64,000 nt of DNA, taken from the NCBI GenBank assembly GCA_902578315.1, contig CACHCL010000001.1:186001-250000 (forward strand), written 5' to 3'. Each line of letters starts with the position of its first letter. The first letter of the stretch is position 1. Shown here piece by piece: positions 1 to 64,000 of the stretch. A model generated the notes under the pieces. That model was not told the origin of the DNA. It saw nothing but the letters and a program-made list of their open reading frames with translations, and did no database searches. The translations under genes and the position numbers were made by a program. This stretch comes from an uncultured Pelagibacteraceae bacterium (GTDB lineage: Bacteria > Pseudomonadota > Alphaproteobacteria > Pelagibacterales > Pelagibacteraceae).

Positions 1-4157
<4,157 letters not shown>

Positions 4158-4208
4158 AAACAAAATTAATAACAGATTAATATTAAATTTATATCTAAAA
4201 TATTAAAA

Positions 4209-5132
4209 TTATGCGTTAACTGCTAATTTTATTTGCTGCGAAGTTACTCTTTTTTTTGAAATGGCGATTTCTTTAATTTCAGCAATTGAGAATGCTGCAT
4301 CGGTTAAAAATAATTTTCTTAAAAACATATTAGTTAATTGGTGTCCGCCTTGATTACATGAAACTTTCCCTAAAACTCTATATCCAGATAGCATGAAATC
4401 TCCTGCTAAATCTAGAATTTTATGGTTTACAAATTCATTTTCATTTCTCAAACCGCCTTCATTAAGAATTTTGTTTTTATCAACTACAATTGCGTTATCT
4501 AGAGATCCACCTTTTGCTAAGCCATTTTTTTTTATTTTTTCAATATCATCATACAAACAAAAAGTTCTAGATTCATAAATATCAATTAGATTATCATTTT
4601 GAAAGTTAACAAGATTATTTTGTTCACCTATAATTTTATTTTCATATTTAAGATTAAAATCTACTTCAAAATAGTCACTTGGTTGTATATAAATATTTCT
4701 TTCACCATCAGTTAGTTTTACTGTCTCAGAAATTTTTAAATATTTTCTCTTTTTCTGCAAGCTTTTAAGTTCAATATTTTGAAGAACGTTTATAAACTCT
4801 TTGGCTGAACCGTCCATAATCGGAACTTCCTCGCAATCAATTTCTACGATCGCATTATCAATACCTTTTATAAATAGAGCTGCAAGTAAATGTTCTACTG
4901 TCGAAACTTTAACCCCGTGTTTATTTTCTAAAGTAGTACACAATCTAGCAGAAGAAACTTGATCATAAGTAGCCTTAACTTCAAAGTTTTTGTTTAAGTC
5001 TATCCTTTTAAATACAATTCCTTGGTCTTCGTTTGCTGGAAGAATTTTAATGTGAGATTTTTTTCCAGTGTGAAGGCCTATTCCCTGAAAACTCACTGAC
5101 TGTCCAATTGTTTGTTGATAAATTTCTAACAT
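4209..5132 (-). CDS. lpxC: UDP-3-O-acyl-N-acetylglucosamine deacetylase LpxC
   Basis: Zinc enzyme that catalyses the first committed step of lipid A synthesis in the cytoplasm. It has 307 residues, the normal length. Catalytic and metal residues are visible: STVEHLLAAL (Glu80 and His81), then VNHKILDLAGD (His and Asp zinc ligands) and GGHQLTN (catalytic His). The presence of lpxC together with lgt and bamD shows a lipid A-containing outer membrane. It is separated from ftsA by 67 bases, one of the larger gaps in this cluster and the place where ftsZ normally sits in relatives, so a separate promoter there is possible although I could not define a convincing one. Confidence 0.97.
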   Translation of the reverse strand: MLEIYQQTIGQSVSFQGIGLHTGKKSHIKILPANEDQGIVFKRIDLNKNFEVKATYDQVSSARLCTTLENKHGVKVSTVEHLLAALFIKGIDNAIVEIDCEEVPIMDGSAKEFINVLQNIELKSLQKKRKYLKISETVKLTDGERNIYIQPSDYFEVDFNLKYENKIIGEQNNLVNFQNDNLIDIYESRTFCLYDDIEKIKKNGLAKGGSLDNAIVVDKNKILNEGGLRNENEFVNHKILDLAGDFMLSGYRVLGKVSCNQGGHQLTNMFLRKLFLTDAAFSIAEIKEIAISKKRVTSQQIKLAVNA

Positions 5133-5199
5133 TCAAAACGTTATACATAATTATCAACTAGCACTTAAAACAACTAATGTTTCTGAAAATAACAAATAT

Positions 5200-6387
5200 T
5201 TAGTTAAAAAAATCAAAGATTTTTGAAATTATTGTCTTTTTTTCTTGAACCACTGGAATCGCTTCTTTGTTCCACCCATATTGAACAACTTTATTTAAAT
5301 TTGTATAAAAGGTTTCAGGTTTGAAATTTTCTAAGAAAATTAGTTCATAATTCTCTCTATAAGAAAAAGATTGGTTATAACTACTTTTAAAATTCTTAGT
5401 ATTTATTTTATCATTTAATTTCAAAAAGATAGGAACGGTCTGTTTTAAAAAACTTTTTAGGTTAATATTATTGAAAAGTATTATATCGGCTATTTCTTGT
5501 ATCCTGGCCTCAGCAATATCTATAATATGACTTTTTTTTATTTTTCTAAAGCTCTGATTTTGGAAAAATTTTTTTTCTAAAAAACTTTCACTATCAAAAT
5601 TATTAAAATTTGAGTCTTGAAGAATATTTTTTATATCTTCTATTTTTAAACCAACAACCTTGGAAATATCATTTAAAACTAAATCTGAGCCAAATTTAAA
5701 ATCTTGAGTATATTTTAATGCAGAATTTTCAAAATAAACGATTTGGGAATTTTTTTTATTAACTTTCACTTGAATAAAAGTATTTAGATTTGGATTTTCA
5801 TTTATAATATTTACTCCTTCAATAAAATTCTTTGACAATATTTTTTTCAGTCTTAAATTACATTTATTCAATATTTTTTCTAAATTATTATAATCATTAT
5901 TATTGATAAGAAAAAAAGATAATTCATGAGAGTAAATATTTCCAAATAAACCTATGGGTAAATTATCTAATACTTTTTCATCTAAAAAAAAATTTGAATT
6001 AAAAATATGTATTATTTTTTTTTTATCTTCAGTTTCTTGAATTTTTGATTTAAGAGAATTGAGTAAATAAGTTATATTTTCTTTTAGCAATTGAGAACGA
6101 TTCAATTTTTTGAACCCTGAAAAGTTGATTGTTGAACAATCTAGATTATTTAAAACTATTACTGCCTCTTTAAAAATAAGATTTAATTTTTTTTCAGCAG
6201 CAAGAATATTTTTTTTAAAAATATTTAAGATTAGATCATGGTCAAATATCTTATAATTATCTATTCCCTGAATAGGAGTAGAATAGTGATATAGTAATTT
6301 ATAATCGTAATCCTCTTCATCATTTACAAAAAAAATAAATTTTGATGCATTGATTTCAACAAAAAGAGTTGGAGAATTGTTTTTCAT
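5200..6387 (-). CDS. ftsA: Cell division protein FtsA, divergent
   Basis: FtsA normally tethers FtsZ to the inner membrane and recruits later division proteins. This 395-residue protein is identified by position between ftsQ and lpxC, by NLPIGLFG followed by a strand (near residue 143, like the PxGLxG of subdomain 1C), by FGSDLVLNDIS (near 232), by an IAEARIQEIAD helix (near 291), and by a C-terminal amphipathic stretch ISKIFDFF like the membrane-targeting helix. The three ATP-binding motifs of the actin fold are not recognisable: the first strand reads LFVEINASKF instead of a DxGT pattern, the phosphate-2 loop reads FIQVKVNKKN without DxGG, and the adenosine loop reads VPIFLKLND without GG. 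It starts 3 bases after ftsQ. It may be a non-hydrolysing scaffold. Confidence 0.82.
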   Translation of the reverse strand: MKNNSPTLFVEINASKFIFFVNDEEDYDYKLLYHYSTPIQGIDNYKIFDHDLILNIFKKNILAAEKKLNLIFKEAVIVLNNLDCSTINFSGFKKLNRSQLLKENITYLLNSLKSKIQETEDKKKIIHIFNSNFFLDEKVLDNLPIGLFGNIYSHELSFFLINNNDYNNLEKILNKCNLRLKKILSKNFIEGVNIINENPNLNTFIQVKVNKKNSQIVYFENSALKYTQDFKFGSDLVLNDISKVVGLKIEDIKNILQDSNFNNFDSESFLEKKFFQNQSFRKIKKSHIIDIAEARIQEIADIILFNNINLKSFLKQTVPIFLKLNDKINTKNFKSSYNQSFSYRENYELIFLENFKPETFYTNLNKVVQYGWNKEAIPVVQEKKTIISKIFDFFN

Positions 6388-6390
6388 AAC

Positions 6391-7050
6391 CTATTTTAAG
6401 ATAAGTTGTTCACTTATTCTATAATCAAAAGTTTGATATTTATTAAAATTTTGTTGGTCTTTTAAAGCTAAGAAATTTTTAAGGCTTTTTAAATAATTTT
6501 TTGTTGGTAACTTTATTAATTGATTCTTTTTTGTAACTAAATCCCATCTTCGTGATTCAAAATGATAAAATGCTTTAATATTTTTAATAGGAAAGTCTAT
6601 TTCTTTTAAATTGTAATAAAATTTTTTAAAACTATCTTTGTCGCCAAATACTTGTGGTAAATTTTCAAATTTTTTAAGATAAAAATAACTTATAACATCG
6701 TTATCGTCAGTAAAATATTTTTTTTGTCTTTTATTATGTAAAATAGCAACGGGTTTTTTTTCAAATATTTTTACTTTAATTTTGTTAGGGTAAATTCTTT
6801 TTATTTCAAAACCTCTAACAAGTTCTAATTCCTTTAATTTATTTTCAATTTTTTTTTTATCAGTTAGAAAAATATTACTATCCAATAAAAAATATAGTTT
6901 TTTAGAAATTATTTTTTCATCTAATAAGTGATTGTTTTTAATAACTATTTTTTTTATATTGAAAATTGATAAACTTAAAAACCTATCTTTCGTGATATAT
7001 GTGCTTAATAGTAAAATTAAGAGAGGTGCAATTAAATATTTTCTCTTCAT
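6391..7050 (-). CDS. ftsQ: Cell division protein FtsQ
   Basis: Bitopic inner-membrane protein that links cytoplasmic and periplasmic parts of the divisome, working with FtsL and FtsB. It has 219 residues, somewhat shorter than many homologues. There is a very short cytoplasmic tail, one transmembrane segment (about residues 4-18), then a POTRA-like domain beginning FNIKKIVIKNNHLLDEKII and containing VRGFEIKRIYPNKIKVKIFEKKPVA, which matches the conserved end of POTRA in FtsQ. The start overlaps the ddl stop by 4 bases (ATGA type), indicating translational coupling. The order ddl-ftsQ-ftsA is classic. Confidence 0.93.
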   Translation of the reverse strand: MKRKYLIAPLLILLLSTYITKDRFLSLSIFNIKKIVIKNNHLLDEKIISKKLYFLLDSNIFLTDKKKIENKLKELELVRGFEIKRIYPNKIKVKIFEKKPVAILHNKRQKKYFTDDNDVISYFYLKKFENLPQVFGDKDSFKKFYYNLKEIDFPIKNIKAFYHFESRRWDLVTKKNQLIKLPTKNYLKSLKNFLALKDQQNFNKYQTFDYRISEQLILK

Positions 7051-7985
7051 CTATTAATACTAGCGTCGAGTAAAATTTTTTCTACTAAACTAGAAAATGA
7101 AATTCCATAAAAACTTGCTATTTCCGGCACCAATGATAGATTTGTCATCCCTGGTTGTGTGTTAATTTCAAGAAGATAAAATTTATTTTTAAAGAATTTA
7201 AAATCTGTTCTTGTCACACCTTTACATTCTAAGGCATCATGGGCTCGTTTAGCTAATTTCAAAACTTTCAAATAGTTCATCTTTTTAAGCCTCGCCGGCA
7301 TAAGATGTTTTGTTTTTGCAGACTTTGTGTATTTTGCTTTATAATCATAAAAAGATCTTTTTGGAACTAATTCAATGGCTCCAAGTGGAGTTCCATTTAT
7401 AACTGCTACTTGGATTTCTTGTCCACCTATAAATTTTTCAAATATTAATTCATTGTATGTTTTAAACAACAATTTTGTAAATCTAAAAAGTTGATCATAA
7501 TTTTGAGATATTTTTACACCAAGACTAGAGCCTTCATTTGATGGTTTGATTACAACTGGAAAATTAATTTTTTTTTTTTTAAAAAGAGATTTAAGTATTT
7601 TTCTACTAAATTTTTTTTTATTCAATGAGAAATATGATGGTGTTAAAATCTTATTTTTTATAAATATTTCTTTTGAGATAATCTTATTCATTGAATTATA
7701 AGAACTTACAACGCCAGAGTGTGTGTAAGGGATTTTAAGATATTCAAAGTAGCTTTGTGCTATTCCATCTTCTCCATTCTTTCCATGTAAAGCGTTAAAG
7801 ATTACATCTGTATTTTTTTTGTTTATTAAATTAAGGTTTTTAAATTTTGGATCAAAGGTAGACACAGTATAATTTTTTTTTTTTAATGCTGCTATACATG
7901 CCTTTCCACTGTTAAGACTTACCTCTCTTTCCCCAGAGGTACCTCCCAAAACAACCAAAACTCTTTTAAATTTTTTTTTATTCAC
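7047..7985 (-). CDS. ddl: D-alanine--D-alanine ligase
   Basis: ATP-grasp enzyme that makes the D-Ala-D-Ala dipeptide for peptidoglycan. It has 312 residues. Motifs include VLGGTSGEREVSL at the N-terminus, PSNEGSSLGV in the ATP-grasp loop, and TRTDFKF with LLEINTQPGMT, which carries the metal-binding residues. The chosen start is a GTG at 7985, overlapping murB by 8 bases; no nearby in-frame ATG fits better. The coding strand contains an unbroken run of 13 A (plus-strand T at 7568-7580) in an Lys-rich loop, a candidate slippage site. It belongs to the dcw operon. Confidence 0.96.
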   Translation of the reverse strand: MNKKKFKRVLVVLGGTSGEREVSLNSGKACIAALKKKNYTVSTFDPKFKNLNLINKKNTDVIFNALHGKNGEDGIAQSYFEYLKIPYTHSGVVSSYNSMNKIISKEIFIKNKILTPSYFSLNKKKFSRKILKSLFKKKKINFPVVIKPSNEGSSLGVKISQNYDQLFRFTKLLFKTYNELIFEKFIGGQEIQVAVINGTPLGAIELVPKRSFYDYKAKYTKSAKTKHLMPARLKKMNYLKVLKLAKRAHDALECKGVTRTDFKFFKNKFYLLEINTQPGMTNLSLVPEIASFYGISFSSLVEKILLDASINR

Positions 7986-8883
7986 CTATAATTTTTATTT
8001 CAAGTTCAAGATCTATTCCTATTTTTTTACTTACTGCCTCTTTAACTCTATAAATTAATCGCTCTATATCAGCTGATTTTGCCTTTCCATTATTTACGAA
8101 GAAGTTGGAATGTTTTTGTGAAATTATCGCATCACCTTCTTTAAATTTATCACATCCGGCCTCTTTAATTAACTCCCAAGCTTGTTTTCCAGGAATTTTA
8201 TTTTTAAAAGTGCTACCACAAGTCTTAATCTGACTGGGTTGAGACAATTTTTTTTTTTTAATTAATTCATTTTGTAATTTTTCAATTTTATCTTTGGAGT
8301 CGACTCTTCCTCTTAATTTAACTGAAGTAATGATTAAATTTTCTGATAAACTTGTGCCTCTGTAATAAAATTCCAATTCTTCACGTTTTATCTCTCTCTC
8401 TTGAGCAATATTTATGTCGATTACTTTTAAAGAAATTAAAACTTTTGAAATATCATACCCATAACAACCACTGTTCATAATTACAGCTCCTCCAATTGAA
8501 CCGGGTATACATGAGAGAAATTCAAAGTTACTTATTCCATTATTTTTTGCAAAATCAGATAATTTACGATCAAGTAATGCAGAACCGGCCTCAATAACAT
8601 CATCTTTAATTAATTTAATTCCTGAAAAGCCTAGGCCAAGCTTAATTACAACTCCTTTAACTCCATTATCCCTTATAAGAGTATTTGAGCCTGCACCTAT
8701 AATTGTAATTTTATAATTATCTTTTTTATTTTCTTTAAGAAATTCAATCAATTCCTCTTTATTTTTTGGTTTGAATAAGTACTCTGCGGGTCCGCCTAAG
8801 TTAAACCAACTATAATTTGAAAGTTTAATGTTATGAGTTATGCTATTACTAAATTTTTTAGTAAATTTTTGGTTTATGGTCAT
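7978..8883 (-). CDS. murB: UDP-N-acetylenolpyruvoylglucosamine reductase MurB
   Basis: FAD enzyme that reduces the enolpyruvyl group to give UDP-MurNAc, the second committed step of peptidoglycan synthesis. It has 301 residues. The FAD domain shows NLGGPAEYLF and GAGSNTLIRD; the FLSCIPGSIGGAVIMNSG segment and YRGTSL are typical; KTCGSTFKN contains the catalytic Ser; the C-terminal Glu lies in GIDLELEIKI. It overlaps murC by 4 bases and ddl by 8, consistent with coupled translation. A run of 12 A on the coding strand (plus-strand 8248-8259) falls in a Lys stretch. Confidence 0.97.
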   Translation of the reverse strand: MTINQKFTKKFSNSITHNIKLSNYSWFNLGGPAEYLFKPKNKEELIEFLKENKKDNYKITIIGAGSNTLIRDNGVKGVVIKLGLGFSGIKLIKDDVIEAGSALLDRKLSDFAKNNGISNFEFLSCIPGSIGGAVIMNSGCYGYDISKVLISLKVIDINIAQEREIKREELEFYYRGTSLSENLIITSVKLRGRVDSKDKIEKLQNELIKKKKLSQPSQIKTCGSTFKNKIPGKQAWELIKEAGCDKFKEGDAIISQKHSNFFVNNGKAKSADIERLIYRVKEAVSKKIGIDLELEIKIIGE

Positions 8884-10277
8884 AAAGTATTTTTAATTTC
8901 ACCCATCCATTTAGATATTGATCCTGCTCCCATCCCAATTATTATCTCATTGCTTATAAGATTTTTCCTCAAAAATTTAGCAATTTCTAAGTAGTCTTTA
9001 ATTGCAATAACCTGAGTATTAGATGATTTAGATATTAAATTAGCAAAATTAATTTGATTAAATTGAAGATTTTTTTTTTCACCTGCGGCATATATAGGGC
9101 AAAGCAAAACTAAATCTGATTTTGAAAAAGATGCTGCAAATTCTTTTTTTAAAGAAAGAACTCTAGAATATCGGTGTGGTTCAAATATAGATATAATTTT
9201 TCTTTTTTTGTATGCTTTCTTGACGCCATCTAAGATTGAAGCTATCTCCGTTGGGTGATGAGCATAATCATCATAAAAATCATTTAAATCTTTTGAAAAT
9301 ATTTTTGTCATTCTTCGTTGAACTCCAGTAAATTTTTTAAGAGATTTTTTAATAATATTATGTTCTACGCCCAAATTAAGGCAGACTGTCACTGCCGCAG
9401 CAGCATTAAGCACATTGTGCTTGCCTAGTAATCTTAGCTGGATATTTTTTACCTTTTTATTTTTTTTCTTTAAATCTTTATAGTTTAGATCAAAAATTGA
9501 ATGATTGGTTTTATATCTAATATTTGAAATTCTATATTGAGCATTTGAACTTTGACCATAAGTTAAAATATTTTTGTTTTTAATTTTGCTAAATATTTTT
9601 TTTATATTCACATTATCAATACATATTATAGATTTTCCAGTTGGGGGCGTTTTTTCTATAAATCTTATAAAAGAATTTTCCAAATTTTTAAAATTTTTAT
9701 AATAGTCAATATGCTCATAATCTATATTTGTAACAATTGAATAATTAATAGGTAGCTTTAAAAAGCTTCCATCTGACTCATCCGCTTCTAAAATTGACCA
9801 TTCTCCTTTTCCTAATTTTGCATTACTGTTGAGTGAATTTATTACTCCGCCATTTATAATTGTGGGATCAAGTTTTTGGTCAGAAAGAATTTTTGAAACT
9901 AGTGAAGTTGTAGTTGTTTTGCCATGGGATCCAGTAATTATTATATTTTTTTTCAGTGATACAACATCTGCAAGAACTTCAGCTCTTGAATAAATTGGTA
10001 TTCTTTTCTTTTTTGCGTGTTTAATTTCAATATTCTTATCTTTAATTGCTGATGATCGGACTATAATTGTTGAATTTTTTAAATTTCTTTCAGAGTGGCC
10101 AATAAAAATTTTAATACCTGCATTTGTGCAACTTATTGTATTTTTGTTTTTACTTTGATCGCTTCCTTGAATTTTAAATCCCATATTTTTCATAATTTGA
10201 GCTAAGCCACTCATACCAATACCGCCAATGCCAATAAAATGGATAATTTCTTTTTGACCTAAGTTAATTTTTTTCAT
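8880..10277 (-). CDS. murC: UDP-N-acetylmuramate--L-alanine ligase MurC
   Basis: Mur ligase that adds L-Ala to UDP-MurNAc in the cytoplasm. It has 465 residues from the ATG at 10277, which is preferred to a TTG one codon upstream. The N-terminal Rossmann domain shows HFIGIGGIGMSGLA, the ATP loop GSHGKTTTTS, the central domain ILEADESDGSF and NIDYEHIDYY, and the C-terminal domain DDYAHHPTEI and EPHRYSR. The 14-base overlap with murG and 4-base overlap with murB fit an operon read from mraZ. Confidence 0.98.
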   Translation of the reverse strand: MKKINLGQKEIIHFIGIGGIGMSGLAQIMKNMGFKIQGSDQSKNKNTISCTNAGIKIFIGHSERNLKNSTIIVRSSAIKDKNIEIKHAKKKRIPIYSRAEVLADVVSLKKNIIITGSHGKTTTTSLVSKILSDQKLDPTIINGGVINSLNSNAKLGKGEWSILEADESDGSFLKLPINYSIVTNIDYEHIDYYKNFKNLENSFIRFIEKTPPTGKSIICIDNVNIKKIFSKIKNKNILTYGQSSNAQYRISNIRYKTNHSIFDLNYKDLKKKNKKVKNIQLRLLGKHNVLNAAAAVTVCLNLGVEHNIIKKSLKKFTGVQRRMTKIFSKDLNDFYDDYAHHPTEIASILDGVKKAYKKRKIISIFEPHRYSRVLSLKKEFAASFSKSDLVLLCPIYAAGEKKNLQFNQINFANLISKSSNTQVIAIKDYLEIAKFLRKNLISNEIIIGMGAGSISKWMGEIKNTL

Positions 10278-11358
10278 CAAAAATTTTTTCTAATACTCGA
10301 TTAATATTTTCGTAGACATTTTTGTCAGAATATTGGCTCTGGCGAGATATAATATCATCTAATAGAGATTTATTCTTATATATATCGTTTAAAAGTGAAT
10401 AAAGCTTATTGTTTAAATCTTTTTCTTCAATAAGAAAAGTTAATTTTTTTTTTTGATAATAAAGAGCATTCTTAAATTGATGGTTGTCTGCAGAGGTTGG
10501 TAGTGGAACTGATATAAAGGGGATTTTGGCATTTGTGAGTTCTGCTAACATAGATGATCCCGATCTAGTAATTGCTAAGTTAACTTTTGAGAAGAAATAT
10601 ATTAAATTATCACTAAAATTAAAAACCTCATATTCAATATTAGTTTTATCGTAAAAACTTTTTAAATATTCATTTTGACTAGGTGTGCAATGTTGGAAAA
10701 TTTTTAAATTTATTCCACGATCAGAGCAATTTTTGAATATATTTGGAAGTATCTCAGCAAAAATTTTTGCTGCTTGACTACCGCCTAGAACTAATATGTT
10801 TAATTTTTTTACATCAAACTTATTATTTTTGCCAGAAAAATTAATAATTTCTTTTTTAATTATATTTCCTATTTCCAAAATTTTATTTTGATATTTTTGT
10901 GGTATCCCTTCAAGCTGTATATTTGAAACTAGTATTTTACTTGAGAGAGGTAGTAAATATTTATTGGCTTTTCCAATGATTGAATTATTTTCATAGATTA
11001 TAAATTTTATTCTTAGAATATAAGCGGCTAAACTAATTGGAAATGATGCATAGCCACCCATCCCAATAATAATTTCAGGTCTATTAAAAATTAGAAAAAT
11101 TAAAGATCTTAAAATTGAGTAAGAGATAAAAACTGATGAAAAGAGAAATAATAAAATAGAATTTGAAACTAATGGTGATGAAGGCAGTATAGAAATTTTA
11201 AAAGTTTTTACTTTTTCTAAATATTTGAACCCTCTTTTATCGGTCACAATTTCAACTTTAAAATTCATATTTGTTAAATGTTCTGCTAGATTAATACCTG
11301 GAAAAACGTGACCGCCGGTTCCGCCAGCCGCAATTATAATATTTTTTTGTTTAATCAT
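10264..11358 (-). CDS. murG: Lipid II synthase MurG (UDP-GlcNAc transferase)
   Basis: Membrane-associated GT-B glycosyltransferase that adds GlcNAc to lipid I on the inner face of the cytoplasmic membrane. It has 364 residues. The N-terminal AGGTGGHVFPG loop, a hydrophobic membrane-contact patch around residues 68-90, GMGGYASFP, the second-domain LVLGGSQAAK and the donor-binding segment ITRSGSSMLAEL followed by PLPTSADNHQ are all present. It overlaps ftsW by 8 bases and murC by 14. Confidence 0.97.
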   Translation of the reverse strand: MIKQKNIIIAAGGTGGHVFPGINLAEHLTNMNFKVEIVTDKRGFKYLEKVKTFKISILPSSPLVSNSILLFLFSSVFISYSILRSLIFLIFNRPEIIIGMGGYASFPISLAAYILRIKFIIYENNSIIGKANKYLLPLSSKILVSNIQLEGIPQKYQNKILEIGNIIKKEIINFSGKNNKFDVKKLNILVLGGSQAAKIFAEILPNIFKNCSDRGINLKIFQHCTPSQNEYLKSFYDKTNIEYEVFNFSDNLIYFFSKVNLAITRSGSSMLAELTNAKIPFISVPLPTSADNHQFKNALYYQKKKLTFLIEEKDLNNKLYSLLNDIYKNKSLLDDIISRQSQYSDKNVYENINRVLEKIFDEKN

Positions 11359-12478
11359 ATAAATAATTTTTATCTTTTGTGTAATTTAAAATTATTCCTG
11401 CTAATATCGCACTACCAATTAATGATGATCCACCATAACTTAAAAATGGCAGAGTCATTCCAGTAGTAGGAATTAAACTTGTATTAACGCCAACATGTAT
11501 AAATGTTTGAAATATAAGTAGTGTAGCTAAACCACATAACGAAATTTTAACAAGCCGATCGTCTTGATTAATACAATTTTTAATTATTCTGAAAGAAATG
11601 TAAAGAAATATAAAAATGATAAAAGTTGAAATAATTGAACCATACTCTTCAGATATTACCGCAATAATATAATCTGTGTGGGCTTCAGGAACTCTTTCTT
11701 TCAAAATTCCTTCTCCCATTCCTTGGCCAGTTAAACCGCCAAGTTTAATTGCGTCTAAAGCTGAAGATGATTGAAACTTGTCTCCAGTATCAGGGTCAAT
11801 AAATGATATTAAACGATTTATTATATAACCAAATTTTTCTGGTAGTAAAATTAACAAAGAACTCAAAGAAATCAAAAAAATTATAAAAAAAATAAATATA
11901 TGTAATAAACTGACTCCGGAGACGAAAACTGTAGCAACCCAAGTAAAAAAAATTAAAACTGTTTGGCCGAGATCAGGTTGATCAATTAAAAGAATTACTA
12001 CTAAAGACAATAACGAAAAACTAACTAAATATCGCAATTGTGAACTCTTCAATTTATTAAATGTTAAAACTTTAACTGTAGCTAAAATAAAAAATGGCTT
12101 TAAAATTTCAATTGGTTGTAATCTAAAAAAATAAAAGTCTAACCATCTTTTAGCTCCTTTTACTTCTATGCCAATTAGAGGCACTAATGCCAAAAGAAAA
12201 AAAGTAAAAATAAATATAGGAATTATAATTTTTTGTAAAAGTGAAGTTTCTATAATTGAAATAATTATCATTATTGTAAGCGCCAAAAGTGTAAAGATAA
12301 AATGCTTTGAAAAGAAAAAATAATAATCCCTGTTTAATCTCTCACCCGCTAATGATGAAGTAGATGAAAAAGAAAAAAATAAACCTAAACAAAATAATAC
12401 GATAAAGCTTAAGAATATCTTTTTATCAATATTTCGCCAATAATTTGAAAATTTTAGTTTAAATATATTTTCTTGCAT
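11351..12478 (-). CDS. ftsW: SEDS-family septal peptidoglycan polymerase FtsW
   Basis: Polytopic membrane protein that polymerises glycan strands at the septum together with the transpeptidase FtsI. It has 375 residues with about ten hydrophobic segments. Diagnostic SEDS motifs include the large-loop region GQGMGEGILKERVPEAHTD followed by ISEEYG, and the C-terminal PFLSYGGSSLIG. Its place between murD and murG is conserved. It overlaps murD by 20 bases. In this setting it is FtsW rather than RodA, which normally lies with mrdA/mreB. Confidence 0.95.
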   Translation of the reverse strand: MQENIFKLKFSNYWRNIDKKIFLSFIVLFCLGLFFSFSSTSSLAGERLNRDYYFFFSKHFIFTLLALTIMIIISIIETSLLQKIIIPIFIFTFFLLALVPLIGIEVKGAKRWLDFYFFRLQPIEILKPFFILATVKVLTFNKLKSSQLRYLVSFSLLSLVVILLIDQPDLGQTVLIFFTWVATVFVSGVSLLHIFIFFIIFLISLSSLLILLPEKFGYIINRLISFIDPDTGDKFQSSSALDAIKLGGLTGQGMGEGILKERVPEAHTDYIIAVISEEYGSIISTFIIFIFLYISFRIIKNCINQDDRLVKISLCGLATLLIFQTFIHVGVNTSLIPTTGMTLPFLSYGGSSLIGSAILAGIILNYTKDKNYLYD

Positions 12479-13742
12479 AAAATTTACTCAATCTTTTAAA
12501 TTCTTCACCTCTTTTTTCAAAATTGGTAAACTGATCATAAGAAGCAGAGGCAGGGCTTAACAATATCGTATTTCTTTTTTTTCTTAATAATTTTGTGTCT
12601 TTAAGGATTTTTAAAAGTGAATTGTTGATATTTTTAGTAACACAAAAACTTACTTTTTTTTGTAATTGTTTTTTGAAAAAATTTGTATTTTTTCCGACAA
12701 TATAAGATTTAATAATATTATTTTTGATTTTTGCAAAATTAAATTTATCATTTTTTTTTGGTAGTCCACCTACTATCCAAAAAATATTTTTTGAGCTTTT
12801 TAACGCAAATTTAGTTGATTGAAATGATGTTGCCTTAGAATCATTAATAAAAAGATAGTTTTTTTTTCTTAAGAAAATTTCGTATCTATGTGGTAAACCT
12901 TTAAATGAGTTTAAGGTTTTTAAAAAGGATTTTTCTTTTATTTTTAAAATTTTAGATAAATTAAAAACAAATGACATATTTTCATCATTTATTTCCATTT
13001 TAAGATAAGAGTTATTTAATTTATTTTTAATTTTAAAATAATTTTTTATTTTGGGAACAACTAATTTGCCTAAATATTTTTTTTTTTTAAAATGCGATAT
13101 TAATTTTTTATTTATAAAAGAGTATTGTTTTTTTTTCTGGAGTTCAAAAATTTTTAACTTAGCTGCTATATAATTATTTAAGTTTCCATGCCAATCAATG
13201 TGATCATTACTTATATTCAATAGTGCGGCGTAATCGGGACAAACAAATTTAGAATGTGCAAGTTGGAAGGATGATGCCTCAATAATTAAAAAAGACCTTT
13301 TGTTCATTTTTAAGTTTAATATTGGTGTTCCTATATTCCCGCCTAAAAGGGATTTAAAACCGTTTCTTCTAAGCAGATGGTGAATAATTTTACAAGTAGT
13401 TGATTTACCATTGGTTCCAGTCACTACAATTGTTTTAAAAAAATTTTTGAGCAAAAATATTAAGTCTAAATCTGTAATTATTTTATGTTTATATTTGTTT
13501 AGCCAATTTTTATTTGACATTTCTAAACTTATACCTGGACTTAAAACTATATAATTAACTTTTTTTAGGGTTTCTTTTAGATTTTGAGGTCTTTTTGACT
13601 TAAATAATTTTCTCTTTTTATCATCCCAGACTTGGTATCTATTAATTCTATTTTTTTTAAAAAAATTAATTACAGATTTTCCTGTTAAACCTAACCCATA
13701 AACTAAAAAAGATAGTTCTCTTAGATTTTTTATTGGAACCAT
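12459..13742 (-). CDS. murD: UDP-N-acetylmuramoylalanine--D-glutamate ligase MurD
   Basis: Mur ligase that adds D-Glu to UDP-MurNAc-L-Ala. It has 427 residues. VYGLGLTGKSV in the substrate domain, the ATP loop VTGTNGKSTT, NISNDHIDWHG with the metal-binding His, INDSKATS in the hinge and LLSPASASYDQF at the C-terminus are all characteristic. The coding strand carries a run of 12 A (plus-strand T at 13077-13088). It starts one base after mraY ends and overlaps ftsW by 20 bases. It is very Lys-rich, like its neighbours, reflecting A+T pressure rather than transfer. Confidence 0.96.
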   Translation of the reverse strand: MVPIKNLRELSFLVYGLGLTGKSVINFFKKNRINRYQVWDDKKRKLFKSKRPQNLKETLKKVNYIVLSPGISLEMSNKNWLNKYKHKIITDLDLIFLLKNFFKTIVVTGTNGKSTTCKIIHHLLRRNGFKSLLGGNIGTPILNLKMNKRSFLIIEASSFQLAHSKFVCPDYAALLNISNDHIDWHGNLNNYIAAKLKIFELQKKKQYSFINKKLISHFKKKKYLGKLVVPKIKNYFKIKNKLNNSYLKMEINDENMSFVFNLSKILKIKEKSFLKTLNSFKGLPHRYEIFLRKKNYLFINDSKATSFQSTKFALKSSKNIFWIVGGLPKKNDKFNFAKIKNNIIKSYIVGKNTNFFKKQLQKKVSFCVTKNINNSLLKILKDTKLLRKKRNTILLSPASASYDQFTNFEKRGEEFKRLSKFYARKYI

Positions 13743-13743
13743 T

Positions 13744-14829
13744 TTATCTTAGTTTTAATGTTGCTAATCCTACTAAAGCAAGAATTATTGCAATAATCCA
13801 AAAACGTATAACAATTGTTGACTCAGCCCAGCCTTTTTTTTCAAAATGATGATGTATAGGTGCCATTTTAAATATTCTTTTGCCTGTCAATTTAAAGGAT
13901 ATGACTTGTATTATTACTGAAACTGTCTCTAAAACAAATAGTCCTCCAATAATTGCAAGTACGATCTCATGTTTTACGATTATAGCTATTGCTGCTAAAG
14001 AACCACCTAAGGAAAGCGAACCTGTGTCTCCCATAAAAATCTTTGCTGGCGGAGCGTTGTACCACAAGAAACCTAAACAAGCCCCAACTATTGAGCCACA
14101 AAAGATCGAAAGTTCGCCCACATCTGGTATATATTGAATTTGAAGATACTCGGAAAAAATCGTATTTCCAACTACGTAGGAGATAAGAGTGAATGAAAGT
14201 GCAACTAGCATGACTGGAACTGTTGCCAAACCATCTAGCCCATCAGTCAAATTAACTGCATTTGAAGCACCAATAATTACAAACAACCCGAAAGGAATAA
14301 AGAATAATCCCAAATTAAAAATTAAGTTTTTAAAGAATGGGAAATACAAATCATATAAATATTCATGATTAGAGAAATTAATAAGAATGTATAAAGCTAA
14401 TGAGCCTATTGTTAATTGGCCTACAAATTTATATCTTGATTTAAGTCCTCTGGAGTTTTTAAATTTAATTTTTAATGTATCATCTATGAATCCCAAGCCT
14501 CCTAAACTTAATGACACAAATATTAGCGTCCAAACATAGATATTGGTCAAATCTGACCAAAGTAGACTACTCGAAATTATTCCTATAATAATAATCACAC
14601 CGCCCATTGTTGGCGTCCCCGTTTTTTTTACTATATGATCAATAGGTCCATCTTGTCTTATTGGTCCTGTAATCATTTTTTCCGAAAATATCCTAATTAA
14701 AGGTGATCCTATTATGAAAACAATTATTAGCGAGGTCATTACAGATAAACCAGTTCTAAATGTTAAATATTTAAAAACATTAAGAAAAGAATATTGATCA
14801 ATTAATGATGTAAAAAAATGAAACAACAT
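13744..14829 (-). CDS. mraY: Phospho-MurNAc-pentapeptide transferase MraY
   Basis: Polytopic enzyme that transfers phospho-MurNAc-pentapeptide to undecaprenyl phosphate, forming lipid I. It has 361 residues and about ten transmembrane segments. Signature stretches are GTPTMGGVIII near residue 72, SLGGLGFIDDTLK with the catalytic Asp pair, NLTDGLDGLA, FMGDTGSLSLGG and the cytoplasmic MAPIHHHFEKKGW with the three His. It abuts murE/F with no gap, the conserved dcw order. Confidence 0.98.
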   Translation of the reverse strand: MLFHFFTSLIDQYSFLNVFKYLTFRTGLSVMTSLIIVFIIGSPLIRIFSEKMITGPIRQDGPIDHIVKKTGTPTMGGVIIIIGIISSSLLWSDLTNIYVWTLIFVSLSLGGLGFIDDTLKIKFKNSRGLKSRYKFVGQLTIGSLALYILINFSNHEYLYDLYFPFFKNLIFNLGLFFIPFGLFVIIGASNAVNLTDGLDGLATVPVMLVALSFTLISYVVGNTIFSEYLQIQYIPDVGELSIFCGSIVGACLGFLWYNAPPAKIFMGDTGSLSLGGSLAAIAIIVKHEIVLAIIGGLFVLETVSVIIQVISFKLTGKRIFKMAPIHHHFEKKGWAESTIVIRFWIIAIILALVGLATLKLR

Positions 14830-17589
14830 TTAATAACCTTTTATCATTTTTTGACTTAAATTATTTAAACCAGTTGCATTAGATCCCTTAATCATAAGAT
14901 AGTCATTGTTGGATATAATGCTATTAAAAGTAAAATCCACATCTTCCTCCAGTTGAAAAATATTTCCTCTCTTATTTTTGTCGATATTCTTATAAGTAAT
15001 GAGAGATTTGTTGCCCTTAATGAACACTTTATCGATATCAGAACTGTTAATAACTTTTGACAAATTTTTATGTAATATATCTGATTTTTTACCTAATTCG
15101 AGCATATCGCCAAGAAGTAAATATTTTTTAAAGTTTCTTTTTTTTATCAATTTAAAATTATCGATTGCAGTTTTTACAGAAAGCGGATTAGCATTATAAC
15201 TTTCATCAATTAAATTAAAATTTTTTCTGTATCTTTTAATATTATGAATTTTCCCTCTTCCATCAGTTGCACTATAATTCTTATAATGATTTTTAATCAT
15301 TTTTAAATCAAGATTAAGCTCTTTTAGAAGAGCTAATGAAGATAAAACGTTGTAAATGTTTATATTTTTAATTTTAATTTTAAAAATTTGACTCCTAATT
15401 TTAATCGTTAATTTAATTTCATCTCCATTTTTTAATTCTGAAATAAGATTTACATCTGATTTTTTTGATCGACCATAAGTTGTTACTTTAAGATTTTTTA
15501 ATTTTGCTTTTTTTTGAAGATAATTAAAGTATTTATCATCACGATTTAAAATAATAGTCCCATTTTTCTGAATATTATTCATAATTTCTCCTTTAGCATC
15601 AGCAATACCCCTTTGATTTTGAAAATTTTCGATGTGAGCTTCACCAATGTTAGTGATAATGCCTATATGTGGTTTGATTAATTTTGTTAGGGTATTTATT
15701 TCTCCAGATTTGTTCATGCCAACCTCGAAAACACCAAAATCGTGTTTAATATGAAGCTGAGATAAACTAAGTGGCACTCCAAAATGATTATTGTATGATT
15801 TAGGGGAACAAAGAGTTTTGCCGAAATTATTTAGCAAATCTTTTATTAAATTTTTTAAAGATGTTTTTCCTGCACTTCCAGTCACAGCGATTATCTTAGC
15901 TGATGTGAAATCTCTTTTTCTACTTGCGTAATAATTTAAAAATTTAATTTCATTTTTAACTTTAATAATTTTTTTTTTTGGCCTACGAATTGCCTGTGAG
16001 GTAATTATGTATTTAGCGCCTTTTCTAATAGCTTTTGATGCAAATTCAGCACCATTGTTGTTTTTTCCTTTAATGGTTAAAAAAAGATTATTTTTCTTAA
16101 TAAATCTTGAGTCAATTGAGATTCCATGAAAACTATTTGTTTTTAATTTCCAATTAAATTCTTGTAAAATTTTTTTGTTTTGAGAGTAATTTTGACTATT
16201 TAAAGACTTTCTCGAATTAAATCTTAAATTCTGAATTATTTTTTTATCCGAAATAGAAAGCGTTCTATTTTTATAGATTTGCTCTGTTTCATGACCTTTT
16301 CCAGAAATCAAAATAATCTCATTGGGACTTGCGTTTTGAATTGCATGTCTTATTGCTTTTTGTCTATTTCCAATATTAAAATGATTTTTATTTTTAATAT
16401 GATTAATTATTTGTTTTCTGATTTTATTTGGATCCTCATTTCTTGGATTATCGTCAGTGACATAAATTTTTTTACAATTTGAGCTAACTATCTTTGCCAT
16501 CAACGGTCTTTTTTTATAATCACGATCTCCACCACATCCAAACACTATTGAAATATTATTTCCATACAATTTCTTCAATGAATTAATAGATTTTATTAAT
16601 GCATCAGGTGTATGAGCAAAATCTACAAAAACTTTTATATTACCAGAAAATTTTTTTATCAACTCAAGCCTTCCTTCAACATCTTTTAATTTTTTTATTG
16701 TACTAAAAATTTTTTTTTCTTTTAGGCCACATATTTGAGCTGCACGAATAGCCATCGAAAGATTTTTTAATTGGAAAGGGCTAAATTTATATTTGTATTT
16801 TTTTTCCAACTTTTTAAATAAAAAACTAATATCAAATAAATGTAATTTTCTTATCTTTGAAATTTTTTTTAAAATCGGATATTCTTTTAATGAATTATCT
16901 GAAATTACTTTTTTATTCTTTGATATAATTTTATTGAATAATAATAGTTTAGCATTTAAGTAAGATTTCATCGTATTATGGTAATCTAAGTGGTCTTGGC
17001 TAAAATTTGTAAAAATAGCAGCTTTAAAATTTAAATGATCTAACCTTTTCTGAACTAATCCATGACTTGATGCTTCTATAATAACATTATCTATTTTATT
17101 TTTTTTTAATTTTTTCAAATTTTTGTGAATTGAAATGGTATCTGGGGTAGTTAAGTTAGATTTAATTTTTTTTCCTTTATATTTTATGCCCAGAGTTCCA
17201 ATCGAAGCAACTGGAACTTTATTAATATTTAAAATTTGGTAAAAGAGATCCGCAACTGAAGTCTTACCGTTGGTTCCTGTTACGGCTATTATATTTTTTG
17301 GCTTTAACCTATAAAACTTTGACGCAATTTCACTCAATAAATATCTTATGTTAGAACTTTTGATTACTGTAATCTTGCTATTTGTGTATTTACACTGTTT
17401 TGAACATACAATTACTTGCGCGCCTTTTTTTACAGCTTTATTTATAAATTTTTCACCGTTTGATCTGTTGCCTTTAATTGCAAAAAAAATATAGCCTTTC
17501 TTAATATCTTTGCTATTTATTGAAAGACCAGTCACTTTAATATTTTTTCTTTTGATATAATAATTATTTATTAATTTTTTCAGCAACAT
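14830..17589 (-). CDS. murE-murF: MurE-MurF fusion ligase
   Basis: One 919-residue polypeptide carries two consecutive cytoplasmic Mur ligases. Residues 1 to about 455 are MurE: ATP loop GTNGKTS at 105-111, GRLELIK near 307 and DDNPRNEDP at 379-387; the DNPR motif predicts meso-diaminopimelate as substrate. Residues from about 475 to 919 are MurF, which adds D-Ala-D-Ala: SIDSRFIKKNNLF near 491, ATP loop GSAGKTS at 571-577 and DESYNANP. The linker (about 456-475) is Asn/Ser-rich. There is no internal stop or obvious internal restart, so the fusion is seen directly. MurE-MurF fusions are known in other bacteria such as Bordetella. It overlaps ftsI by 26 bases. Confidence 0.96.
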   Translation of the reverse strand: MLLKKLINNYYIKRKNIKVTGLSINSKDIKKGYIFFAIKGNRSNGEKFINKAVKKGAQVIVCSKQCKYTNSKITVIKSSNIRYLLSEIASKFYRLKPKNIIAVTGTNGKTSVADLFYQILNINKVPVASIGTLGIKYKGKKIKSNLTTPDTISIHKNLKKLKKNKIDNVIIEASSHGLVQKRLDHLNFKAAIFTNFSQDHLDYHNTMKSYLNAKLLLFNKIISKNKKVISDNSLKEYPILKKISKIRKLHLFDISFLFKKLEKKYKYKFSPFQLKNLSMAIRAAQICGLKEKKIFSTIKKLKDVEGRLELIKKFSGNIKVFVDFAHTPDALIKSINSLKKLYGNNISIVFGCGGDRDYKKRPLMAKIVSSNCKKIYVTDDNPRNEDPNKIRKQIINHIKNKNHFNIGNRQKAIRHAIQNASPNEIILISGKGHETEQIYKNRTLSISDKKIIQNLRFNSRKSLNSQNYSQNKKILQEFNWKLKTNSFHGISIDSRFIKKNNLFLTIKGKNNNGAEFASKAIRKGAKYIITSQAIRRPKKKIIKVKNEIKFLNYYASRKRDFTSAKIIAVTGSAGKTSLKNLIKDLLNNFGKTLCSPKSYNNHFGVPLSLSQLHIKHDFGVFEVGMNKSGEINTLTKLIKPHIGIITNIGEAHIENFQNQRGIADAKGEIMNNIQKNGTIILNRDDKYFNYLQKKAKLKNLKVTTYGRSKKSDVNLISELKNGDEIKLTIKIRSQIFKIKIKNINIYNVLSSLALLKELNLDLKMIKNHYKNYSATDGRGKIHNIKRYRKNFNLIDESYNANPLSVKTAIDNFKLIKKRNFKKYLLLGDMLELGKKSDILHKNLSKVINSSDIDKVFIKGNKSLITYKNIDKNKRGNIFQLEEDVDFTFNSIISNNDYLMIKGSNATGLNNLSQKMIKGY

Positions 17590-19300
17590 AATAATCGTTA
17601 AAATCTTTGTTTTTTATGGCTAAAATTGGTCCAATTTTTTTTATTATTTTGCCAGCTATATAAACTGAGTTCCATCCAGCTTCATTTCTATTAGCTTTTA
17701 TTTTTATTCCCCTATAATTGTAAATTAGGTCTTCGGCTACCTGTGGATTCTCTAGCATAACCAATAAAGCATATTTGGGTTTCTGAGAGGGGAAAATTGA
17801 GATAAAAGTATTCAAATTTTCTTTTTTATTAAAATAATTTTGTGACGTACCAGTTTTTCCTCCAACGTAATAACCATTTATATTTGCTAGACTGGCTGTA
17901 CCTTTATCATCTGTTACTACTTTTCTTAAAATTTTATTTAAATTTTTACTTGTTTTTTTTTTGATTATTTGATCGCGCTCATTTTCATTATAACTTTTTT
18001 CAATTAAGCTAGGTTTTATAATTTTTCCACCATTAACTAATGAAGCATAAACAGTTGTTGCTTGAAGTGGAGTTGTAGTTATACCGTGTCCAAAAGAAAC
18101 AGTCTCTAGTTTGCACTTATTCCATTTAAAATCAATCGGTTTGCCAACTTCTTCTAATTGTAAATCAGGAACATTAAGTAGTTTAGTTTTATCTATAAAT
18201 TCTTGAAATTTTTTTTTACCAATTTTTTGAGCTATCATTAATGTGCCTACATTTGATGACCTAATAAGGATATCCTCAACTTTCAAGTTTTTAGGAAATT
18301 CTTTTATATCAGAAATTTCATGACTAGAGCACCTAACAGTTCGAGGAATATTTTTGATAACAGTTTGTGGTTTAACAATCTCACTATCAAGAGCTAAAGC
18401 GATAGTAAAAGTTTTAAATATAGAACCAAGTTCGTAAACACCTTTTGTGATTTTATTTATGTATTTTTTATCACTAAGATCTGCTCTTAAATTAATATCA
18501 AAATTTGGCAGAGATACTAAAGATAAAATTTCTCCATTCTCTACATTCATAAGCAAAGCACCTCCGCCAGTAGCTTTGAATATTTCAAGTGCTTGATTAA
18601 GTTCTTTATCTATAAGATATTGTATATTGGTATCTAAAGTTAATTTAAGAGGCTTGTTCTTTAATTTTTCATTTTTTAACTCTTTATCAAAATATTTTTC
18701 TATACCGGAAACACCATAATTGTCATAATCAACTTGCCCAATAATATGACTATATAAATTAGCGTGAGTATAAATTCTTGATTGAAATGGCTCAAATACA
18801 ATACCTTTTTCTCCTAATTTCCAGAGTTTTTCTTTTTCAATTTGGTTGATACGTTTTTTTAGATAAAAATATTTCCCCTCCGTAATATTTTTTTCAATTT
18901 TTTCAATTGATAATTTGGGAAAATTTAATTTAAGTTTTAAGATAAAATTATCTTTATTAGTAATATTTTTAGGAATAATAGCAGCGTGAAAAAATTTTAC
19001 ATTTCTCGAGATCAATTCTCCATTTCTATCAACAATATCTCTTCTCTCAAGGTTATACTGATTAAGAGACTTTGCATTATTGAAAATCTCAAATTTGTTC
19101 ATTGAGACATGAATAATTCGAATGCTAAAAATAAAAATTAATGAAAAAAATAAAAAAAACAATAAATAAATTCGATCTTGAGTTAGAAATTTTTTTTTAA
19201 AAATTTTATTGTTGGTCTCTAAATAATCCTCAAAATAAAAACTAGTTTGATTTTTGTTTAAATTTTTTTTTTTTTTACTTTTTTTAAAATTATCTCTCAT
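17564..19300 (-). CDS. ftsI: Septal peptidoglycan transpeptidase FtsI (PBP3)
   Basis: Class B penicillin-binding protein that cross-links septal peptidoglycan with FtsW. The ATG at 19300 gives 578 residues and overlaps ftsL by 11 bases; an upstream TTG at 19339 would add 13 residues and is less likely. A basic cytoplasmic tail, one transmembrane segment (about residues 42-62), a pedestal domain and the transpeptidase domain follow. Active-site motifs are GSIFKTF (SxxK), RSSNVG (SxN) and GGKTGTSQN (KTG). The basic tail is encoded over a run of 14 A on the coding strand (plus-strand T at 19263-19276), the longest homopolymer I noted. Confidence 0.96.
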   Translation of the reverse strand: MRDNFKKSKKKKNLNKNQTSFYFEDYLETNNKIFKKKFLTQDRIYLLFFLFFSLIFIFSIRIIHVSMNKFEIFNNAKSLNQYNLERRDIVDRNGELISRNVKFFHAAIIPKNITNKDNFILKLKLNFPKLSIEKIEKNITEGKYFYLKKRINQIEKEKLWKLGEKGIVFEPFQSRIYTHANLYSHIIGQVDYDNYGVSGIEKYFDKELKNEKLKNKPLKLTLDTNIQYLIDKELNQALEIFKATGGGALLMNVENGEILSLVSLPNFDINLRADLSDKKYINKITKGVYELGSIFKTFTIALALDSEIVKPQTVIKNIPRTVRCSSHEISDIKEFPKNLKVEDILIRSSNVGTLMIAQKIGKKKFQEFIDKTKLLNVPDLQLEEVGKPIDFKWNKCKLETVSFGHGITTTPLQATTVYASLVNGGKIIKPSLIEKSYNENERDQIIKKKTSKNLNKILRKVVTDDKGTASLANINGYYVGGKTGTSQNYFNKKENLNTFISIFPSQKPKYALLVMLENPQVAEDLIYNYRGIKIKANRNEAGWNSVYIAGKIIKKIGPILAIKNKDFNDYYVAEKINK

Positions 19301-19601
19301 GATTAACATATTTGTTTTTAAGTTCATTGAATGTCTCAAAATTCAAAAATATTTTTGACTGGTCCATTGGGACATACTTTATATGATCAACATATTCTAC
19401 CTTTTGCTCTAATATTATTGGTGATGAAAGGTAAAAAAAATCTAGCTGGGACTCCTTTAAATTTTCTTCATGGAAATAAATTATTTTACTTAAATCATAA
19501 ATTTTTTTTTCAAGGTTTCTTGTTTGATTTTTAATCAAAGAAGTTCCTACTAAAAAAATTGTAAAAATTGTGATTGAAGTAAATATTTTAAATTTAAACA
19601 T
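19290..19601 (-). CDS. ftsL: Probable FtsL, small bitopic division protein
   Basis: A 103-residue protein with a short basic N-terminus, one transmembrane segment (about residues 6-23) and a charged helical region (NLEKKIYDLSKIIYFHEENLKE split over two turns) compatible with a short coiled coil, then a tail. Sequence similarity to FtsL is not visible by eye, which is normal for this family; identification rests on size, topology and position between rsmH and ftsI, with overlaps of 8 and 11 bases. FtsL would link the division scaffold to FtsW/FtsI through the FtsQ-FtsL-FtsB complex. Confidence 0.78.
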   Translation of the reverse strand: MFKFKIFTSITIFTIFLVGTSLIKNQTRNLEKKIYDLSKIIYFHEENLKESQLDFFYLSSPIILEQKVEYVDHIKYVPMDQSKIFLNFETFNELKNKYVNHER

Positions 19602-20607
19602 GTAAGTTCTCTATATCTAAATATTTATTGAATTTTTTTAAAAAATTTTCTGGATAAAAAAAATTATTTTTACTTCTTATGGCAAATCTCAATTTTGCAG
19701 ATCTAGAAGGACTATTTTTTTTTATTTCACAAACTGTGGGTTTTATAACTTTATTAGTATATTTCTCAAATAACATAAAGTTTTCATTATTTTCTTCAGG
19801 CAAATATCTAGATGGTTTTGATCTATTTTGAGAAAAATTATTAAAAAAATATTTTACAATTTTATCCTCTATCGAATGAAAACTGACAATCAAGATTTTT
19901 CCTCCAGGTTTCAATATTTTGGTTGCTTTAATAATTCCATTGATAAGTTCGGTAATTTCCTTATTTACAAATATTCTTAAAGCTTGAAAAGTTTTAGTGC
20001 TGGGATTGATTTTCGTATGAAAATTTTTTTTTTTACTCTTCTCTATTATTGCAACTAACTGATCAACTCTTGTAATTCTTTTTTCAGATCTAGCCCTCAC
20101 AATATTTTTTGCTATTTTAGAAGCTTCTTTTTCTTCTCCTAAAATTTTTATGATAAGTTTTAATTGTTTTTCGTTTAAATTATTAATTACTTGTTGTGCA
20201 GAAATATCTGTTAAGCCCATTGACATGTCGAGGTTATCTTTTGATTTGAATGAAAAACCTCTTTTAAAATCTTTTAGTTGAATTGATGAAAGACCTAAAT
20301 CAAAAATGATTGTATCTACCTGATCATTATTTAAAATTTTGTCTATTTGACTAAACCTTAGTTGATAAAATTTAAATCTATTTTTAAATCTTTTTTTAAG
20401 TTTTTTTGCTATTGATAAAACTGTGGCATCCCTATCAAAGCCAATTACTCTAGTATTTGGAAATTTTAATATTTCTCTAGTATAACCTCCGCCGCCAAAG
20501 GTACAATCTACAAAAAAACCTCCTTTTGAAGGGGAACTAATATCAATAATTTCGCTCAACATCACCGGAAAATGAGAAAATTCCAATGATGTTGTTTGAT
20601 TTTTCAT
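19594..20607 (-). CDS. rsmH: 16S rRNA (cytosine1402-N4)-methyltransferase RsmH (MraW)
   Basis: SAM-dependent methyltransferase that modifies C1402 in the ribosomal P site. It has 337 residues. HFPVMLSEI at the N-terminus, the SAM loop DCTFGGGGYTREIL, IIFDLGLSSIQL and SFHSIEDKIVKYFF near residue 240 are family signatures. Normally it follows mraZ directly; here ftsZ is inserted between the two, 18 bases upstream of the rsmH start. It overlaps ftsL by 8 bases. Confidence 0.97.
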   Translation of the reverse strand: MKNQTTSLEFSHFPVMLSEIIDISSPSKGGFFVDCTFGGGGYTREILKFPNTRVIGFDRDATVLSIAKKLKKRFKNRFKFYQLRFSQIDKILNNDQVDTIIFDLGLSSIQLKDFKRGFSFKSKDNLDMSMGLTDISAQQVINNLNEKQLKLIIKILGEEKEASKIAKNIVRARSEKRITRVDQLVAIIEKSKKKNFHTKINPSTKTFQALRIFVNKEITELINGIIKATKILKPGGKILIVSFHSIEDKIVKYFFNNFSQNRSKPSRYLPEENNENFMLFEKYTNKVIKPTVCEIKKNSPSRSAKLRFAIRSKNNFFYPENFLKKFNKYLDIENLHV

Positions 20608-20625
20608 TAATTTTTATTGTGATCA

Positions 20626-22134
20626 TTAAAACTTTTGTCTTCTTAAAAAAGCTGGGATTTCAAAATCCTCGTCTTCATTATTTTCTTGATCAAAAAGTTG
20701 ATCGGAAACATTGTCTTCTTTAATTTCATTTATTTGAGAATCTTCATAGTTTTGCTCGTCTGAAAAAAGTTTAGGGGTATATTCTTCTTGAATTCTATCA
20801 TTTTTAATTAGATTATTTGTTTCATCTTTCATGTCTGTGCTTACTGATTCTACATTTTTTTCCATATAAGATGCACTTTCAATAGATACTCCTGTAGGGA
20901 TTTCTTGAGAACTTTCTATAAAAGTTTTTGTTTCTTCTGCAATTTTATTTTCTTCCTCGCTTTCAAAGCTATCCATAACTGCATTTTGTTCATCATTGTT
21001 TTTGATTTCGTAATTTTCATCGAGTTTTAATGCTGTTGCTCCATCAATTGAACTAACAACATTCTGCTCTAAGTTAGTTTTAGAAAACAAGTTATCAGAA
21101 AAGTTAGTGCTTTTACCGTTAGATCCACCAACCACATTTAGTACTGGTCTTGGATCTGGATAAACTGAAGATCCATTTAAAGATGTGGCTACGATTGAAA
21201 CTCTAATTTTACCATTCATGTTTTCATCTTTAATGGCACCAAATATTAATTCTGCTTCAGGATCGACCTCCGCTCGAATCTTGTTCACTGCAGCATCTAC
21301 CTCGAAAAGTTTGATATCGCTTCCACCAGTAATATTTACCAATAAACCTTTGGCACCTTGCAAAGTATATTCATCAATTAGGGGGTTGTTTAAAGCTAAC
21401 TCGGTAGCAGCCATTGCCCTATTTTCTCCCTCTGCCTCTCCAGTACCCATCATTGCTTTGCCGCTTGAGCTCATAACAGTTTCAACATCCGCAAAATCTA
21501 AATTAATCATTCCAGGTCTTACCATTAAATCTGTAATACTTTGTACGCCATGCTTTAGTACATCATTCGACAAACTAAAAGACTCTTCAAAACCAGTTGT
21601 CTCATTAGCAATTTTAAAAAGGTTTTGATTTGGTACGACTATGGTAGTGTCAAGGTGCCTTTTTAATTCCTCTAATCCAGCCGTTGCCCTTCTCATTCTC
21701 TTAGGACCTTCATAAGAAAAAGGTAAAGTTGTAACTCCTACTGTTAAAATATTCATTTCTCTTGCAGCTTTTGCAATTACATGTGAAGCCCCAGTTCCAG
21801 TACCACCTCCCATACCAGATGCAATAAACACCATGTTGCTTCCTTGAATGAAATTTACTATTTCGTTAATTGACTCATCGGCTGCGGCTTGTCCTATGTC
21901 ATGTTTTGCACCAGCACCGAGTCCTTTTGTTAAATTCATACCTATCTGAATTTTTGCATCTGCTTTGCTCATTTTTAAATCTTGAGCATCAGTGTTCACT
22001 GCAACAAACTCTACTCCTTGCATCCCTGCCTCAATCATTGCATTAATTGCATTTCCTCCAGCTCCGCCAACGCCTATTACTAAAATTCTAGGTTTTAATT
22101 CTCTCAACTCACCTCCACCGACATTTATACTCAT
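20626..22134 (-). CDS. ftsZ: Cell division GTPase FtsZ
   Basis: Tubulin-like GTPase that forms the division ring. It has 502 residues: a GTPase core (GVGGAGGNAI at 21-30, GGGTGTG at 109-115, T7-loop region NLDFADVE), a long acidic, disordered linker (about residues 335-485) and the conserved C-terminal peptide FEIPAFLRR, which binds FtsA and other partners. A strong ribosome-binding site (AAAGGGGAG) lies about 6 bases before the ATG, the best in the cluster, fitting the high amounts FtsZ needs. Its position directly after mraZ is unusual; in most alphaproteobacteria it follows ftsA. The terminal peptide is intact although its usual partner FtsA is degenerate here. Confidence 0.98.
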   Translation of the reverse strand: MSINVGGGELRELKPRILVIGVGGAGGNAINAMIEAGMQGVEFVAVNTDAQDLKMSKADAKIQIGMNLTKGLGAGAKHDIGQAAADESINEIVNFIQGSNMVFIASGMGGGTGTGASHVIAKAAREMNILTVGVTTLPFSYEGPKRMRRATAGLEELKRHLDTTIVVPNQNLFKIANETTGFEESFSLSNDVLKHGVQSITDLMVRPGMINLDFADVETVMSSSGKAMMGTGEAEGENRAMAATELALNNPLIDEYTLQGAKGLLVNITGGSDIKLFEVDAAVNKIRAEVDPEAELIFGAIKDENMNGKIRVSIVATSLNGSSVYPDPRPVLNVVGGSNGKSTNFSDNLFSKTNLEQNVVSSIDGATALKLDENYEIKNNDEQNAVMDSFESEEENKIAEETKTFIESSQEIPTGVSIESASYMEKNVESVSTDMKDETNNLIKNDRIQEEYTPKLFSDEQNYEDSQINEIKEDNVSDQLFDQENNEDEDFEIPAFLRRQKF

Positions 22135-22148
22135 GACATCTCCCCTTT

Positions 22149-22595
22149 CTATTTATTTTCCCACTTTAAGTTAGATCTATTTTGAAAAGCTTTTTTTCTA
22201 GCAAAAGCTTTGAATTTATCAAAATTTTTTGGTTCCCATATTTGAAATGTTTTGCCTTGACCGACGAATAAAATACTATTTTTTATTTTAGCATGTTTAA
22301 GTAATTTTTCTGGAATAGACACTCGTCCCTCGGTATCGAATTGCAAATTTTCACTTTCTGATAGAACCGATGTCGCAAAAAAATCTCTCTTTTCTTCAAA
22401 CGGGTTTAAAGAGTCGATTGTATTAGAGATTTTTTCAATTCTATCTTGAGAACATGCCTCTAAAGCTTCATGATTAAATGATGGATAACAGATAAAGCCA
22501 TTGTAACCTGCAGAATTTAAGTGTGATCTAAAAGTAGCTGGCACAGAAACCCGTCCTTTCTTGTCTATTTTGTTTTCGTAACTTGATAAAAACAT
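22149..22595 (-). CDS. mraZ: Transcriptional regulator MraZ
   Basis: Ring-forming DNA-binding protein of the AbrB-like fold that controls the dcw cluster, first gene of that cluster here. It has 148 residues with two SpoVT/AbrB-like halves: YENKIDKKGRVSVPATFR near residue 6 and LQFDTEGRVSIPEKLL near residue 83; the DxxGRxxxP pattern occurs in both. It is known in Escherichia coli to repress its own promoter by binding spaced TGGGN repeats; three such repeats lie 52-76 bases upstream of this start. ftsZ begins 14 bases after its stop, so ftsZ is probably under direct MraZ control. Confidence 0.97.
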   Translation of the reverse strand: MFLSSYENKIDKKGRVSVPATFRSHLNSAGYNGFICYPSFNHEALEACSQDRIEKISNTIDSLNPFEEKRDFFATSVLSESENLQFDTEGRVSIPEKLLKHAKIKNSILFVGQGKTFQIWEPKNFDKFKAFARKKAFQNRSNLKWENK

Positions 22596-22646
22596 AGTTT
22601 TTTAAAAACCTTATTTTAAAATTTATTTTCAAATCACCCTCCATTA

Positions 22647-22671
22647 TGGGATTATTTGGGATAGTATGGGT
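22647..22671 (+). promoter_or_regulatory. Three TGGGN boxes, probable MraZ operator
   Basis: Three TGGGN repeats occur at 22647-22651, 22657-22661 and 22667-22671 on the plus strand, exactly 10 bases apart with 5-base spacers. This matches the MraZ recognition motif reported in E. coli. They sit between the mraZ start and the candidate -35 box and embrace the candidate -10. The boxes read TGGG on the strand opposite to the gene; whether this orientation matches known operators should be checked. Function is inferred. Confidence 0.8.
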
Positions 22672-22688
22672 TTTTTGAAAATAGTCAA
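22661..22688 (-). promoter_or_regulatory. Candidate sigma-70 promoter of mraZ-ftsZ cluster
   Basis: On the minus strand TTGACT (22688-22683) is followed after 16 bases by TACTAT (22666-22661). A start near 22654 would leave a leader of about 60 bases before mraZ. The -10 lies between the second and third TGGGN boxes, so bound MraZ would block polymerase. No other promoter this good was seen in the following 20 kb, where genes overlap continuously. Confidence 0.55.
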
Positions 22689-22743
22689 CAAGATTGTATT
22701 TTGGTCTTGGTACAAAAGTAGAACGATTAAAAGCTAATGTTTA

Positions 22744-23101
22744 GCCAGATAATCTATAAGCCGGGTTCTGTCATTTAAGATGTCATTTCTCTAGACTTAA
22801 ATTTGCATTTAAGCTCAAGCGGTTAACCCGAAAGACTAACAAAAGACCGTTTTTAGCAACTTAATTGCAGTGTCTCTCCTATTTAACCTTGCTCCCAGTG
22901 GGGTTTGCCGTGCGTTTTTTGTTACCAAAAAACCGGTGAGCTCTTACCTCGCCGTTTCACCCTTGCCTTGATTAGGCGGTTTATTTTCTGTGGCACTATC
23001 CCTAAAGTCACCTTTGCCAGCCGTTAACTGGCACTGTGTCTTTTTGGAGCCCGGACTTTCCTCTATTAAATCAACTAATAGCGACAATCCAATTATCTGG
23101 C
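22744..23101 (-). ncRNA. rnpB: RNase P RNA (M1 RNA), bacterial type A
   Basis: Catalytic RNA that trims the 5' leader of tRNA precursors. On the minus strand the 5' part contains GAGGAAAGTCCGGGCTCC (P4 5' side region) and the 3' part ACAGAACCCGGCTTATAG (P4 3' side), both diagnostic. A perfect 10-base helix P1 is formed by 23101-23092 with 22753-22744, which sets the ends at about 358 nt. This RNA fills most of the only long non-coding stretch in the window (22596-23145). The neighbour downstream is the mraZ promoter and upstream is the amidase gene. Confidence 0.96.
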
Positions 23102-23108
23102 AAATAAC

Positions 23109-23136
23109 TATTAATAAATTAATTTACAGATATCAA
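23109..23136 (-). promoter_or_regulatory. Possible promoter of rnpB
   Basis: On the minus strand TTGATA (23136-23131) is followed after 16 bases by TTAATA (23114-23109), placing a start close to 23102, the predicted 5' end of RNase P RNA. The hexamers are only moderate and A+T-rich sequence gives chance matches, so the position relative to P1 is the main support. Confidence 0.35.
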
Positions 23137-23145
23137 GTGATTTAT

Positions 23146-23862
23146 CTAACAATTAGCTAAAAAATGGCTAATTTTAAGAGTTTTTTGATCTATTTTTATT
23201 GAGAGATCTTCTTGCAAATATCTCGACTTAAACGCTTTGATAATTCTCGCATCAGATCTTTTTCTTTTGGAGATGTTAAAATATCTATACCCAATTTTAC
23301 GGAGATTTTTAAAAAATATTTTAGCATTATTTTCATCCCTAGTTTTTTTGAAAATTTCTAACTTACGAGTTTTGTACCATACACCTATGTTAAACTTACT
23401 TAGTTGTTTCCACGGGAATTTTTCTCCAGGATCAACCTTTCTTAAAGGCGCGATATCAGAATGTCCTAAGAAGTTTTCCTTTTTAATCTTATATTTTCTT
23501 TTGAGTTTGGAGCATAACTTTATTAAACTTTTAATTTGTGTATTGGAAAAATTTTCATACCTAATTTTGTGACCTTTATTCACTAATTCTATTCCAATTG
23601 AATATTTATTTAGGTTCACTAAATTTTTCCACTTAGATTTTCCCGCATGCCACGCCTCATATTTTTCGTCAACCATTCTCATAATAATACCTTTTCTATT
23701 TATTAAATAATGGCAGCTTACTTTAGATTTTAAGTTTTTAAGTCTTTTAATAGATTCAATTTCAGATTGCATTCCGGTATAGTGAATAATAATAAATCTA
23801 ATTTTATTTTTTTTTCTCAGCTTTTTTGAGTAATTTGGAGATAATTTGTTAGTTACAAGCAT
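23146..23862 (-). CDS. N-acetylmuramoyl-L-alanine amidase, AmpD/Amidase_2 type
   Basis: Zinc amidase that cleaves the bond between MurNAc and L-Ala. It has 238 residues with no signal peptide, so a cytoplasmic role in recycling of anhydro-muropeptides (AmpD-like) is likely. Zinc and catalytic residues are visible in IIIHYTG (His), the central IGIELVNKGH (Glu) and GHSDIAPLRKVDPGEKFPW (His and Asp). Residues after about 165 form a small C-terminal basic domain with ENNAKIFFKNLRKIGY, resembling a degenerate peptidoglycan-binding repeat. It is monocistronic between rnpB and the divergent mlaA. Confidence 0.88.
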   Translation of the reverse strand: MLVTNKLSPNYSKKLRKKNKIRFIIIHYTGMQSEIESIKRLKNLKSKVSCHYLINRKGIIMRMVDEKYEAWHAGKSKWKNLVNLNKYSIGIELVNKGHKIRYENFSNTQIKSLIKLCSKLKRKYKIKKENFLGHSDIAPLRKVDPGEKFPWKQLSKFNIGVWYKTRKLEIFKKTRDENNAKIFFKNLRKIGYRYFNISKRKRSDARIIKAFKSRYLQEDLSIKIDQKTLKISHFLANC

Positions 23863-23962
23863 AAAATTCTATTTTTAAGCAAAATTTAATCAAAATAGTA
23901 CTCATATTTGACTAATAATTTCTATAGCATAACGTGTAAATTTATATATATAGCTTAGTATA

Positions 23963-24703
23963 ATGATTTCTAAAAAAATTGCATCAGTTCTATGCTTTAT
24001 AATTATATCAATAACGTCATTGGATAAGGCTAAAGCTTCTGAGGAATGCTTCGAAGGAGTTAGTAGAACAATTTTTAAATTTAATTTGGCTTTTGATAAT
24101 GTAATACTTGAACCAATAGCCAAGGGATATAATAAACTTCCAAATCCTATAAAAATTGGAACAAGTAATTTTACATCAAACATTGCTACGCTTTTGTCGA
24201 TACCGAATGCTCTTTTGCAAGGGAATTTAGCTCAATTAGGTCATTCTACAGGTAGTGTAATCGTAAACTCTACTGTTGGAATATTAGGTCTATTTAACCC
24301 AGCAGAAAGAATGGGTTTAAAACCACATAAAGAAGATGTAGGTCAAACTCTTGGAACATATGGAGTAGGACCCGGTTGTTATTTTGTGTTACCAATATTG
24401 GGACCAACAACAGCAAGAGACTCTTTGGGAATGATTGCAGATACATTTGTTGATCCATTTGCCTACATAACAATTAGAGAAAAAGAGTTATTCGGAATTT
24501 CTGGTAATGATCTTGATTATTTTTCTGTTAAAGGAACAACAGCTGTAGATTTCAGAGCAGATAATATAACTGCCTTTGAAAGCCTAGAAAAAAACTCAAT
24601 AGATTTGTATTCTTCTTTCAAGAGTGTTTATTTACAAAATAGAGAAAATAAAATTAAGAATTCATTGGGTGATCAAGACGACTGGGGAAACTTAGATAAT
24701 TAA
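23963..24703 (+). CDS. mlaA: Outer-membrane lipid asymmetry protein MlaA (VacJ family)
   Basis: MlaA removes misplaced phospholipids from the outer leaflet of the outer membrane and hands them to MlaC. It has 246 residues. FNLAFDNVILEPIAKGY near residue 32, NSTVGILGLFNPAERMG and GPGCYFVLPILGPTTARDSLG are the family signatures (each seen here in part). The N-terminus is a hydrophobic signal sequence ending AKA before Ser27, a type I cleavage pattern. No lipobox is present: the only nearby Cys residues (11 and 29) lack the LxxC context, unlike typical MlaA/VacJ lipoproteins. mlaC follows 13 bases later. Confidence 0.92.
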   Translation: MISKKIASVLCFIIISITSLDKAKASEECFEGVSRTIFKFNLAFDNVILEPIAKGYNKLPNPIKIGTSNFTSNIATLLSIPNALLQGNLAQLGHSTGSVIVNSTVGILGLFNPAERMGLKPHKEDVGQTLGTYGVGPGCYFVLPILGPTTARDSLGMIADTFVDPFAYITIREKELFGISGNDLDYFSVKGTTAVDFRADNITAFESLEKNSIDLYSSFKSVYLQNRENKIKNSLGDQDDWGNLDN

Positions 24704-24716
24704 AAGATAATTCAAA

Positions 24717-25313
24717 ATGAACAGGTTAAGTATATTTTTCTTATCATTTTTTTTAATGTTTCAATCATCTTTATTGGCATATAGCACAGATCCAAAAGAA
24801 TTTATTTCAGAATTAGTAAGCGAGGCTATAAATAAATTAAGCGATAAAAGTTTAACAATCGAGGAAAAATCTGAGTTTATAGAAAAAATTGCTCTCGAAA
24901 ATGTAGATATACCTGCATTGGGTCTTTATACTCTTGGAGAATTGAGAAAAACATCTGATAAAAGTGATGTAAGTAGATATCAGAAAGCTTTTGAAAAGTA
25001 TTTTTTAAAGAGTTTAACTTCCAGATTGTCAGACTATTCATCTAGTAAATTTGAAGTAATAAATTCAGATCAAAAAAGTGCAAATTATACAATAATAAAT
25101 TCAAAGATTTTGCCAAATGATGGTAATCCAGAAATTAAAATTGACTGGAGAATATATACCAAAAATCCTGATAAGCCATTAATAAGAGATTTAATTGTTG
25201 AAGGTCTAAGTTTGGCTCGAACACAAAAAGAGGAGTTTGCATCAATTCTAAGTTCTAATAATAATGATATTAATATTCTAATTAGCAAACTCGAGGAATT
25301 TACTAAAGAGTAA
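24717..25313 (+). CDS. mlaC: Periplasmic phospholipid carrier MlaC
   Basis: MlaC ferries phospholipid between MlaA in the outer membrane and the MlaFEDB transporter in the inner membrane. It has 198 residues with a clear signal peptide (about 1-21, ending LLA). The domain pattern EEKSEFIEKIALENVDIPALGLYTLGE, YQKAFEKYFLKSLTSRL and DWRIYTKNPDKPLIRDLIVEGLSLARTQKEEF matches the Ttg2D/MlaC family. The gene stops one base before a convergent tRNA gene. The MlaFED transporter genes are not in this window. Confidence 0.9.
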   Translation: MNRLSIFFLSFFLMFQSSLLAYSTDPKEFISELVSEAINKLSDKSLTIEEKSEFIEKIALENVDIPALGLYTLGELRKTSDKSDVSRYQKAFEKYFLKSLTSRLSDYSSSKFEVINSDQKSANYTIINSKILPNDGNPEIKIDWRIYTKNPDKPLIRDLIVEGLSLARTQKEEFASILSSNNNDINILISKLEEFTKE

Positions 25314-25314
25314 T

Positions 25315-25391
25315 TGGTGGGCCCGCCAGGACTCGAACCTGGGACCAATACATTATGAGTGTACTGCTCTAACCAACTGAGCTACAGGCCC
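25315..25391 (-). tRNA. tRNA with CAU anticodon, probably tRNA-Ile2
   Basis: A 77-base cloverleaf on the minus strand has the acceptor stem GGGCCTG paired with CGGGCCC, then discriminator A and an encoded CCA (25317-25315). The anticodon loop is CTCATAA, giving CAU. The G-rich acceptor stem and the CTCATAAT arm with TTGGTC resemble the lysidine-modified isoleucine tRNA rather than initiator Met; elongator Met remains possible. It lies 27 bases after rpoD on the same strand and may be cut from its transcript. Confidence 0.93.
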
Positions 25392-25418
25392 AAATAAGTT
25401 ATTTTATACCACAATTAC

Positions 25419-27290
25419 TTATTTTTCTAAGAAACTTTTTAATTGTTTTGATCTACTAGGATGCTTTAATTTTCTTAATGCCTTAGCCTCAATTTGCCTT
25501 ATTCTTTCTCGAGTTACTGAAAACTGAAGCCCTACTTCTTCAAGAGTATGATCAGTGTTCATTCCTATTCCAAATCGCATCCTTAGAACTCTTTCTTCTC
25601 GAGGAGTTAAAGAAGCTAAAATTTTTGTTGTTGACTCACTTAAATTGGATTGTATCGCTGTATCAAGTGGTTGAAGTGCATTTTTATCCTCTATAAAATC
25701 TCCAAGACTGCTATCTTCCTCGTCTCCCACAGGAGTTTCAAGAGAAACTGGCTCTTTTGCAATTTTTAAAACCTTTCTTACTTTCTCAAGTGGCATCGCT
25801 AATTTTTTCGAAAGCTCTTCTGGAGTAGGTTCTCGACCAAACTCACTCATTATTTGTCTTTGCGTTCTAACTATTTTATTAATAGTTTCGATCATGTGAA
25901 CTGGAATTCTGATTGTTCTAGCTTGGTCAGCAATTGATCTTGTTATCGCTTGTCTAATCCACCAAGTTGCATAAGTCGAGAACTTATATCCCCTTCTATA
26001 TTCAAACTTGTCAACTGCTTTCATTAAACCAATATTTCCCTCTTGAATTAAGTCCAAAAATTGTAAACCTCTATTAGTATATTTTTTTGCTATCGATATA
26101 ACTAATCTTAAATTAGCTTCAACCATTTCCTTTTTTGCAATTCTGGACTCTCTCTCACCCTTTTGAATTCTATTGACTAGTCTTTTAAATTCTCCAACTG
26201 AAAGACCTATTTTTTTACTAAATTCGACCAGTCTATCTCTTATTTCCGAGAAATCTTTTTTGAATTTCTTGAAAAAAGACTTCCAAGTATTATTTTCCCT
26301 CAAAAAAGTCTCAAATTTTGGATTAATTTCATTTCCCAAGTAATATTTTAAAAACTCCTCCCTGGAAATTTTATTGTCCATAGCTAACCTTAGTAAAACT
26401 CCCTCTAATGAAACAATCTTTTTATTTTCCTTATAATGAGACTGGACAAGTTCCTCAACAACGTGCGGGGCTAGTTGAAGATTTTTAAAATTATCTACTA
26501 ATATTTCTTGTATCTTTTTAAAATTTTTATTTTTAGACACTGATAGTTCTTTTGAGGCTAACAAACACTCAAGGTTTTCAACTTGGTATTTTTTAAGTTT
26601 TGAATAATTTTTACTTAAGGACTCAAGTATATTAATTATTTTCGGTTTAATCTCCTCCTCCATTTTTGCAAGTGAAACATTAAACTCGTCTTCATCGTTT
26701 GAATTGTTATCCTCTTTATTTGTTTCATTCTCTTGGTTTTCTTTTAGTTTTTCTTTTTGTAATTTATTTTTCTTTTCTAATTTAATTTCATTTTCTCCAT
26801 CTGCGGTTTCAAAATCTTCATATGTAGAGTCAATATCTATTATATCTCTCACCAACAATGATTGATTTTCTATTTGATCTCTCCACTCATTAATTTTTTT
26901 TCCTACTAAGGGACTTTGAGTCAAGGCATTTATCATTACGTCTTTACCCGCTTCAATCCTTTTGGCTATAGCTATTTCACCTTCTCTTGAAAGAAGTTCT
27001 ACACCACCCATTTCTCGGAGGTACATTCTAATTGGATCATCACTCTTATCTGACGTTTTTTCCTCAGTTGTGTTTGATGTTTCTTTTTTCTTATTTGATT
27101 GAAATTGTGATTTTTTTTCTACGAGAGTAATTTTTTCGTCAACTATTATTAAAAATGCTTTTTCCAAATTTTCATTAGTACTATTCCTTTTCCCTAATGA
27201 TTTACCTAATTCCTCGTAAGTTATAAATCCTCTGTGTTTTCCTTTATCTAGAAGTCTTTCAAATGATTTTGTAATTAATTTTTCAGGCAT
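25419..27290 (-). CDS. rpoD: Primary sigma factor RpoD (sigma-70)
   Basis: Housekeeping sigma factor that directs RNA polymerase to -35/-10 promoters. It has 623 residues. A region 1.1 precedes the [17 protein letters not shown] segment of region 1.2 (near residue 85), followed by a non-conserved Glu/Asn-rich insert (about 170-230), region 2 with [24 protein letters not shown] and [12 protein letters not shown], region 3 with [13 protein letters not shown] and region 4 with [16 protein letters not shown] and [17 protein letters not shown]. The order yqeY-dnaG-rpoD is the macromolecular-synthesis layout seen in relatives. Confidence 0.98.
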
Positions 27291-27341
27291 AAATTGAACA
27301 TGTTATATATAATGACTAAGCGAAGAAAATCTACTCTTTAT

Positions 27342-29129
27342 TTATTCCCTATTTAACTGGGTTTTCAGCTTTAATAGTTCTGAATAAGAATTTTCATCCA
27401 AGTTCTTAATCAATTTTTGCTCAAGAGATTCTATCTTTTTAAGATTATTTTGATCCTTATGGTCTTGCATAAGTTCCCCAAGTAAATCTAGGATTTCTTG
27501 TTCTGTTTTATTTTTTGTAATTAGTTGAATATTTGAATTTTCTTCAATCTCTTTAATAATATTATCATATTCCTGATTAATTTTTACTTTTGTTTCTGGG
27601 TCTTCATCGCTTTGTGATATTAAATTTATTATAAGGTTTTTTAAAATTTCATTTTTTTCACTTACAAATCTAATTTCATTTAATTGCTCAAGCTTTTTTG
27701 AAGAAATTTCTAAATAATTTAAAATTATGTATAAGATAGAAAATTCGATTATTTGAATTTTAGATAAGTCTTTTTTTCTTTGATGAAGAATTTTCGTCTC
27801 TTTTAAAATTTTAAAATTTTTTTTATTTTTAAATTGTGAATAAATTTTATTTTGCTCCAAAGATTGAATTGGCGTCAATTTTCTAATTTTTTTAAGAAAA
27901 TCCTCTAGAACATATTTTTTTAATGTTTCGTCTTTTATTGAATAAGACAATTTTTTTATTTCTTTTTCAAATTTTGAAATTTCATATGGATTACTTTGAT
28001 CAATTTTACCTAAATGGTAGTTCCATAAGAAAGATTGAATAATTTCTTTTTTTTCAAGTAACTTTAACAATGCTTCTTTTCCAAATTGTTTTATATAATC
28101 ATCAGGATCTTTTCCGTCAGGCATCACGGAAAAAAAAATTTTATTTTTCTCATTAATAAATGAAAATAACTTTTCGGCTATTCTTATTGCCGCGGTTTGA
28201 CCGCTTTCATCTCCATCTAAACAAATAATTGGGTCTGAGAAAAATTTCCAAAGCAAACTTATTTGTCTATCGGTTATAGCTGTGCCTGAATTTGAAACTA
28301 CGTTTTTAATTCCTGAAGCATAAACGCTAACAACATCCATGTATCCTTCGACAATTAAAACCTCATTAGTATTTGATCTTAAATCTTTTGCCTTATCTAG
28401 ATTAAAAATCATATTTCCCTTTTTATAAAATTCAGTCTCAGGAGAATTGATATATTTGGCTAATTTACTATTGCGTATTATTCTTCCTCCAAAAGCGACA
28501 ACATCACTTGTGATATTTCTTATTGGAAAAATTATTCTAGAATTAAATCGATCAATATGTTTTTTAGTTTTTTCACTAATATAATATAAACCAGTCACTT
28601 TTATTTCTTCTTCAGAATATTTTTTTATTAAAGTTTCGTAGAAATTATTTTTCCAAGGGACATAACCTAAACCGAACTCTTCGATTATATTTTTTTTTAT
28701 ACCTCTTTTAATGAGATAATCTAATGGCTCTTGGTTGTCTTTACTAAATAGCTGTTCATTAAAATAATTTGAATAATCTTTAAAAATATTCTTATAAGTT
28801 TGAAACCTCAAATCTTTTATTTGGTCAAATTTCGTAAATCTATAAGGCTGCATCCCAGCCTCAGCAGCTAAAGTTCTTACGGCCTCACCAAAACCCATAG
28901 ATTTTGTTTTAATTAAAAAATCAAAAATGTTTCCATGTTCTCCTGTGCTAAAACAATGATAAAATTCTTTTTCGTCATTAACTGTAAATGAAGGAGTTTT
29001 TTCATTTTTAAAAGGTGAAAGACCAACAAATTCTTTACCTCTTTTTTTTAACTGAACTGACTTACCTACAACTTGTGAAACTTTTAATCTAAGTTTAATT
29101 TCATCTAAATATTCTTTTGGATATTTCAT
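27342..29129 (-). CDS. dnaG: DNA primase DnaG
   Basis: Makes RNA primers for replication and binds DnaB helicase. It has 595 residues: an N-terminal CHC2-type domain (1-100), TOPRIM core (EGYMDVVSVYASG near 255 and ICLDGDESGQTAA) and a poorly conserved C-terminal helicase-binding region. Three of four zinc ligands of the CHC2 motif are replaced: Ser38 and Lys41 stand where Cys and His are expected, Cys59 is kept, Thr62 replaces the last Cys. The fold signature (GLSPFKNEKTPSFTV, YHCF) is otherwise retained, so a metal-free domain is likely. It lies 2 bases after yqeY. Confidence 0.96.
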   Translation of the reverse strand: MKYPKEYLDEIKLRLKVSQVVGKSVQLKKRGKEFVGLSPFKNEKTPSFTVNDEKEFYHCFSTGEHGNIFDFLIKTKSMGFGEAVRTLAAEAGMQPYRFTKFDQIKDLRFQTYKNIFKDYSNYFNEQLFSKDNQEPLDYLIKRGIKKNIIEEFGLGYVPWKNNFYETLIKKYSEEEIKVTGLYYISEKTKKHIDRFNSRIIFPIRNITSDVVAFGGRIIRNSKLAKYINSPETEFYKKGNMIFNLDKAKDLRSNTNEVLIVEGYMDVVSVYASGIKNVVSNSGTAITDRQISLLWKFFSDPIICLDGDESGQTAAIRIAEKLFSFINEKNKIFFSVMPDGKDPDDYIKQFGKEALLKLLEKKEIIQSFLWNYHLGKIDQSNPYEISKFEKEIKKLSYSIKDETLKKYVLEDFLKKIRKLTPIQSLEQNKIYSQFKNKKNFKILKETKILHQRKKDLSKIQIIEFSILYIILNYLEISSKKLEQLNEIRFVSEKNEILKNLIINLISQSDEDPETKVKINQEYDNIIKEIEENSNIQLITKNKTEQEILDLLGELMQDHKDQNNLKKIESLEQKLIKNLDENSYSELLKLKTQLNRE

Positions 29130-29131
29130 GC

Positions 29132-29587
29132 TCAGCTCAAAAGACCTTTTATAATCGAGCTCACTTTTGAAAAATCTATCGAGTCAGAATATTTTGATTT
29201 TAAAATTCCCATTACCTTGCCCATATCTTTCATGCTCGAGGCACCTAAAGACTTTATGGTTTCTTCGCAAATTTTTTTAGTTTCTTGATCGCTCAATTGT
29301 TTTGGTAAAAAAGTATTAATTACACCAATCTCTTTTTTTTCGTTTTCAAGTAATTCATTTCTACCTGCCTTTTGGTATACATCACATGACTCGTTTCTTT
29401 GTTTTAACATTTTTTTTAACAATGAAATTATATCACTATCCTTCAATTCTTTAATACCCTTAGATCTTCCGGCTATTTCAGCATCTTTTATTGCTGAAAC
29501 AACAAGTCGCAAAGTAGGATAAGTGTTTTTATCTTTAGCTCTAAGAGCTTCATTAAACTTATCTTCTATTTGTTTTTTTAAAGACAT
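29132..29587 (-). CDS. GatB/YqeY-domain protein
   Basis: A 151-residue member of the YqeY family, related to the tail domain of the GatB amidotransferase subunit that contacts tRNA. Motifs include LRLVVSAIKDAEIAGRSKG, LLKKMLKQRNESCDVYQKAGR and a C-terminal DMGKVMGILKSKYS, which give the helical tail-domain pattern. Its precise role is not established; it lies upstream of dnaG and rpoD with 2 bases spacing, the usual alphaproteobacterial arrangement. It is divergent from carA across a 122-base shared region. Confidence 0.93.
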   Translation of the reverse strand: MSLKKQIEDKFNEALRAKDKNTYPTLRLVVSAIKDAEIAGRSKGIKELKDSDIISLLKKMLKQRNESCDVYQKAGRNELLENEKKEIGVINTFLPKQLSDQETKKICEETIKSLGASSMKDMGKVMGILKSKYSDSIDFSKVSSIIKGLLS

Positions 29588-29638
29588 TTTGGAGTATTAT
29601 TTTAATCACAATTCTTATATGAAATAAAAAGAACTTTC

Positions 29639-29667
29639 TTGACGATTTTAATTCTATTTCATATGTT
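29639..29667 (+). promoter_or_regulatory. Candidate sigma-70 promoter of carAB
   Basis: TTGACG (29639-29644) and TATGTT (29662-29667) are separated by 17 bases. A start near 29674 gives a leader of about 36 bases before carA. No attenuator or riboswitch-like hairpin is visible in that short leader. Confidence 0.6.
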
Positions 29668-29709
29668 GCGCAAAATCATGTTTATAAGTTTTTTACTTTA
29701 ACTCATGAG

Positions 29710-30918
29710 TTGTATTTGAATAAGATTGGTCAAATCATAAACTCAAAAAAAAATCTTAAAAAGATCGATTCTACAGCTATTTTAGTTCTTGAAAACGGTA
29801 AATTTTTCAAAGGCATTGGTTTAGGTTTCAAAGGCACCGCAACTGGAGAAGTGTGTTTCAATACTTCAATTACTGGTTATCAAGAAATAATTTCAGATCC
29901 CTCCTATGCTGATCAGATTATTAATTTCACTTTTCCTCATGTTGGAAATGTAGGAACAAATAAGGAGGATCACGAATCTGACAGAATATGGACTAAAGGG
30001 GTAATAATAAATACAGAAATAACTAATCCATCAAATTACAGATCTTTAAAACATTTAGATCAATGGTTAAAAAAGAATAAGATAGTTGGGATAACTGGAG
30101 TTGATACTAGAAATTTAACAAATTTCATTAGAGATAGAGGTGCTCCTAAAGGAACAATATATTTTTACAACAAAAATAAATTAAATATAAAAAAACTTAT
30201 TAAGGTAACTAATAAATGGAGTGGTCTTAAAAACCTAGATTTAGCAAAACAGGTAACTACTAAGAAGAATTATATATGGCAAGACTATAAAACCTGGAAA
30301 AAGGGAAATGGATACTTGAAAAATAAAAAAAAATTATTGCATGTAGTTGCTATTGACTATGGAATTAAGAAAAATATTTTAAGATATTTTTCAGATTTTA
30401 ATTGTAAGGTTACAATAGTCCCATGCAAAACAAGTGCAAAAGATATTCTAAAACTGAAACCTAATGGTATATTTTTATCAAACGGACCTGGAGACCCTGC
30501 GGCAACTGGAAGGTATGCTATACCGACAATTCAAGAATTAATCAAAAAAAATTTGCCATTATTTGGAATCTGTTTAGGCCATCAAATGCTAGCTTTAGCG
30601 CTTGGTGCTAAAACAGAAAAGATGAAATTAGGCCATAGAGGAGCTAACCATCCTGTTAAGAATTTAATTGAGGGAAATGTTGAAATCACTAGTCAGAATC
30701 ATGGATTTGAAGTATTAAAAAAAAATTTACCTAAAAATATAAGAGTTACTCACCAGTCTTTATTTGACAATAGTATTGAAGGTATCGAGCTAAAAAATAA
30801 ACCTGTTTTCTCAGTTCAATATCATCCAGAGTCTAACCCTGGTCCTCAAGATAGCGTTTATTTATTTGATAAATTTGTAAAAAGTATGAAAAAAAATGCC
30901 AAAAAGAAAAGATATTAA
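29710..30918 (+). CDS. carA: Carbamoyl-phosphate synthase small subunit CarA
   Basis: Glutamine amidotransferase subunit that supplies ammonia to CarB for pyrimidine and arginine synthesis. It has 402 residues from the TTG at 29710; no in-frame ATG precedes the conserved [19 protein letters not shown], so a TTG start is forced (a second TTG lies at 29716). The N-terminal CarA domain has [26 protein letters not shown]; the class I glutaminase domain has GPGDPAA, the nucleophile motif GICLGHQML, and [12 protein letters not shown] with catalytic His and Glu. It overlaps carB by 23 bases. Confidence 0.97.
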
Positions 30919-33900
30919 AAAAATTTTAGTGGTCGGTGCTGGGCCGATAATAATTGGTCAAGCTTGCGAATTTGATTATTCAGGCACTCAAGCTTGTAAA
31001 GCTTTAAAAGATGAGGGGTTTAAAGTAATTCTTATAAATTCAAATCCAGCTACAATAATGACGGATCCAAACGTCGCCGATAAAACTTATATCGAACCTA
31101 TTACTATAGAAATTCTTGAAAAAATTCTTATCAAAGAAAAACCTGATGCAATTTTGCCAACTATGGGTGGTCAAACTGCATTAAATTTAGCAATGGAGGC
31201 AAAAAAAAAAGGAATTCTCAAAAAATATAGAATTGAACTTATAGGTGCTAATTCAAAAGCAATTTCTAATGCTGAGGATAGGAAAAAGTTCAGAAAAAAT
31301 ATGATAGAGATTGGTTTGGATCTTCCGAAGTCAAAAATAGTAAATAGTTTTAATCAATCTTCAAAAGCCTTAAAACAAATCGGATTACCAGCAATTATAA
31401 GACCGGCTTTTACTCTAGGAGGTTTAGGAGGTGGTATCGCAAAAAATAAAAAAGATTTTTATAAAATAATAAAAAATGGGCTTCAAGAGTCACCTGTTAA
31501 TCAAGTCTTAGTTGAAGAGTGTTTAGAGGGTTGGAAAGAATTTGAGATGGAAGTTGTTAGAGATAAAAATGACAATTGCATAATCATTTGCTCAATAGAA
31601 AATTTAGATCCCATGGGTATTCATACTGGGGACTCAGTAACTATCGCTCCAGCACTTACTTTGACCGACAAAGAATATCAAGTTATGAGAAACGCCTCTA
31701 TAGCTTGCTTAAGAAAAATTGGTGTAGAAACTGGGGGATCAAATGTTCAATTCGCAATAAATCCAAAAAATGGAAGGATGGTAATCATTGAGATGAATCC
31801 TAGGGTTTCAAGATCATCAGCACTGGCTTCTAAAGCCACAGGGTTTCCAATAGCGAAAGTAGCAGCAAAGTTAGCCGTTGGTTACACTTTAGACGAATTA
31901 AAAAATGAAATTACGAAAGTTACACCTGCATCTTTTGAGCCCACAATAGACTATGTAGTCACTAAAATCCCAAGGTTTACTTTTGAAAAATTCTCATCTT
32001 CAGCTGCAGTTTTAGGAACATCAATGAAATCGGTGGGAGAAGCAATGGCTATTGGTAGAAATTTTAAAGAGTCTCTTCAAAAAGCCTTGGTTTCTTTAGA
32101 AACAGGTTTCTCAGGATTAGACCAAATATTTAATTTAAATACAAAACAAATTAAAAAAAAACTTAAAGAGAATATCCCAAATAAGATTTTACTTGTAGGT
32201 GAGGCTATTAGAAAAAAAATAAATTTAAAGGATATAAATAAACTTTCAAAAATTGATCCTTGGTTTTTAAATCAAATAAAAGAAATCATTGAAAACGAAA
32301 TTAAAATAAAGAAAAAAGGTCTTCCTAAAAATTTCAATGAGTTTAATTATATTAAGTCGATAGGATTTTCAGACAAAAAATTATCCGAACTTACGAATAC
32401 TTCAGAGTCGTTAATTAGAAAAAGAAGAACTGCTTTAAAAGTTTTACCAGTTTATAAAAAAGTTGATACATGTGCTGCAGAATTTAAATCTTTCACACCC
32501 TATATGTATTCTACTTATCAAAGAAATTTCTCCTCTAATTCAGAATGTGAGGCTGATCCCTCTAACAGAGATAAAATTATAATTCTGGGTGGGGGGCCTA
32601 ATAGGATCGGTCAGGGAATAGAGTTTGATTATTGCTGTTGCCAAGCTAGTTTTGCTCTAAAGGAAGCTAAATATGAAACTATTATGGTGAATTGTAATCC
32701 AGAAACGGTTTCAACAGATTATGATACAAGTGACAGACTATATTTTGAACCTTTAATAGATGAATTTGTTTTCAATATTATAAAAAGAGAGAAATCAAAA
32801 GGTAATGTAAAAGGTGTTATTACTCAGTTTGGGGGCCAAACTCCTATTAAACTCGCGAAATTTTTACATGAAAATAAACTTCCAATTCTAGGAACACAGT
32901 ATACTTCTATTGACCTAGCAGAGGACAGAGATAGATTTAGAGATCTTTTAAATAAACTTAGTTTAAATCAAGCTGAAAGTGGTATAGCTAAAACTTTTCC
33001 TCAAGCAATAAAAATTGCTGATAGGATTGGTTTGCCTTTAATGGTAAGACCATCTTACGTATTAGGTGGAAGAGCAATGGAGATTGTTCATGAAAAAAGC
33101 CAACTCAAAGACTTTGTAAAAGAAGCATTTAAAGTTGCTGAAAAAAATCCAATCTTAATTGATAAGTTTATTGATAATGCAATGGAAGTTGATGTTGACG
33201 CAATATCAGATGGTAAAAATGTTTTTGTAGCTGGCATTATGCAGCACATTGAAGAAGCTGGAATACACTCTGGTGATTCAGCATGTAGTCTTCCTCCGGT
33301 ATCAATAAAACCTTTTTTGATTAAAGAAATTGAAAATCAAACAAAAAAATTAGCTTTAGCTCTAAAAGTTAAAGGTTTCATGAATGTTCAATATGCAATT
33401 AAAAAAGATCAAATTTATGTAATAGAGGTGAATCCTAGGGCAAGTAGAACTGTACCATTTGTTTCAAAAGCAAAAAATTTACCTCTTGCTAAGATAGCTT
33501 CAAGAGTGATGGCTGGAGAAAAATTAACTAAATTTAATTTAAAAAGTAAAACAAAAGATATGTTTGCAGTTAAAGAGGCAGTATTTCCATTTAATAAATT
33601 CCCGAATAGTGATCTTTTACTTGGTCCAGAAATGAAGTCTACAGGTGAGGTAATGGGTTTTGATAAAAATTTTGGGATGGCTTTTGCTAAGAGTCAAATC
33701 GCAGCCTCAAACTCTCTTCCTAAAAAGGGCTTAGCTTTTATTTCTTTAAAAAATAGTCATAAAGAAGAAGGAGTTCAACTAGCAAAACAATTAATCAAGT
33801 TAAATTTTAAAATTTGTGGCACTGGAGGCACTGCTGATTATATAAGCAAACATGGGATCAAGTGTAAAAAAATTAATAAAGTAAATCAGGGATCTCCTCA

Positions 33901-34120
33901 TATTGTTGATATTTTAAATAGTAAAAAAATAGCATTAGTTATTAATACAGGTGGCGGAAACAGTGAAGCTCAGTTGAGCGATGCGCTAGCTTTAAGAAGA
34001 GCGACGCTAGCTAACAAAGTTCCATATTGCACGAATATGTCCACAGCCAAGGTTTGTTTGGAAGGAATTAAATCTCTTAAATTGAAAGATATCAGCGTAA
34101 CCTCTTTACAAGATCTTTAA
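30896..34120 (+). CDS. carB: Carbamoyl-phosphate synthase large subunit CarB
   Basis: Synthesises carbamoyl phosphate from bicarbonate, ammonia and two ATP. It has 1074 residues, the full family length. Two homologous ATP-grasp halves are present, the first starting [19 protein letters not shown] and the second [18 protein letters not shown], each with the EMNPR/EVNPR metal motif ([18 protein letters not shown] and [16 protein letters not shown]). The C-terminal MGS-like allosteric domain (about residues 940-1074) contains [11 protein letters not shown]. It ends in overlap with the convergent oxygenase gene by 4 bases. Confidence 0.98.
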
Positions 34121-34782
34121 TTTTTAACTTTCCAATCAGTTTCGAAGGTAACGTAGTTTATTTGAATACATCTTCTTTCTTTTTTAATCTCTTTTTTTTC
34201 CATTCCATGCCAAGTGTTCGGCCCACTTGTAAAGAAGTATCCATAATTATGTTTATAAGGAACTGTTTTAACTTTTTTTAATTTTGCATCATAAAAATCA
34301 GTTCCTAAATTCTCCGACTCGTTATGTAAATTAACAAAAACTATTGATGACATTAATTTTTCCTCAATATCGCAGTGAGGCTTCAACCAAAAACCTTCTC
34401 TATCACAAATTACTTCTAGTCTAACATAAGAATTGCTCAAATCTTTACCAATCAATGATCCAATTTTTTTATAAACTTCAGCTGATCTTAATTCTTCAAT
34501 AAATTTTGTTAAGTTTGGAAATTGATTAGAGTTTTCTTTAGTAACATAACATCTTAGCTTTTTTGCTTTTCCGCCATCTTTAATTCCAGCTCGAAATGCT
34601 CCTTCTCCTCCATCAAGAGCTCTTGTTCCATCATAATTTAGATTTTGTTTTCTAGGATCAGCAATCTCTGCACTACAGATCTCGTCAATGGCATTTTGAG
34701 TCAGCGGCTGATTGATTTCAAAATGTTTAAAAGGATCGCTAAATAGTTTAGTCCTTTCTTCTAATGATTTAAATAATTCCAT
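34117..34782 (-). CDS. Putative 2-oxoglutarate/Fe(II)-dependent oxygenase
   Basis: A 221-residue protein with a double-stranded beta-helix oxygenase pattern. The iron site is visible as [10 protein letters not shown] (HxD near residue 138) and a distal His in [10 protein letters not shown] (near 195), with RRCIQINYV carrying the basic residue expected to bind 2-oxoglutarate. The N-terminal half contains an [24 protein letters not shown] stretch (read in two parts) not known to me. The substrate is unknown. It overlaps the upstream ELM1-like gene by 14 bases, so both are probably co-translated and may act on the same cell component. Family assignment is by motif only. Confidence 0.75.
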
Positions 34783-35722
34783 GTTTTTTTATTTTTGCTT
34801 TTACTATTGGAGCAATTCTGTTTACCTCATTTAAACTATTGTAACTCCAACTTTCAACCCTATCTTCTAATTCCCTTGTTATACCTAAATCTTTCAATTG
34901 TGAATAAAATTTTTTAAATCTTCCAGTTGGCTTAAAAGACTTCATCATTGCAATATAAACGGGTTTTCCGGTCATAGCAGCCTCTGAAATCATTGACGTG
35001 GAGTCGCACGTTACAACTATATAATTTGAGATTGCTAGTGCAGAAAGATAAGCTTTTTTATCGATATTTTTTACAACGTGGTGGTTAATGCTAAAGGTAT
35101 TAAATGCTATTTTTAAAATTTTTTCAGGTGTTCTGTAAGAAGGAATTACAATAATTTTAAATTTATCTGGGGTAAATAATGTCTTAACTTTGTTAAAAAG
35201 TTCATGAATTTGTTTTTCTGAATAATTATAATATTTGTTTGGTCCTCCGATAATAAATGCTACTAACTCTTTTCTTTTATCTTTTTCAATTCCTAGATAC
35301 GTTGAATTATCATTAATCTCTTTTTTTGTTAAATAATGAATGGCACCCGTTGTATTAATTATATTTTCACCTTTTAAACGATCGTGCTCAGGACTCACTA
35401 TAAGGTCAAAGTGTTCAAAAGAAACTTTAGGATCTTGTATGTGAATATTGAAAATTTGATTACCTAACCTTTTTTTTAAAGCTATTGATGGTATTACACT
35501 TTTTCTTCCACAAGATATAATGATTTTACAATCGCACACGAATTTATTTTTAACCAAATTTTCCGATATTGGACTGATTTTAGGGGGAATAAAATTCCAA
35601 AAAGTTTTTAATTCAATTTTTTGGTGTTTATAACTTAGGCCCAAAGCTTTGGCTAATCCCTCTACTTGACTAACCATACCGTGCATACCTTGCGTTAAAA
35701 GAAGTGCTTTTAATTCTAACAT
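34769..35722 (-). CDS. ELM1-like family protein (GT-B fold)
   Basis: A 317-residue protein resembling the bacterial 'mitochondrial fission ELM1' family. The start LLLTQGMHGMVSQVEGLAKALG matches the family opening, FIIGGPNKYYNYS begins the second domain, and TCDSTSMISEAAMTGKPVYI is a GT-B-like nucleotide-sugar-binding segment similar to that of MurG and LpxB. No transmembrane segment is evident. The biochemical role of bacterial members is not established; a glycosyltransferase activity is an inference. It diverges from trxB with only 23 bases between start codons. Confidence 0.78.
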   Translation of the reverse strand: MLELKALLLTQGMHGMVSQVEGLAKALGLSYKHQKIELKTFWNFIPPKISPISENLVKNKFVCDCKIIISCGRKSVIPSIALKKRLGNQIFNIHIQDPKVSFEHFDLIVSPEHDRLKGENIINTTGAIHYLTKKEINDNSTYLGIEKDKRKELVAFIIGGPNKYYNYSEKQIHELFNKVKTLFTPDKFKIIVIPSYRTPEKILKIAFNTFSINHHVVKNIDKKAYLSALAISNYIVVTCDSTSMISEAAMTGKPVYIAMMKSFKPTGRFKKFYSQLKDLGITRELEDRVESWSYNSLNEVNRIAPIVKAKIKKHGII

Positions 35723-35745
35723 TAGTTACTATATACCCTTACATA

Positions 35746-36696
35746 ATGAATAATAAATCAACAAAACATACAAAAGTGTTAATTCTTGGATCTGGTCCTG
35801 CTGGCTATACAGCGGCTATTTATGCGGCTAGAGCAATGCTTAAACCAATACTTGTTCATGGTTCTCAACCCGGAGGACAATTAACTACAACCACTGATGT
35901 TGAAAATTACCCTGGATACTCAAAAGTGATTCAAGGTCCATGGCTTATGGATGAAATGAAAGGCCAAGCCGAAGCTGTAGGAACAGAGATGATACAAGAT
36001 CATATCAGCAAAGTTGACTTAACAAAAAAACCTTTTACGGCAAAAGGTGATAGCGGTCAGATTTACACTGCAGATAGTTTTATAATTTCAACAGGAGCAC
36101 AAGCAAGATGGTTAAATTTAAAATCTGAACAAGAGTTTAGAGGTTTTGGAGTTTCAGCATGTGCTACTTGTGACGGATTTTTCTTTAAGGAAAAAGAGGT
36201 AGCTGTAGTTGGTGGGGGAAATGCTGCTGTTGAGGAAGCAATGTTCCTCACTAAATTTGCCTCAAAGGTTTATTTAATACATAGAAGAAACGAATTGAGA
36301 GCAGAAAAAATGCTTCAAGCTAAATTAAAATCTAATAAGAAAATAGAAATAATTTGGGATACAGTAGTTGAGGATGTTATTGGTACTAGAGAGCCAAAAA
36401 CTGTGAATGCATTAAAAATTAAAAATGTAAAAGATAATAAAGTTAAAGATCTTAAAGTTGATGGTTTATTTATTGCCATAGGTCATGATCCAGCTACATC
36501 TTTATTTAAAGATCAACTTAAAATGGACAAAGAAGGGTATTTAATAACAAAACCTGACTCTACTGAAACGAATATTCCAGGAGTTTTTGCTGCAGGAGAT
36601 GTAAAGGATAAAATTTTTAGACAAGCAGTTACCGCTGCTGGAATGGGTTGTATGTCAGCACTTGAAGCTGAAAAATATCTATCTGAATCTAATTAA
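35746..36696 (+). CDS. trxB: Thioredoxin-disulfide reductase TrxB
   Basis: FAD/NADPH enzyme that reduces thioredoxin. The ATG at 35746 gives 316 residues; the frame is open 14 codons further upstream but that would overlap the divergent gene. Motifs are ILGSGPAGYTAAIYAARA (FAD), the redox pair in SACATCDGFFF, VVGGGNAAVEEAMFL (NADPH) and GVFAAGDVKDK. It overlaps the convergent aminotransferase gene by 8 bases. Confidence 0.98.
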   Translation: MNNKSTKHTKVLILGSGPAGYTAAIYAARAMLKPILVHGSQPGGQLTTTTDVENYPGYSKVIQGPWLMDEMKGQAEAVGTEMIQDHISKVDLTKKPFTAKGDSGQIYTADSFIISTGAQARWLNLKSEQEFRGFGVSACATCDGFFFKEKEVAVVGGGNAAVEEAMFLTKFASKVYLIHRRNELRAEKMLQAKLKSNKKIEIIWDTVVEDVIGTREPKTVNALKIKNVKDNKVKDLKVDGLFIAIGHDPATSLFKDQLKMDKEGYLITKPDSTETNIPGVFAAGDVKDKIFRQAVTAAGMGCMSALEAEKYLSESN

Positions 36697-37876
36697 GGCT
36701 ATCACAAAAACTTTTAATTCTTTTCATTGCTTTTTTCAAATTTTCCATTGAAGTAGCGTAAGATATCCTAAAGTAACCGTCTAAACCAAAGGCAGAACCT
36801 TGAACCACAGCTACCTCAGCTTTTTCTAACAGTTTTTCTACAAAATCTTTATCGGATTTAAGTTTCGTTTTCTTGTTTAGTAATTTTTTACAATTTGGGA
36901 AAACGTAAAAAGCTCCTTCAGGACTTAAACAGCTTATACCTTTTATATTATTTAAACTATCAACAACAAAATTTCTTCTTTCTTTAAAATAATTTGATCT
37001 TTCTGAAATAAAGTCTTGTGTTCCGTTTAAAGCCTCGACTGCAGCTGCTTGACTTATGGATGTAGGATTACTAGTTGATTGGGATTGAATTTTAGCCATC
37101 GCTTTAATTATTTCTTTTGGACCTGCGGCATAACCTATTCTCCAGCCAGTCATTGAGTAAGATTTACTCACTCCATTCATGGTTAAAGTTCTGCTTTTTA
37201 ATTTTTCAATTTGCGCAATTGTAAAAAATTTAAAACCGTCATAAGTAATATGTTCGTAAATATCATCGCTTAAAATATATAAATTTTTATATTTTATTAA
37301 AATTTTCGACAAAGCTATTATCTCATCTTTTGTATAACCAGAGCCTGTAGGATTAGATGGCGAGTTTATAATTATCCACTTTGTTTTCTTTGAAACTACT
37401 CTTGTTAATTTTTCCGGTGTTAACTTAAAATTATTTTTTTCATCACACTTTATAATTTTAGGTTTGCCTCCAGCCAATAAAACAATATCGGGATAAGAAA
37501 CCCAATAAGGGGCTGGAATAATTACCTCATCACCTTTATTTATGGTTGCCATAAAAGCATTATATAAAACTTGCTTTCCACCAGTTCCAACTGAAATTTG
37601 ATCAAGCTCGTATGATAAATTATTTTCTCTAGAAAATTTTGCTTGGATAGCTTTTTTTAGAGCTGGAGTTCCATCCACTGCAGTATATTTTGTATCCCCT
37701 TTTCTAATCGCTTCTATTGCTGCTTCTTTAATATTGTCTGGGGTATCAAAATCAGGCTCTCCAGCCCCTAAACCAATAACATCCTTTCCAGCAGCTCTCA
37801 TTTCCCTAGCTTTTGAGGTGACTGCTATTGTAGGCGACGGTTTTATACGTTTTAAACTATTGGAAACTATGCTCAT
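36689..37876 (-). CDS. aatA: Class I aspartate/aromatic aminotransferase
   Basis: PLP enzyme that moves amino groups between aspartate (and possibly prephenate or aromatic acids) and 2-oxoglutarate. It has 395 residues. GLGAGEPDFDTPDNI, the cofactor loop GGKQVLYNAF, INSPSNPTGSGYT, LSDDIYEHITY, the lysine motif GVSKSYSMTGWRIGY and the terminal FRISYATS are those of the Ib-type enzyme common in alphaproteobacteria. Subfamily members can also make arogenate, so the substrate range is open. It diverges from uvrB with a 38-base gap. Confidence 0.93.
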   Translation of the reverse strand: MSIVSNSLKRIKPSPTIAVTSKAREMRAAGKDVIGLGAGEPDFDTPDNIKEAAIEAIRKGDTKYTAVDGTPALKKAIQAKFSRENNLSYELDQISVGTGGKQVLYNAFMATINKGDEVIIPAPYWVSYPDIVLLAGGKPKIIKCDEKNNFKLTPEKLTRVVSKKTKWIIINSPSNPTGSGYTKDEIIALSKILIKYKNLYILSDDIYEHITYDGFKFFTIAQIEKLKSRTLTMNGVSKSYSMTGWRIGYAAGPKEIIKAMAKIQSQSTSNPTSISQAAAVEALNGTQDFISERSNYFKERRNFVVDSLNNIKGISCLSPEGAFYVFPNCKKLLNKKTKLKSDKDFVEKLLEKAEVAVVQGSAFGLDGYFRISYATSMENLKKAMKRIKSFCDSLN

Positions 37877-37914
37877 TGAAATTTATAATATAATTAACTT
37901 ATTATTAACACAAA

Positions 37915-40086
37915 ATGCAAAATACTTATCAAGAAAAATTAGCTGATCTAGAAGTTAATAACTCGAAAAAAATTAAGAAGTTAGAGGGAGGTATTAACTT
38001 TAAAATCAAAAGTGATTTTCAACCTAGCGGTGACCAACCAGAGGCCATAAAGAAAATATTAAAAAACTTAAAAGATAACAAACAAGAACAAGTGCTTTTA
38101 GGAGTTACGGGATCAGGTAAAACGTTTACAATGGCAAAAGTTATCGAAAAGGCTAATAGACCAGCTCTAATTCTTGCACCAAACAAAACTTTGGCTGCTC
38201 AATTGTACGGAGAGTTTAAAAGTTTTTTTCCTGATAATGCTGTAGAATATTTTGTATCATATTACGATTACTATACTCCAGAAGCATACGTTCCTAGATC
38301 TGATACTTATATAGAAAAAGAAGCCTCAATAAATGAACAAATTGATCGTATGAGACACTCGGCAACAAGATCTTTGTTGGAAAGAGATGATGTGATTATT
38401 GTTGCGAGTGTATCATGTATTTATGGTTTAGGCTCTGTAGAGGCTTACTCCAAAATGACTATTACTCTTAAGAAAAATTATGAGTATGAGCGAGATGATT
38501 TAATTAAAGCATTTATAAACTTACAGTACAAAAGAAATGATCAAAATTTTTTTAGAGGAACTTTTAGGGTAAGAGGAGAAAATTTAGAGATTTTTCCATC
38601 ACACTTAGAAGACAGAGCTTGGAGAATAAGTTTTAATTTAAATAAATTGGAAAAAATTGAAGAATTTGACCCACTTACTGGAGACAAGACAAATGATTAC
38701 TCAATAATAAAAATTTACGCTAATAGTCATTATATAACTCCTAAGCCAACTATCGAGCAAGCAATCAGACAAATAAAATCTGAGTTAGCTGAAACTTTAA
38801 AAAAACATAGAGAAAATAACAAACTTTTAGAGGAACAAAGATTAAGAGAGCGAACTAAGTTTGATCTAGAAATGATTGAAGCTACCGGCACTTGTGCAGG
38901 GATAGAAAATTATTCAAGATTTTTATCAGGAAGAAAAGCTGGTGAACCTCCTCCTACTCTATTTGAGTATTTTCCAGATAATGCAATTGTATTTGTAGAT
39001 GAAAGTCACGTAACAGTCCCTCAATTAAATGGGATGTATAAGGGCGACCGTACAAGAAAAAGTACATTAGCCGAATACGGTTTTAGACTCCCTTCATGTA
39101 TGGACAATAGACCTTTGAAATTTGAAGAGTGGGATTTAATGAGAACACAAACTGTTTTTGTCTCTGCTACCCCAGGACCCTGGGAACTAAAACAAACAAG
39201 CAATAAATATATTGACCAAATCATTAGGCCAACAGGTTTAATAGACCCACCTGTTGAAATAAGGCCAGCCAAAACTCAAGTTGATGATCTTATGCACGAG
39301 GCAAAAGAGATTGTAAAAAAAGGATATAGAGTTCTTGCTACAACGCTGACAAAAAAAATGGCTGAAGATCTTACTGAGTACCTCCACGAAAATGGTCTTA
39401 AAGTAAGGTATATGCATTCTGATATTGATACTCTGGAAAGAATTGAGATCATAAGAGATTTAAGAATGGGGGTGTTTGATATTCTTGTAGGAATTAATTT
39501 GTTAAGAGAAGGATTAGATATTCCTGAATGTGCTTTGGTAGCAATTTTAGATGCTGATAAAGAGGGATTTTTAAGATCTGAAACTTCTTTAATTCAAACG
39601 ATTGGAAGAGCAGCGCGAAATGTTGATGGTAAGGTAATTTTATATGCTGATAAAGTCACGAAGAGCATTGAAAATGCAATTAAGGAAACAGACAGAAGGA
39701 GAAATAAACAATTAGAATATAATAAGAAAAATGGAATAACCGCTGAGTCAGTTAAAAAAGAGATAAGTGACATTTTAGAGTCTGTTTATGAAAAAGATTA
39801 CGTTAAAATTAGTGAAGGCTCAAACGTAGGTGGAAACTTAAAAAAACATCTTAAAGCTTTAAACAGAAAAATGAAGGAAGCTGCATCTAATTTAGAATTT
39901 GAAGAGGCAGCTAAACTAAGAGATGAGATGAGAAAACTAGAAGCTAGTGAACTTGAAATTACTTTAAATCCTAAAATATCTCAATATAATTTGAAAAGTA
40001 AAGTTTATCCAAAAGGAAGATCGACTATGGGTATGCCTGGTACAAAACCAAGAAAAGCGATAAAAAAATGGAAGCCAAAAAAATAA
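37915..40086 (+). CDS. uvrB: Excinuclease ABC subunit UvrB
   Basis: Damage-verifying helicase-like subunit of nucleotide excision repair. It has 723 residues. The N-terminal [12 protein letters not shown], Walker [13 protein letters not shown], beta-hairpin [20 protein letters not shown], Walker B-like [11 protein letters not shown], motif [16 protein letters not shown] and [11 protein letters not shown], and a C-terminal UVR motif [20 protein letters not shown] that binds UvrC are all present. It overlaps the folM-like gene by 19 bases. uvrC lies two genes downstream, so both repair subunits share a transcript. Confidence 0.98.
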
Positions 40087-40823
40087 TCATCACTGGTGGA
40101 GCTACTAGAATAGGATCTGCAATCGCTAAAAGTTTAGTAAGTTTTGAAACAAAAATAGGTATCCACTTTAACAAATCTAAAAGTAATGCCTTAAAATTAA
40201 AAAAAGAATTAGAGGAACTTGGGGCTGAAGTATACTTATTTAAAGCTGATTTAAATAATCTTAAACAGACCGAAACTTTAATAAAAAAAGCTTATAAAAC
40301 TTTGAAAGGATTAGATTGTTTAATTAATAATGCATCTATTTTTGAAAACGATAATCTTGAAAATTTTTCTGAAAAATCCTTTACAAAACATATGAATATC
40401 AACTTAAAAGCACCAGCAATCATGACGCAAAATTTTAAAAGATTAATTAAAAATAAAGAGGGATGTATCATTAATATTATTGATCAAAGAGTCGAAAAAT
40501 TAACTCCTTTTTTTTTCTCTTACACTTTAAGTAAGTCTTCATTGGCTACTTTTACAAAAACATCAGCCATGAAATTAGCGCCTAGTATAAGAGTGAATGG
40601 TATTTCACCTGGACCAACATTAAAAAACAAAAGACAATCTGAAAGGCATTTTAAAAAGCAATGGAAATCCACACTCTTAAAAAAAAAAGTAGATTTAGAA
40701 AACATATGTAATGGAGTAAAGTTTCTTATTGAAAATAAAAATATAACAGGAGAGATAATTAATATTGATAGCGGGCAAAGACTGGCATGGCAAACACCAG
40801 ATATTATTAATACAAAAGAATGA
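40068..40823 (+). CDS. SDR-family pteridine reductase (FolM-like)
   Basis: A 251-residue short-chain dehydrogenase. The cofactor loop [14 protein letters not shown] with Arg in place of the usual Gly, and NNASIFE, are typical of pteridine reductases; the [11 protein letters not shown] stretch and SYTLSKSSL (Tyr and Lys of the catalytic YxxxK), followed by [10 protein letters not shown], also fit FolM/PTR1. FolM reduces dihydromonapterin or dihydrofolate. The adjacent folB (4-base overlap) supports a pterin role. It starts inside the end of uvrB. A general SDR of other specificity is possible. Confidence 0.8.
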
Positions 40824-41215
40824 AATTAATTAAATTTAAAAAAAAAGAAAAATTTAAATATAAAAGAAAAGTAATTATAAAAGATTTAATCTTAAATATT
40901 TCTATAGGAATACACAATTTTGAGAAAAAAAATAGACAAAGAGTAAAATTTAATATTGAAATTTTAACAAATCCATATGTGACTCCTAATAACAAAGATT
41001 TGAATTCAATACTTAATTACGAGGAAATTGTAAGTAAAATTGAGAAAATTGCTTATCTAAAACATCACGAGTTACTCGAAGATTTGGCAGAAAATATTTT
41101 TAATATGATATTTAGAAATAAACTTGTTAAAAAGATAAATCTTAAGATAGAAAAGTTAGATATCTTAAAGAAAACCAAATCTGTTGGCATCGAGGTATCA
41201 AAATCAAAAGTATGA
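40820..41215 (+). CDS. folB: Dihydroneopterin aldolase FolB
   Basis: Enzyme of folate synthesis that converts dihydroneopterin to hydroxymethyl-dihydropterin. It has 131 residues, a little longer than usual because of a Lys-rich N-terminal extension of about 15 residues. [30 protein letters not shown] (read in parts), the conserved [10 protein letters not shown], and [10 protein letters not shown] with the catalytic-region Glu match the family. It overlaps the SDR by 4 bases and uvrC by 4 bases. Confidence 0.88.
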
Positions 41216-43050
41216 TTAATAGTTTAGAGTTAGGAAAAAAAGTAATAAAAGAAAAAATACCGCTGATTCCAAAAAACCCCGGTGTTTACAAAATGATTAG
41301 TTCTACTGGTGAAATTTTATATATTGGTAAAGCTAAAAATATCCCAAATAGACTCAAAAGTTATGTCACTGAGTCCAATCTCCCTATTAGAACTGAGAGA
41401 ATGCTTTCACTAACGCATAATCTTGAAACTACTACTACAAGTAACGAAAGTGAGGCTCTACTATTAGAAGCAAATTTAATAAAAAAACATAAACCTCGTT
41501 ACAATATACTTTTGCGAGATGACAAATCTTTTCCTTACATTTACATTGGTAATAAAGATAAGTGGCCACAACTTACAAAGTTAAGAGGGAAAAAATCAAA
41601 GACAGGATATTATTTTGGTCCATTTGCATCAATTGGTTCTGCTAATTGGACAATAAAAATTTTACAAAAAATTTTTCTTTTGAGAGTTTGTGATGACACT
41701 GTTTTTAAAAATAGAGAGAGACCGTGTATCTTATACCAAATTAAAAGATGCTCTGCTCCATGTGTTGGACACATAAATGAAAAAGAATACGAGACTACAG
41801 TTGTAGACGCTATTGATTTTATTTCGGGTAAATCTAGAAGAATTCAAAAAAACTTATCCAAAGAGATGGAAAAAGCTAGTAAAGAATTGGATTATGAGAA
41901 AGCAGCAATAGCTAGAGATAGAATAAAAGCATTAACTCAAATACAAACCTCTCAAAAAATAAATCAAACAAATTTAAAAGAGGCTGATGTTATCAGTATA
42001 TATAAAGAGACAGGAAAAACATGTGTACAAGTGTTTTTTTTCAGGTCAAAACAAAACTGGGGTAATCAGGCTTTCTATCCAAAACATGATCCAGATGACA
42101 GTGTTGAAGATATAATAAGTTCTTTTATATCCCAATTTTATGAAAACAAAACTATTCCTATGCTGATATTAACTAACTGTGAAGTCAAAGACAAAAAGCT
42201 TATTGAAAAAACGTTCTCCGAGAAGGACAAAAAAGATATTATTATTAAGCTAGCAAAAAGTAAAAATGAGATAAGTATTTCTAGTCTTGCAGAGAAAAAT
42301 GCAAAACAATCTTTAAAACAAAAACTCGTACAATCTGATACTAACAATAATCTCATCGAAGAATTAGCATCTAAATTTAATATTAATAACAATATAGAAT
42401 TAATAGAAGTTTACGATAATAGCCACATTCAGGGAACTGACTCTGTCGGATCATTAATTTGTTTCAGTAATGAAGGTTTTGTTAAGAAAAGATACAGGAA
42501 ATTCAATATTAAAGATGAAAAAATAAAAAATGATGACTATGGAATGATGAAAGAAGTTTTATTTAGAAGATTTTCAAAAGCTATTAAGGAAAAATCTGGT
42601 TCACTGTCATTGCCAGATTTAATAATGATAGACGGCGGAAAAGGACAATATTCTGTATCTAGGGAAGTTCTTAATGAATTAGGGTTGCACGACTTACCAA
42701 TTTTAGCAATAGCAAAGGGTAAAAGAAGAAATGCTGGAGAGGAAAAAATTTATTACAAAAGCAAAGAATATATTTTAGAAAGAAATGATCCATTATTATT
42801 TTTTATACAAAGACTTCGAGATGAAGCGCATAGATTTGCTATAAGCACCCACAGAGCAAAAAGAAAGAAAAACCTCAGCAAGTCTTTATTAGATCAAATT
42901 CAGGGGATTGGAAAACAAAGGAAAAGAGCTTTATTAAACCATTTTGGGTCTGCACGAGCTGTGGAGTCTGCAAGCTTTGATGATTTAAAATCAGTGGAAG
43001 GAATAGAAGACAACATAGCTAAGAAAATATATGATTATTTTCACGAATAA
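41212..43050 (+). CDS. uvrC: Excinuclease ABC subunit UvrC
   Basis: Dual-incision nuclease of nucleotide excision repair. It has 612 residues. The N-terminal GIY-YIG domain reads [21 protein letters not shown], with cysteines in [17 protein letters not shown], then a UVR motif [18 protein letters not shown], the RNase H-like nuclease domain [15 protein letters not shown] and MIDGGKGQ, and a C-terminal helix-hairpin-helix pair. The pgsA start follows its stop directly. Confidence 0.98.
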
Positions 43051-43635
43051 ATGAAGTTAAAAATACCAAACATACTCACTATAGGAAGAATTATAATCGT
43101 TCCAATTTTCGTAATAACTTTTTTTATTCCAGGTTTTTTTGGTGATTTGATACCATTTTTTTTATTTGTGCTTGCAAGCTTTACAGATTATTTGGATGGT
43201 TTATTAGCAAGATTTTTTAAAGAGGAGTCCAAGTTAGGTGAACTTTTAGATCCCATTGCAGACAAAATACTTGTTGCTGCCGCGCTAATATTGCTAGTTA
43301 TGAATGGAACAATAAAAAACTACGAAGTGATTGCTGCAGTAATTATTTTAACTAGAGAGATCTTAATATCAGGACTTAGAGAATTTTTAGCAAAAGGAAA
43401 AATTATAATGCAAGTGACAAGTCTGGCAAAAATGAAAACTTTTATTCAAATGACTTCTATAGCAATTTTGTTGACTGGTGATATTGGAAACAAAATAATA
43501 AATTTTCAAGATTACAATGCTCAAACCATCGGTATTATTCTACTTTGGTTATCTGCGTTTTTAACTTTATATACTGGCTATGACTATTTAAGAAAAGGTA
43601 TAGATCATGCTATAAATGAAGATAGTAAAGATTAA
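43051..43635 (+). CDS. pgsA: CDP-diacylglycerol--glycerol-3-phosphate phosphatidyltransferase PgsA
   Basis: Membrane enzyme that commits CDP-diacylglycerol to phosphatidylglycerol. It has 194 residues and several transmembrane segments. The CDP-alcohol phosphotransferase motif DYLDGLLARFFKEESKLGELLDPIAD (spans residues near 47-72, with four Asp in the D-x2-DG-x2-AR-x8-G-x3-D-x3-D pattern) is intact. The N-terminus NIPNILTIGRI is typical. uvrC-pgsA adjacency is common in proteobacteria. It overlaps ilvE convergently by 4 bases. Confidence 0.96.
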   Translation: MKLKIPNILTIGRIIIVPIFVITFFIPGFFGDLIPFFLFVLASFTDYLDGLLARFFKEESKLGELLDPIADKILVAAALILLVMNGTIKNYEVIAAVIILTREILISGLREFLAKGKIIMQVTSLAKMKTFIQMTSIAILLTGDIGNKIINFQDYNAQTIGIILLWLSAFLTLYTGYDYLRKGIDHAINEDSKD

Positions 43636-44519
43636 GCTGCTGAGTCTTTCCTTACTAAATTCTGATATGAATCATTCAACTCAGAGATTAGCCTGCAAAC
43701 TTTAAATTTGTGCTCATTTATTTGGGAAACTGGTGTTACTTCAGCTGCTGTACCAGTTAAAAAACAACCTACAAAATTTTTCATTTCTTCTGGTTTTATC
43801 TTTCTTTCAATAACCTTGATGCCTTTCGACTTAGCAATTTTAATTATTTCACGTCTAGTTATTCCGTCTAAAAAAGAGTCAGGAATTGGAGTGTGTAATT
43901 CTTCGGCCTGATTTTTAAAAAAAACGTTTGCTCCAGTTGACTCAGCGATATTCCCCTCATGATCTAGCATTAATGAGTCTGTAAATCCTTGGGCTTCAGC
44001 TTCATGTTTTGATAAAGTGCATATCATATACAAACCTGCAGCCTTTGTGTCCCATGGAATAGTATTTGGCGCAGGTCTTCTCCAGCTAGAAATATTAAGT
44101 TTTATTCCATTCATTTTTAATTTTGGATCAAAGTAAGAACCCCACTCCCATGTTGCAATAGCAACATGTATTTTATTTTTTTGAGCAGAAATAGCCATCA
44201 TTTCACTTCCTCTCCAAATTAATGGTCTTACGTATCCGTTTTTAACTTTTTGAACATTAACTATATTTTTGCAAGCAGCATTAATTTCATCTTGATTATA
44301 AGGAACTTTTATTCCCATTCTCTCTGCAGAATAAAATAATCTTTTTGTGTGATCCTCTAATTTAAAAATTTCTCCATCATAAACTCTCTCACCTTCAAAT
44401 ACGCAACTAGCATAATGAAGTCCGTGATTTAAAATATGAATATTAGCGTCCTTCCATTCAACGGTTTTACCATTGAACCAAATTTTTCCTGATCTTTTGT
44501 CGTAAGGTATACTTTCCAT
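43632..44519 (-). CDS. ilvE: Branched-chain amino acid aminotransferase IlvE
   Basis: Fold-type IV PLP enzyme for the last step of leucine, isoleucine and valine synthesis. It has 295 residues. The N-terminal GKIWFNGKTVEWKDANIHILNHGLHYASCVFEGERVYDG (read in parts), the catalytic Lys in DTKAAGLYM, MLDHEGNIAESTGANVFF and FLTGTAAEVTPV are family signatures. It diverges from the marR gene across 71 bases. Confidence 0.94.
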   Translation of the reverse strand: MESIPYDKRSGKIWFNGKTVEWKDANIHILNHGLHYASCVFEGERVYDGEIFKLEDHTKRLFYSAERMGIKVPYNQDEINAACKNIVNVQKVKNGYVRPLIWRGSEMMAISAQKNKIHVAIATWEWGSYFDPKLKMNGIKLNISSWRRPAPNTIPWDTKAAGLYMICTLSKHEAEAQGFTDSLMLDHEGNIAESTGANVFFKNQAEELHTPIPDSFLDGITRREIIKIAKSKGIKVIERKIKPEEMKNFVGCFLTGTAAEVTPVSQINEHKFKVCRLISELNDSYQNLVRKDSAA

Positions 44520-44568
44520 TTAAAGTAAATTTATAGATTTTTTAATTAAATTATCTTTCAAATTAGGA

Positions 44569-44585
44569 TAAGTCAATATAACTTA
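44569..44585. promoter_or_regulatory. Short palindrome, possible MarR operator
   Basis: TAAGT and ACTTA form a 5-base inverted repeat with a 7-base spacer, ending 5 bases before the marR start codon; one more outer pair (G at 44567, C at 44587) also matches. MarR proteins commonly repress themselves through palindromes of this size. The arms are short, so chance is not excluded in A+T-rich DNA. Confidence 0.3.
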
Positions 44586-44590
44586 CCGTT

Positions 44591-45031
44591 ATGAAAGATT
44601 TGCTATATCTAAAAGATGAACAAATTAAAGAGTTTATACAATTGCTTTTTTACGCCTACAGAGAAACTTTTTCAGATCCAAGAGAAATTTTATCCAAAAA
44701 GTTTTTTGGACCCGCTCATTTAAGGGCATTACATTTAATAGAGAGTAATCCTGGAATAAATTTAGGAGAGCTTATATTTAAATTAAAAGTAACAAAACAA
44801 AGTCTTAACAGAGTATTGAGAGACTTGATTAAGTCAAAAATGATAAAACAAATTCAAGATGAAGATGACACAAGAAAAAAAAACTTATTTTTGGATAAAG
44901 AGGGTAAAATATTCTTTGAAACTGTTTATAATTCACAAAAGAAAAGAATATTTAACGCTCTTAAAAATTCCAATTCTGACTCTGTGATAAGGTTTAAAGA
45001 TGTTTTAAAAAAAATAATTAATGGAAAATAA
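44591..45031 (+). CDS. MarR-family regulator, PetP-like
   Basis: A 146-residue winged-helix protein. GPAHLRALHLIESNPGINLGELIFKLKVTKQSLNRVLRDLI (seen in parts) carries the helix-turn-helix, followed by the wing DEDDTRKKNLFLDKEG with the usual DxRxK pattern. In Rhodobacter a MarR-like petP precedes the response regulator petR, and this gene is followed by a response regulator with an 11-base overlap, so PetP is a likely orthologue. The ligand is unknown. Confidence 0.85.
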   Translation: MKDLLYLKDEQIKEFIQLLFYAYRETFSDPREILSKKFFGPAHLRALHLIESNPGINLGELIFKLKVTKQSLNRVLRDLIKSKMIKQIQDEDDTRKKNLFLDKEGKIFFETVYNSQKKRIFNALKNSNSDSVIRFKDVLKKIINGK

Positions 45032-45698
45032 TAAAATACACATTTTAGTTGTAGATGATGATGACAGAATAAGAAGTCTATTAAAAGATTACTTGTCAGA
45101 AAATGAATATATAGTTTCAACCGCTGAAAATGCCGATCAAGCAAAGACGAAATTGAATTACTTAAAGTTTGATATTTTAATTCTCGATGTGATGATGCCA
45201 GGTCAAAATGGATATGAATTAACAAAAGAAATTAAAAAAAAGATACAAGTTCCAATAATACTTTTGACTGCTAAGGGTGAGGTTGAAAATAGAATTAAGG
45301 GTTTAGAACTGGGTGCAGATGATTATATAGGCAAGCCTTTTGAGCCAAAAGAATTGCTATTAAGAATTAAGAATGTAATTAAGAGTAAAAATAAAATTGA
45401 CTTAAACTCAAAGTATTATGTTGGCAAAGCAATAATAGATCTTAACAAAATGATAATCGATTTAGAAAAGAAAATTTTTAAAATTAACAGCTCTGAAAAA
45501 AAAATATTGATTGAGATGTTGTCTAGTCCAGGAAGAACATATTCAAGAGAGGAAATAGGCGCTATTTCAGGTATAGGACAAGAAAGATCAATTGATGTAA
45601 TGATTACCAGACTAAGACAGAAAATTGAAATTAATCCAAGAAATCCAAAATATTTACAAACGATAAGGGGCTCAGGGTATGTTCTCTGGATTGAATAG
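45021..45698 (+). CDS. OmpR/PetR-type response regulator
   Basis: Two-component response regulator of 225 residues. The receiver domain has the acidic cluster VVDDDD (12-15), phosphoacceptor Asp56 in LILDVMMPG, Thr in LLTAKG and Lys105 in GKPFEP. The C-terminal winged helix (about 130-225) with SPGRTYSREEI, ERSIDVMITRLRQKIE and TIRGSGYVL is of the OmpR type. It overlaps marR by 11 bases and the kinase by 20 bases, so the three are coupled. Target genes cannot be read from the sequence. Confidence 0.94.
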   Translation: MENNKIHILVVDDDDRIRSLLKDYLSENEYIVSTAENADQAKTKLNYLKFDILILDVMMPGQNGYELTKEIKKKIQVPIILLTAKGEVENRIKGLELGADDYIGKPFEPKELLLRIKNVIKSKNKIDLNSKYYVGKAIIDLNKMIIDLEKKIFKINSSEKKILIEMLSSPGRTYSREEIGAISGIGQERSIDVMITRLRQKIEINPRNPKYLQTIRGSGYVLWIE

Positions 45699-46995
45699 AA
45701 TAATTAAAATTATTTTACCTAAACGATTATTTTATAGAGCTTTAATAATTGTTGCGGCACCAACTATAATTCTTCAGTTTATTATCACAATTGTTTTTTT
45801 TGACAGTATTTGGATAAAAGCAAATAAAAATACAACAAGAGCTTTAGTGGCTCAGCTTAAAACGATTGAGGATATTTATAAAAATGATAAAAATAATTTA
45901 GATTTTCTAACAGATAGTTACAATAATAATTTTAATTTTGAAATAGGTATTGATAAAAAGGACTTTCCTAAAATATCTGGAGAAAGAAGATTCAGTCCAA
46001 TGGATAGATCTCTTCGTAGAGAACTTAAATCTGCCTTCGGTAATAACAATTATTGGTTTAGTACTTCAAAATATAAAAATGCGGTTGAAATAAAAATAAA
46101 ATCTGAAAATGAGGTAATTGAATTTTTAGTACCAAAAGAAATGGTGTCTACATCATCAGTAAGACTGTTTGTTTTGTGGACCACTTTGCCTTCAATATTA
46201 CTTATCGTAATTGCTTTAATATTCTTGAAAAATCAAACTAGGCCTTTAGTGAAACTAGCTAAAGCTGCAGAGAGGTTTGGGAAAGGAGATTACGTTAATG
46301 ATTTTAGGCCTTCAGGAGCTCAAGAGATTAGAAAGGCTGCGTATGAATTTGATCGAATGGCAAAAAGAATTAATCGTCATCTAAATCAAAGGTCAGAGAT
46401 GTTGTCTGGCATAAGTCACGATTTAAGAACACCTCTGACGAGGTTAAAACTTCAGTTGGCAATGATTGACCAAAAAGATTTATCAAAAAATATGTCAAAA
46501 GATATAGATGAAATGGAAAAGATGCTTAATGATTATTTGCAATTCGCAAAAACTCAAGCACAAGAGGGAACTGAAAAAATTGAACTTAAAAAACTTTTTG
46601 ATGAAATTAAATTTAGAATAAACAATGAAAATCTTAAAGTTTCATCTGAAGATAGTATTATATTAGAGGGTAGACCTTTGGCTTTAAAAAGATCCTTTGA
46701 AAATATTATACAAAATGGTTTAACGTATGGTCAGAAAGTCATAGTAAAAATTAAGAAAACTTCTAATAGAGCTTTAATAAATTTTGAAGATGATGGACCT
46801 GGGATTCCCGAAGACCAGTATAAAAATGTTTTTAAACCCTTTTTTAGGCTGGACAAAAGTAGAAGTTTGAATCATTCTGGTGTTGGTCTAGGTCTTGCAA
46901 TAGTTGAAGATGTGATCAACTCTCATGGAGGTAGTATTCAGTTAGGAAAAAGTGAAAACAAGGGTTTGCAAGTTAAGATTTTTTTGCCTTTTTAG
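45679..46995 (+). CDS. EnvZ-type sensor histidine kinase
   Basis: Membrane sensor kinase of 438 residues. Two transmembrane segments (about 18-38 and 163-183) flank a periplasmic domain of about 125 residues; a HAMP domain follows (RPLVKLAKAAERFGKGD), then the phospho-His motif SGISHDLRTPLTRLKLQL and ATPase boxes N (NIIQNGLTYG), G1 (DDGPGIPEDQY), F (VFKPFFRLD) and G2 (GVGLGLAIV). The DLRTPLTR sequence is EnvZ-like. SAR11 genomes have very few two-component systems, so this one likely reads a general envelope or osmotic cue. It overlaps ubiK convergently by 23 bases. Confidence 0.94.
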   Translation: MFSGLNRIIKIILPKRLFYRALIIVAAPTIILQFIITIVFFDSIWIKANKNTTRALVAQLKTIEDIYKNDKNNLDFLTDSYNNNFNFEIGIDKKDFPKISGERRFSPMDRSLRRELKSAFGNNNYWFSTSKYKNAVEIKIKSENEVIEFLVPKEMVSTSSVRLFVLWTTLPSILLIVIALIFLKNQTRPLVKLAKAAERFGKGDYVNDFRPSGAQEIRKAAYEFDRMAKRINRHLNQRSEMLSGISHDLRTPLTRLKLQLAMIDQKDLSKNMSKDIDEMEKMLNDYLQFAKTQAQEGTEKIELKKLFDEIKFRINNENLKVSSEDSIILEGRPLALKRSFENIIQNGLTYGQKVIVKIKKTSNRALINFEDDGPGIPEDQYKNVFKPFFRLDKSRSLNHSGVGLGLAIVEDVINSHGGSIQLGKSENKGLQVKIFLPF

Positions 46996-47218
46996 ATTGC
47001 TTGTTTTTTTGAATTTTTTTAATAATTATTTCTTGCTTCTGGACAATTTTTTTTAAAATCTCAAATTCATCTCTCGAAACAAGGTTAAGATCATTTAATA
47101 ATTTTTCTTTTCTAAATTTTAAATCAGTTTTTATTTCTTTCTGAATATCCTTTGAAGTTAAAATACCATTTTCGATAAGAGTTGATATTGTTTTTAAAAA
47201 TTTTTCTGAATTACTCAT
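46973..47218 (-). CDS. ubiK: UbiK-like accessory factor (BMFP/YqiC family)
   Basis: An 81-residue helical protein ending in a Lys-rich tail. The pattern LNLVSRDEFEILKKIVQKQEIIIKKIQ is the coiled-coil end of the BMFP family; UbiK members help the aerobic ubiquinone biosynthesis complex. It is divergent from lgt with a 51-base gap, an arrangement common in alphaproteobacteria. Identity as UbiK rather than another BMFP protein is inferred. Confidence 0.75.
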   Translation of the reverse strand: MSNSEKFLKTISTLIENGILTSKDIQKEIKTDLKFRKEKLLNDLNLVSRDEFEILKKIVQKQEIIIKKIQKNKQSKKAKKS

Positions 47219-47269
47219 ATTATATCTTATTTGATAGGCGTCTTAATTTCAAATATGATATAAGGATCT

Positions 47270-48064
47270 ATGTTTACCCATAATTTAGACCCTGTGTTGT
47301 TTAACTTTGGGTTTATATCAATTAGATGGTACTCTTTGGCTTACGTCTTTGGGATACTAATTGGTTGGTGGTACGGAAGACTAATTATTTTAAAGAAAAG
47401 TAATATTATCCAAAATAGTTTAAATTTAAAAACTTTTGATGATTTAATCACTTATCTAATTGTTTCAATAATAGTTGGTGGCAGAGTTGGTTATGTGCTT
47501 TTGTACAATCCCAAATATTACATGACTAATTTTATAGATATTTTTAAAATCTGGGAAGGTGGCATGTCTTTTCATGGGGCTATGATTGGAGTAGTAATTG
47601 GAACTTATCTTTTTTCAAAAAAAAGAAATATAAAATGCTTTTTTGTATTAGATATTATAGCTTGTGTTTCACCAATTGGTATTTTTTTAGGAAGAGTAGC
47701 AAATTTTATTAATGCAGAATTAATTGGAAAAGTTTCAAGCGTCAAATGGAGTGTAATATTCCCTACGGTTGATATGTTACAGAGACATCCTTCGCAATTA
47801 TACGAAGCTTTTCTTGAGGGTATAGTTTTATTTTTTATTTTAAATTTTATCATTTTTAAAAAAATATATAAAATTGGAACATGCTCTTATTTATTTTTAA
47901 TCTTGTACGGTTTTTTTAGAATTATTTCTGAAATTTTCAGGGAGCCTGATAAACAAATCGGCTATTTGTTCAATATATTAAGTATGGGTTCTCTGTTAAG
48001 TCTTTTTATGATTTTGGCAGGTATAATAATTTTTAATTACCTTAATAATAAAAATGAAATCTAA
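47270..48064 (+). CDS. lgt: Prolipoprotein diacylglyceryl transferase Lgt
   Basis: Inner-membrane enzyme that adds diacylglycerol to the lipobox Cys of prolipoproteins such as BamD. It has 264 residues and about seven transmembrane segments. IRWYSLAYVFGILIGWWYGR near the N-terminus (shown in part), WEGGMSFHGAMIG, and the signature GRVANFINAELIGK are diagnostic; HPSQLYEAFLEG and FRIISEIFREPD are the conserved late motifs. A clear AAGGA ribosome site lies 4 bases before the ATG. Confidence 0.96.
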   Translation: MFTHNLDPVLFNFGFISIRWYSLAYVFGILIGWWYGRLIILKKSNIIQNSLNLKTFDDLITYLIVSIIVGGRVGYVLLYNPKYYMTNFIDIFKIWEGGMSFHGAMIGVVIGTYLFSKKRNIKCFFVLDIIACVSPIGIFLGRVANFINAELIGKVSSVKWSVIFPTVDMLQRHPSQLYEAFLEGIVLFFILNFIIFKKIYKIGTCSYLFLILYGFFRIISEIFREPDKQIGYLFNILSMGSLLSLFMILAGIIIFNYLNNKNEI

Positions 48065-49118
48065 TCTAAAATTTTTTAAAAATTTAAAAAGTCTTCCAGT
48101 TGATAAATTTTTACAGAATGTACTTTATGATAAAAAAAATGGATATTATAATTCTAAAATCCCTTTTGGAGTCAAAGGAGATTTTATTACTTCACCAAAA
48201 ATTTCTAATTTGTTTTCTGAGATGATTTCTATTTGGATTATCTCAACTTGGGAATTTTTTGGAAAACCAAAAAAAGTAAATATTATTGAACTTGGTCCAG
48301 GGGATGGTAGTTTTGCTAAAATTTTTTTAAAAATTTCTAGAAGATTTCCTGAATTTGATGCTGCAAAAAAAATTTATTTATTTGAAACAAGTATATTTTT
48401 AAAAAAAATTCAAAAAGAAAAAATTAAGGACAAACAAGTCAAATGGATTAAAAATCTTAAATCAATTAAGAATGGGCCAGTAATTTTTTTTGGCAACGAA
48501 TTTTTTGATGCTATTCCAATTAAGCAATTTAAACGAGAGGAAAAAATATTGTATGAAAAGTTTTATTTTCTTCAAAAAAATTATAAAATAAAAGAGTTGT
48601 TTAAAAAAGCATCTAAGAAAGATATTCAGAATATTAACTCGTACAATTCACTAAATGAGTTAAAATTTATAGAGTTTCCAAAAACTGGTTTTATTGAACT
48701 AAAAAAAATGATTAGAAAGATATCAAATTTAAGAGGTTGTATATTGCTTATTGACTACGGGTATTTGAAATCAAAAAATCAAAATACACTTCAGTCAGTT
48801 TTTAAACATAAAAAAAACTCTGTGTTAAGAAATCTTGGAAAAGCTGACATCACTTCTCACATAAATTTCAATTTACTTGATGAATTTTTTCTAAAAAACG
48901 GTTTAAAAATAAAAAAAACTGTCACTCAGCGGGAATTTTTGCAAAGCCTGGGGATAAATAAGAGAGCTGAAATTATATCAAAAAAAATGAAATTTAGTGA
49001 TCAGGCGAATTTATATTTAAGATTAAAAAGATTACTAAGCCCGCTTTATATGGGTAATCTATTTAAAGTAAAATTAGCTTATAAATTTGTTTCTAATAAA
49101 TTTTTTGGATTTGAATAA
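48054..49118 (+). CDS. MidA/NDUFAF7-family SAM-dependent methyltransferase
   Basis: A 354-residue class I methyltransferase of the COG1565 family. In mitochondria NDUFAF7 methylates an arginine of a complex I subunit, and a bacterial homologue likely does the same for NuoD. FITSPKISNLFSEMI, the SAM loop IIELGPGDGSFAKIF, FGNEFFDAIPIKQF, LLIDYGY and GKADITSHINF are family signatures. It overlaps lgt by 11 bases and pgeF by 1, and the trio lgt-midA-pgeF is a known alphaproteobacterial run. Confidence 0.9.
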   Translation: MKSNLKFFKNLKSLPVDKFLQNVLYDKKNGYYNSKIPFGVKGDFITSPKISNLFSEMISIWIISTWEFFGKPKKVNIIELGPGDGSFAKIFLKISRRFPEFDAAKKIYLFETSIFLKKIQKEKIKDKQVKWIKNLKSIKNGPVIFFGNEFFDAIPIKQFKREEKILYEKFYFLQKNYKIKELFKKASKKDIQNINSYNSLNELKFIEFPKTGFIELKKMIRKISNLRGCILLIDYGYLKSKNQNTLQSVFKHKKNSVLRNLGKADITSHINFNLLDEFFLKNGLKIKKTVTQREFLQSLGINKRAEIISKKMKFSDQANLYLRLKRLLSPLYMGNLFKVKLAYKFVSNKFFGFE

Positions 49119-49879
49119 TGTTTTACTCAAAAAAACTTAAAAAATTTAAAGAAATTAAGCACTGCTTTTTTTCAAGAAAGGGTGGTTATTCCAAAGGATT
49201 TTATAAAAGTTTGAACTGTGGTTTAGGCTCTAGAGATAAGAAGAAAAATATTTTAAAAAATTTACGATATGTGGCTAAAAAAATGAATATAAAAATTCAA
49301 AATTTAGTACTTATGTATCAGACACATAGTAATAAAGTAGTAGTAGTAAAAAAAAATAATTTTTTAACAAAAGTTAAATCTGATGCGGTAATTACCTCTA
49401 ATAAAAATCTTGCTTTATGTGTAGTTACAGCAGATTGCGTACCTATACTTGTTTATGAAAGTAAAAAAAAATTAATTGGATGTATTCATGCAGGTTGGAA
49501 AGGTGCCTACTCCGGAGTAATAAAAAATACAATAAATAAGATCAGAAAAATAAATCCTAAAAATAAAATATATGCAAGCATAGGACCTTGTATTGGAAAG
49601 AGAAGCTATGAAGTAGATAATAATTTTTTTAAGAAATTCTTAAAAAAATCAAAAAAAAATAAAAAATTTTTTTCTAAAAAAAATGAAAAAAAAAAATTAT
49701 TTAATTTAAGAAAGTTTGTAGAAAATCAACTTTTAAACCTTAAAGTGAATGTTGACCATGTAAATCGTGATACTTTTGAAGATAAGCGCAACTTTTTTAG
49801 CTATAGGCGGTCTACAATACTTAAAGATAAGGATTATGGAAGGTGTATATCTATTATTACATCAAATAAAATAGATTAA
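49118..49879 (+). CDS. pgeF: YfiH/PgeF family purine nucleoside/peptidoglycan editing factor
   Basis: Multicopper-oxidase-like fold protein of 253 residues. Members act as purine nucleoside phosphorylase/deaminases and in E. coli prevent incorporation of L-Ser in peptidoglycan. YQTHSNKVVVV, TADCVPILVY and HAGWKGAYSGV supply the zinc-binding His, Cys, His; SIGPCIGKRSYEVD follows. A very Lys-rich insert near residues 170-195 is encoded by several long A runs, one of 11 A at 49686-49696. Confidence 0.92.
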   Translation: MFYSKKLKKFKEIKHCFFSRKGGYSKGFYKSLNCGLGSRDKKKNILKNLRYVAKKMNIKIQNLVLMYQTHSNKVVVVKKNNFLTKVKSDAVITSNKNLALCVVTADCVPILVYESKKKLIGCIHAGWKGAYSGVIKNTINKIRKINPKNKIYASIGPCIGKRSYEVDNNFFKKFLKKSKKNKKFFSKKNEKKKLFNLRKFVENQLLNLKVNVDHVNRDTFEDKRNFFSYRRSTILKDKDYGRCISIITSNKID

Positions 49880-49922
49880 ATTTGAAAACATAAAAAAATA
49901 ATTGTATAAGAAGATATATTTC

Positions 49923-50855
49923 ATGAAAATTTTATCTGGTACTAGCAATTTAAAGCTTAGCAAGGATATCTCTAAAAATCTTAAACTTAAATTAATAAAT
50001 ACAAACATCAGAAGATTTGCTGATGGGGAAATTTACATAGAGATTAATGAGAATATAAGAGGAAATAGTGTTTTTGTTGTTCAATCAACCTCTAACCCAG
50101 CTAATGATAATATAATGGAACTTCTATTGGTCATAGATGCATTAAAAAGATCTTCAGCTAAAACTATAACAGCTGTTATCCCTTACTTTGGATATGCTAG
50201 ACAAGATAGAAAAGTAGCACCAAGGACTTCTATTTCAGCAAAAGTTGTTGCAAACTTAATTTCAAATGCAGGAGCAACAAGAGTTGTCACTGTTGATTTA
50301 CACGCTGGTCAAATACAGGGCTTTTTTGATATGCCAGTAGATAATTTATACACCGCTCCTCTATTTTCAAAATATATAAAAAAAAAATTAAGTAACAAAA
50401 AATTAATTTGCGTGTCACCAGATGTTGGAGGTGTAGCTAGAACTAGGGCTTTAGCAACAAGAATCAAAGCTGATCTTGCTATAATTGATAAAAGAAGACC
50501 TGCACCTGGAAAATCAGAAGTAATGAATATAATTGGAGATGTAAAAAATAAAACTTGCATAATTGTTGATGATATTATCGATAGCGGAGGGACTATTGTA
50601 AACGCGGTTGAAGCGCTAAAAAAAAGTGGAGCTAATGAAGTTTATGTTTTTATTACCCATGCAGTATTAAGTGGAGATGCAGTTAAAAAAATTAAAAATT
50701 CAAAAATAAAAAAATTGATTATTACGGATACAATTGATAATTCGCAGAAAATTAAAAATAATAATAAAATTGAGGTGTTATCAATTGCCTCACTAATGTC
50801 AGAGGCTATTAAAAGAATAGCGAATTCGAATTCAGTATCAGATTTATTCAATTAA
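49923..50855 (+). CDS. prs: Ribose-phosphate pyrophosphokinase Prs
   Basis: Makes PRPP from ribose 5-phosphate and ATP for nucleotide, His and Trp synthesis. The ATG at 49923 gives 310 residues, matching the family; a TTG seven codons earlier is not needed. RRFADGEIYIEI, VVQSTSNPANDNIMELL, IPYFGYARQDRK, VVTVDLHAGQIQGFFD and the PRPP loop IIVDDIIDSGGTIV are all present. Confidence 0.97.
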   Translation: MKILSGTSNLKLSKDISKNLKLKLINTNIRRFADGEIYIEINENIRGNSVFVVQSTSNPANDNIMELLLVIDALKRSSAKTITAVIPYFGYARQDRKVAPRTSISAKVVANLISNAGATRVVTVDLHAGQIQGFFDMPVDNLYTAPLFSKYIKKKLSNKKLICVSPDVGGVARTRALATRIKADLAIIDKRRPAPGKSEVMNIIGDVKNKTCIIVDDIIDSGGTIVNAVEALKKSGANEVYVFITHAVLSGDAVKKIKNSKIKKLIITDTIDNSQKIKNNNKIEVLSIASLMSEAIKRIANSNSVSDLFN

Positions 50856-50858
50856 TAC

Positions 50859-50887
50859 TTGTTTTGATAAAGATCTTACGTTATAAA
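50859..50887 (+). promoter_or_regulatory. Candidate sigma-70 promoter of rplY
   Basis: TTGTTT (50859-50864) is followed after 17 bases by TATAAA (50882-50887). A start near 50894 leaves a leader of about 10 bases before the rplY ATG. It lies in the 48-base gap after prs. Confidence 0.5.
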
Positions 50888-50903
50888 ACTTTTTCACAAA
50901 ATT

Positions 50904-51656
50904 ATGAGTAATTTAAAAGCAACAATTAGAAAGAGTATATCTTCAGGTTCTAATAATAAATTAAGAGCTGAAGGATTTATTCCAGCGATCCTATATGGCG
51001 GAAAAAATCCAAATCAAAATTTATCGATCGACAAGAAGGATGTAGCTACAATAATCAAATCCGAGACGTTTCTTTCAAAAGTTTTAGAATTAGATATCGA
51101 AGGAAAAAAAGAAAAAGTTATTCCAAGAGAGGTCACTTTCCATGTTGTGTCAGAAGAGCCTATTCATATTGATTTTATGAGAATTGTATCTGGAAAGAAA
51201 ATTATTTTAGAAATTCCAGTTAAATTTATTAATCATCCAGACTCACCTGGATTAAAAAGAGGAGGAGTTCTAAATATCGTAAGAAGAAAAGTTGAATTAA
51301 AATGTCCAGCTGAAAATATACCAAATGACATTACTGTAGATTTAGCAGGCTTAGATATTGGTACTAGCATTAAAATTTCGTCTGTAAAGCTTCCTGATAA
51401 TGTTTTACCAACTATTACAGACAGGGACTTTGTTGTTGCGACAGTAGCAGCTCCTACAATAATTAAAGAACCAGAGAAGCCTGCAGAAGAAGCTGCGGTA
51501 GAGGGGGCTGAAGGTGAAGCAGCTGCTGAGGGCACAGAGACAGCTGCAAAAGATTCCGACGCGGCAAAAAAAGATGAAAAAGCTAAAGATGGTACTCCTG
51601 AGAAGAAAGTAGATGAAAAAAAGCCGGCTGAAAAAAAACCTGCTGAAAAAAAATAA
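50904..51656 (+). CDS. rplY: Ribosomal protein bL25 with extended tail (TL5/CTC type)
   Basis: Binds 5S rRNA in the large ribosomal subunit. The 250-residue product has an N-terminal L25 domain (1-95: LRAEGFIPAILYGGKNPN), a CTC-type beta domain (95-185: EIPVKFINHPDSPGLKRGGVL) and a low-complexity tail of about 60 residues rich in Ala, Glu, Lys and Pro with repeated EKKPAEKKPA units. The G+C-richer, Ala-rich tail stands out from the local Lys/Asn/Ile bias. Such tails are known in alphaproteobacterial L25. pth and ychF follow at 5 and -11 bases, the usual order. Confidence 0.95.
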   Translation: MSNLKATIRKSISSGSNNKLRAEGFIPAILYGGKNPNQNLSIDKKDVATIIKSETFLSKVLELDIEGKKEKVIPREVTFHVVSEEPIHIDFMRIVSGKKIILEIPVKFINHPDSPGLKRGGVLNIVRRKVELKCPAENIPNDITVDLAGLDIGTSIKISSVKLPDNVLPTITDRDFVVATVAAPTIIKEPEKPAEEAAVEGAEGEAAAEGTETAAKDSDAAKKDEKAKDGTPEKKVDEKKPAEKKPAEKK

Positions 51657-51661
51657 TTAAT

Positions 51662-52234
51662 ATGCTCTTACTTGTTGGTTTAGGAAATCCAGGATCAGAT
51701 TATTCAAACACTCGACATAATATTGGGTTTAAAATTATTGATGCTATCAATAATCATTTCAAACTTTCAAAACAAAAACCAAAATTTAAAGGTTTGTTAA
51801 CTACAGGTAATATTGAAGAGAAAAAAATCTATGCAATTAAACCACTTACTTTCATGAATAATTCAGGAACAGCAATAAAAGAGCTAATTGATTATTTTAA
51901 AATCGATGCGAAAGATGTAATTGTCTTCCACGATGATATGGATATTGATTTTGGAAAAATTAAAGCAAAATTCGGTGGAAGTAGTGCGGGACATAATGGA
52001 ATAGAGTCAATTGATAAGTTTATCGGTAAAGATTATTCTAGAGTGAGAATTGGAATAGGTCATCCTAAACAAAAGAAAAAAGTGAATAATCATGTTCTTG
52101 AAGATTTCAAAGAGGACGAAGAGGAAAAAATTAAAGAAATAACTGAAAATATAGTAAAACAAATACCTACATTAATAGATAAAAAAATCGATTTATTTTC
52201 AAGCAAAGTAAATCAAAATCTTAATGGGATTTAA
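51662..52234 (+). CDS. pth: Peptidyl-tRNA hydrolase Pth
   Basis: Releases tRNA from prematurely dropped peptidyl-tRNA. It has 190 residues. VGLGNPGSDYSNTRHNIGF includes the catalytic His, KPLTFMNNSG and VFHDDMDIDFGKIK carry substrate-binding Asn and catalytic Asp, and GHNGIESI and RVRIGIGHP complete the family pattern. It lies between rplY and ychF, overlapping ychF by 11 bases. Confidence 0.98.
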   Translation: MLLLVGLGNPGSDYSNTRHNIGFKIIDAINNHFKLSKQKPKFKGLLTTGNIEEKKIYAIKPLTFMNNSGTAIKELIDYFKIDAKDVIVFHDDMDIDFGKIKAKFGGSSAGHNGIESIDKFIGKDYSRVRIGIGHPKQKKKVNNHVLEDFKEDEEEKIKEITENIVKQIPTLIDKKIDLFSSKVNQNLNGI

Positions 52235-53294
52235 ATGTGGAATAGTTGGGCTGCCAAATGTTGGTAAGTCGACTTTATTCAACGCTTTAACAGCCTCAAA
52301 AAATGCAGAGGCAGCTAATTTTCCTTTTTGCACAATCGATCCAAACATTGGAGTTGTTGATGTAATTGATTACAGATTGGATCAGCTTGCGAAATTATCA
52401 AATTCAAAAAAAAAAATTTATACTAATATTACATTTGTAGATATTGCAGGTTTAGTGAAAGGTGCTTCAAAAGGTGAAGGATTAGGCAATAAATTTCTTT
52501 CCCACATAAGAGAAGTCGATGCAATTATTCATCTAGTTAGATGTTTTGACTCTGAAAAAATTACTCATGTAAACTCAAAAATCAATCCGGCTGATGACCT
52601 TGAAACTATAAAAACTGAGATAATACTATCAGATTTAGACATAGTCCAAAAAAGACTTGAGAAAAGTAAAAAAAAATTACTCGATGAAAAAGAAATAAAA
52701 ATTTTGAATGAAAAATTGGACAGTTTAAATAAAGGCGAGGAAGCCAAAATCAACGATGCCGTAGAGGAAAAAATTCTCTATAATATTGGATTATTAAGTA
52801 TCAAGCCAAAAATTATAGTATGTAATGTAGATGAGGAAAACCTATCTAAAGGAAACAAATATACTGAAATGGTTAAAATTAAATATCCAAATGAAAAAAT
52901 TATTCATATTTGTGCAGATATTGAGGATCAACTTTCCGGTCTTGAAAAAAGTGAGAAAGAAACTTTTATGAAAGATATTGGTTTGAACAAAACGGGTTTA
53001 AATCAACTTATTAAAGAAGGCTACGATCTTCTAAAACTAGATACCTTTTTCACATCAGGCCCAGAAGAAAGTAGAGCATGGACAGTGCAAAAAAATACTC
53101 CAGCTCCAAAAGCGGCGAGTGTCATTCATACAGATTTTGAAAAAAATTTTATTAGAGTAGAAGCTGTAAGTTGTAAAGATTTTATAGAATATGGAAGTGC
53201 AGAGAAATGCAAAGAAAAAGGAAAGTTAAGGATTGAAGGGAAAGATTATATTATTAAAGATGGCGATGTGTTACACTTCCGAGTCAATCCTTGA
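52224..53294 (+). CDS. ychF: Redox-regulated ATPase YchF (OLA1 family)
   Basis: Universally conserved Obg-like P-loop protein that prefers ATP, bound to ribosomes and involved in stress responses. It has 356 residues. [18 protein letters not shown] (G1), [31 protein letters not shown] and a C-terminal TGS domain (about 275-356, ending [11 protein letters not shown]) are typical; NVDEE in place of NKxD explains ATP preference. It overlaps petC convergently by 24 bases. Confidence 0.97.
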
Positions 53295-54053
53295 CCAAAT
53301 CTTTTTCATGCTTAAATAAACAAGAATTGTTAAAAGTACTAAATAAATAATTACCTTTACACCAGTTTTGTGTCTCTCTTCAAGTTCCGGCTCAGCAGCC
53401 CAAGCCAAAAAAGTTGTTACATCTTTAGCCATTTGATCAACAGTAGACTCTGTACCGTCTGCATATTCAACTAGACCATCAGTTAAATTATTTGGCATTT
53501 TAATCTTATTACCAGCCATATATTTATTGTAATAAACACCTTCATCAAGAGTTACACCTGGAGGAGGGTCTTCGTATCCGACAAGAACTGAATAAATATA
53601 ATTAGCTCCTCCTTTTCTTGCTTTAACTAAAACTGACATATCAGGGGGGTATGCCCCGCCATTAGCAGCTGTTGCTGCCTGAACATTAGGATATGGGCTC
53701 TTAAATTTATCTGAAGGTTTTCCTGGTCGAGTAAACATTTCTCCCTGAGAGTCTGGACCATCCTCTATTTCGAAACTAGCAGCAATAGCTTTTACTTCTT
53801 GCTCTGAAAACTCGGGTCCACCAGATTCTCCTAGATTTCTATAGCTTAGATATTGCATTGAGTGGCAAGAAGCGCAGACTTCTTTATAAACTTGAAAACC
53901 TCTTTGTAGTGATGCTCTATCAAAGGTTCCTGTTAATCCTTTAAAACTCCAATCCACTTTAATTGGATCAGCCATTTCAGCGCTTTGAAGTGGTTTAAGT
54001 GAGATGAGTAATAAAAACGATAAAACGAGCAGTTTTATATTAGACTTTATCAT
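53271..54053 (-). CDS. petC: Cytochrome c1 of the bc1 complex
   Basis: Haem c subunit that passes electrons from the Rieske protein to soluble cytochrome c. It has 260 residues: a signal peptide (1-24, ending QSA), the haem site CASCHSM near residue 61, the distal Met ligand region [14 protein letters not shown] and a C-terminal membrane anchor (about 236-254). It overlaps petB by 14 bases. Respiratory electron flow from ubiquinol, consistent with an obligate aerobe, is supported by the complete petABC set. Confidence 0.97.
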
Positions 54054-55299
54054 TAACCTTCCTAGCTAAAGATGGTTCTGCTCCCCCTGTTAATACTGGC
54101 TCAGAGATGCTCATAGGAATTGGATCTGTTTTTTCCAAGTAACCAACAACAGGCATAACTATAATAAAATGTAAGAAATAATAAATAGTCCCCACTCTAG
54201 CTAATACTAAGTAAATTCCTTCAGCTGGCATCGCACCAACATAACCAAGCATTAGAACGTCTATTACTAATATCCAAAAGAACTGTCTGTAAATCGGTCT
54301 AAAAACAGCCGATCTAACTTTTGATGTATCTAACCAAGGTAAGACAAACAAAATAAAAATTGCACTGAACATTAAAATTACACCACCTAATTTATCAGGG
54401 ACAGATCTTAAAATTGCGTAAAATGGTAACAAATACCATTCAGGTACTATGTGAGCAGGTGTAACTAATGGGTTGGCAGGTATATAATTATCTGAGTGTC
54501 CCAAAACATTAGGCGTGAAGAATACAAATCCAGCAAATATGATCATAAAAACTAAAAGCGCGAAAGCGTCTTTAATTGTTATATAAGGATGGAATGGCAC
54601 TGTATCTTTAGATGGTTTCTTTATATCAATTCCTACAGGGTTATTATTTCCCGGAACATGTAAAGCCCAAATGTGTAAAACTACTAATCCTAAAATTAAA
54701 AACGGAATTAAATAATGTAAACTAAAAAATCTGTTTAGTGTTGGATTATCGACAGAATAAGCTCCCCATAACCAAGTTGTTATACTATCTCCAACTAATG
54801 GAATCGCACTAAATAAATTAGTTATTACTGTGGCACCCCAGAAACTCATTTGACCCCATGGCAAAACATAACCCATGAAAGCTGCTGCCATCATTAATAA
54901 ATAAATCATCAGACCAATTATCCAAATTACTTCTCTTGGTGATTTATATGATCCATAAAATAAAGACCTAAATATGTGAATATAAACTGCTAGGAAAAAC
55001 ATAGATGCACCATTGCTATGAATATATCTTATGAGCCAACCATAATTTACATCTCTCATTATATGTTCAACACTTGCAAAAGCTAAATCTGCGTGAGCGA
55101 CGTAATGCATTGCTAATACAATTCCTGTAACTATTTGAGTGATTAAACAAAAAGTTAAAATTCCGCCAAAGGTCCACCAATAATTTAAGTTTTTAGGCGT
55201 TGGGTAGTCTGTAAGGTGTGCTCCAAGGGTAAGCAATGGCAAACGATCGTTAAACCATTTTCCTGCTTTAGATTTAGGTGTGTATTCGTGCTCGCTCAT
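54040..55299 (-). CDS. petB: Cytochrome b of the bc1 complex
   Basis: Eight-helix quinol-oxidising subunit carrying haems bL and bH. From the ATG at 55299 it has 419 residues (a TTG five codons earlier is possible). ALAMHYVAH and [23 protein letters not shown] hold the first His ligands, [21 protein letters not shown] the Qo helix, the second His pair is near [20 protein letters not shown] (in part), and [13 protein letters not shown] is the PEWY motif of the Qo site. It lies between petA and petC. Confidence 0.97.
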
Positions 55300-55306
55300 A
55301 ATTTTT

Positions 55307-55828
55307 TTAACCAATCTTAATCGTATTGCTATCTACAAATTCGAACTTTGGTATTTCCATATTCGTTGGTGCAGGTCCTTTTCTAATTCTGCCTGATACA
55401 TCATAATGTGAACCATGACAAGGACAGAACCAACCATTAAAGTCTCCTTTGTCTTTTAAAGGCACACATCCAAGGTGTGTACAGACTCCTAACATGACTA
55501 ACCATTCATCCTTACCAACCTTTACCCTATCTTCATCCTTTTGAGGATCAGGCAAATCGTCCATATTTACAGCCCTAGCTTCTGCTATTTCTTCAGGCGT
55601 CCTTCTTTTTAAAAAAACTGGCTTACCTCGCCATAAAACTGTGATTGATTTGCCAGGATCAATGTTGCTAATATCAACTTCAGTAGTGGCCAAAGCTTGT
55701 TGGGCTTTATCTGGATTCATTTGATCAATCATTGGCCAAATAACTGCCCCAACACCTACTGCCCCAACTGTATAACTAGCTGTAAATAAAAAATCTCTTC
55801 TTTTAACTTTTTTTTCTTCTTTGCTCAT
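55307..55828 (-). CDS. petA: Rieske iron-sulfur protein of the bc1 complex
   Basis: Carries the [2Fe-2S] cluster that takes electrons from ubiquinol. It has 173 residues. The N-terminus [17 protein letters not shown] is a twin-arginine signal that also serves as anchor; [10 protein letters not shown] and CPCHGSHYD provide the two Cys and two His cluster ligands. It is first gene of petABC and its upstream neighbour trmL diverges. Confidence 0.98.
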
Positions 55829-55917
55829 TTATGTTAGTGCTTATAATGTAAATACTAAATAAAACCATATTTTAAAGATTTCTAGGGTCAGAATGACACA
55901 TAAATTAAGCTTTAATA

Positions 55918-56364
55918 ATGCACATAGTACTTTACAAGCCTGATATTCCTCAAAATACTGCAGCCATAATAAGACTTGGAGCCTGCCTATGTTTGAATAT
56001 TCACTTAATAGAACCATGCGGTTTTAATTTAAACGATAGCAGGTTTAAAAGAGTAGTTATGGATTATGCTGGCTTATGTAAGATTTTTCGACACAATAGC
56101 TTTGAAGCATTTAAAAAAAAACATAAAAAATCAAGAATAGTTTTAATGACAACTAAGGCAAAAAAATTATATCATAAGTTTAAATTTAAAAAGAATGATA
56201 TGCTTTTATTTGGAAAAGAAAGTGCTGGTGTTCCAAACGAGATACATCGAATGCTTAAAAATAAAGTAAAAATTCCTATGAACAAAAAAACAAGATCTCT
56301 AAATGTTGCAATGAGTGTTGCGATAGTAGCTTCTGAAGCTTTGAGGCAAAATAATTTACTTTAA
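55918..56364 (+). CDS. trmL: tRNA (cytidine/uridine34-2'-O)-methyltransferase TrmL
   Basis: SPOUT methyltransferase that modifies the wobble base of leucine tRNAs. It has 148 residues. VLYKPDIPQNTAAIIRLGACLCLNIHLIEPCGF (read in parts) at the N-terminus, LLFGKESAGVPNEI and IPMNKKTRSLNVAMSVAIV, the knot with the SAM site, are typical. The stop overlaps the hemF start by one base (TAATG). Confidence 0.95.
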   Translation: MHIVLYKPDIPQNTAAIIRLGACLCLNIHLIEPCGFNLNDSRFKRVVMDYAGLCKIFRHNSFEAFKKKHKKSRIVLMTTKAKKLYHKFKFKKNDMLLFGKESAGVPNEIHRMLKNKVKIPMNKKTRSLNVAMSVAIVASEALRQNNLL

Positions 56365-57188
56365 TGATTACATCTGAATTTAGAAAAAAAATGGCTGATA
56401 GCTGGTTTTCATATATACAAAGTCAAATTTGTAAAGAATTTGAATATCTTGAAAAAAATAAAGTAAAATTTTTAAAAAGAGATTGGAGTAAAAGTAAAAA
56501 AAATGAGGGAGGTGGAACTTCATTTTTACTATCTAAAGGAAAAATTTTTGACAAAGTTGGAGTAAATAAATCAACTGTTTCAGGAATTTTTCCTAAACAA
56601 TTTAGATCAAAAATATTGGGTGCAGAAAAAAAAGGTAAATATTGGGCTTCAGGAGTTTCTGTAGTAGCTCATATGAGAAATCCCAAGATGCCTGCTATAC
56701 ATTTCAATACTAGGTTTATAGTTACTTCTAAGGAGTGGTTCGGTGGAGGAATGGATGCAACGCCTAGTTATAACGATCTTAAGGAAAAAAAAATTATACA
56801 TGATGAATTAAAAAAAGTATGTATTCAAAATAAAAAAAATTATAAAAAATATAAAAAGTGGTGTGATGAATATTTTTATTTACCACACAGAAAAGAAGCA
56901 AGAGGTATTGGTGGTATTTTTTTTGATTACGAAAGCAAAGATTGGATTAAAAACTTTAAATTTATAAGAGAACTTGGGCTTTCTTTTATAGATATTTCAA
57001 AAAAAATTATAAAAAGAAAAGAAAAATTTAGATGGACAAAAAAAGATAAAGAAAAACAGTTTTTCAAACGAGGAAGGTATGTGGAGTTCAATCTTTTATA
57101 TGATAGAGGCACTAAGTTTGGATTAAACTCGGGAGGAAATATTGATTCAATATTAATGTCACTTCCTCCTGAAGCAAAGTGGAAATAG
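56364..57188 (+). CDS. hemF: Oxygen-dependent coproporphyrinogen III oxidase HemF
   Basis: Converts coproporphyrinogen III to protoporphyrinogen IX in haem synthesis using O2. It has 274 residues, slightly short of E. coli HemF. GGGTSFLLSKGKIFDKVGVN, GVSVVAHMRNPKMPAIHFNTRF (in part), WFGGGMDATPSY and RGIGGIFFDYE are family signatures, and the C-terminal GRYVEFNLLYDRGTKFGL is intact. The oxygen-dependent type fits an aerobic surface-water lifestyle. greA starts 2 bases after its stop. Confidence 0.97.
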   Translation: MITSEFRKKMADSWFSYIQSQICKEFEYLEKNKVKFLKRDWSKSKKNEGGGTSFLLSKGKIFDKVGVNKSTVSGIFPKQFRSKILGAEKKGKYWASGVSVVAHMRNPKMPAIHFNTRFIVTSKEWFGGGMDATPSYNDLKEKKIIHDELKKVCIQNKKNYKKYKKWCDEYFYLPHRKEARGIGGIFFDYESKDWIKNFKFIRELGLSFIDISKKIIKRKEKFRWTKKDKEKQFFKRGRYVEFNLLYDRGTKFGLNSGGNIDSILMSLPPEAKWK

Positions 57189-57190
57189 TT

Positions 57191-57667
57191 ATGAAAAAAG
57201 AGCCAATTACAGTCAGTGGTCTTCAAAATTTAAAAACAGAATTAGAAGATCTAAAAAATATTCAGAGGCCAAAAATTGTGGAGGCAATAGCAGAAGCAAG
57301 ATCTCATGGAGATTTAAAGGAGAACGCTGAATATCATGCAGCAAAAGAGCAACAAGCATTAATCGAAAGCCGTGTAATTGCAATTAATGATATTATTGCA
57401 AGAGCAAATATAATTGATGTCACTAAAATAGAAAATAATGGAAAAGTAATTTTTGGATCAACCGTAAAAGTTCAAGATCTAGATACAGATAAAAAAATTT
57501 CTTATAGATTAGTCGGCCAGGATGAAGCAGATATAAAAAAGAATTTAATTTTTTTTGAAAGTCCAATTGGGAAAGCTCTTATAGGTAAAAATAAAGGTGA
57601 AATGATAAGTGTAACAACACCATCTGGGGAGAGAAACTTTGAAATACTAGATGTTGAATACATTTAA
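57191..57667 (+). CDS. greA: Transcription elongation factor GreA
   Basis: Rescues backtracked RNA polymerase by stimulating transcript cleavage. The ATG at 57191 gives 158 residues, the normal size; a start four codons earlier would overlap hemF. The N-terminal coiled coil contains ARSHGDLKENAEYHAAKEQQ with the acidic tip residues, and the FKBP-like C-terminal domain has FESPIGKALIGK. It ends by overlapping the convergent cca gene by 4 bases. Confidence 0.96.
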   Translation: MKKEPITVSGLQNLKTELEDLKNIQRPKIVEAIAEARSHGDLKENAEYHAAKEQQALIESRVIAINDIIARANIIDVTKIENNGKVIFGSTVKVQDLDTDKKISYRLVGQDEADIKKNLIFFESPIGKALIGKNKGEMISVTTPSGERNFEILDVEYI

Positions 57668-58926
57668 TTTGAATTTACTTTAATTATTTCTTCGACTCTT
57701 TCATTTGAAATTTTAAAATTATTATTTATCCACTCTTTCTCTAAAGTTTTTAAAACATTTCCTAATGTCTGTCCCTCCTGCATCCCTTTTTGCTTTAATG
57801 TCTCTCCATCTATTGGAAATTTAGGTACTTTGATTTTTAAAATTTTATTAAGAGTTTTAGAAAAATCATTTATTTTCTTTTTTGAATTTATTGAAAAGTT
57901 AATCAAATTAAGGCCTATTAAATGATTTTTTCCATTCAAATAAATATTTTTAATTAAATTTTTTTCAAAAAATTCTTTATCATTTTGCAGTTTTATCAAA
58001 TTTTTATTAAATTTATCTAATATATCCTTAGTTTTATTAGAGACATTATATTTATGAATAAAATATTCATGATTTTTTTTTTCATCAATTAGCGACACTG
58101 CTAACAAAATATCAACGTTTACTTCTGAGTGCTTATATACTTTCTTAAGTCTTTCTAACCTGTTTAGATACAAGAATTCAGGAAATATCATTAAAAAAAT
58201 TTCCCTCAAATTGCTACTTTGATTTATTGTTAAAAAATTTTTAAGACTTAAAATTTTGAGTAATTCAATTAAAATTCTTTCTTTGGAGATTTTTTGAATA
58301 CCGTCTAAATTTTGCTTAATTGCATCGCTTGATGTAGGCTCAACTACCATATCATACATAACTTTAAATCTTATAAATCTAATAATTCTTAAATAATCCT
58401 CTTCTATTCTTTTTTGTGGGTCTCCAATAAACTTAATATTTTTATTTTTAAGATCAATTGTACCCATTTGTGGGTCAAAAAGTTTTCCGTGTATGTCCAT
58501 ATAAATAGCATTAATTGTGAAATCTCTTCTTTCAGAGTCTTGTTGCCAATCATCAGTATATTCTACCTCTGCATGTCTTCCGTCTGTTTTGATATCTTTT
58601 CTTAAGGTTGTTAATTCAACTTTATGTTTTTCGGATACAATAGTCACAGTTCCATGTTTAACACCTGTATCAAAAACTTTTATATCAGTATTTTTAAATT
58701 TTTCTTTAATCTGATCTGTTGTTAAGATTGTTGCAATATCAATATCATCTATTTTTTCATTTGAGAGATATTTTCTTACACATCCACCTACAAATCTTGC
58801 AACTACTTTATCTTCAGGAACACCCTCTTGTAATTTTTTGAAAATAAATTTTAAATCTTTGTTTCTGTAAAATGGAAAAATAAAACTCTTTATATTTTTT
58901 AAAAAATTAAAACTTAGATTAAGCAT
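57664..58926 (-). CDS. cca: CCA-adding tRNA nucleotidyltransferase / poly(A) polymerase family
   Basis: Class II nucleotidyltransferase of 420 residues that repairs or adds the CCA end of tRNAs, or possibly adds poly(A). FVGGCVRKYLSNEKIDDIDIAT carries the catalytic Asp pair in the DxD motif (shown partly), RDFTINAIYMD follows, then RIEEDYLRIIRFIRF. Both tRNAs in this window already encode CCA, so repair is a likely role. A tRNA-Gln gene lies only 7 bases upstream on the same strand. Confidence 0.9.
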   Translation of the reverse strand: MLNLSFNFLKNIKSFIFPFYRNKDLKFIFKKLQEGVPEDKVVARFVGGCVRKYLSNEKIDDIDIATILTTDQIKEKFKNTDIKVFDTGVKHGTVTIVSEKHKVELTTLRKDIKTDGRHAEVEYTDDWQQDSERRDFTINAIYMDIHGKLFDPQMGTIDLKNKNIKFIGDPQKRIEEDYLRIIRFIRFKVMYDMVVEPTSSDAIKQNLDGIQKISKERILIELLKILSLKNFLTINQSSNLREIFLMIFPEFLYLNRLERLKKVYKHSEVNVDILLAVSLIDEKKNHEYFIHKYNVSNKTKDILDKFNKNLIKLQNDKEFFEKNLIKNIYLNGKNHLIGLNLINFSINSKKKINDFSKTLNKILKIKVPKFPIDGETLKQKGMQEGQTLGNVLKTLEKEWINNNFKISNERVEEIIKVNSN

Positions 58927-58933
58927 AAATTTT

Positions 58934-59007
58934 TGGCTGGGGCACTAGGATTCGAACCTAGGATGGCGGTATCAAAAACCGCTGCCTTACCGCTTGGCTA
59001 TGCCCCA
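58934..59007 (-). tRNA. tRNA-Gln (UUG anticodon)
   Basis: A 74-base cloverleaf on the minus strand with acceptor stem TGGGGCA/TGCCCCA, discriminator G and encoded CCA. The anticodon arm CGGTTTTTGATACCG contains the loop TTTTGAT, so the anticodon is UUG. It sits between ispE and cca in the same direction and is probably cut from their common transcript. Confidence 0.97.
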
Positions 59008-59042
59008 ATTACAAAAGACAGATATATCATAATTAAATAAAT

Positions 59043-59882
59043 TTAAATAGTTTTTGCAATCGAGAACCAAAATTTAGGGTATTTCTTTCTTAATTTTTTA
59101 AGTGCGACTAATGAACTATTTTTATCAGCAAATAAACCATAACAAGTAGATCCTGAACCTGTCATTCTTGAAAAATGACATCCTTTAAATTCTTCAATAT
59201 TGAGTAGTAATTTTGTCAAAATTTTATGTTTTTTTTCAACAATGGATTGCAAGTCATTTTTAGAATTTATTAAAAGCTCAATAAAACTTTTTTTTAAACC
59301 AAAGCTTTTTTTAAAAGGTTTTTTCAATATTGAGTAATTTTTGAATTTAGCATATACGCTTTTAGTTGAGCTTTTTATCTTGGGATAGATCAATAAAAAA
59401 TAAAACTTATGTTTTTTATTTAACTTGAATACAGATTTTAAATTTTTTTGATATCCCTGATTATGAAAAAAAAGCCTTAAATCGGAACCAATTTCTTTAG
59501 TAATTGTGCTTAATATCTTTTTATTTAAGTTTTTTTTTGTTAAACACTTTAATAGTGTTGCGGCATTACTTGTGCCTCCACCGAGACCAGCAAAGACTGG
59601 GATTTTTTTATTTACTTTTACAAAATAATAATCATGAATAATTTTATTTTTTCTCATTATATTTAAGACTTTTTTTACTGAATTATTTGATTTTTTAATA
59701 TCTTTAGAGAAAGGACCAGTAAAAGAAACTTGATCAGAGAGTCTATTTCTATTTTTTTTTATAGATATTTCATCATATAAGTTAATCAGGCAATAAATTG
59801 ACTGAATATTATGAAGTCCACTTTTAAGTTTTTTATTGACGTTTAATGTTAAATTTAATTTTGCATATGACTTTAAGACCAT
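59043..59882 (-). CDS. ispE: 4-diphosphocytidyl-2-C-methyl-D-erythritol kinase IspE
   Basis: GHMP kinase of the MEP isoprenoid pathway. It has 279 residues. SYAKLNLTLNV at the N-terminus, PVFAGLGGGTSNAATLL (ATP loop) and SRMTGSGSTCYGLF near residue 240 are the family motifs. It lies 4 bases after the TPR gene; a TPR-ispE pair is common in alphaproteobacteria. Confidence 0.95.
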   Translation of the reverse strand: MVLKSYAKLNLTLNVNKKLKSGLHNIQSIYCLINLYDEISIKKNRNRLSDQVSFTGPFSKDIKKSNNSVKKVLNIMRKNKIIHDYYFVKVNKKIPVFAGLGGGTSNAATLLKCLTKKNLNKKILSTITKEIGSDLRLFFHNQGYQKNLKSVFKLNKKHKFYFLLIYPKIKSSTKSVYAKFKNYSILKKPFKKSFGLKKSFIELLINSKNDLQSIVEKKHKILTKLLLNIEEFKGCHFSRMTGSGSTCYGLFADKNSSLVALKKLRKKYPKFWFSIAKTI

Positions 59883-59886
59883 ACTT

Positions 59887-61587
59887 TTACAGGCCTTTTA
59901 TTAATTTTTGTTCAATTTTTTCTTTCAAATCTTTTTCAGCCTTTTCAAGATTCAAAACGTAATTCCAATAATATCTGGCTTGAATTTCATTTCCATTTTT
60001 CCATAGAACATCACCATAATGATCATTAACTATTGGATCTGATGGCATTAAACTAACTGCTAACTGCAAATATTTTTTTGACTCATAGTATCTCTTTAAT
60101 TTAAACAAAGCCCAACCTAGAGAGTCAATAATGTAAGGATCATTGGATTTTAATTGATTTGCTTTTATAAGCATCGATAAAGATTTTTCGATTTGTAAAC
60201 CTTTTTCAATCCAAGAGTAAGCAAGATAGTTTATTACGTATGCTTGATTTGGACTAACTTCTAAAGAAGCTAGAAGATCTTTTTCAGCTTTATCCCACTC
60301 GCCAATTCTCTCGAATGATACTCCTCTTCCGTCTGTAACTTCTGGATACAGTTGATGATCTTTATCTATTATATCTAAAATTTTTGTATAATACTGAATA
60401 GACTCAGAGAATCTTTCATTATTTTTTAAAAATTCTGCATAATCAAACATTTGATATACCCCTTTAAAATATAAATTTTTATAGGCGTTATTTAAAAGCG
60501 AAACTCCTTTCTCTCTCTCACCCTGTAGAATAAAAATCCTCGAAATTTGTTTATTTGAATACCATTCAAAGGCTTCTCCGTTTTTCTTAAGCTTTTGATA
60601 AATTTTTTTAGCATTTGAAAAGTCATCAATTTTATATAAATTTTCTGCCAGAAGAGTATCGAAAGCATGGAAATTTTTATTCAAATACTTTGACAAATTT
60701 AGGTAAAAGTTAGATAGAGCAAAAGCTGACTGGGAAGATAAAGCGTTTGCAGTTATATATAAGATTTCTGCAACAACGTGATCTATTTTTTTACAATCAA
60801 ATTCAAAATTATTAACTTTATTTTTCAGATCAATTTCAAATTGATTCAATAATAAATTTCTAGGATATTTTTTTAACGAGTTTTGAGTGACAGTTTTAGC
60901 TAATACTTTTTCACCTTTTGAAAATAAATATTTGGCGAAAAAATAATTGTACCTAGAAAAATCTGTATCCTGATTTGATAAGAGTTTTTCAAAAACAAAT
61001 TTTGTTTCATCGCTGTCAAAATAACAATGTAAAAAAGTATTTTGAATTTTTTTTAAACTTTCGAACCTATCGTCTAGTCCTCTTAAATCATTTAAGGCTT
61101 TTTCTAATTCACCGCTGTCTAAATTAGACCAATTATATAAAGAACGGGCTACATAATTATCGATTACGGTTCTTGAGTATCTTTGTTTTGCTTTAAGAAA
61201 ATATTTTTTTGAAATTTCAAATTTTAAGTTTTTAAGATTAAAAACTCCAATAACTAAATCGCTTTCAAAACTATCTTTTTGCTCTTTTTCAAGTTTTTTC
61301 GCAAAATTCACTGCAAGATTAAAGTTTCCTGAATTGACCAGAGCATAAAGATATTTCGTAGCATAAGATTGATGGTTTTTCTCTAATCCATCAAGTTTTT
61401 TTAAATACTTGTAAGAATCTTCATATTTATTTTGATTAAGAAGTAAAATTCCTGAAAAATAATCTGCTATAGGCTCTGATTTATAAAATTTATCTATATT
61501 TTTAGCGTTAAGTGTGGAAAAAAAAATTATAACGATGACAAATAAAAATTGTCCTGTAATCTTAATTAAAATTTTATAATTATTCAT
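59887..61587 (-). CDS. Exported tetratricopeptide repeat protein
   Basis: A 566-residue protein from the ATG at 61587 (an earlier TTG would run into the divergent gene). A signal peptide (about 1-30, ending TLNA) sends it to the periplasm or membrane. The rest is helical, with TPR-like units best seen in the C-terminal half: QAYVINYLAYSWIEKGLQIEKSL, DPYIIDSLGWALFKLKRYYESKKYL and DPIVNDHYGDVLWKNGNEIQARYYW (each read in part). TPR domains act as protein scaffolds; the partner is unknown. It precedes ispE by 4 bases. Confidence 0.85.
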   Translation of the reverse strand: MNNYKILIKITGQFLFVIVIIFFSTLNAKNIDKFYKSEPIADYFSGILLLNQNKYEDSYKYLKKLDGLEKNHQSYATKYLYALVNSGNFNLAVNFAKKLEKEQKDSFESDLVIGVFNLKNLKFEISKKYFLKAKQRYSRTVIDNYVARSLYNWSNLDSGELEKALNDLRGLDDRFESLKKIQNTFLHCYFDSDETKFVFEKLLSNQDTDFSRYNYFFAKYLFSKGEKVLAKTVTQNSLKKYPRNLLLNQFEIDLKNKVNNFEFDCKKIDHVVAEILYITANALSSQSAFALSNFYLNLSKYLNKNFHAFDTLLAENLYKIDDFSNAKKIYQKLKKNGEAFEWYSNKQISRIFILQGEREKGVSLLNNAYKNLYFKGVYQMFDYAEFLKNNERFSESIQYYTKILDIIDKDHQLYPEVTDGRGVSFERIGEWDKAEKDLLASLEVSPNQAYVINYLAYSWIEKGLQIEKSLSMLIKANQLKSNDPYIIDSLGWALFKLKRYYESKKYLQLAVSLMPSDPIVNDHYGDVLWKNGNEIQARYYWNYVLNLEKAEKDLKEKIEQKLIKGL

Positions 61588-61591
61588 AAAA

Positions 61592-62296
61592 ATGTTAAAA
61601 AAAAACATATTAAATAAAGTAAAACTTTTAGAGTACTACAAGCTTATTAACCATAATTTAATTTACAATAATAGTGCAATCAATAGATATAAAAAAGACA
61701 ATTTTGAAATTTCAGAGGATAAGGCCAGAAAATTAGAACTATTAAAAAAATCTATTTTAAATCAAAAGAGTTGTAATCTTAAAAAACAAGCTAAAAATAT
61801 TGTATTTAGCGATGGTAATGCAAAATCAAAAATTATGATCATAGGGGAGGCCCCAGGTGCTAATGAAGATGAAGAAGGGTTACCATTTGTTGGAAGAGCT
61901 GGGATGCTACTTGATAAAATGCTAGCAGCAATAAATTTGGATAGAAAAAAGGTTTACGTATCTAATATAATAAATTATCGCCCCCCTGATAATCGAAAGC
62001 CTACTGAGGAGGAAATTAAACAGTATTTACCATTTATCTCTAAACACATTGAGATTATTAATCCAAAAATACTTGTGCTTTTAGGAAGTACCGCAATGAA
62101 TGCCCTAATTGGAAAAGATGTTGTTATTTCAAAAATGAGAGGTAAATGGATAGAAAAAAAATTTGGAAATTGCAAAACGTCTGTAATTGTAACTTTTCAT
62201 CCAGCATTTTTAATGAGGCAGCCAGCTCAAAAAAAAATGGCTTGGATTGATTTAAAAATGATTAGAGATAAAATAACAAAATTCAAAATTTATTGA
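61592..62296 (+). CDS. Uracil-DNA glycosylase, family-4-like
   Basis: Removes uracil from DNA in base excision repair. It has 234 residues. The catalytic-loop motif GEAPGANEDEEGLPFVGRAG, NIINYRPPDNRKPTEEE, LVLLGSTAMNALIG and the leucine-loop TFHPAFLMRQPAQKKMAW are those of the family 4/5 group (UDG superfamily). Of the four [4Fe-4S] Cys positions in classical family 4, only Cys61 is kept; Lys64, Tyr129 and Tyr145 occupy the others, so a cluster is unlikely. Its start lies 4 bases from the divergent TPR start. Confidence 0.9.
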   Translation: MLKKNILNKVKLLEYYKLINHNLIYNNSAINRYKKDNFEISEDKARKLELLKKSILNQKSCNLKKQAKNIVFSDGNAKSKIMIIGEAPGANEDEEGLPFVGRAGMLLDKMLAAINLDRKKVYVSNIINYRPPDNRKPTEEEIKQYLPFISKHIEIINPKILVLLGSTAMNALIGKDVVISKMRGKWIEKKFGNCKTSVIVTFHPAFLMRQPAQKKMAWIDLKMIRDKITKFKIY

Positions 62297-62862
62297 AAAA
62301 ATTAATTACAGCTGGAGTCGACGAAGTTGGTAGAGGATGTCTTGCAGGTCCTGTGGTTTCTGCTGCGGTAATATTTAAAAAAGGTATAGATCTTAGTCTT
62401 TTAAAAGACTCTAAGAAAATAACATTTGATAAACGAGAAAAAATTTCAGACCATATTAAAAATTATTCTTATTATTCAATTGGCATAGCTTCTGTAAATG
62501 AAATTTTAAATCTTAATATTTTACAAGCATCATTACTTTCTATGAAAAGAGCAATTGATCGATTAAAAGTAAAGCCAGGTTTGACCTTAATAGATGGCAA
62601 CTTTGCACCTAAAGGTTTAAAAAATTATAAAACTATTGTTAATGGAGATGAAAAAATTAAAGTAATAAGTGCAGCCTCTATAATTGCAAAAGTTTATAGA
62701 GATAGATTTATGATTGGCCTTGCAAAGAAGTTTTCCAATTATGCTTGGGAAAGAAATTTTGGCTATGGTACTAAAGCTCATCTAGAAGGTTTAAAAAAAT
62801 TTGGAATAACTTCTCACCATAGAAAAGGATTTAAACCCGTACACAAGATATTGTCGAGATAA
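62293..62862 (+). CDS. rnhB: Ribonuclease HII
   Basis: Cuts RNA in RNA-DNA hybrids and removes misincorporated ribonucleotides. It has 189 residues from a TTG start at 62293 that overlaps the glycosylase stop by 4 bases. AGVDEVGRGCLAGPVVSAAV holds the first Asp-Glu pair, LLKDSKKIT, LIDGNFAP and VISAASIIAKVYRDR hold the rest of the catalytic set. In Caulobacter rnhB is also next to ccrM. Confidence 0.97.
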   Translation: MKKLITAGVDEVGRGCLAGPVVSAAVIFKKGIDLSLLKDSKKITFDKREKISDHIKNYSYYSIGIASVNEILNLNILQASLLSMKRAIDRLKVKPGLTLIDGNFAPKGLKNYKTIVNGDEKIKVISAASIIAKVYRDRFMIGLAKKFSNYAWERNFGYGTKAHLEGLKKFGITSHHRKGFKPVHKILSR

Positions 62863-62904
62863 AAATCTCAAACACAAGAGTATACATTTTTTATTGAAAA
62901 AGGT

Positions 62905-62933
62905 TTGACCATTGATTCAATTTAGAGTTGAAT
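62905..62933 (+). promoter_or_regulatory. Candidate promoter of ccrM
   Basis: TTGACC (62905-62910) and TTGAAT (62928-62933) are separated by 17 bases. The predicted start lies at about 62940, only a base or so from the ccrM ATG, so the mRNA may be nearly leaderless. The -10 element includes four bases of a GANTC methylation site. The -10 match is moderate, so the assignment is tentative. Confidence 0.45.
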
Positions 62934-62936
62934 CAA
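62912..62936. repeat. Inverted repeat with two GANTC sites upstream of ccrM
   Basis: TTGATTCAA (62912-62920) and TTGAATCAA (62928-62936) form a perfect 9-base inverted repeat with a 7-base spacer. Each arm contains one GANTC site (62914-62918 and 62930-62934), the target of the downstream methyltransferase. The second arm coincides with the candidate -10 of ccrM. Confidence 0.85.
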
Positions 62937-62940
62937 AAAA

Positions 62941-64000
62941 ATGATAAAATTTTCTGACAAAATAATTAACGGTGATTGTTTAAAGGAACTCAAAAAAATT
63001 CCAGACAAAACTTTTGATCTTGTTTTTGCTGATCCGCCTTACAACATGCAAATTGGTCAAAAATTAACACGTCCAGACTCTAGCAAAGTTAATGGTGTTA
63101 ATGATAAATGGGATCAATTTAATAGTTTCAAACACTACGATGATTTTAGTAAAGCTTGGTTAAAAGAATGTAAAAGAATTTTAAAAGATAACGGATCTAT
63201 TTGGGTAATTGGTTCATATCATAATATTTTTCGATTAGGATACCACTTACAAAATTTAGATTATTGGTTACTTAATGATGTTATATGGAGAAAAAATAAT
63301 CCAATGCCTAATTTTAGAGGGACTAGATTTACTAATGCTCACGAGACTCTTATTTGGGCATCAAAAAATAAAAAATCAAAATATACTTTTAATTATAAAT
63401 CCCTCAAATGTTTAAATGATGATTTGCAGATGAGATCCGACTGGATATTACCAATATGTAATGGAAAAGAGAGATTGAAAAAAAATGGAAAAAAAATACA
63501 TTCTACTCAAAAACCTGAAGCACTTCTTCATAGGATTATACTAGCAACTACTAATAAAGGTGATGTAGTATTTGATCCTTTTTTAGGGACAGGGACCACT
63601 GCTGTTGTATCTAAAAAATTAGGAAGAAATTTTTTTGGAATTGAAAAAGATAAAAAATATTTTAATTCAGCACAAGAGAGAATTAATAAAACAAAAAAAA
63701 TAGCTGACGACTGCCTAGATACTATCGAGAATAGTAAATCGAAACCTAGAATACCTTTTGGCTCACTAGTAGAATTAGGGATAATTAAACCTGGATCATC
63801 TTTATTTGACCCAAAAAAGAGGATTAATGCTAAAATAATGGCTGATGGAAGTATAAAATACAAGAATATAGAAGGATCAATACACAAAATTGCTGCGAAA
63901 ATAATGGGTGCAGAAAGTTATAATGGTTGGACTTATTGGCATTATAATTTGAATGGATCAACAGTATTAATAGACAATCTAAGACAAAAATTTATTTCAG
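62941..64000 (+). CDS. ccrM: Adenine DNA methyltransferase CcrM (GANTC-specific), 3' end outside window
   Basis: Solitary N6-adenine methyltransferase of the beta class (order DPPY then FxGxG). The open frame runs for 353 codons with no stop before the window ends; Caulobacter CcrM is 358 residues, so only a few residues are probably missing. FADPPYNMQI (31-34 catalytic DPPY), the SAM motif FDPFLGTGTT (211-220), and a C-terminal RAMA-like domain with GSLVELGIIKPGSSLFDP and NGWTYWHY are seen. It methylates GANTC and times cell-cycle genes in alphaproteobacteria. It follows rnhB by 78 bases and has its own candidate promoter. Confidence 0.95.
   Translation, partial: MIKFSDKIINGDCLKELKKIPDKTFDLVFADPPYNMQIGQKLTRPDSSKVNGVNDKWDQFNSFKHYDDFSKAWLKECKRILKDNGSIWVIGSYHNIFRLGYHLQNLDYWLLNDVIWRKNNPMPNFRGTRFTNAHETLIWASKNKKSKYTFNYKSLKCLNDDLQMRSDWILPICNGKERLKKNGKKIHSTQKPEALLHRIILATTNKGDVVFDPFLGTGTTAVVSKKLGRNFFGIEKDKKYFNSAQERINKTKKIADDCLDTIENSKSKPRIPFGSLVELGIIKPGSSLFDPKKRINAKIMADGSIKYKNIEGSIHKIAAKIMGAESYNGWTYWHYNLNGSTVLIDNLRQKFIS

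Follow-up and report, generated by a model that had tools for sequence, protein, structure and literature searches.

A conserved palindrome and paired GANTC sites in the putative core promoter of the SAR11 ccrM gene

In Caulobacter the GANTC sites of ccrM, the gene for the GANTC adenine methyltransferase, lie in the leader. Unlike these, the sites of the SAR11 ccrM gene which we describe here lie inside the putative core promoter. The two cases have in common the gene itself and the presence of GANTC in its promoter region, which for Caulobacter was already known (PMC2217572). To this extent the comparison made when the DNA was earlier read from its letters alone (the sequence-only reading), which noted that such sites help to limit ccrM expression in Caulobacter, is sound. 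It carries no further: the Caulobacter promoter is reported to be activated by CtrA and to be active from hemimethylated DNA, and its control has been modelled (PMC2217572), while ctrA has been reported absent from Pelagibacter (PMC2877005).

GcrA is described as recruiting polymerase to methylated promoters and as aiding open complex formation (PMC7403470), and Caulobacter transcription starts with a GANTC between the −35 and the −10 are reported to be activated at 40–60 min of the cycle (PMC4287350). The P1 promoter of Caulobacter ctrA resembles that of SAR11 ccrM in possessing a GAnTC which adjoins the −35 (at −28/−29, PMC4287350). GcrA binds to P1 according to methylation state, and on hemimethylated P1 the −35 and the adjacent GAnTC are covered (PMC3667746). 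A palindrome over the spacer and the −10 belongs to SAR11 ccrM; the available text of PMC3667746 and PMC4287350 makes no mention of one at ctrA P1. Unlike the SAR11 promoter, P1 has a single GAnTC and is also controlled by CtrA, and the SAR11 gene encodes the methyltransferase itself.

SAR11 bacteria rank with the most abundant cells of the ocean. Their GANTC sites are reported to be methylated, the methylated share being smaller close to the origin, and in cultured Pelagibacter NP1 99.86% of GANTC, all but 5 of 3482 sites, was fully methylated (PMC9516812), so that a protected site would be hard to accommodate in NP1. In one sea-ice Pelagibacter GANTC is reported as the only methylation motif (PMC12570018). 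Prediction of the GcrA regulon gave very few probable targets among the conserved orthologs of P. ubique (PMC7987155), and an earlier survey, in which GANTC was counted over alphaproteobacterial promoter windows of 500 bp, allowed no conclusion on methylation control (PMC2877005).

The window, that is, the whole 64,000-nucleotide stretch of Pelagibacteraceae DNA analysed here, ends within ccrM, which is separated from the upstream rnhB by 78 bp (Table 1). The ccrM product was identified as CcrM by NCBIfam NF050803 (E 8.1e-173; 574 bits, below the model cut-off of 830) and possesses Pfam N6_N4_Mtase and RAMA domains. In the gap, the 9-bp arms of TTGATTCAA-N7-TTGAATCAA are perfectly inverted about a spacer of 7 bp; AAAA and the ATG at 62941 follow. 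GATTC and GAATC, each central in its arm and 16 bp apart, start 27 and 11 bp before that ATG; the geometry given by the sequence-only reading, a 9-base inverted repeat with GANTC centred in arms 16 bases apart and within 30 bases of ccrM, was confirmed in the sequence. It had also placed the second GANTC in a candidate −10. The site does overlap TTGAAT, 17 bp after TTGACC, but this hexamer is non-consensus and was not reported by our sigma70 scan, which requires an A at position 2. TTGAAT would be a weak −10; its putative identity as such comes from comparison by eye with other SAR11 genera, where TCTAAT or TCTATT occupies the same register. The terminator scan detected none for rnhB. From the putative promoter the ccrM transcript would probably be near-leaderless.

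Table 1. Features of the rnhB–ccrM region, in window positions
Feature	Position	Strand	Remarks
rnhB (ribonuclease HII)	62293..62862	+	Upstream gene; NCBIfam RNase HII models match
Putative −35 TTGACC	62905..62910	+	TTGAC invariant in 96/96 loci
Left arm TTGATTCAA	62912..62920	+	ATTCAA (62915–62920) invariant in 96/96
GANTC site 1 (GATTC)	62914..62918	+	3 bp past the −35 hexamer; intact in 86/96
Spacer TTTAGAG	62921..62927	+	TTT and final G invariant in 96/96
Right arm TTGAATCAA	62928..62936	+	TTGAAT (62928–62933) invariant in 96/96
Putative −10 TTGAAT	62928..62933	+	17 bp after TTGACC; non-consensus
GANTC site 2 (GAATC)	62930..62934	+	Overlaps putative −10; intact in 85/96
ccrM, GANTC adenine methyltransferase	62941..64000, continues beyond window	+	357 aa in assembly

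Neither the closeness of the two GANTC sites nor the inverted repeat is evidence when taken by itself. Although the window has fewer GANTC than dinucleotide shuffles would lead one to expect (113 in 64 kb against 178), neighbouring pairs no more than 16 bp apart number 4 against 3.1 expected, and short inverted repeats (at least 9 bp, arms within 10 bp, some imperfect) number 166. Since both are individually common, it is conservation which makes the ccrM palindrome notable. GATTCAA-N7-TTGAATC occurs a single time in the 957-kb assembly. Near matches with up to three mismatches number 93 in the assembly against 102 for the reversed control, and a multi-target regulon in the window's own genome was rejected for lack of any excess.

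Conservation was assessed on 96 distinct ccrM loci, merged from 129 entries consisting of the best 80 of at least 565 named loci together with loci from whole genomes, a sample therefore weighted to close relatives. At least one genus-16 locus (L139) is among them, and L089 and L102 resemble that genus; the genus and family numbers are labels assigned by the tool. The pattern TTGAC-N5-ATTCAATTT-N3-GTTGAAT was retained in all 96. The assembly of the SAR11 strain HIMB058 (L076) is among those with this promoter. The columns were anchored with a pattern which itself fixes 17 of the invariant positions and which no locus failed; the invariant TTT and final G of the spacer lie outside that anchoring pattern. 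The two bases preceding that G were purines in 94 and 96 of the loci. The left GANTC was intact in 86 loci, the right in 85, both in 77 and neither in 2, and the right site ended 5 or 6 nt from the start codon in 94. The symmetric element which the sequence-only reading proposed upstream of ccrM is borne out by these loci as conserved. The alignment of intergenic regions suggested beforehand as its check gave a divided answer: the repeat core was kept in 96/96, but one GANTC or more was lost in 19/96.

On the ccrM gene tree (FastTree, midpoint-rooted), Fitch counting gave no change at TTGAC, ATTCAATTT or GTTGAAT. At the G and the C without which the GANTC sites are incomplete there were 10 and 9 changes, as against 25 and 25 in the columns directly outside. 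More widely, the three columns preceding site 1 showed 13–25 changes, the three following site 2 15–29, the three variable spacer columns 14–19, and third codon positions a mean of 13.6. At the left site the 10 changes equal the 10 loci lacking it, so each loss seems recent and separate; the right site shows 9 changes for 11 loci without it. Because the core is invariant and the GANTC-completing bases are not, the palindrome and the −35 are, on these counts, fixed, and the GANTC sites favoured under weaker selection, not obligatory. The loci gave no support to a requirement that one of the two sites be kept: both had gone in 2 loci, where independent losses would give 1.15. The two loci in question (L065 and L133) have lost both core GANTC sites and kept the palindrome core, and constitute natural cases for telling methylation from protein binding.

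Further upstream the relatives often carry additional GANTC, at some 78 and 60 bp from the ATG (62/96 and 54/96 loci, both in 40). Both of these outer sites, frequent in the relatives (L031–L110), have been lost from the window (62863–62890). Just before the −35 a T run (62888–62891) and an A run (62897–62900), UP-element-like in appearance, are conserved at 97–100% and 89–99% per base.

The palindrome was then sought as ATTCAAY-N5-RTTGAAT in 297 genomes of the order and was present in 59. All 30 genomes of the window's genus, our own included, had it at ccrM; 28 had no other copy and 2 had a second elsewhere, so that it is near-single copy in the genus. It was found in six of seven genus-16 genomes (in the seventh, G305, ccrM itself was not matched), twice in the sole genus-17 genome, and sporadically elsewhere (18 genus-13, one genus-12 and three family-2 genomes). 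In genus 16 the palindrome and site 1 are kept and GAATT replaces site 2 (6/6 genomes). Genus 13, which judging from its dominance in the sample is probably Pelagibacter proper, has two GANTC in 31 of 33 loci, one by the −35 and the other with its TC opening the −10 register. In 32 of the 33, TTCAA lies exactly 7 bp ahead of TTGAC, forming a related palindrome which covers the −35. In genera 12, 15 and 17 (2, 4 and 1 loci) ATTC(A/T)A-N7-TTGAA stands right before the ATG and begins inside a separate −10, the core being without GANTC in both genus-12 loci and in 2 of the 4 of genus 15. Genus 14 (3 loci) lacks the palindrome and has one GANTC. Read by eye, the second SAR11 family has two core GANTC in 13 of 17 loci and a single one in each of the 4 genus-3 loci (the automated count scored L200 as having one, a later TTGAC having been picked); its palindrome is at most degenerate, with ATTCTA-N7-TTGAC in many loci.

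Measured from the first T of TTGAC, the palindrome centre falls at −4 in genus 13, +19 in genera 1 and 16, and +35/36 in genera 12, 15 and 17. As all three registers are within the expected polymerase footprint, a repressor site would fit better than an activator site. The palindrome is more constrained than the GANTC sites, given the invariance of its core, the absence of site 2 from genus 16, and that of core GANTC from genus 12 and from 2 of the 4 genus-15 loci.

About 28 places away from ccrM matched the search pattern and 16 of these were opened. In 12, the same geometry (ATTCAATTAATAGTTGAAT and relatives) lies between divergent genes for a gamma-butyrobetaine dioxygenase-like protein and a betaine-type ABC transporter, and in a thirteenth (L230) by the transporter gene only (L227, L228, L230–L234, L237–L241 and L217; genera 13 and 17). 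Gene families were assigned by family searches at two loci and matched by eye at the others. Near one locus are also a carnitine dehydrogenase-like gene and one for a beta-keto acid cleavage enzyme. Inspection by eye of two 18-kb stretches (ORFs of at least 110 aa; 7 proteins compared with NCBIfam) revealed no conspicuous regulator gene by the carnitine locus. These palindromes may represent, in genera 13 and 17, the regulon of the putative dimeric protein of the ccrM palindrome, or some other regulator, unrelated to it, may read a half-site of like sequence.

Beyond SAR11, we examined 68 ccrM upstreams of other Alphaproteobacteria, 260 bp each, taken from the top of a list of 124 genomes outside the clade that had a match of any kind (one, L327, is nearly empty, with just 7 bp before the match). 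TTGAC-N1..5-GANTC-N3..12-GANTC was present in 27 of the 68 and on the reverse strand in none, with a shuffle mean of 0.005. TTGAC-N1..5-GANTC, alone or within a pair, was present in 41 (2 in reverse; 0.3 in shuffles). Its absence from the other 27 indicates a design which is frequent, not universal. In 23 of the 27 double-site upstreams the second GANTC stands at offset 14 from TTGAC, and its C is therefore the first base of a −10 at 17 bp. GANTC in the predicted ccrM core promoter recurs through SAR11 and a large share of the other Alphaproteobacteria sampled. Paired sites at fixed positions in 27 of 68 promoters suggest that feedback of self-methylation on ccrM may be old. One genome has two identical copies of a TTGAC-GANTC-GANTC stretch on the same strand (G152:C1:661830 and 672644), about 10.8 kb apart and not near ccrM. 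In the open-licence papers searched, we met no account of such GANTC pairs in the core promoter of ccrM.

A GcrA homolog is present in the window's own genome (PF07750 at G000:C11:6680-7108, E 7.9e-39), in 78 of the 101 genomes searched, our own included, and in 64 of the 75 of the class search. It was not enriched with the double-site promoter (22/27 against 34/40 others at E 0.001, G144 scoring under the family cut-off; G496, one of the 68 class genomes, was outside this search). The match was missing from 5 of 27 double-site genomes and 6 of 40 others, and no association over the class was seen. ChpT (PF10090), which stands in here for the CtrA phosphorelay, was found in none of 6 SAR11 genomes, and in 54 of 75 genomes in all. 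Among these are 24 of the 27 double-site genomes, one of them scoring under the family cut-off, and the double-site promoter is therefore no general substitute for CtrA.

Our preferred explanation, to which we would give an even chance, is that the ccrM core promoter is of the sigma70 type, methylation-responsive via GANTC, and overlaid by an operator for a putative dimeric protein, which suggests that the CcrM mark and a DNA-binding protein would jointly control ccrM. TTGACC, 17 bp and TTGAAT would constitute the promoter, with transcription beginning at or beside the ATG. With CcrM sites by the −35 and on the −10, recruitment of polymerase or GcrA would depend on whether methylation is full, half or absent, and CcrM would thereby feed back on ccrM following each replication. 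The dimeric protein would read ATTCAA-N7-TTGAAT over the spacer and the −10 and most likely repress; adenine methylation in both arms would also be expected to alter its binding. We infer the promoter and operator, and with them the start site, the protein, its repressing role and the methylation response with its sign, from the promoter parts, the literature on GcrA and CcrM and the methylation of GANTC in SAR11. The operator is favoured because the left arm and the TTT are accounted for by neither the −35 nor the −10. Inverted repetition, fixed spacing, a position over the promoter and conservation over lineages, all marks of an operator, were found, in a form which genus 14 does not have and the second SAR11 family does not have either. 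The sites also have the placement of the GcrA/CcrM type, by the −35 and on the −10 register, the pair being kept in 77 of 96 loci. Counting against the proposal are the changes at the GANTC-completing bases, the lack of site 2 in genus 16 and of core GANTC in genus 12, and the missing palindrome of genus 14. So do the two loci without either site, the lack of association between GcrA and the double-site promoter, the few GcrA targets predicted in P. ubique, the nearly complete GANTC methylation of NP1 and the weakness of the putative −10. The dimeric regulator which the sequence-only reading allowed for is likely; the methylation-sensitive switch of that reading is plausible as a second layer but not proven as the core, the palindrome being under the stronger constraint.

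One might instead dispense with methylation and see only an operator, in which a putative dimeric repressor sits on ATTCAA-N7-TTGAAT and GANTC is partly incidental, arising from a preference for TTGAATC half-sites or as a relic of the older ccrM promoter. This is possible, though we rather doubt it. The invariance of the core beside 10 and 9 changes at the GANTC-completing bases would follow from it, as would three registers which each lie inside the expected polymerase footprint and the similar palindrome in the divergent carnitine/betaine promoter region of genera 13 and 17. Yet those completing bases vary less than the flanking columns and leave the sites intact in 86 and 85 of 96 loci, and core-promoter GANTC at ccrM recurs far beyond SAR11. 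That the promoter is an ordinary constitutive one, its palindrome a coincidence of constraints on −35, spacer and −10, we think improbable. TTGAC and TTGAAT are indeed accounted for by the −35, the spacing and the −10 register, and short inverted repeats are common in the window, but such a promoter leaves unexplained why the spacer's ATTCAATTT shows 0 changes over the 96 loci, and likewise the near-single copy and the similar geometry at other registers.

Very unlikely, in our estimate, is an RNA hairpin in the 5' leader that masks the ccrM start codon. The plus strand can fold with 11 bp in the stem and 3 nt in the loop (38-nt piece, z −4.1), the spacer bases opposite the T run are nearly all purines and so still able to pair in RNA, and the outer pairs 7/31 and 8/30 show a weak association (matched by 1.3% and 0.7% of shuffles). 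A 56-nt piece is, however, unremarkable (z −1.2), and the stem, placed after the invariant TTGAC and ahead of the ATG, would not be transcribed in full from such a promoter, most of it falling before the implied start. At pair 9/29 there is no covariation (with 78 Watson-Crick and 8 G-U the shuffles are not exceeded), no compensating change having been seen there among the loci. Moreover, the palindrome overlaps the −35 in genus 13 and starts inside the −10 in genera 12, 15 and 17.

Returning to a promoter which responds to methylation and carries an operator, two described systems resemble its proposed working. The synthetic CcrM memory circuit of Maier 2017 (PMC5458116) likewise places a GANTC-containing operator that binds a multimeric repressor at ccrM; that circuit is man-made, with a zinc-finger repressor in E. 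coli, and both repressor and bistability would be hypothetical in SAR11. At the GANTC promoters shielded by MucR, as reported (PMC5172544), a DNA-binding protein competes with CcrM, as our proposal would have it. MucR itself was rejected as the shielding protein, ROS_MUCR having been found in none of the 14 SAR11 genomes searched. A natural epigenetic memory switch, in which a dimeric repressor on the unmethylated palindrome hides the promoter and shields both GANTC sites from CcrM, and in which methylation of the two arms, should CcrM once get past, excludes the repressor, is a long shot. If true, ccrM would keep its own ON/OFF state over divisions in a clade apparently without CtrA. For the timing of GANTC methylation in SAR11 the ccrM palindrome offers a precise element, in a clade reported to lack the CtrA that activates ccrM in Caulobacter. 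The SAR11 ccrM promoter would extend the known GANTC-containing promoters of the GcrA type to one which controls the methyltransferase itself and whose core is fixed in the close relatives examined.
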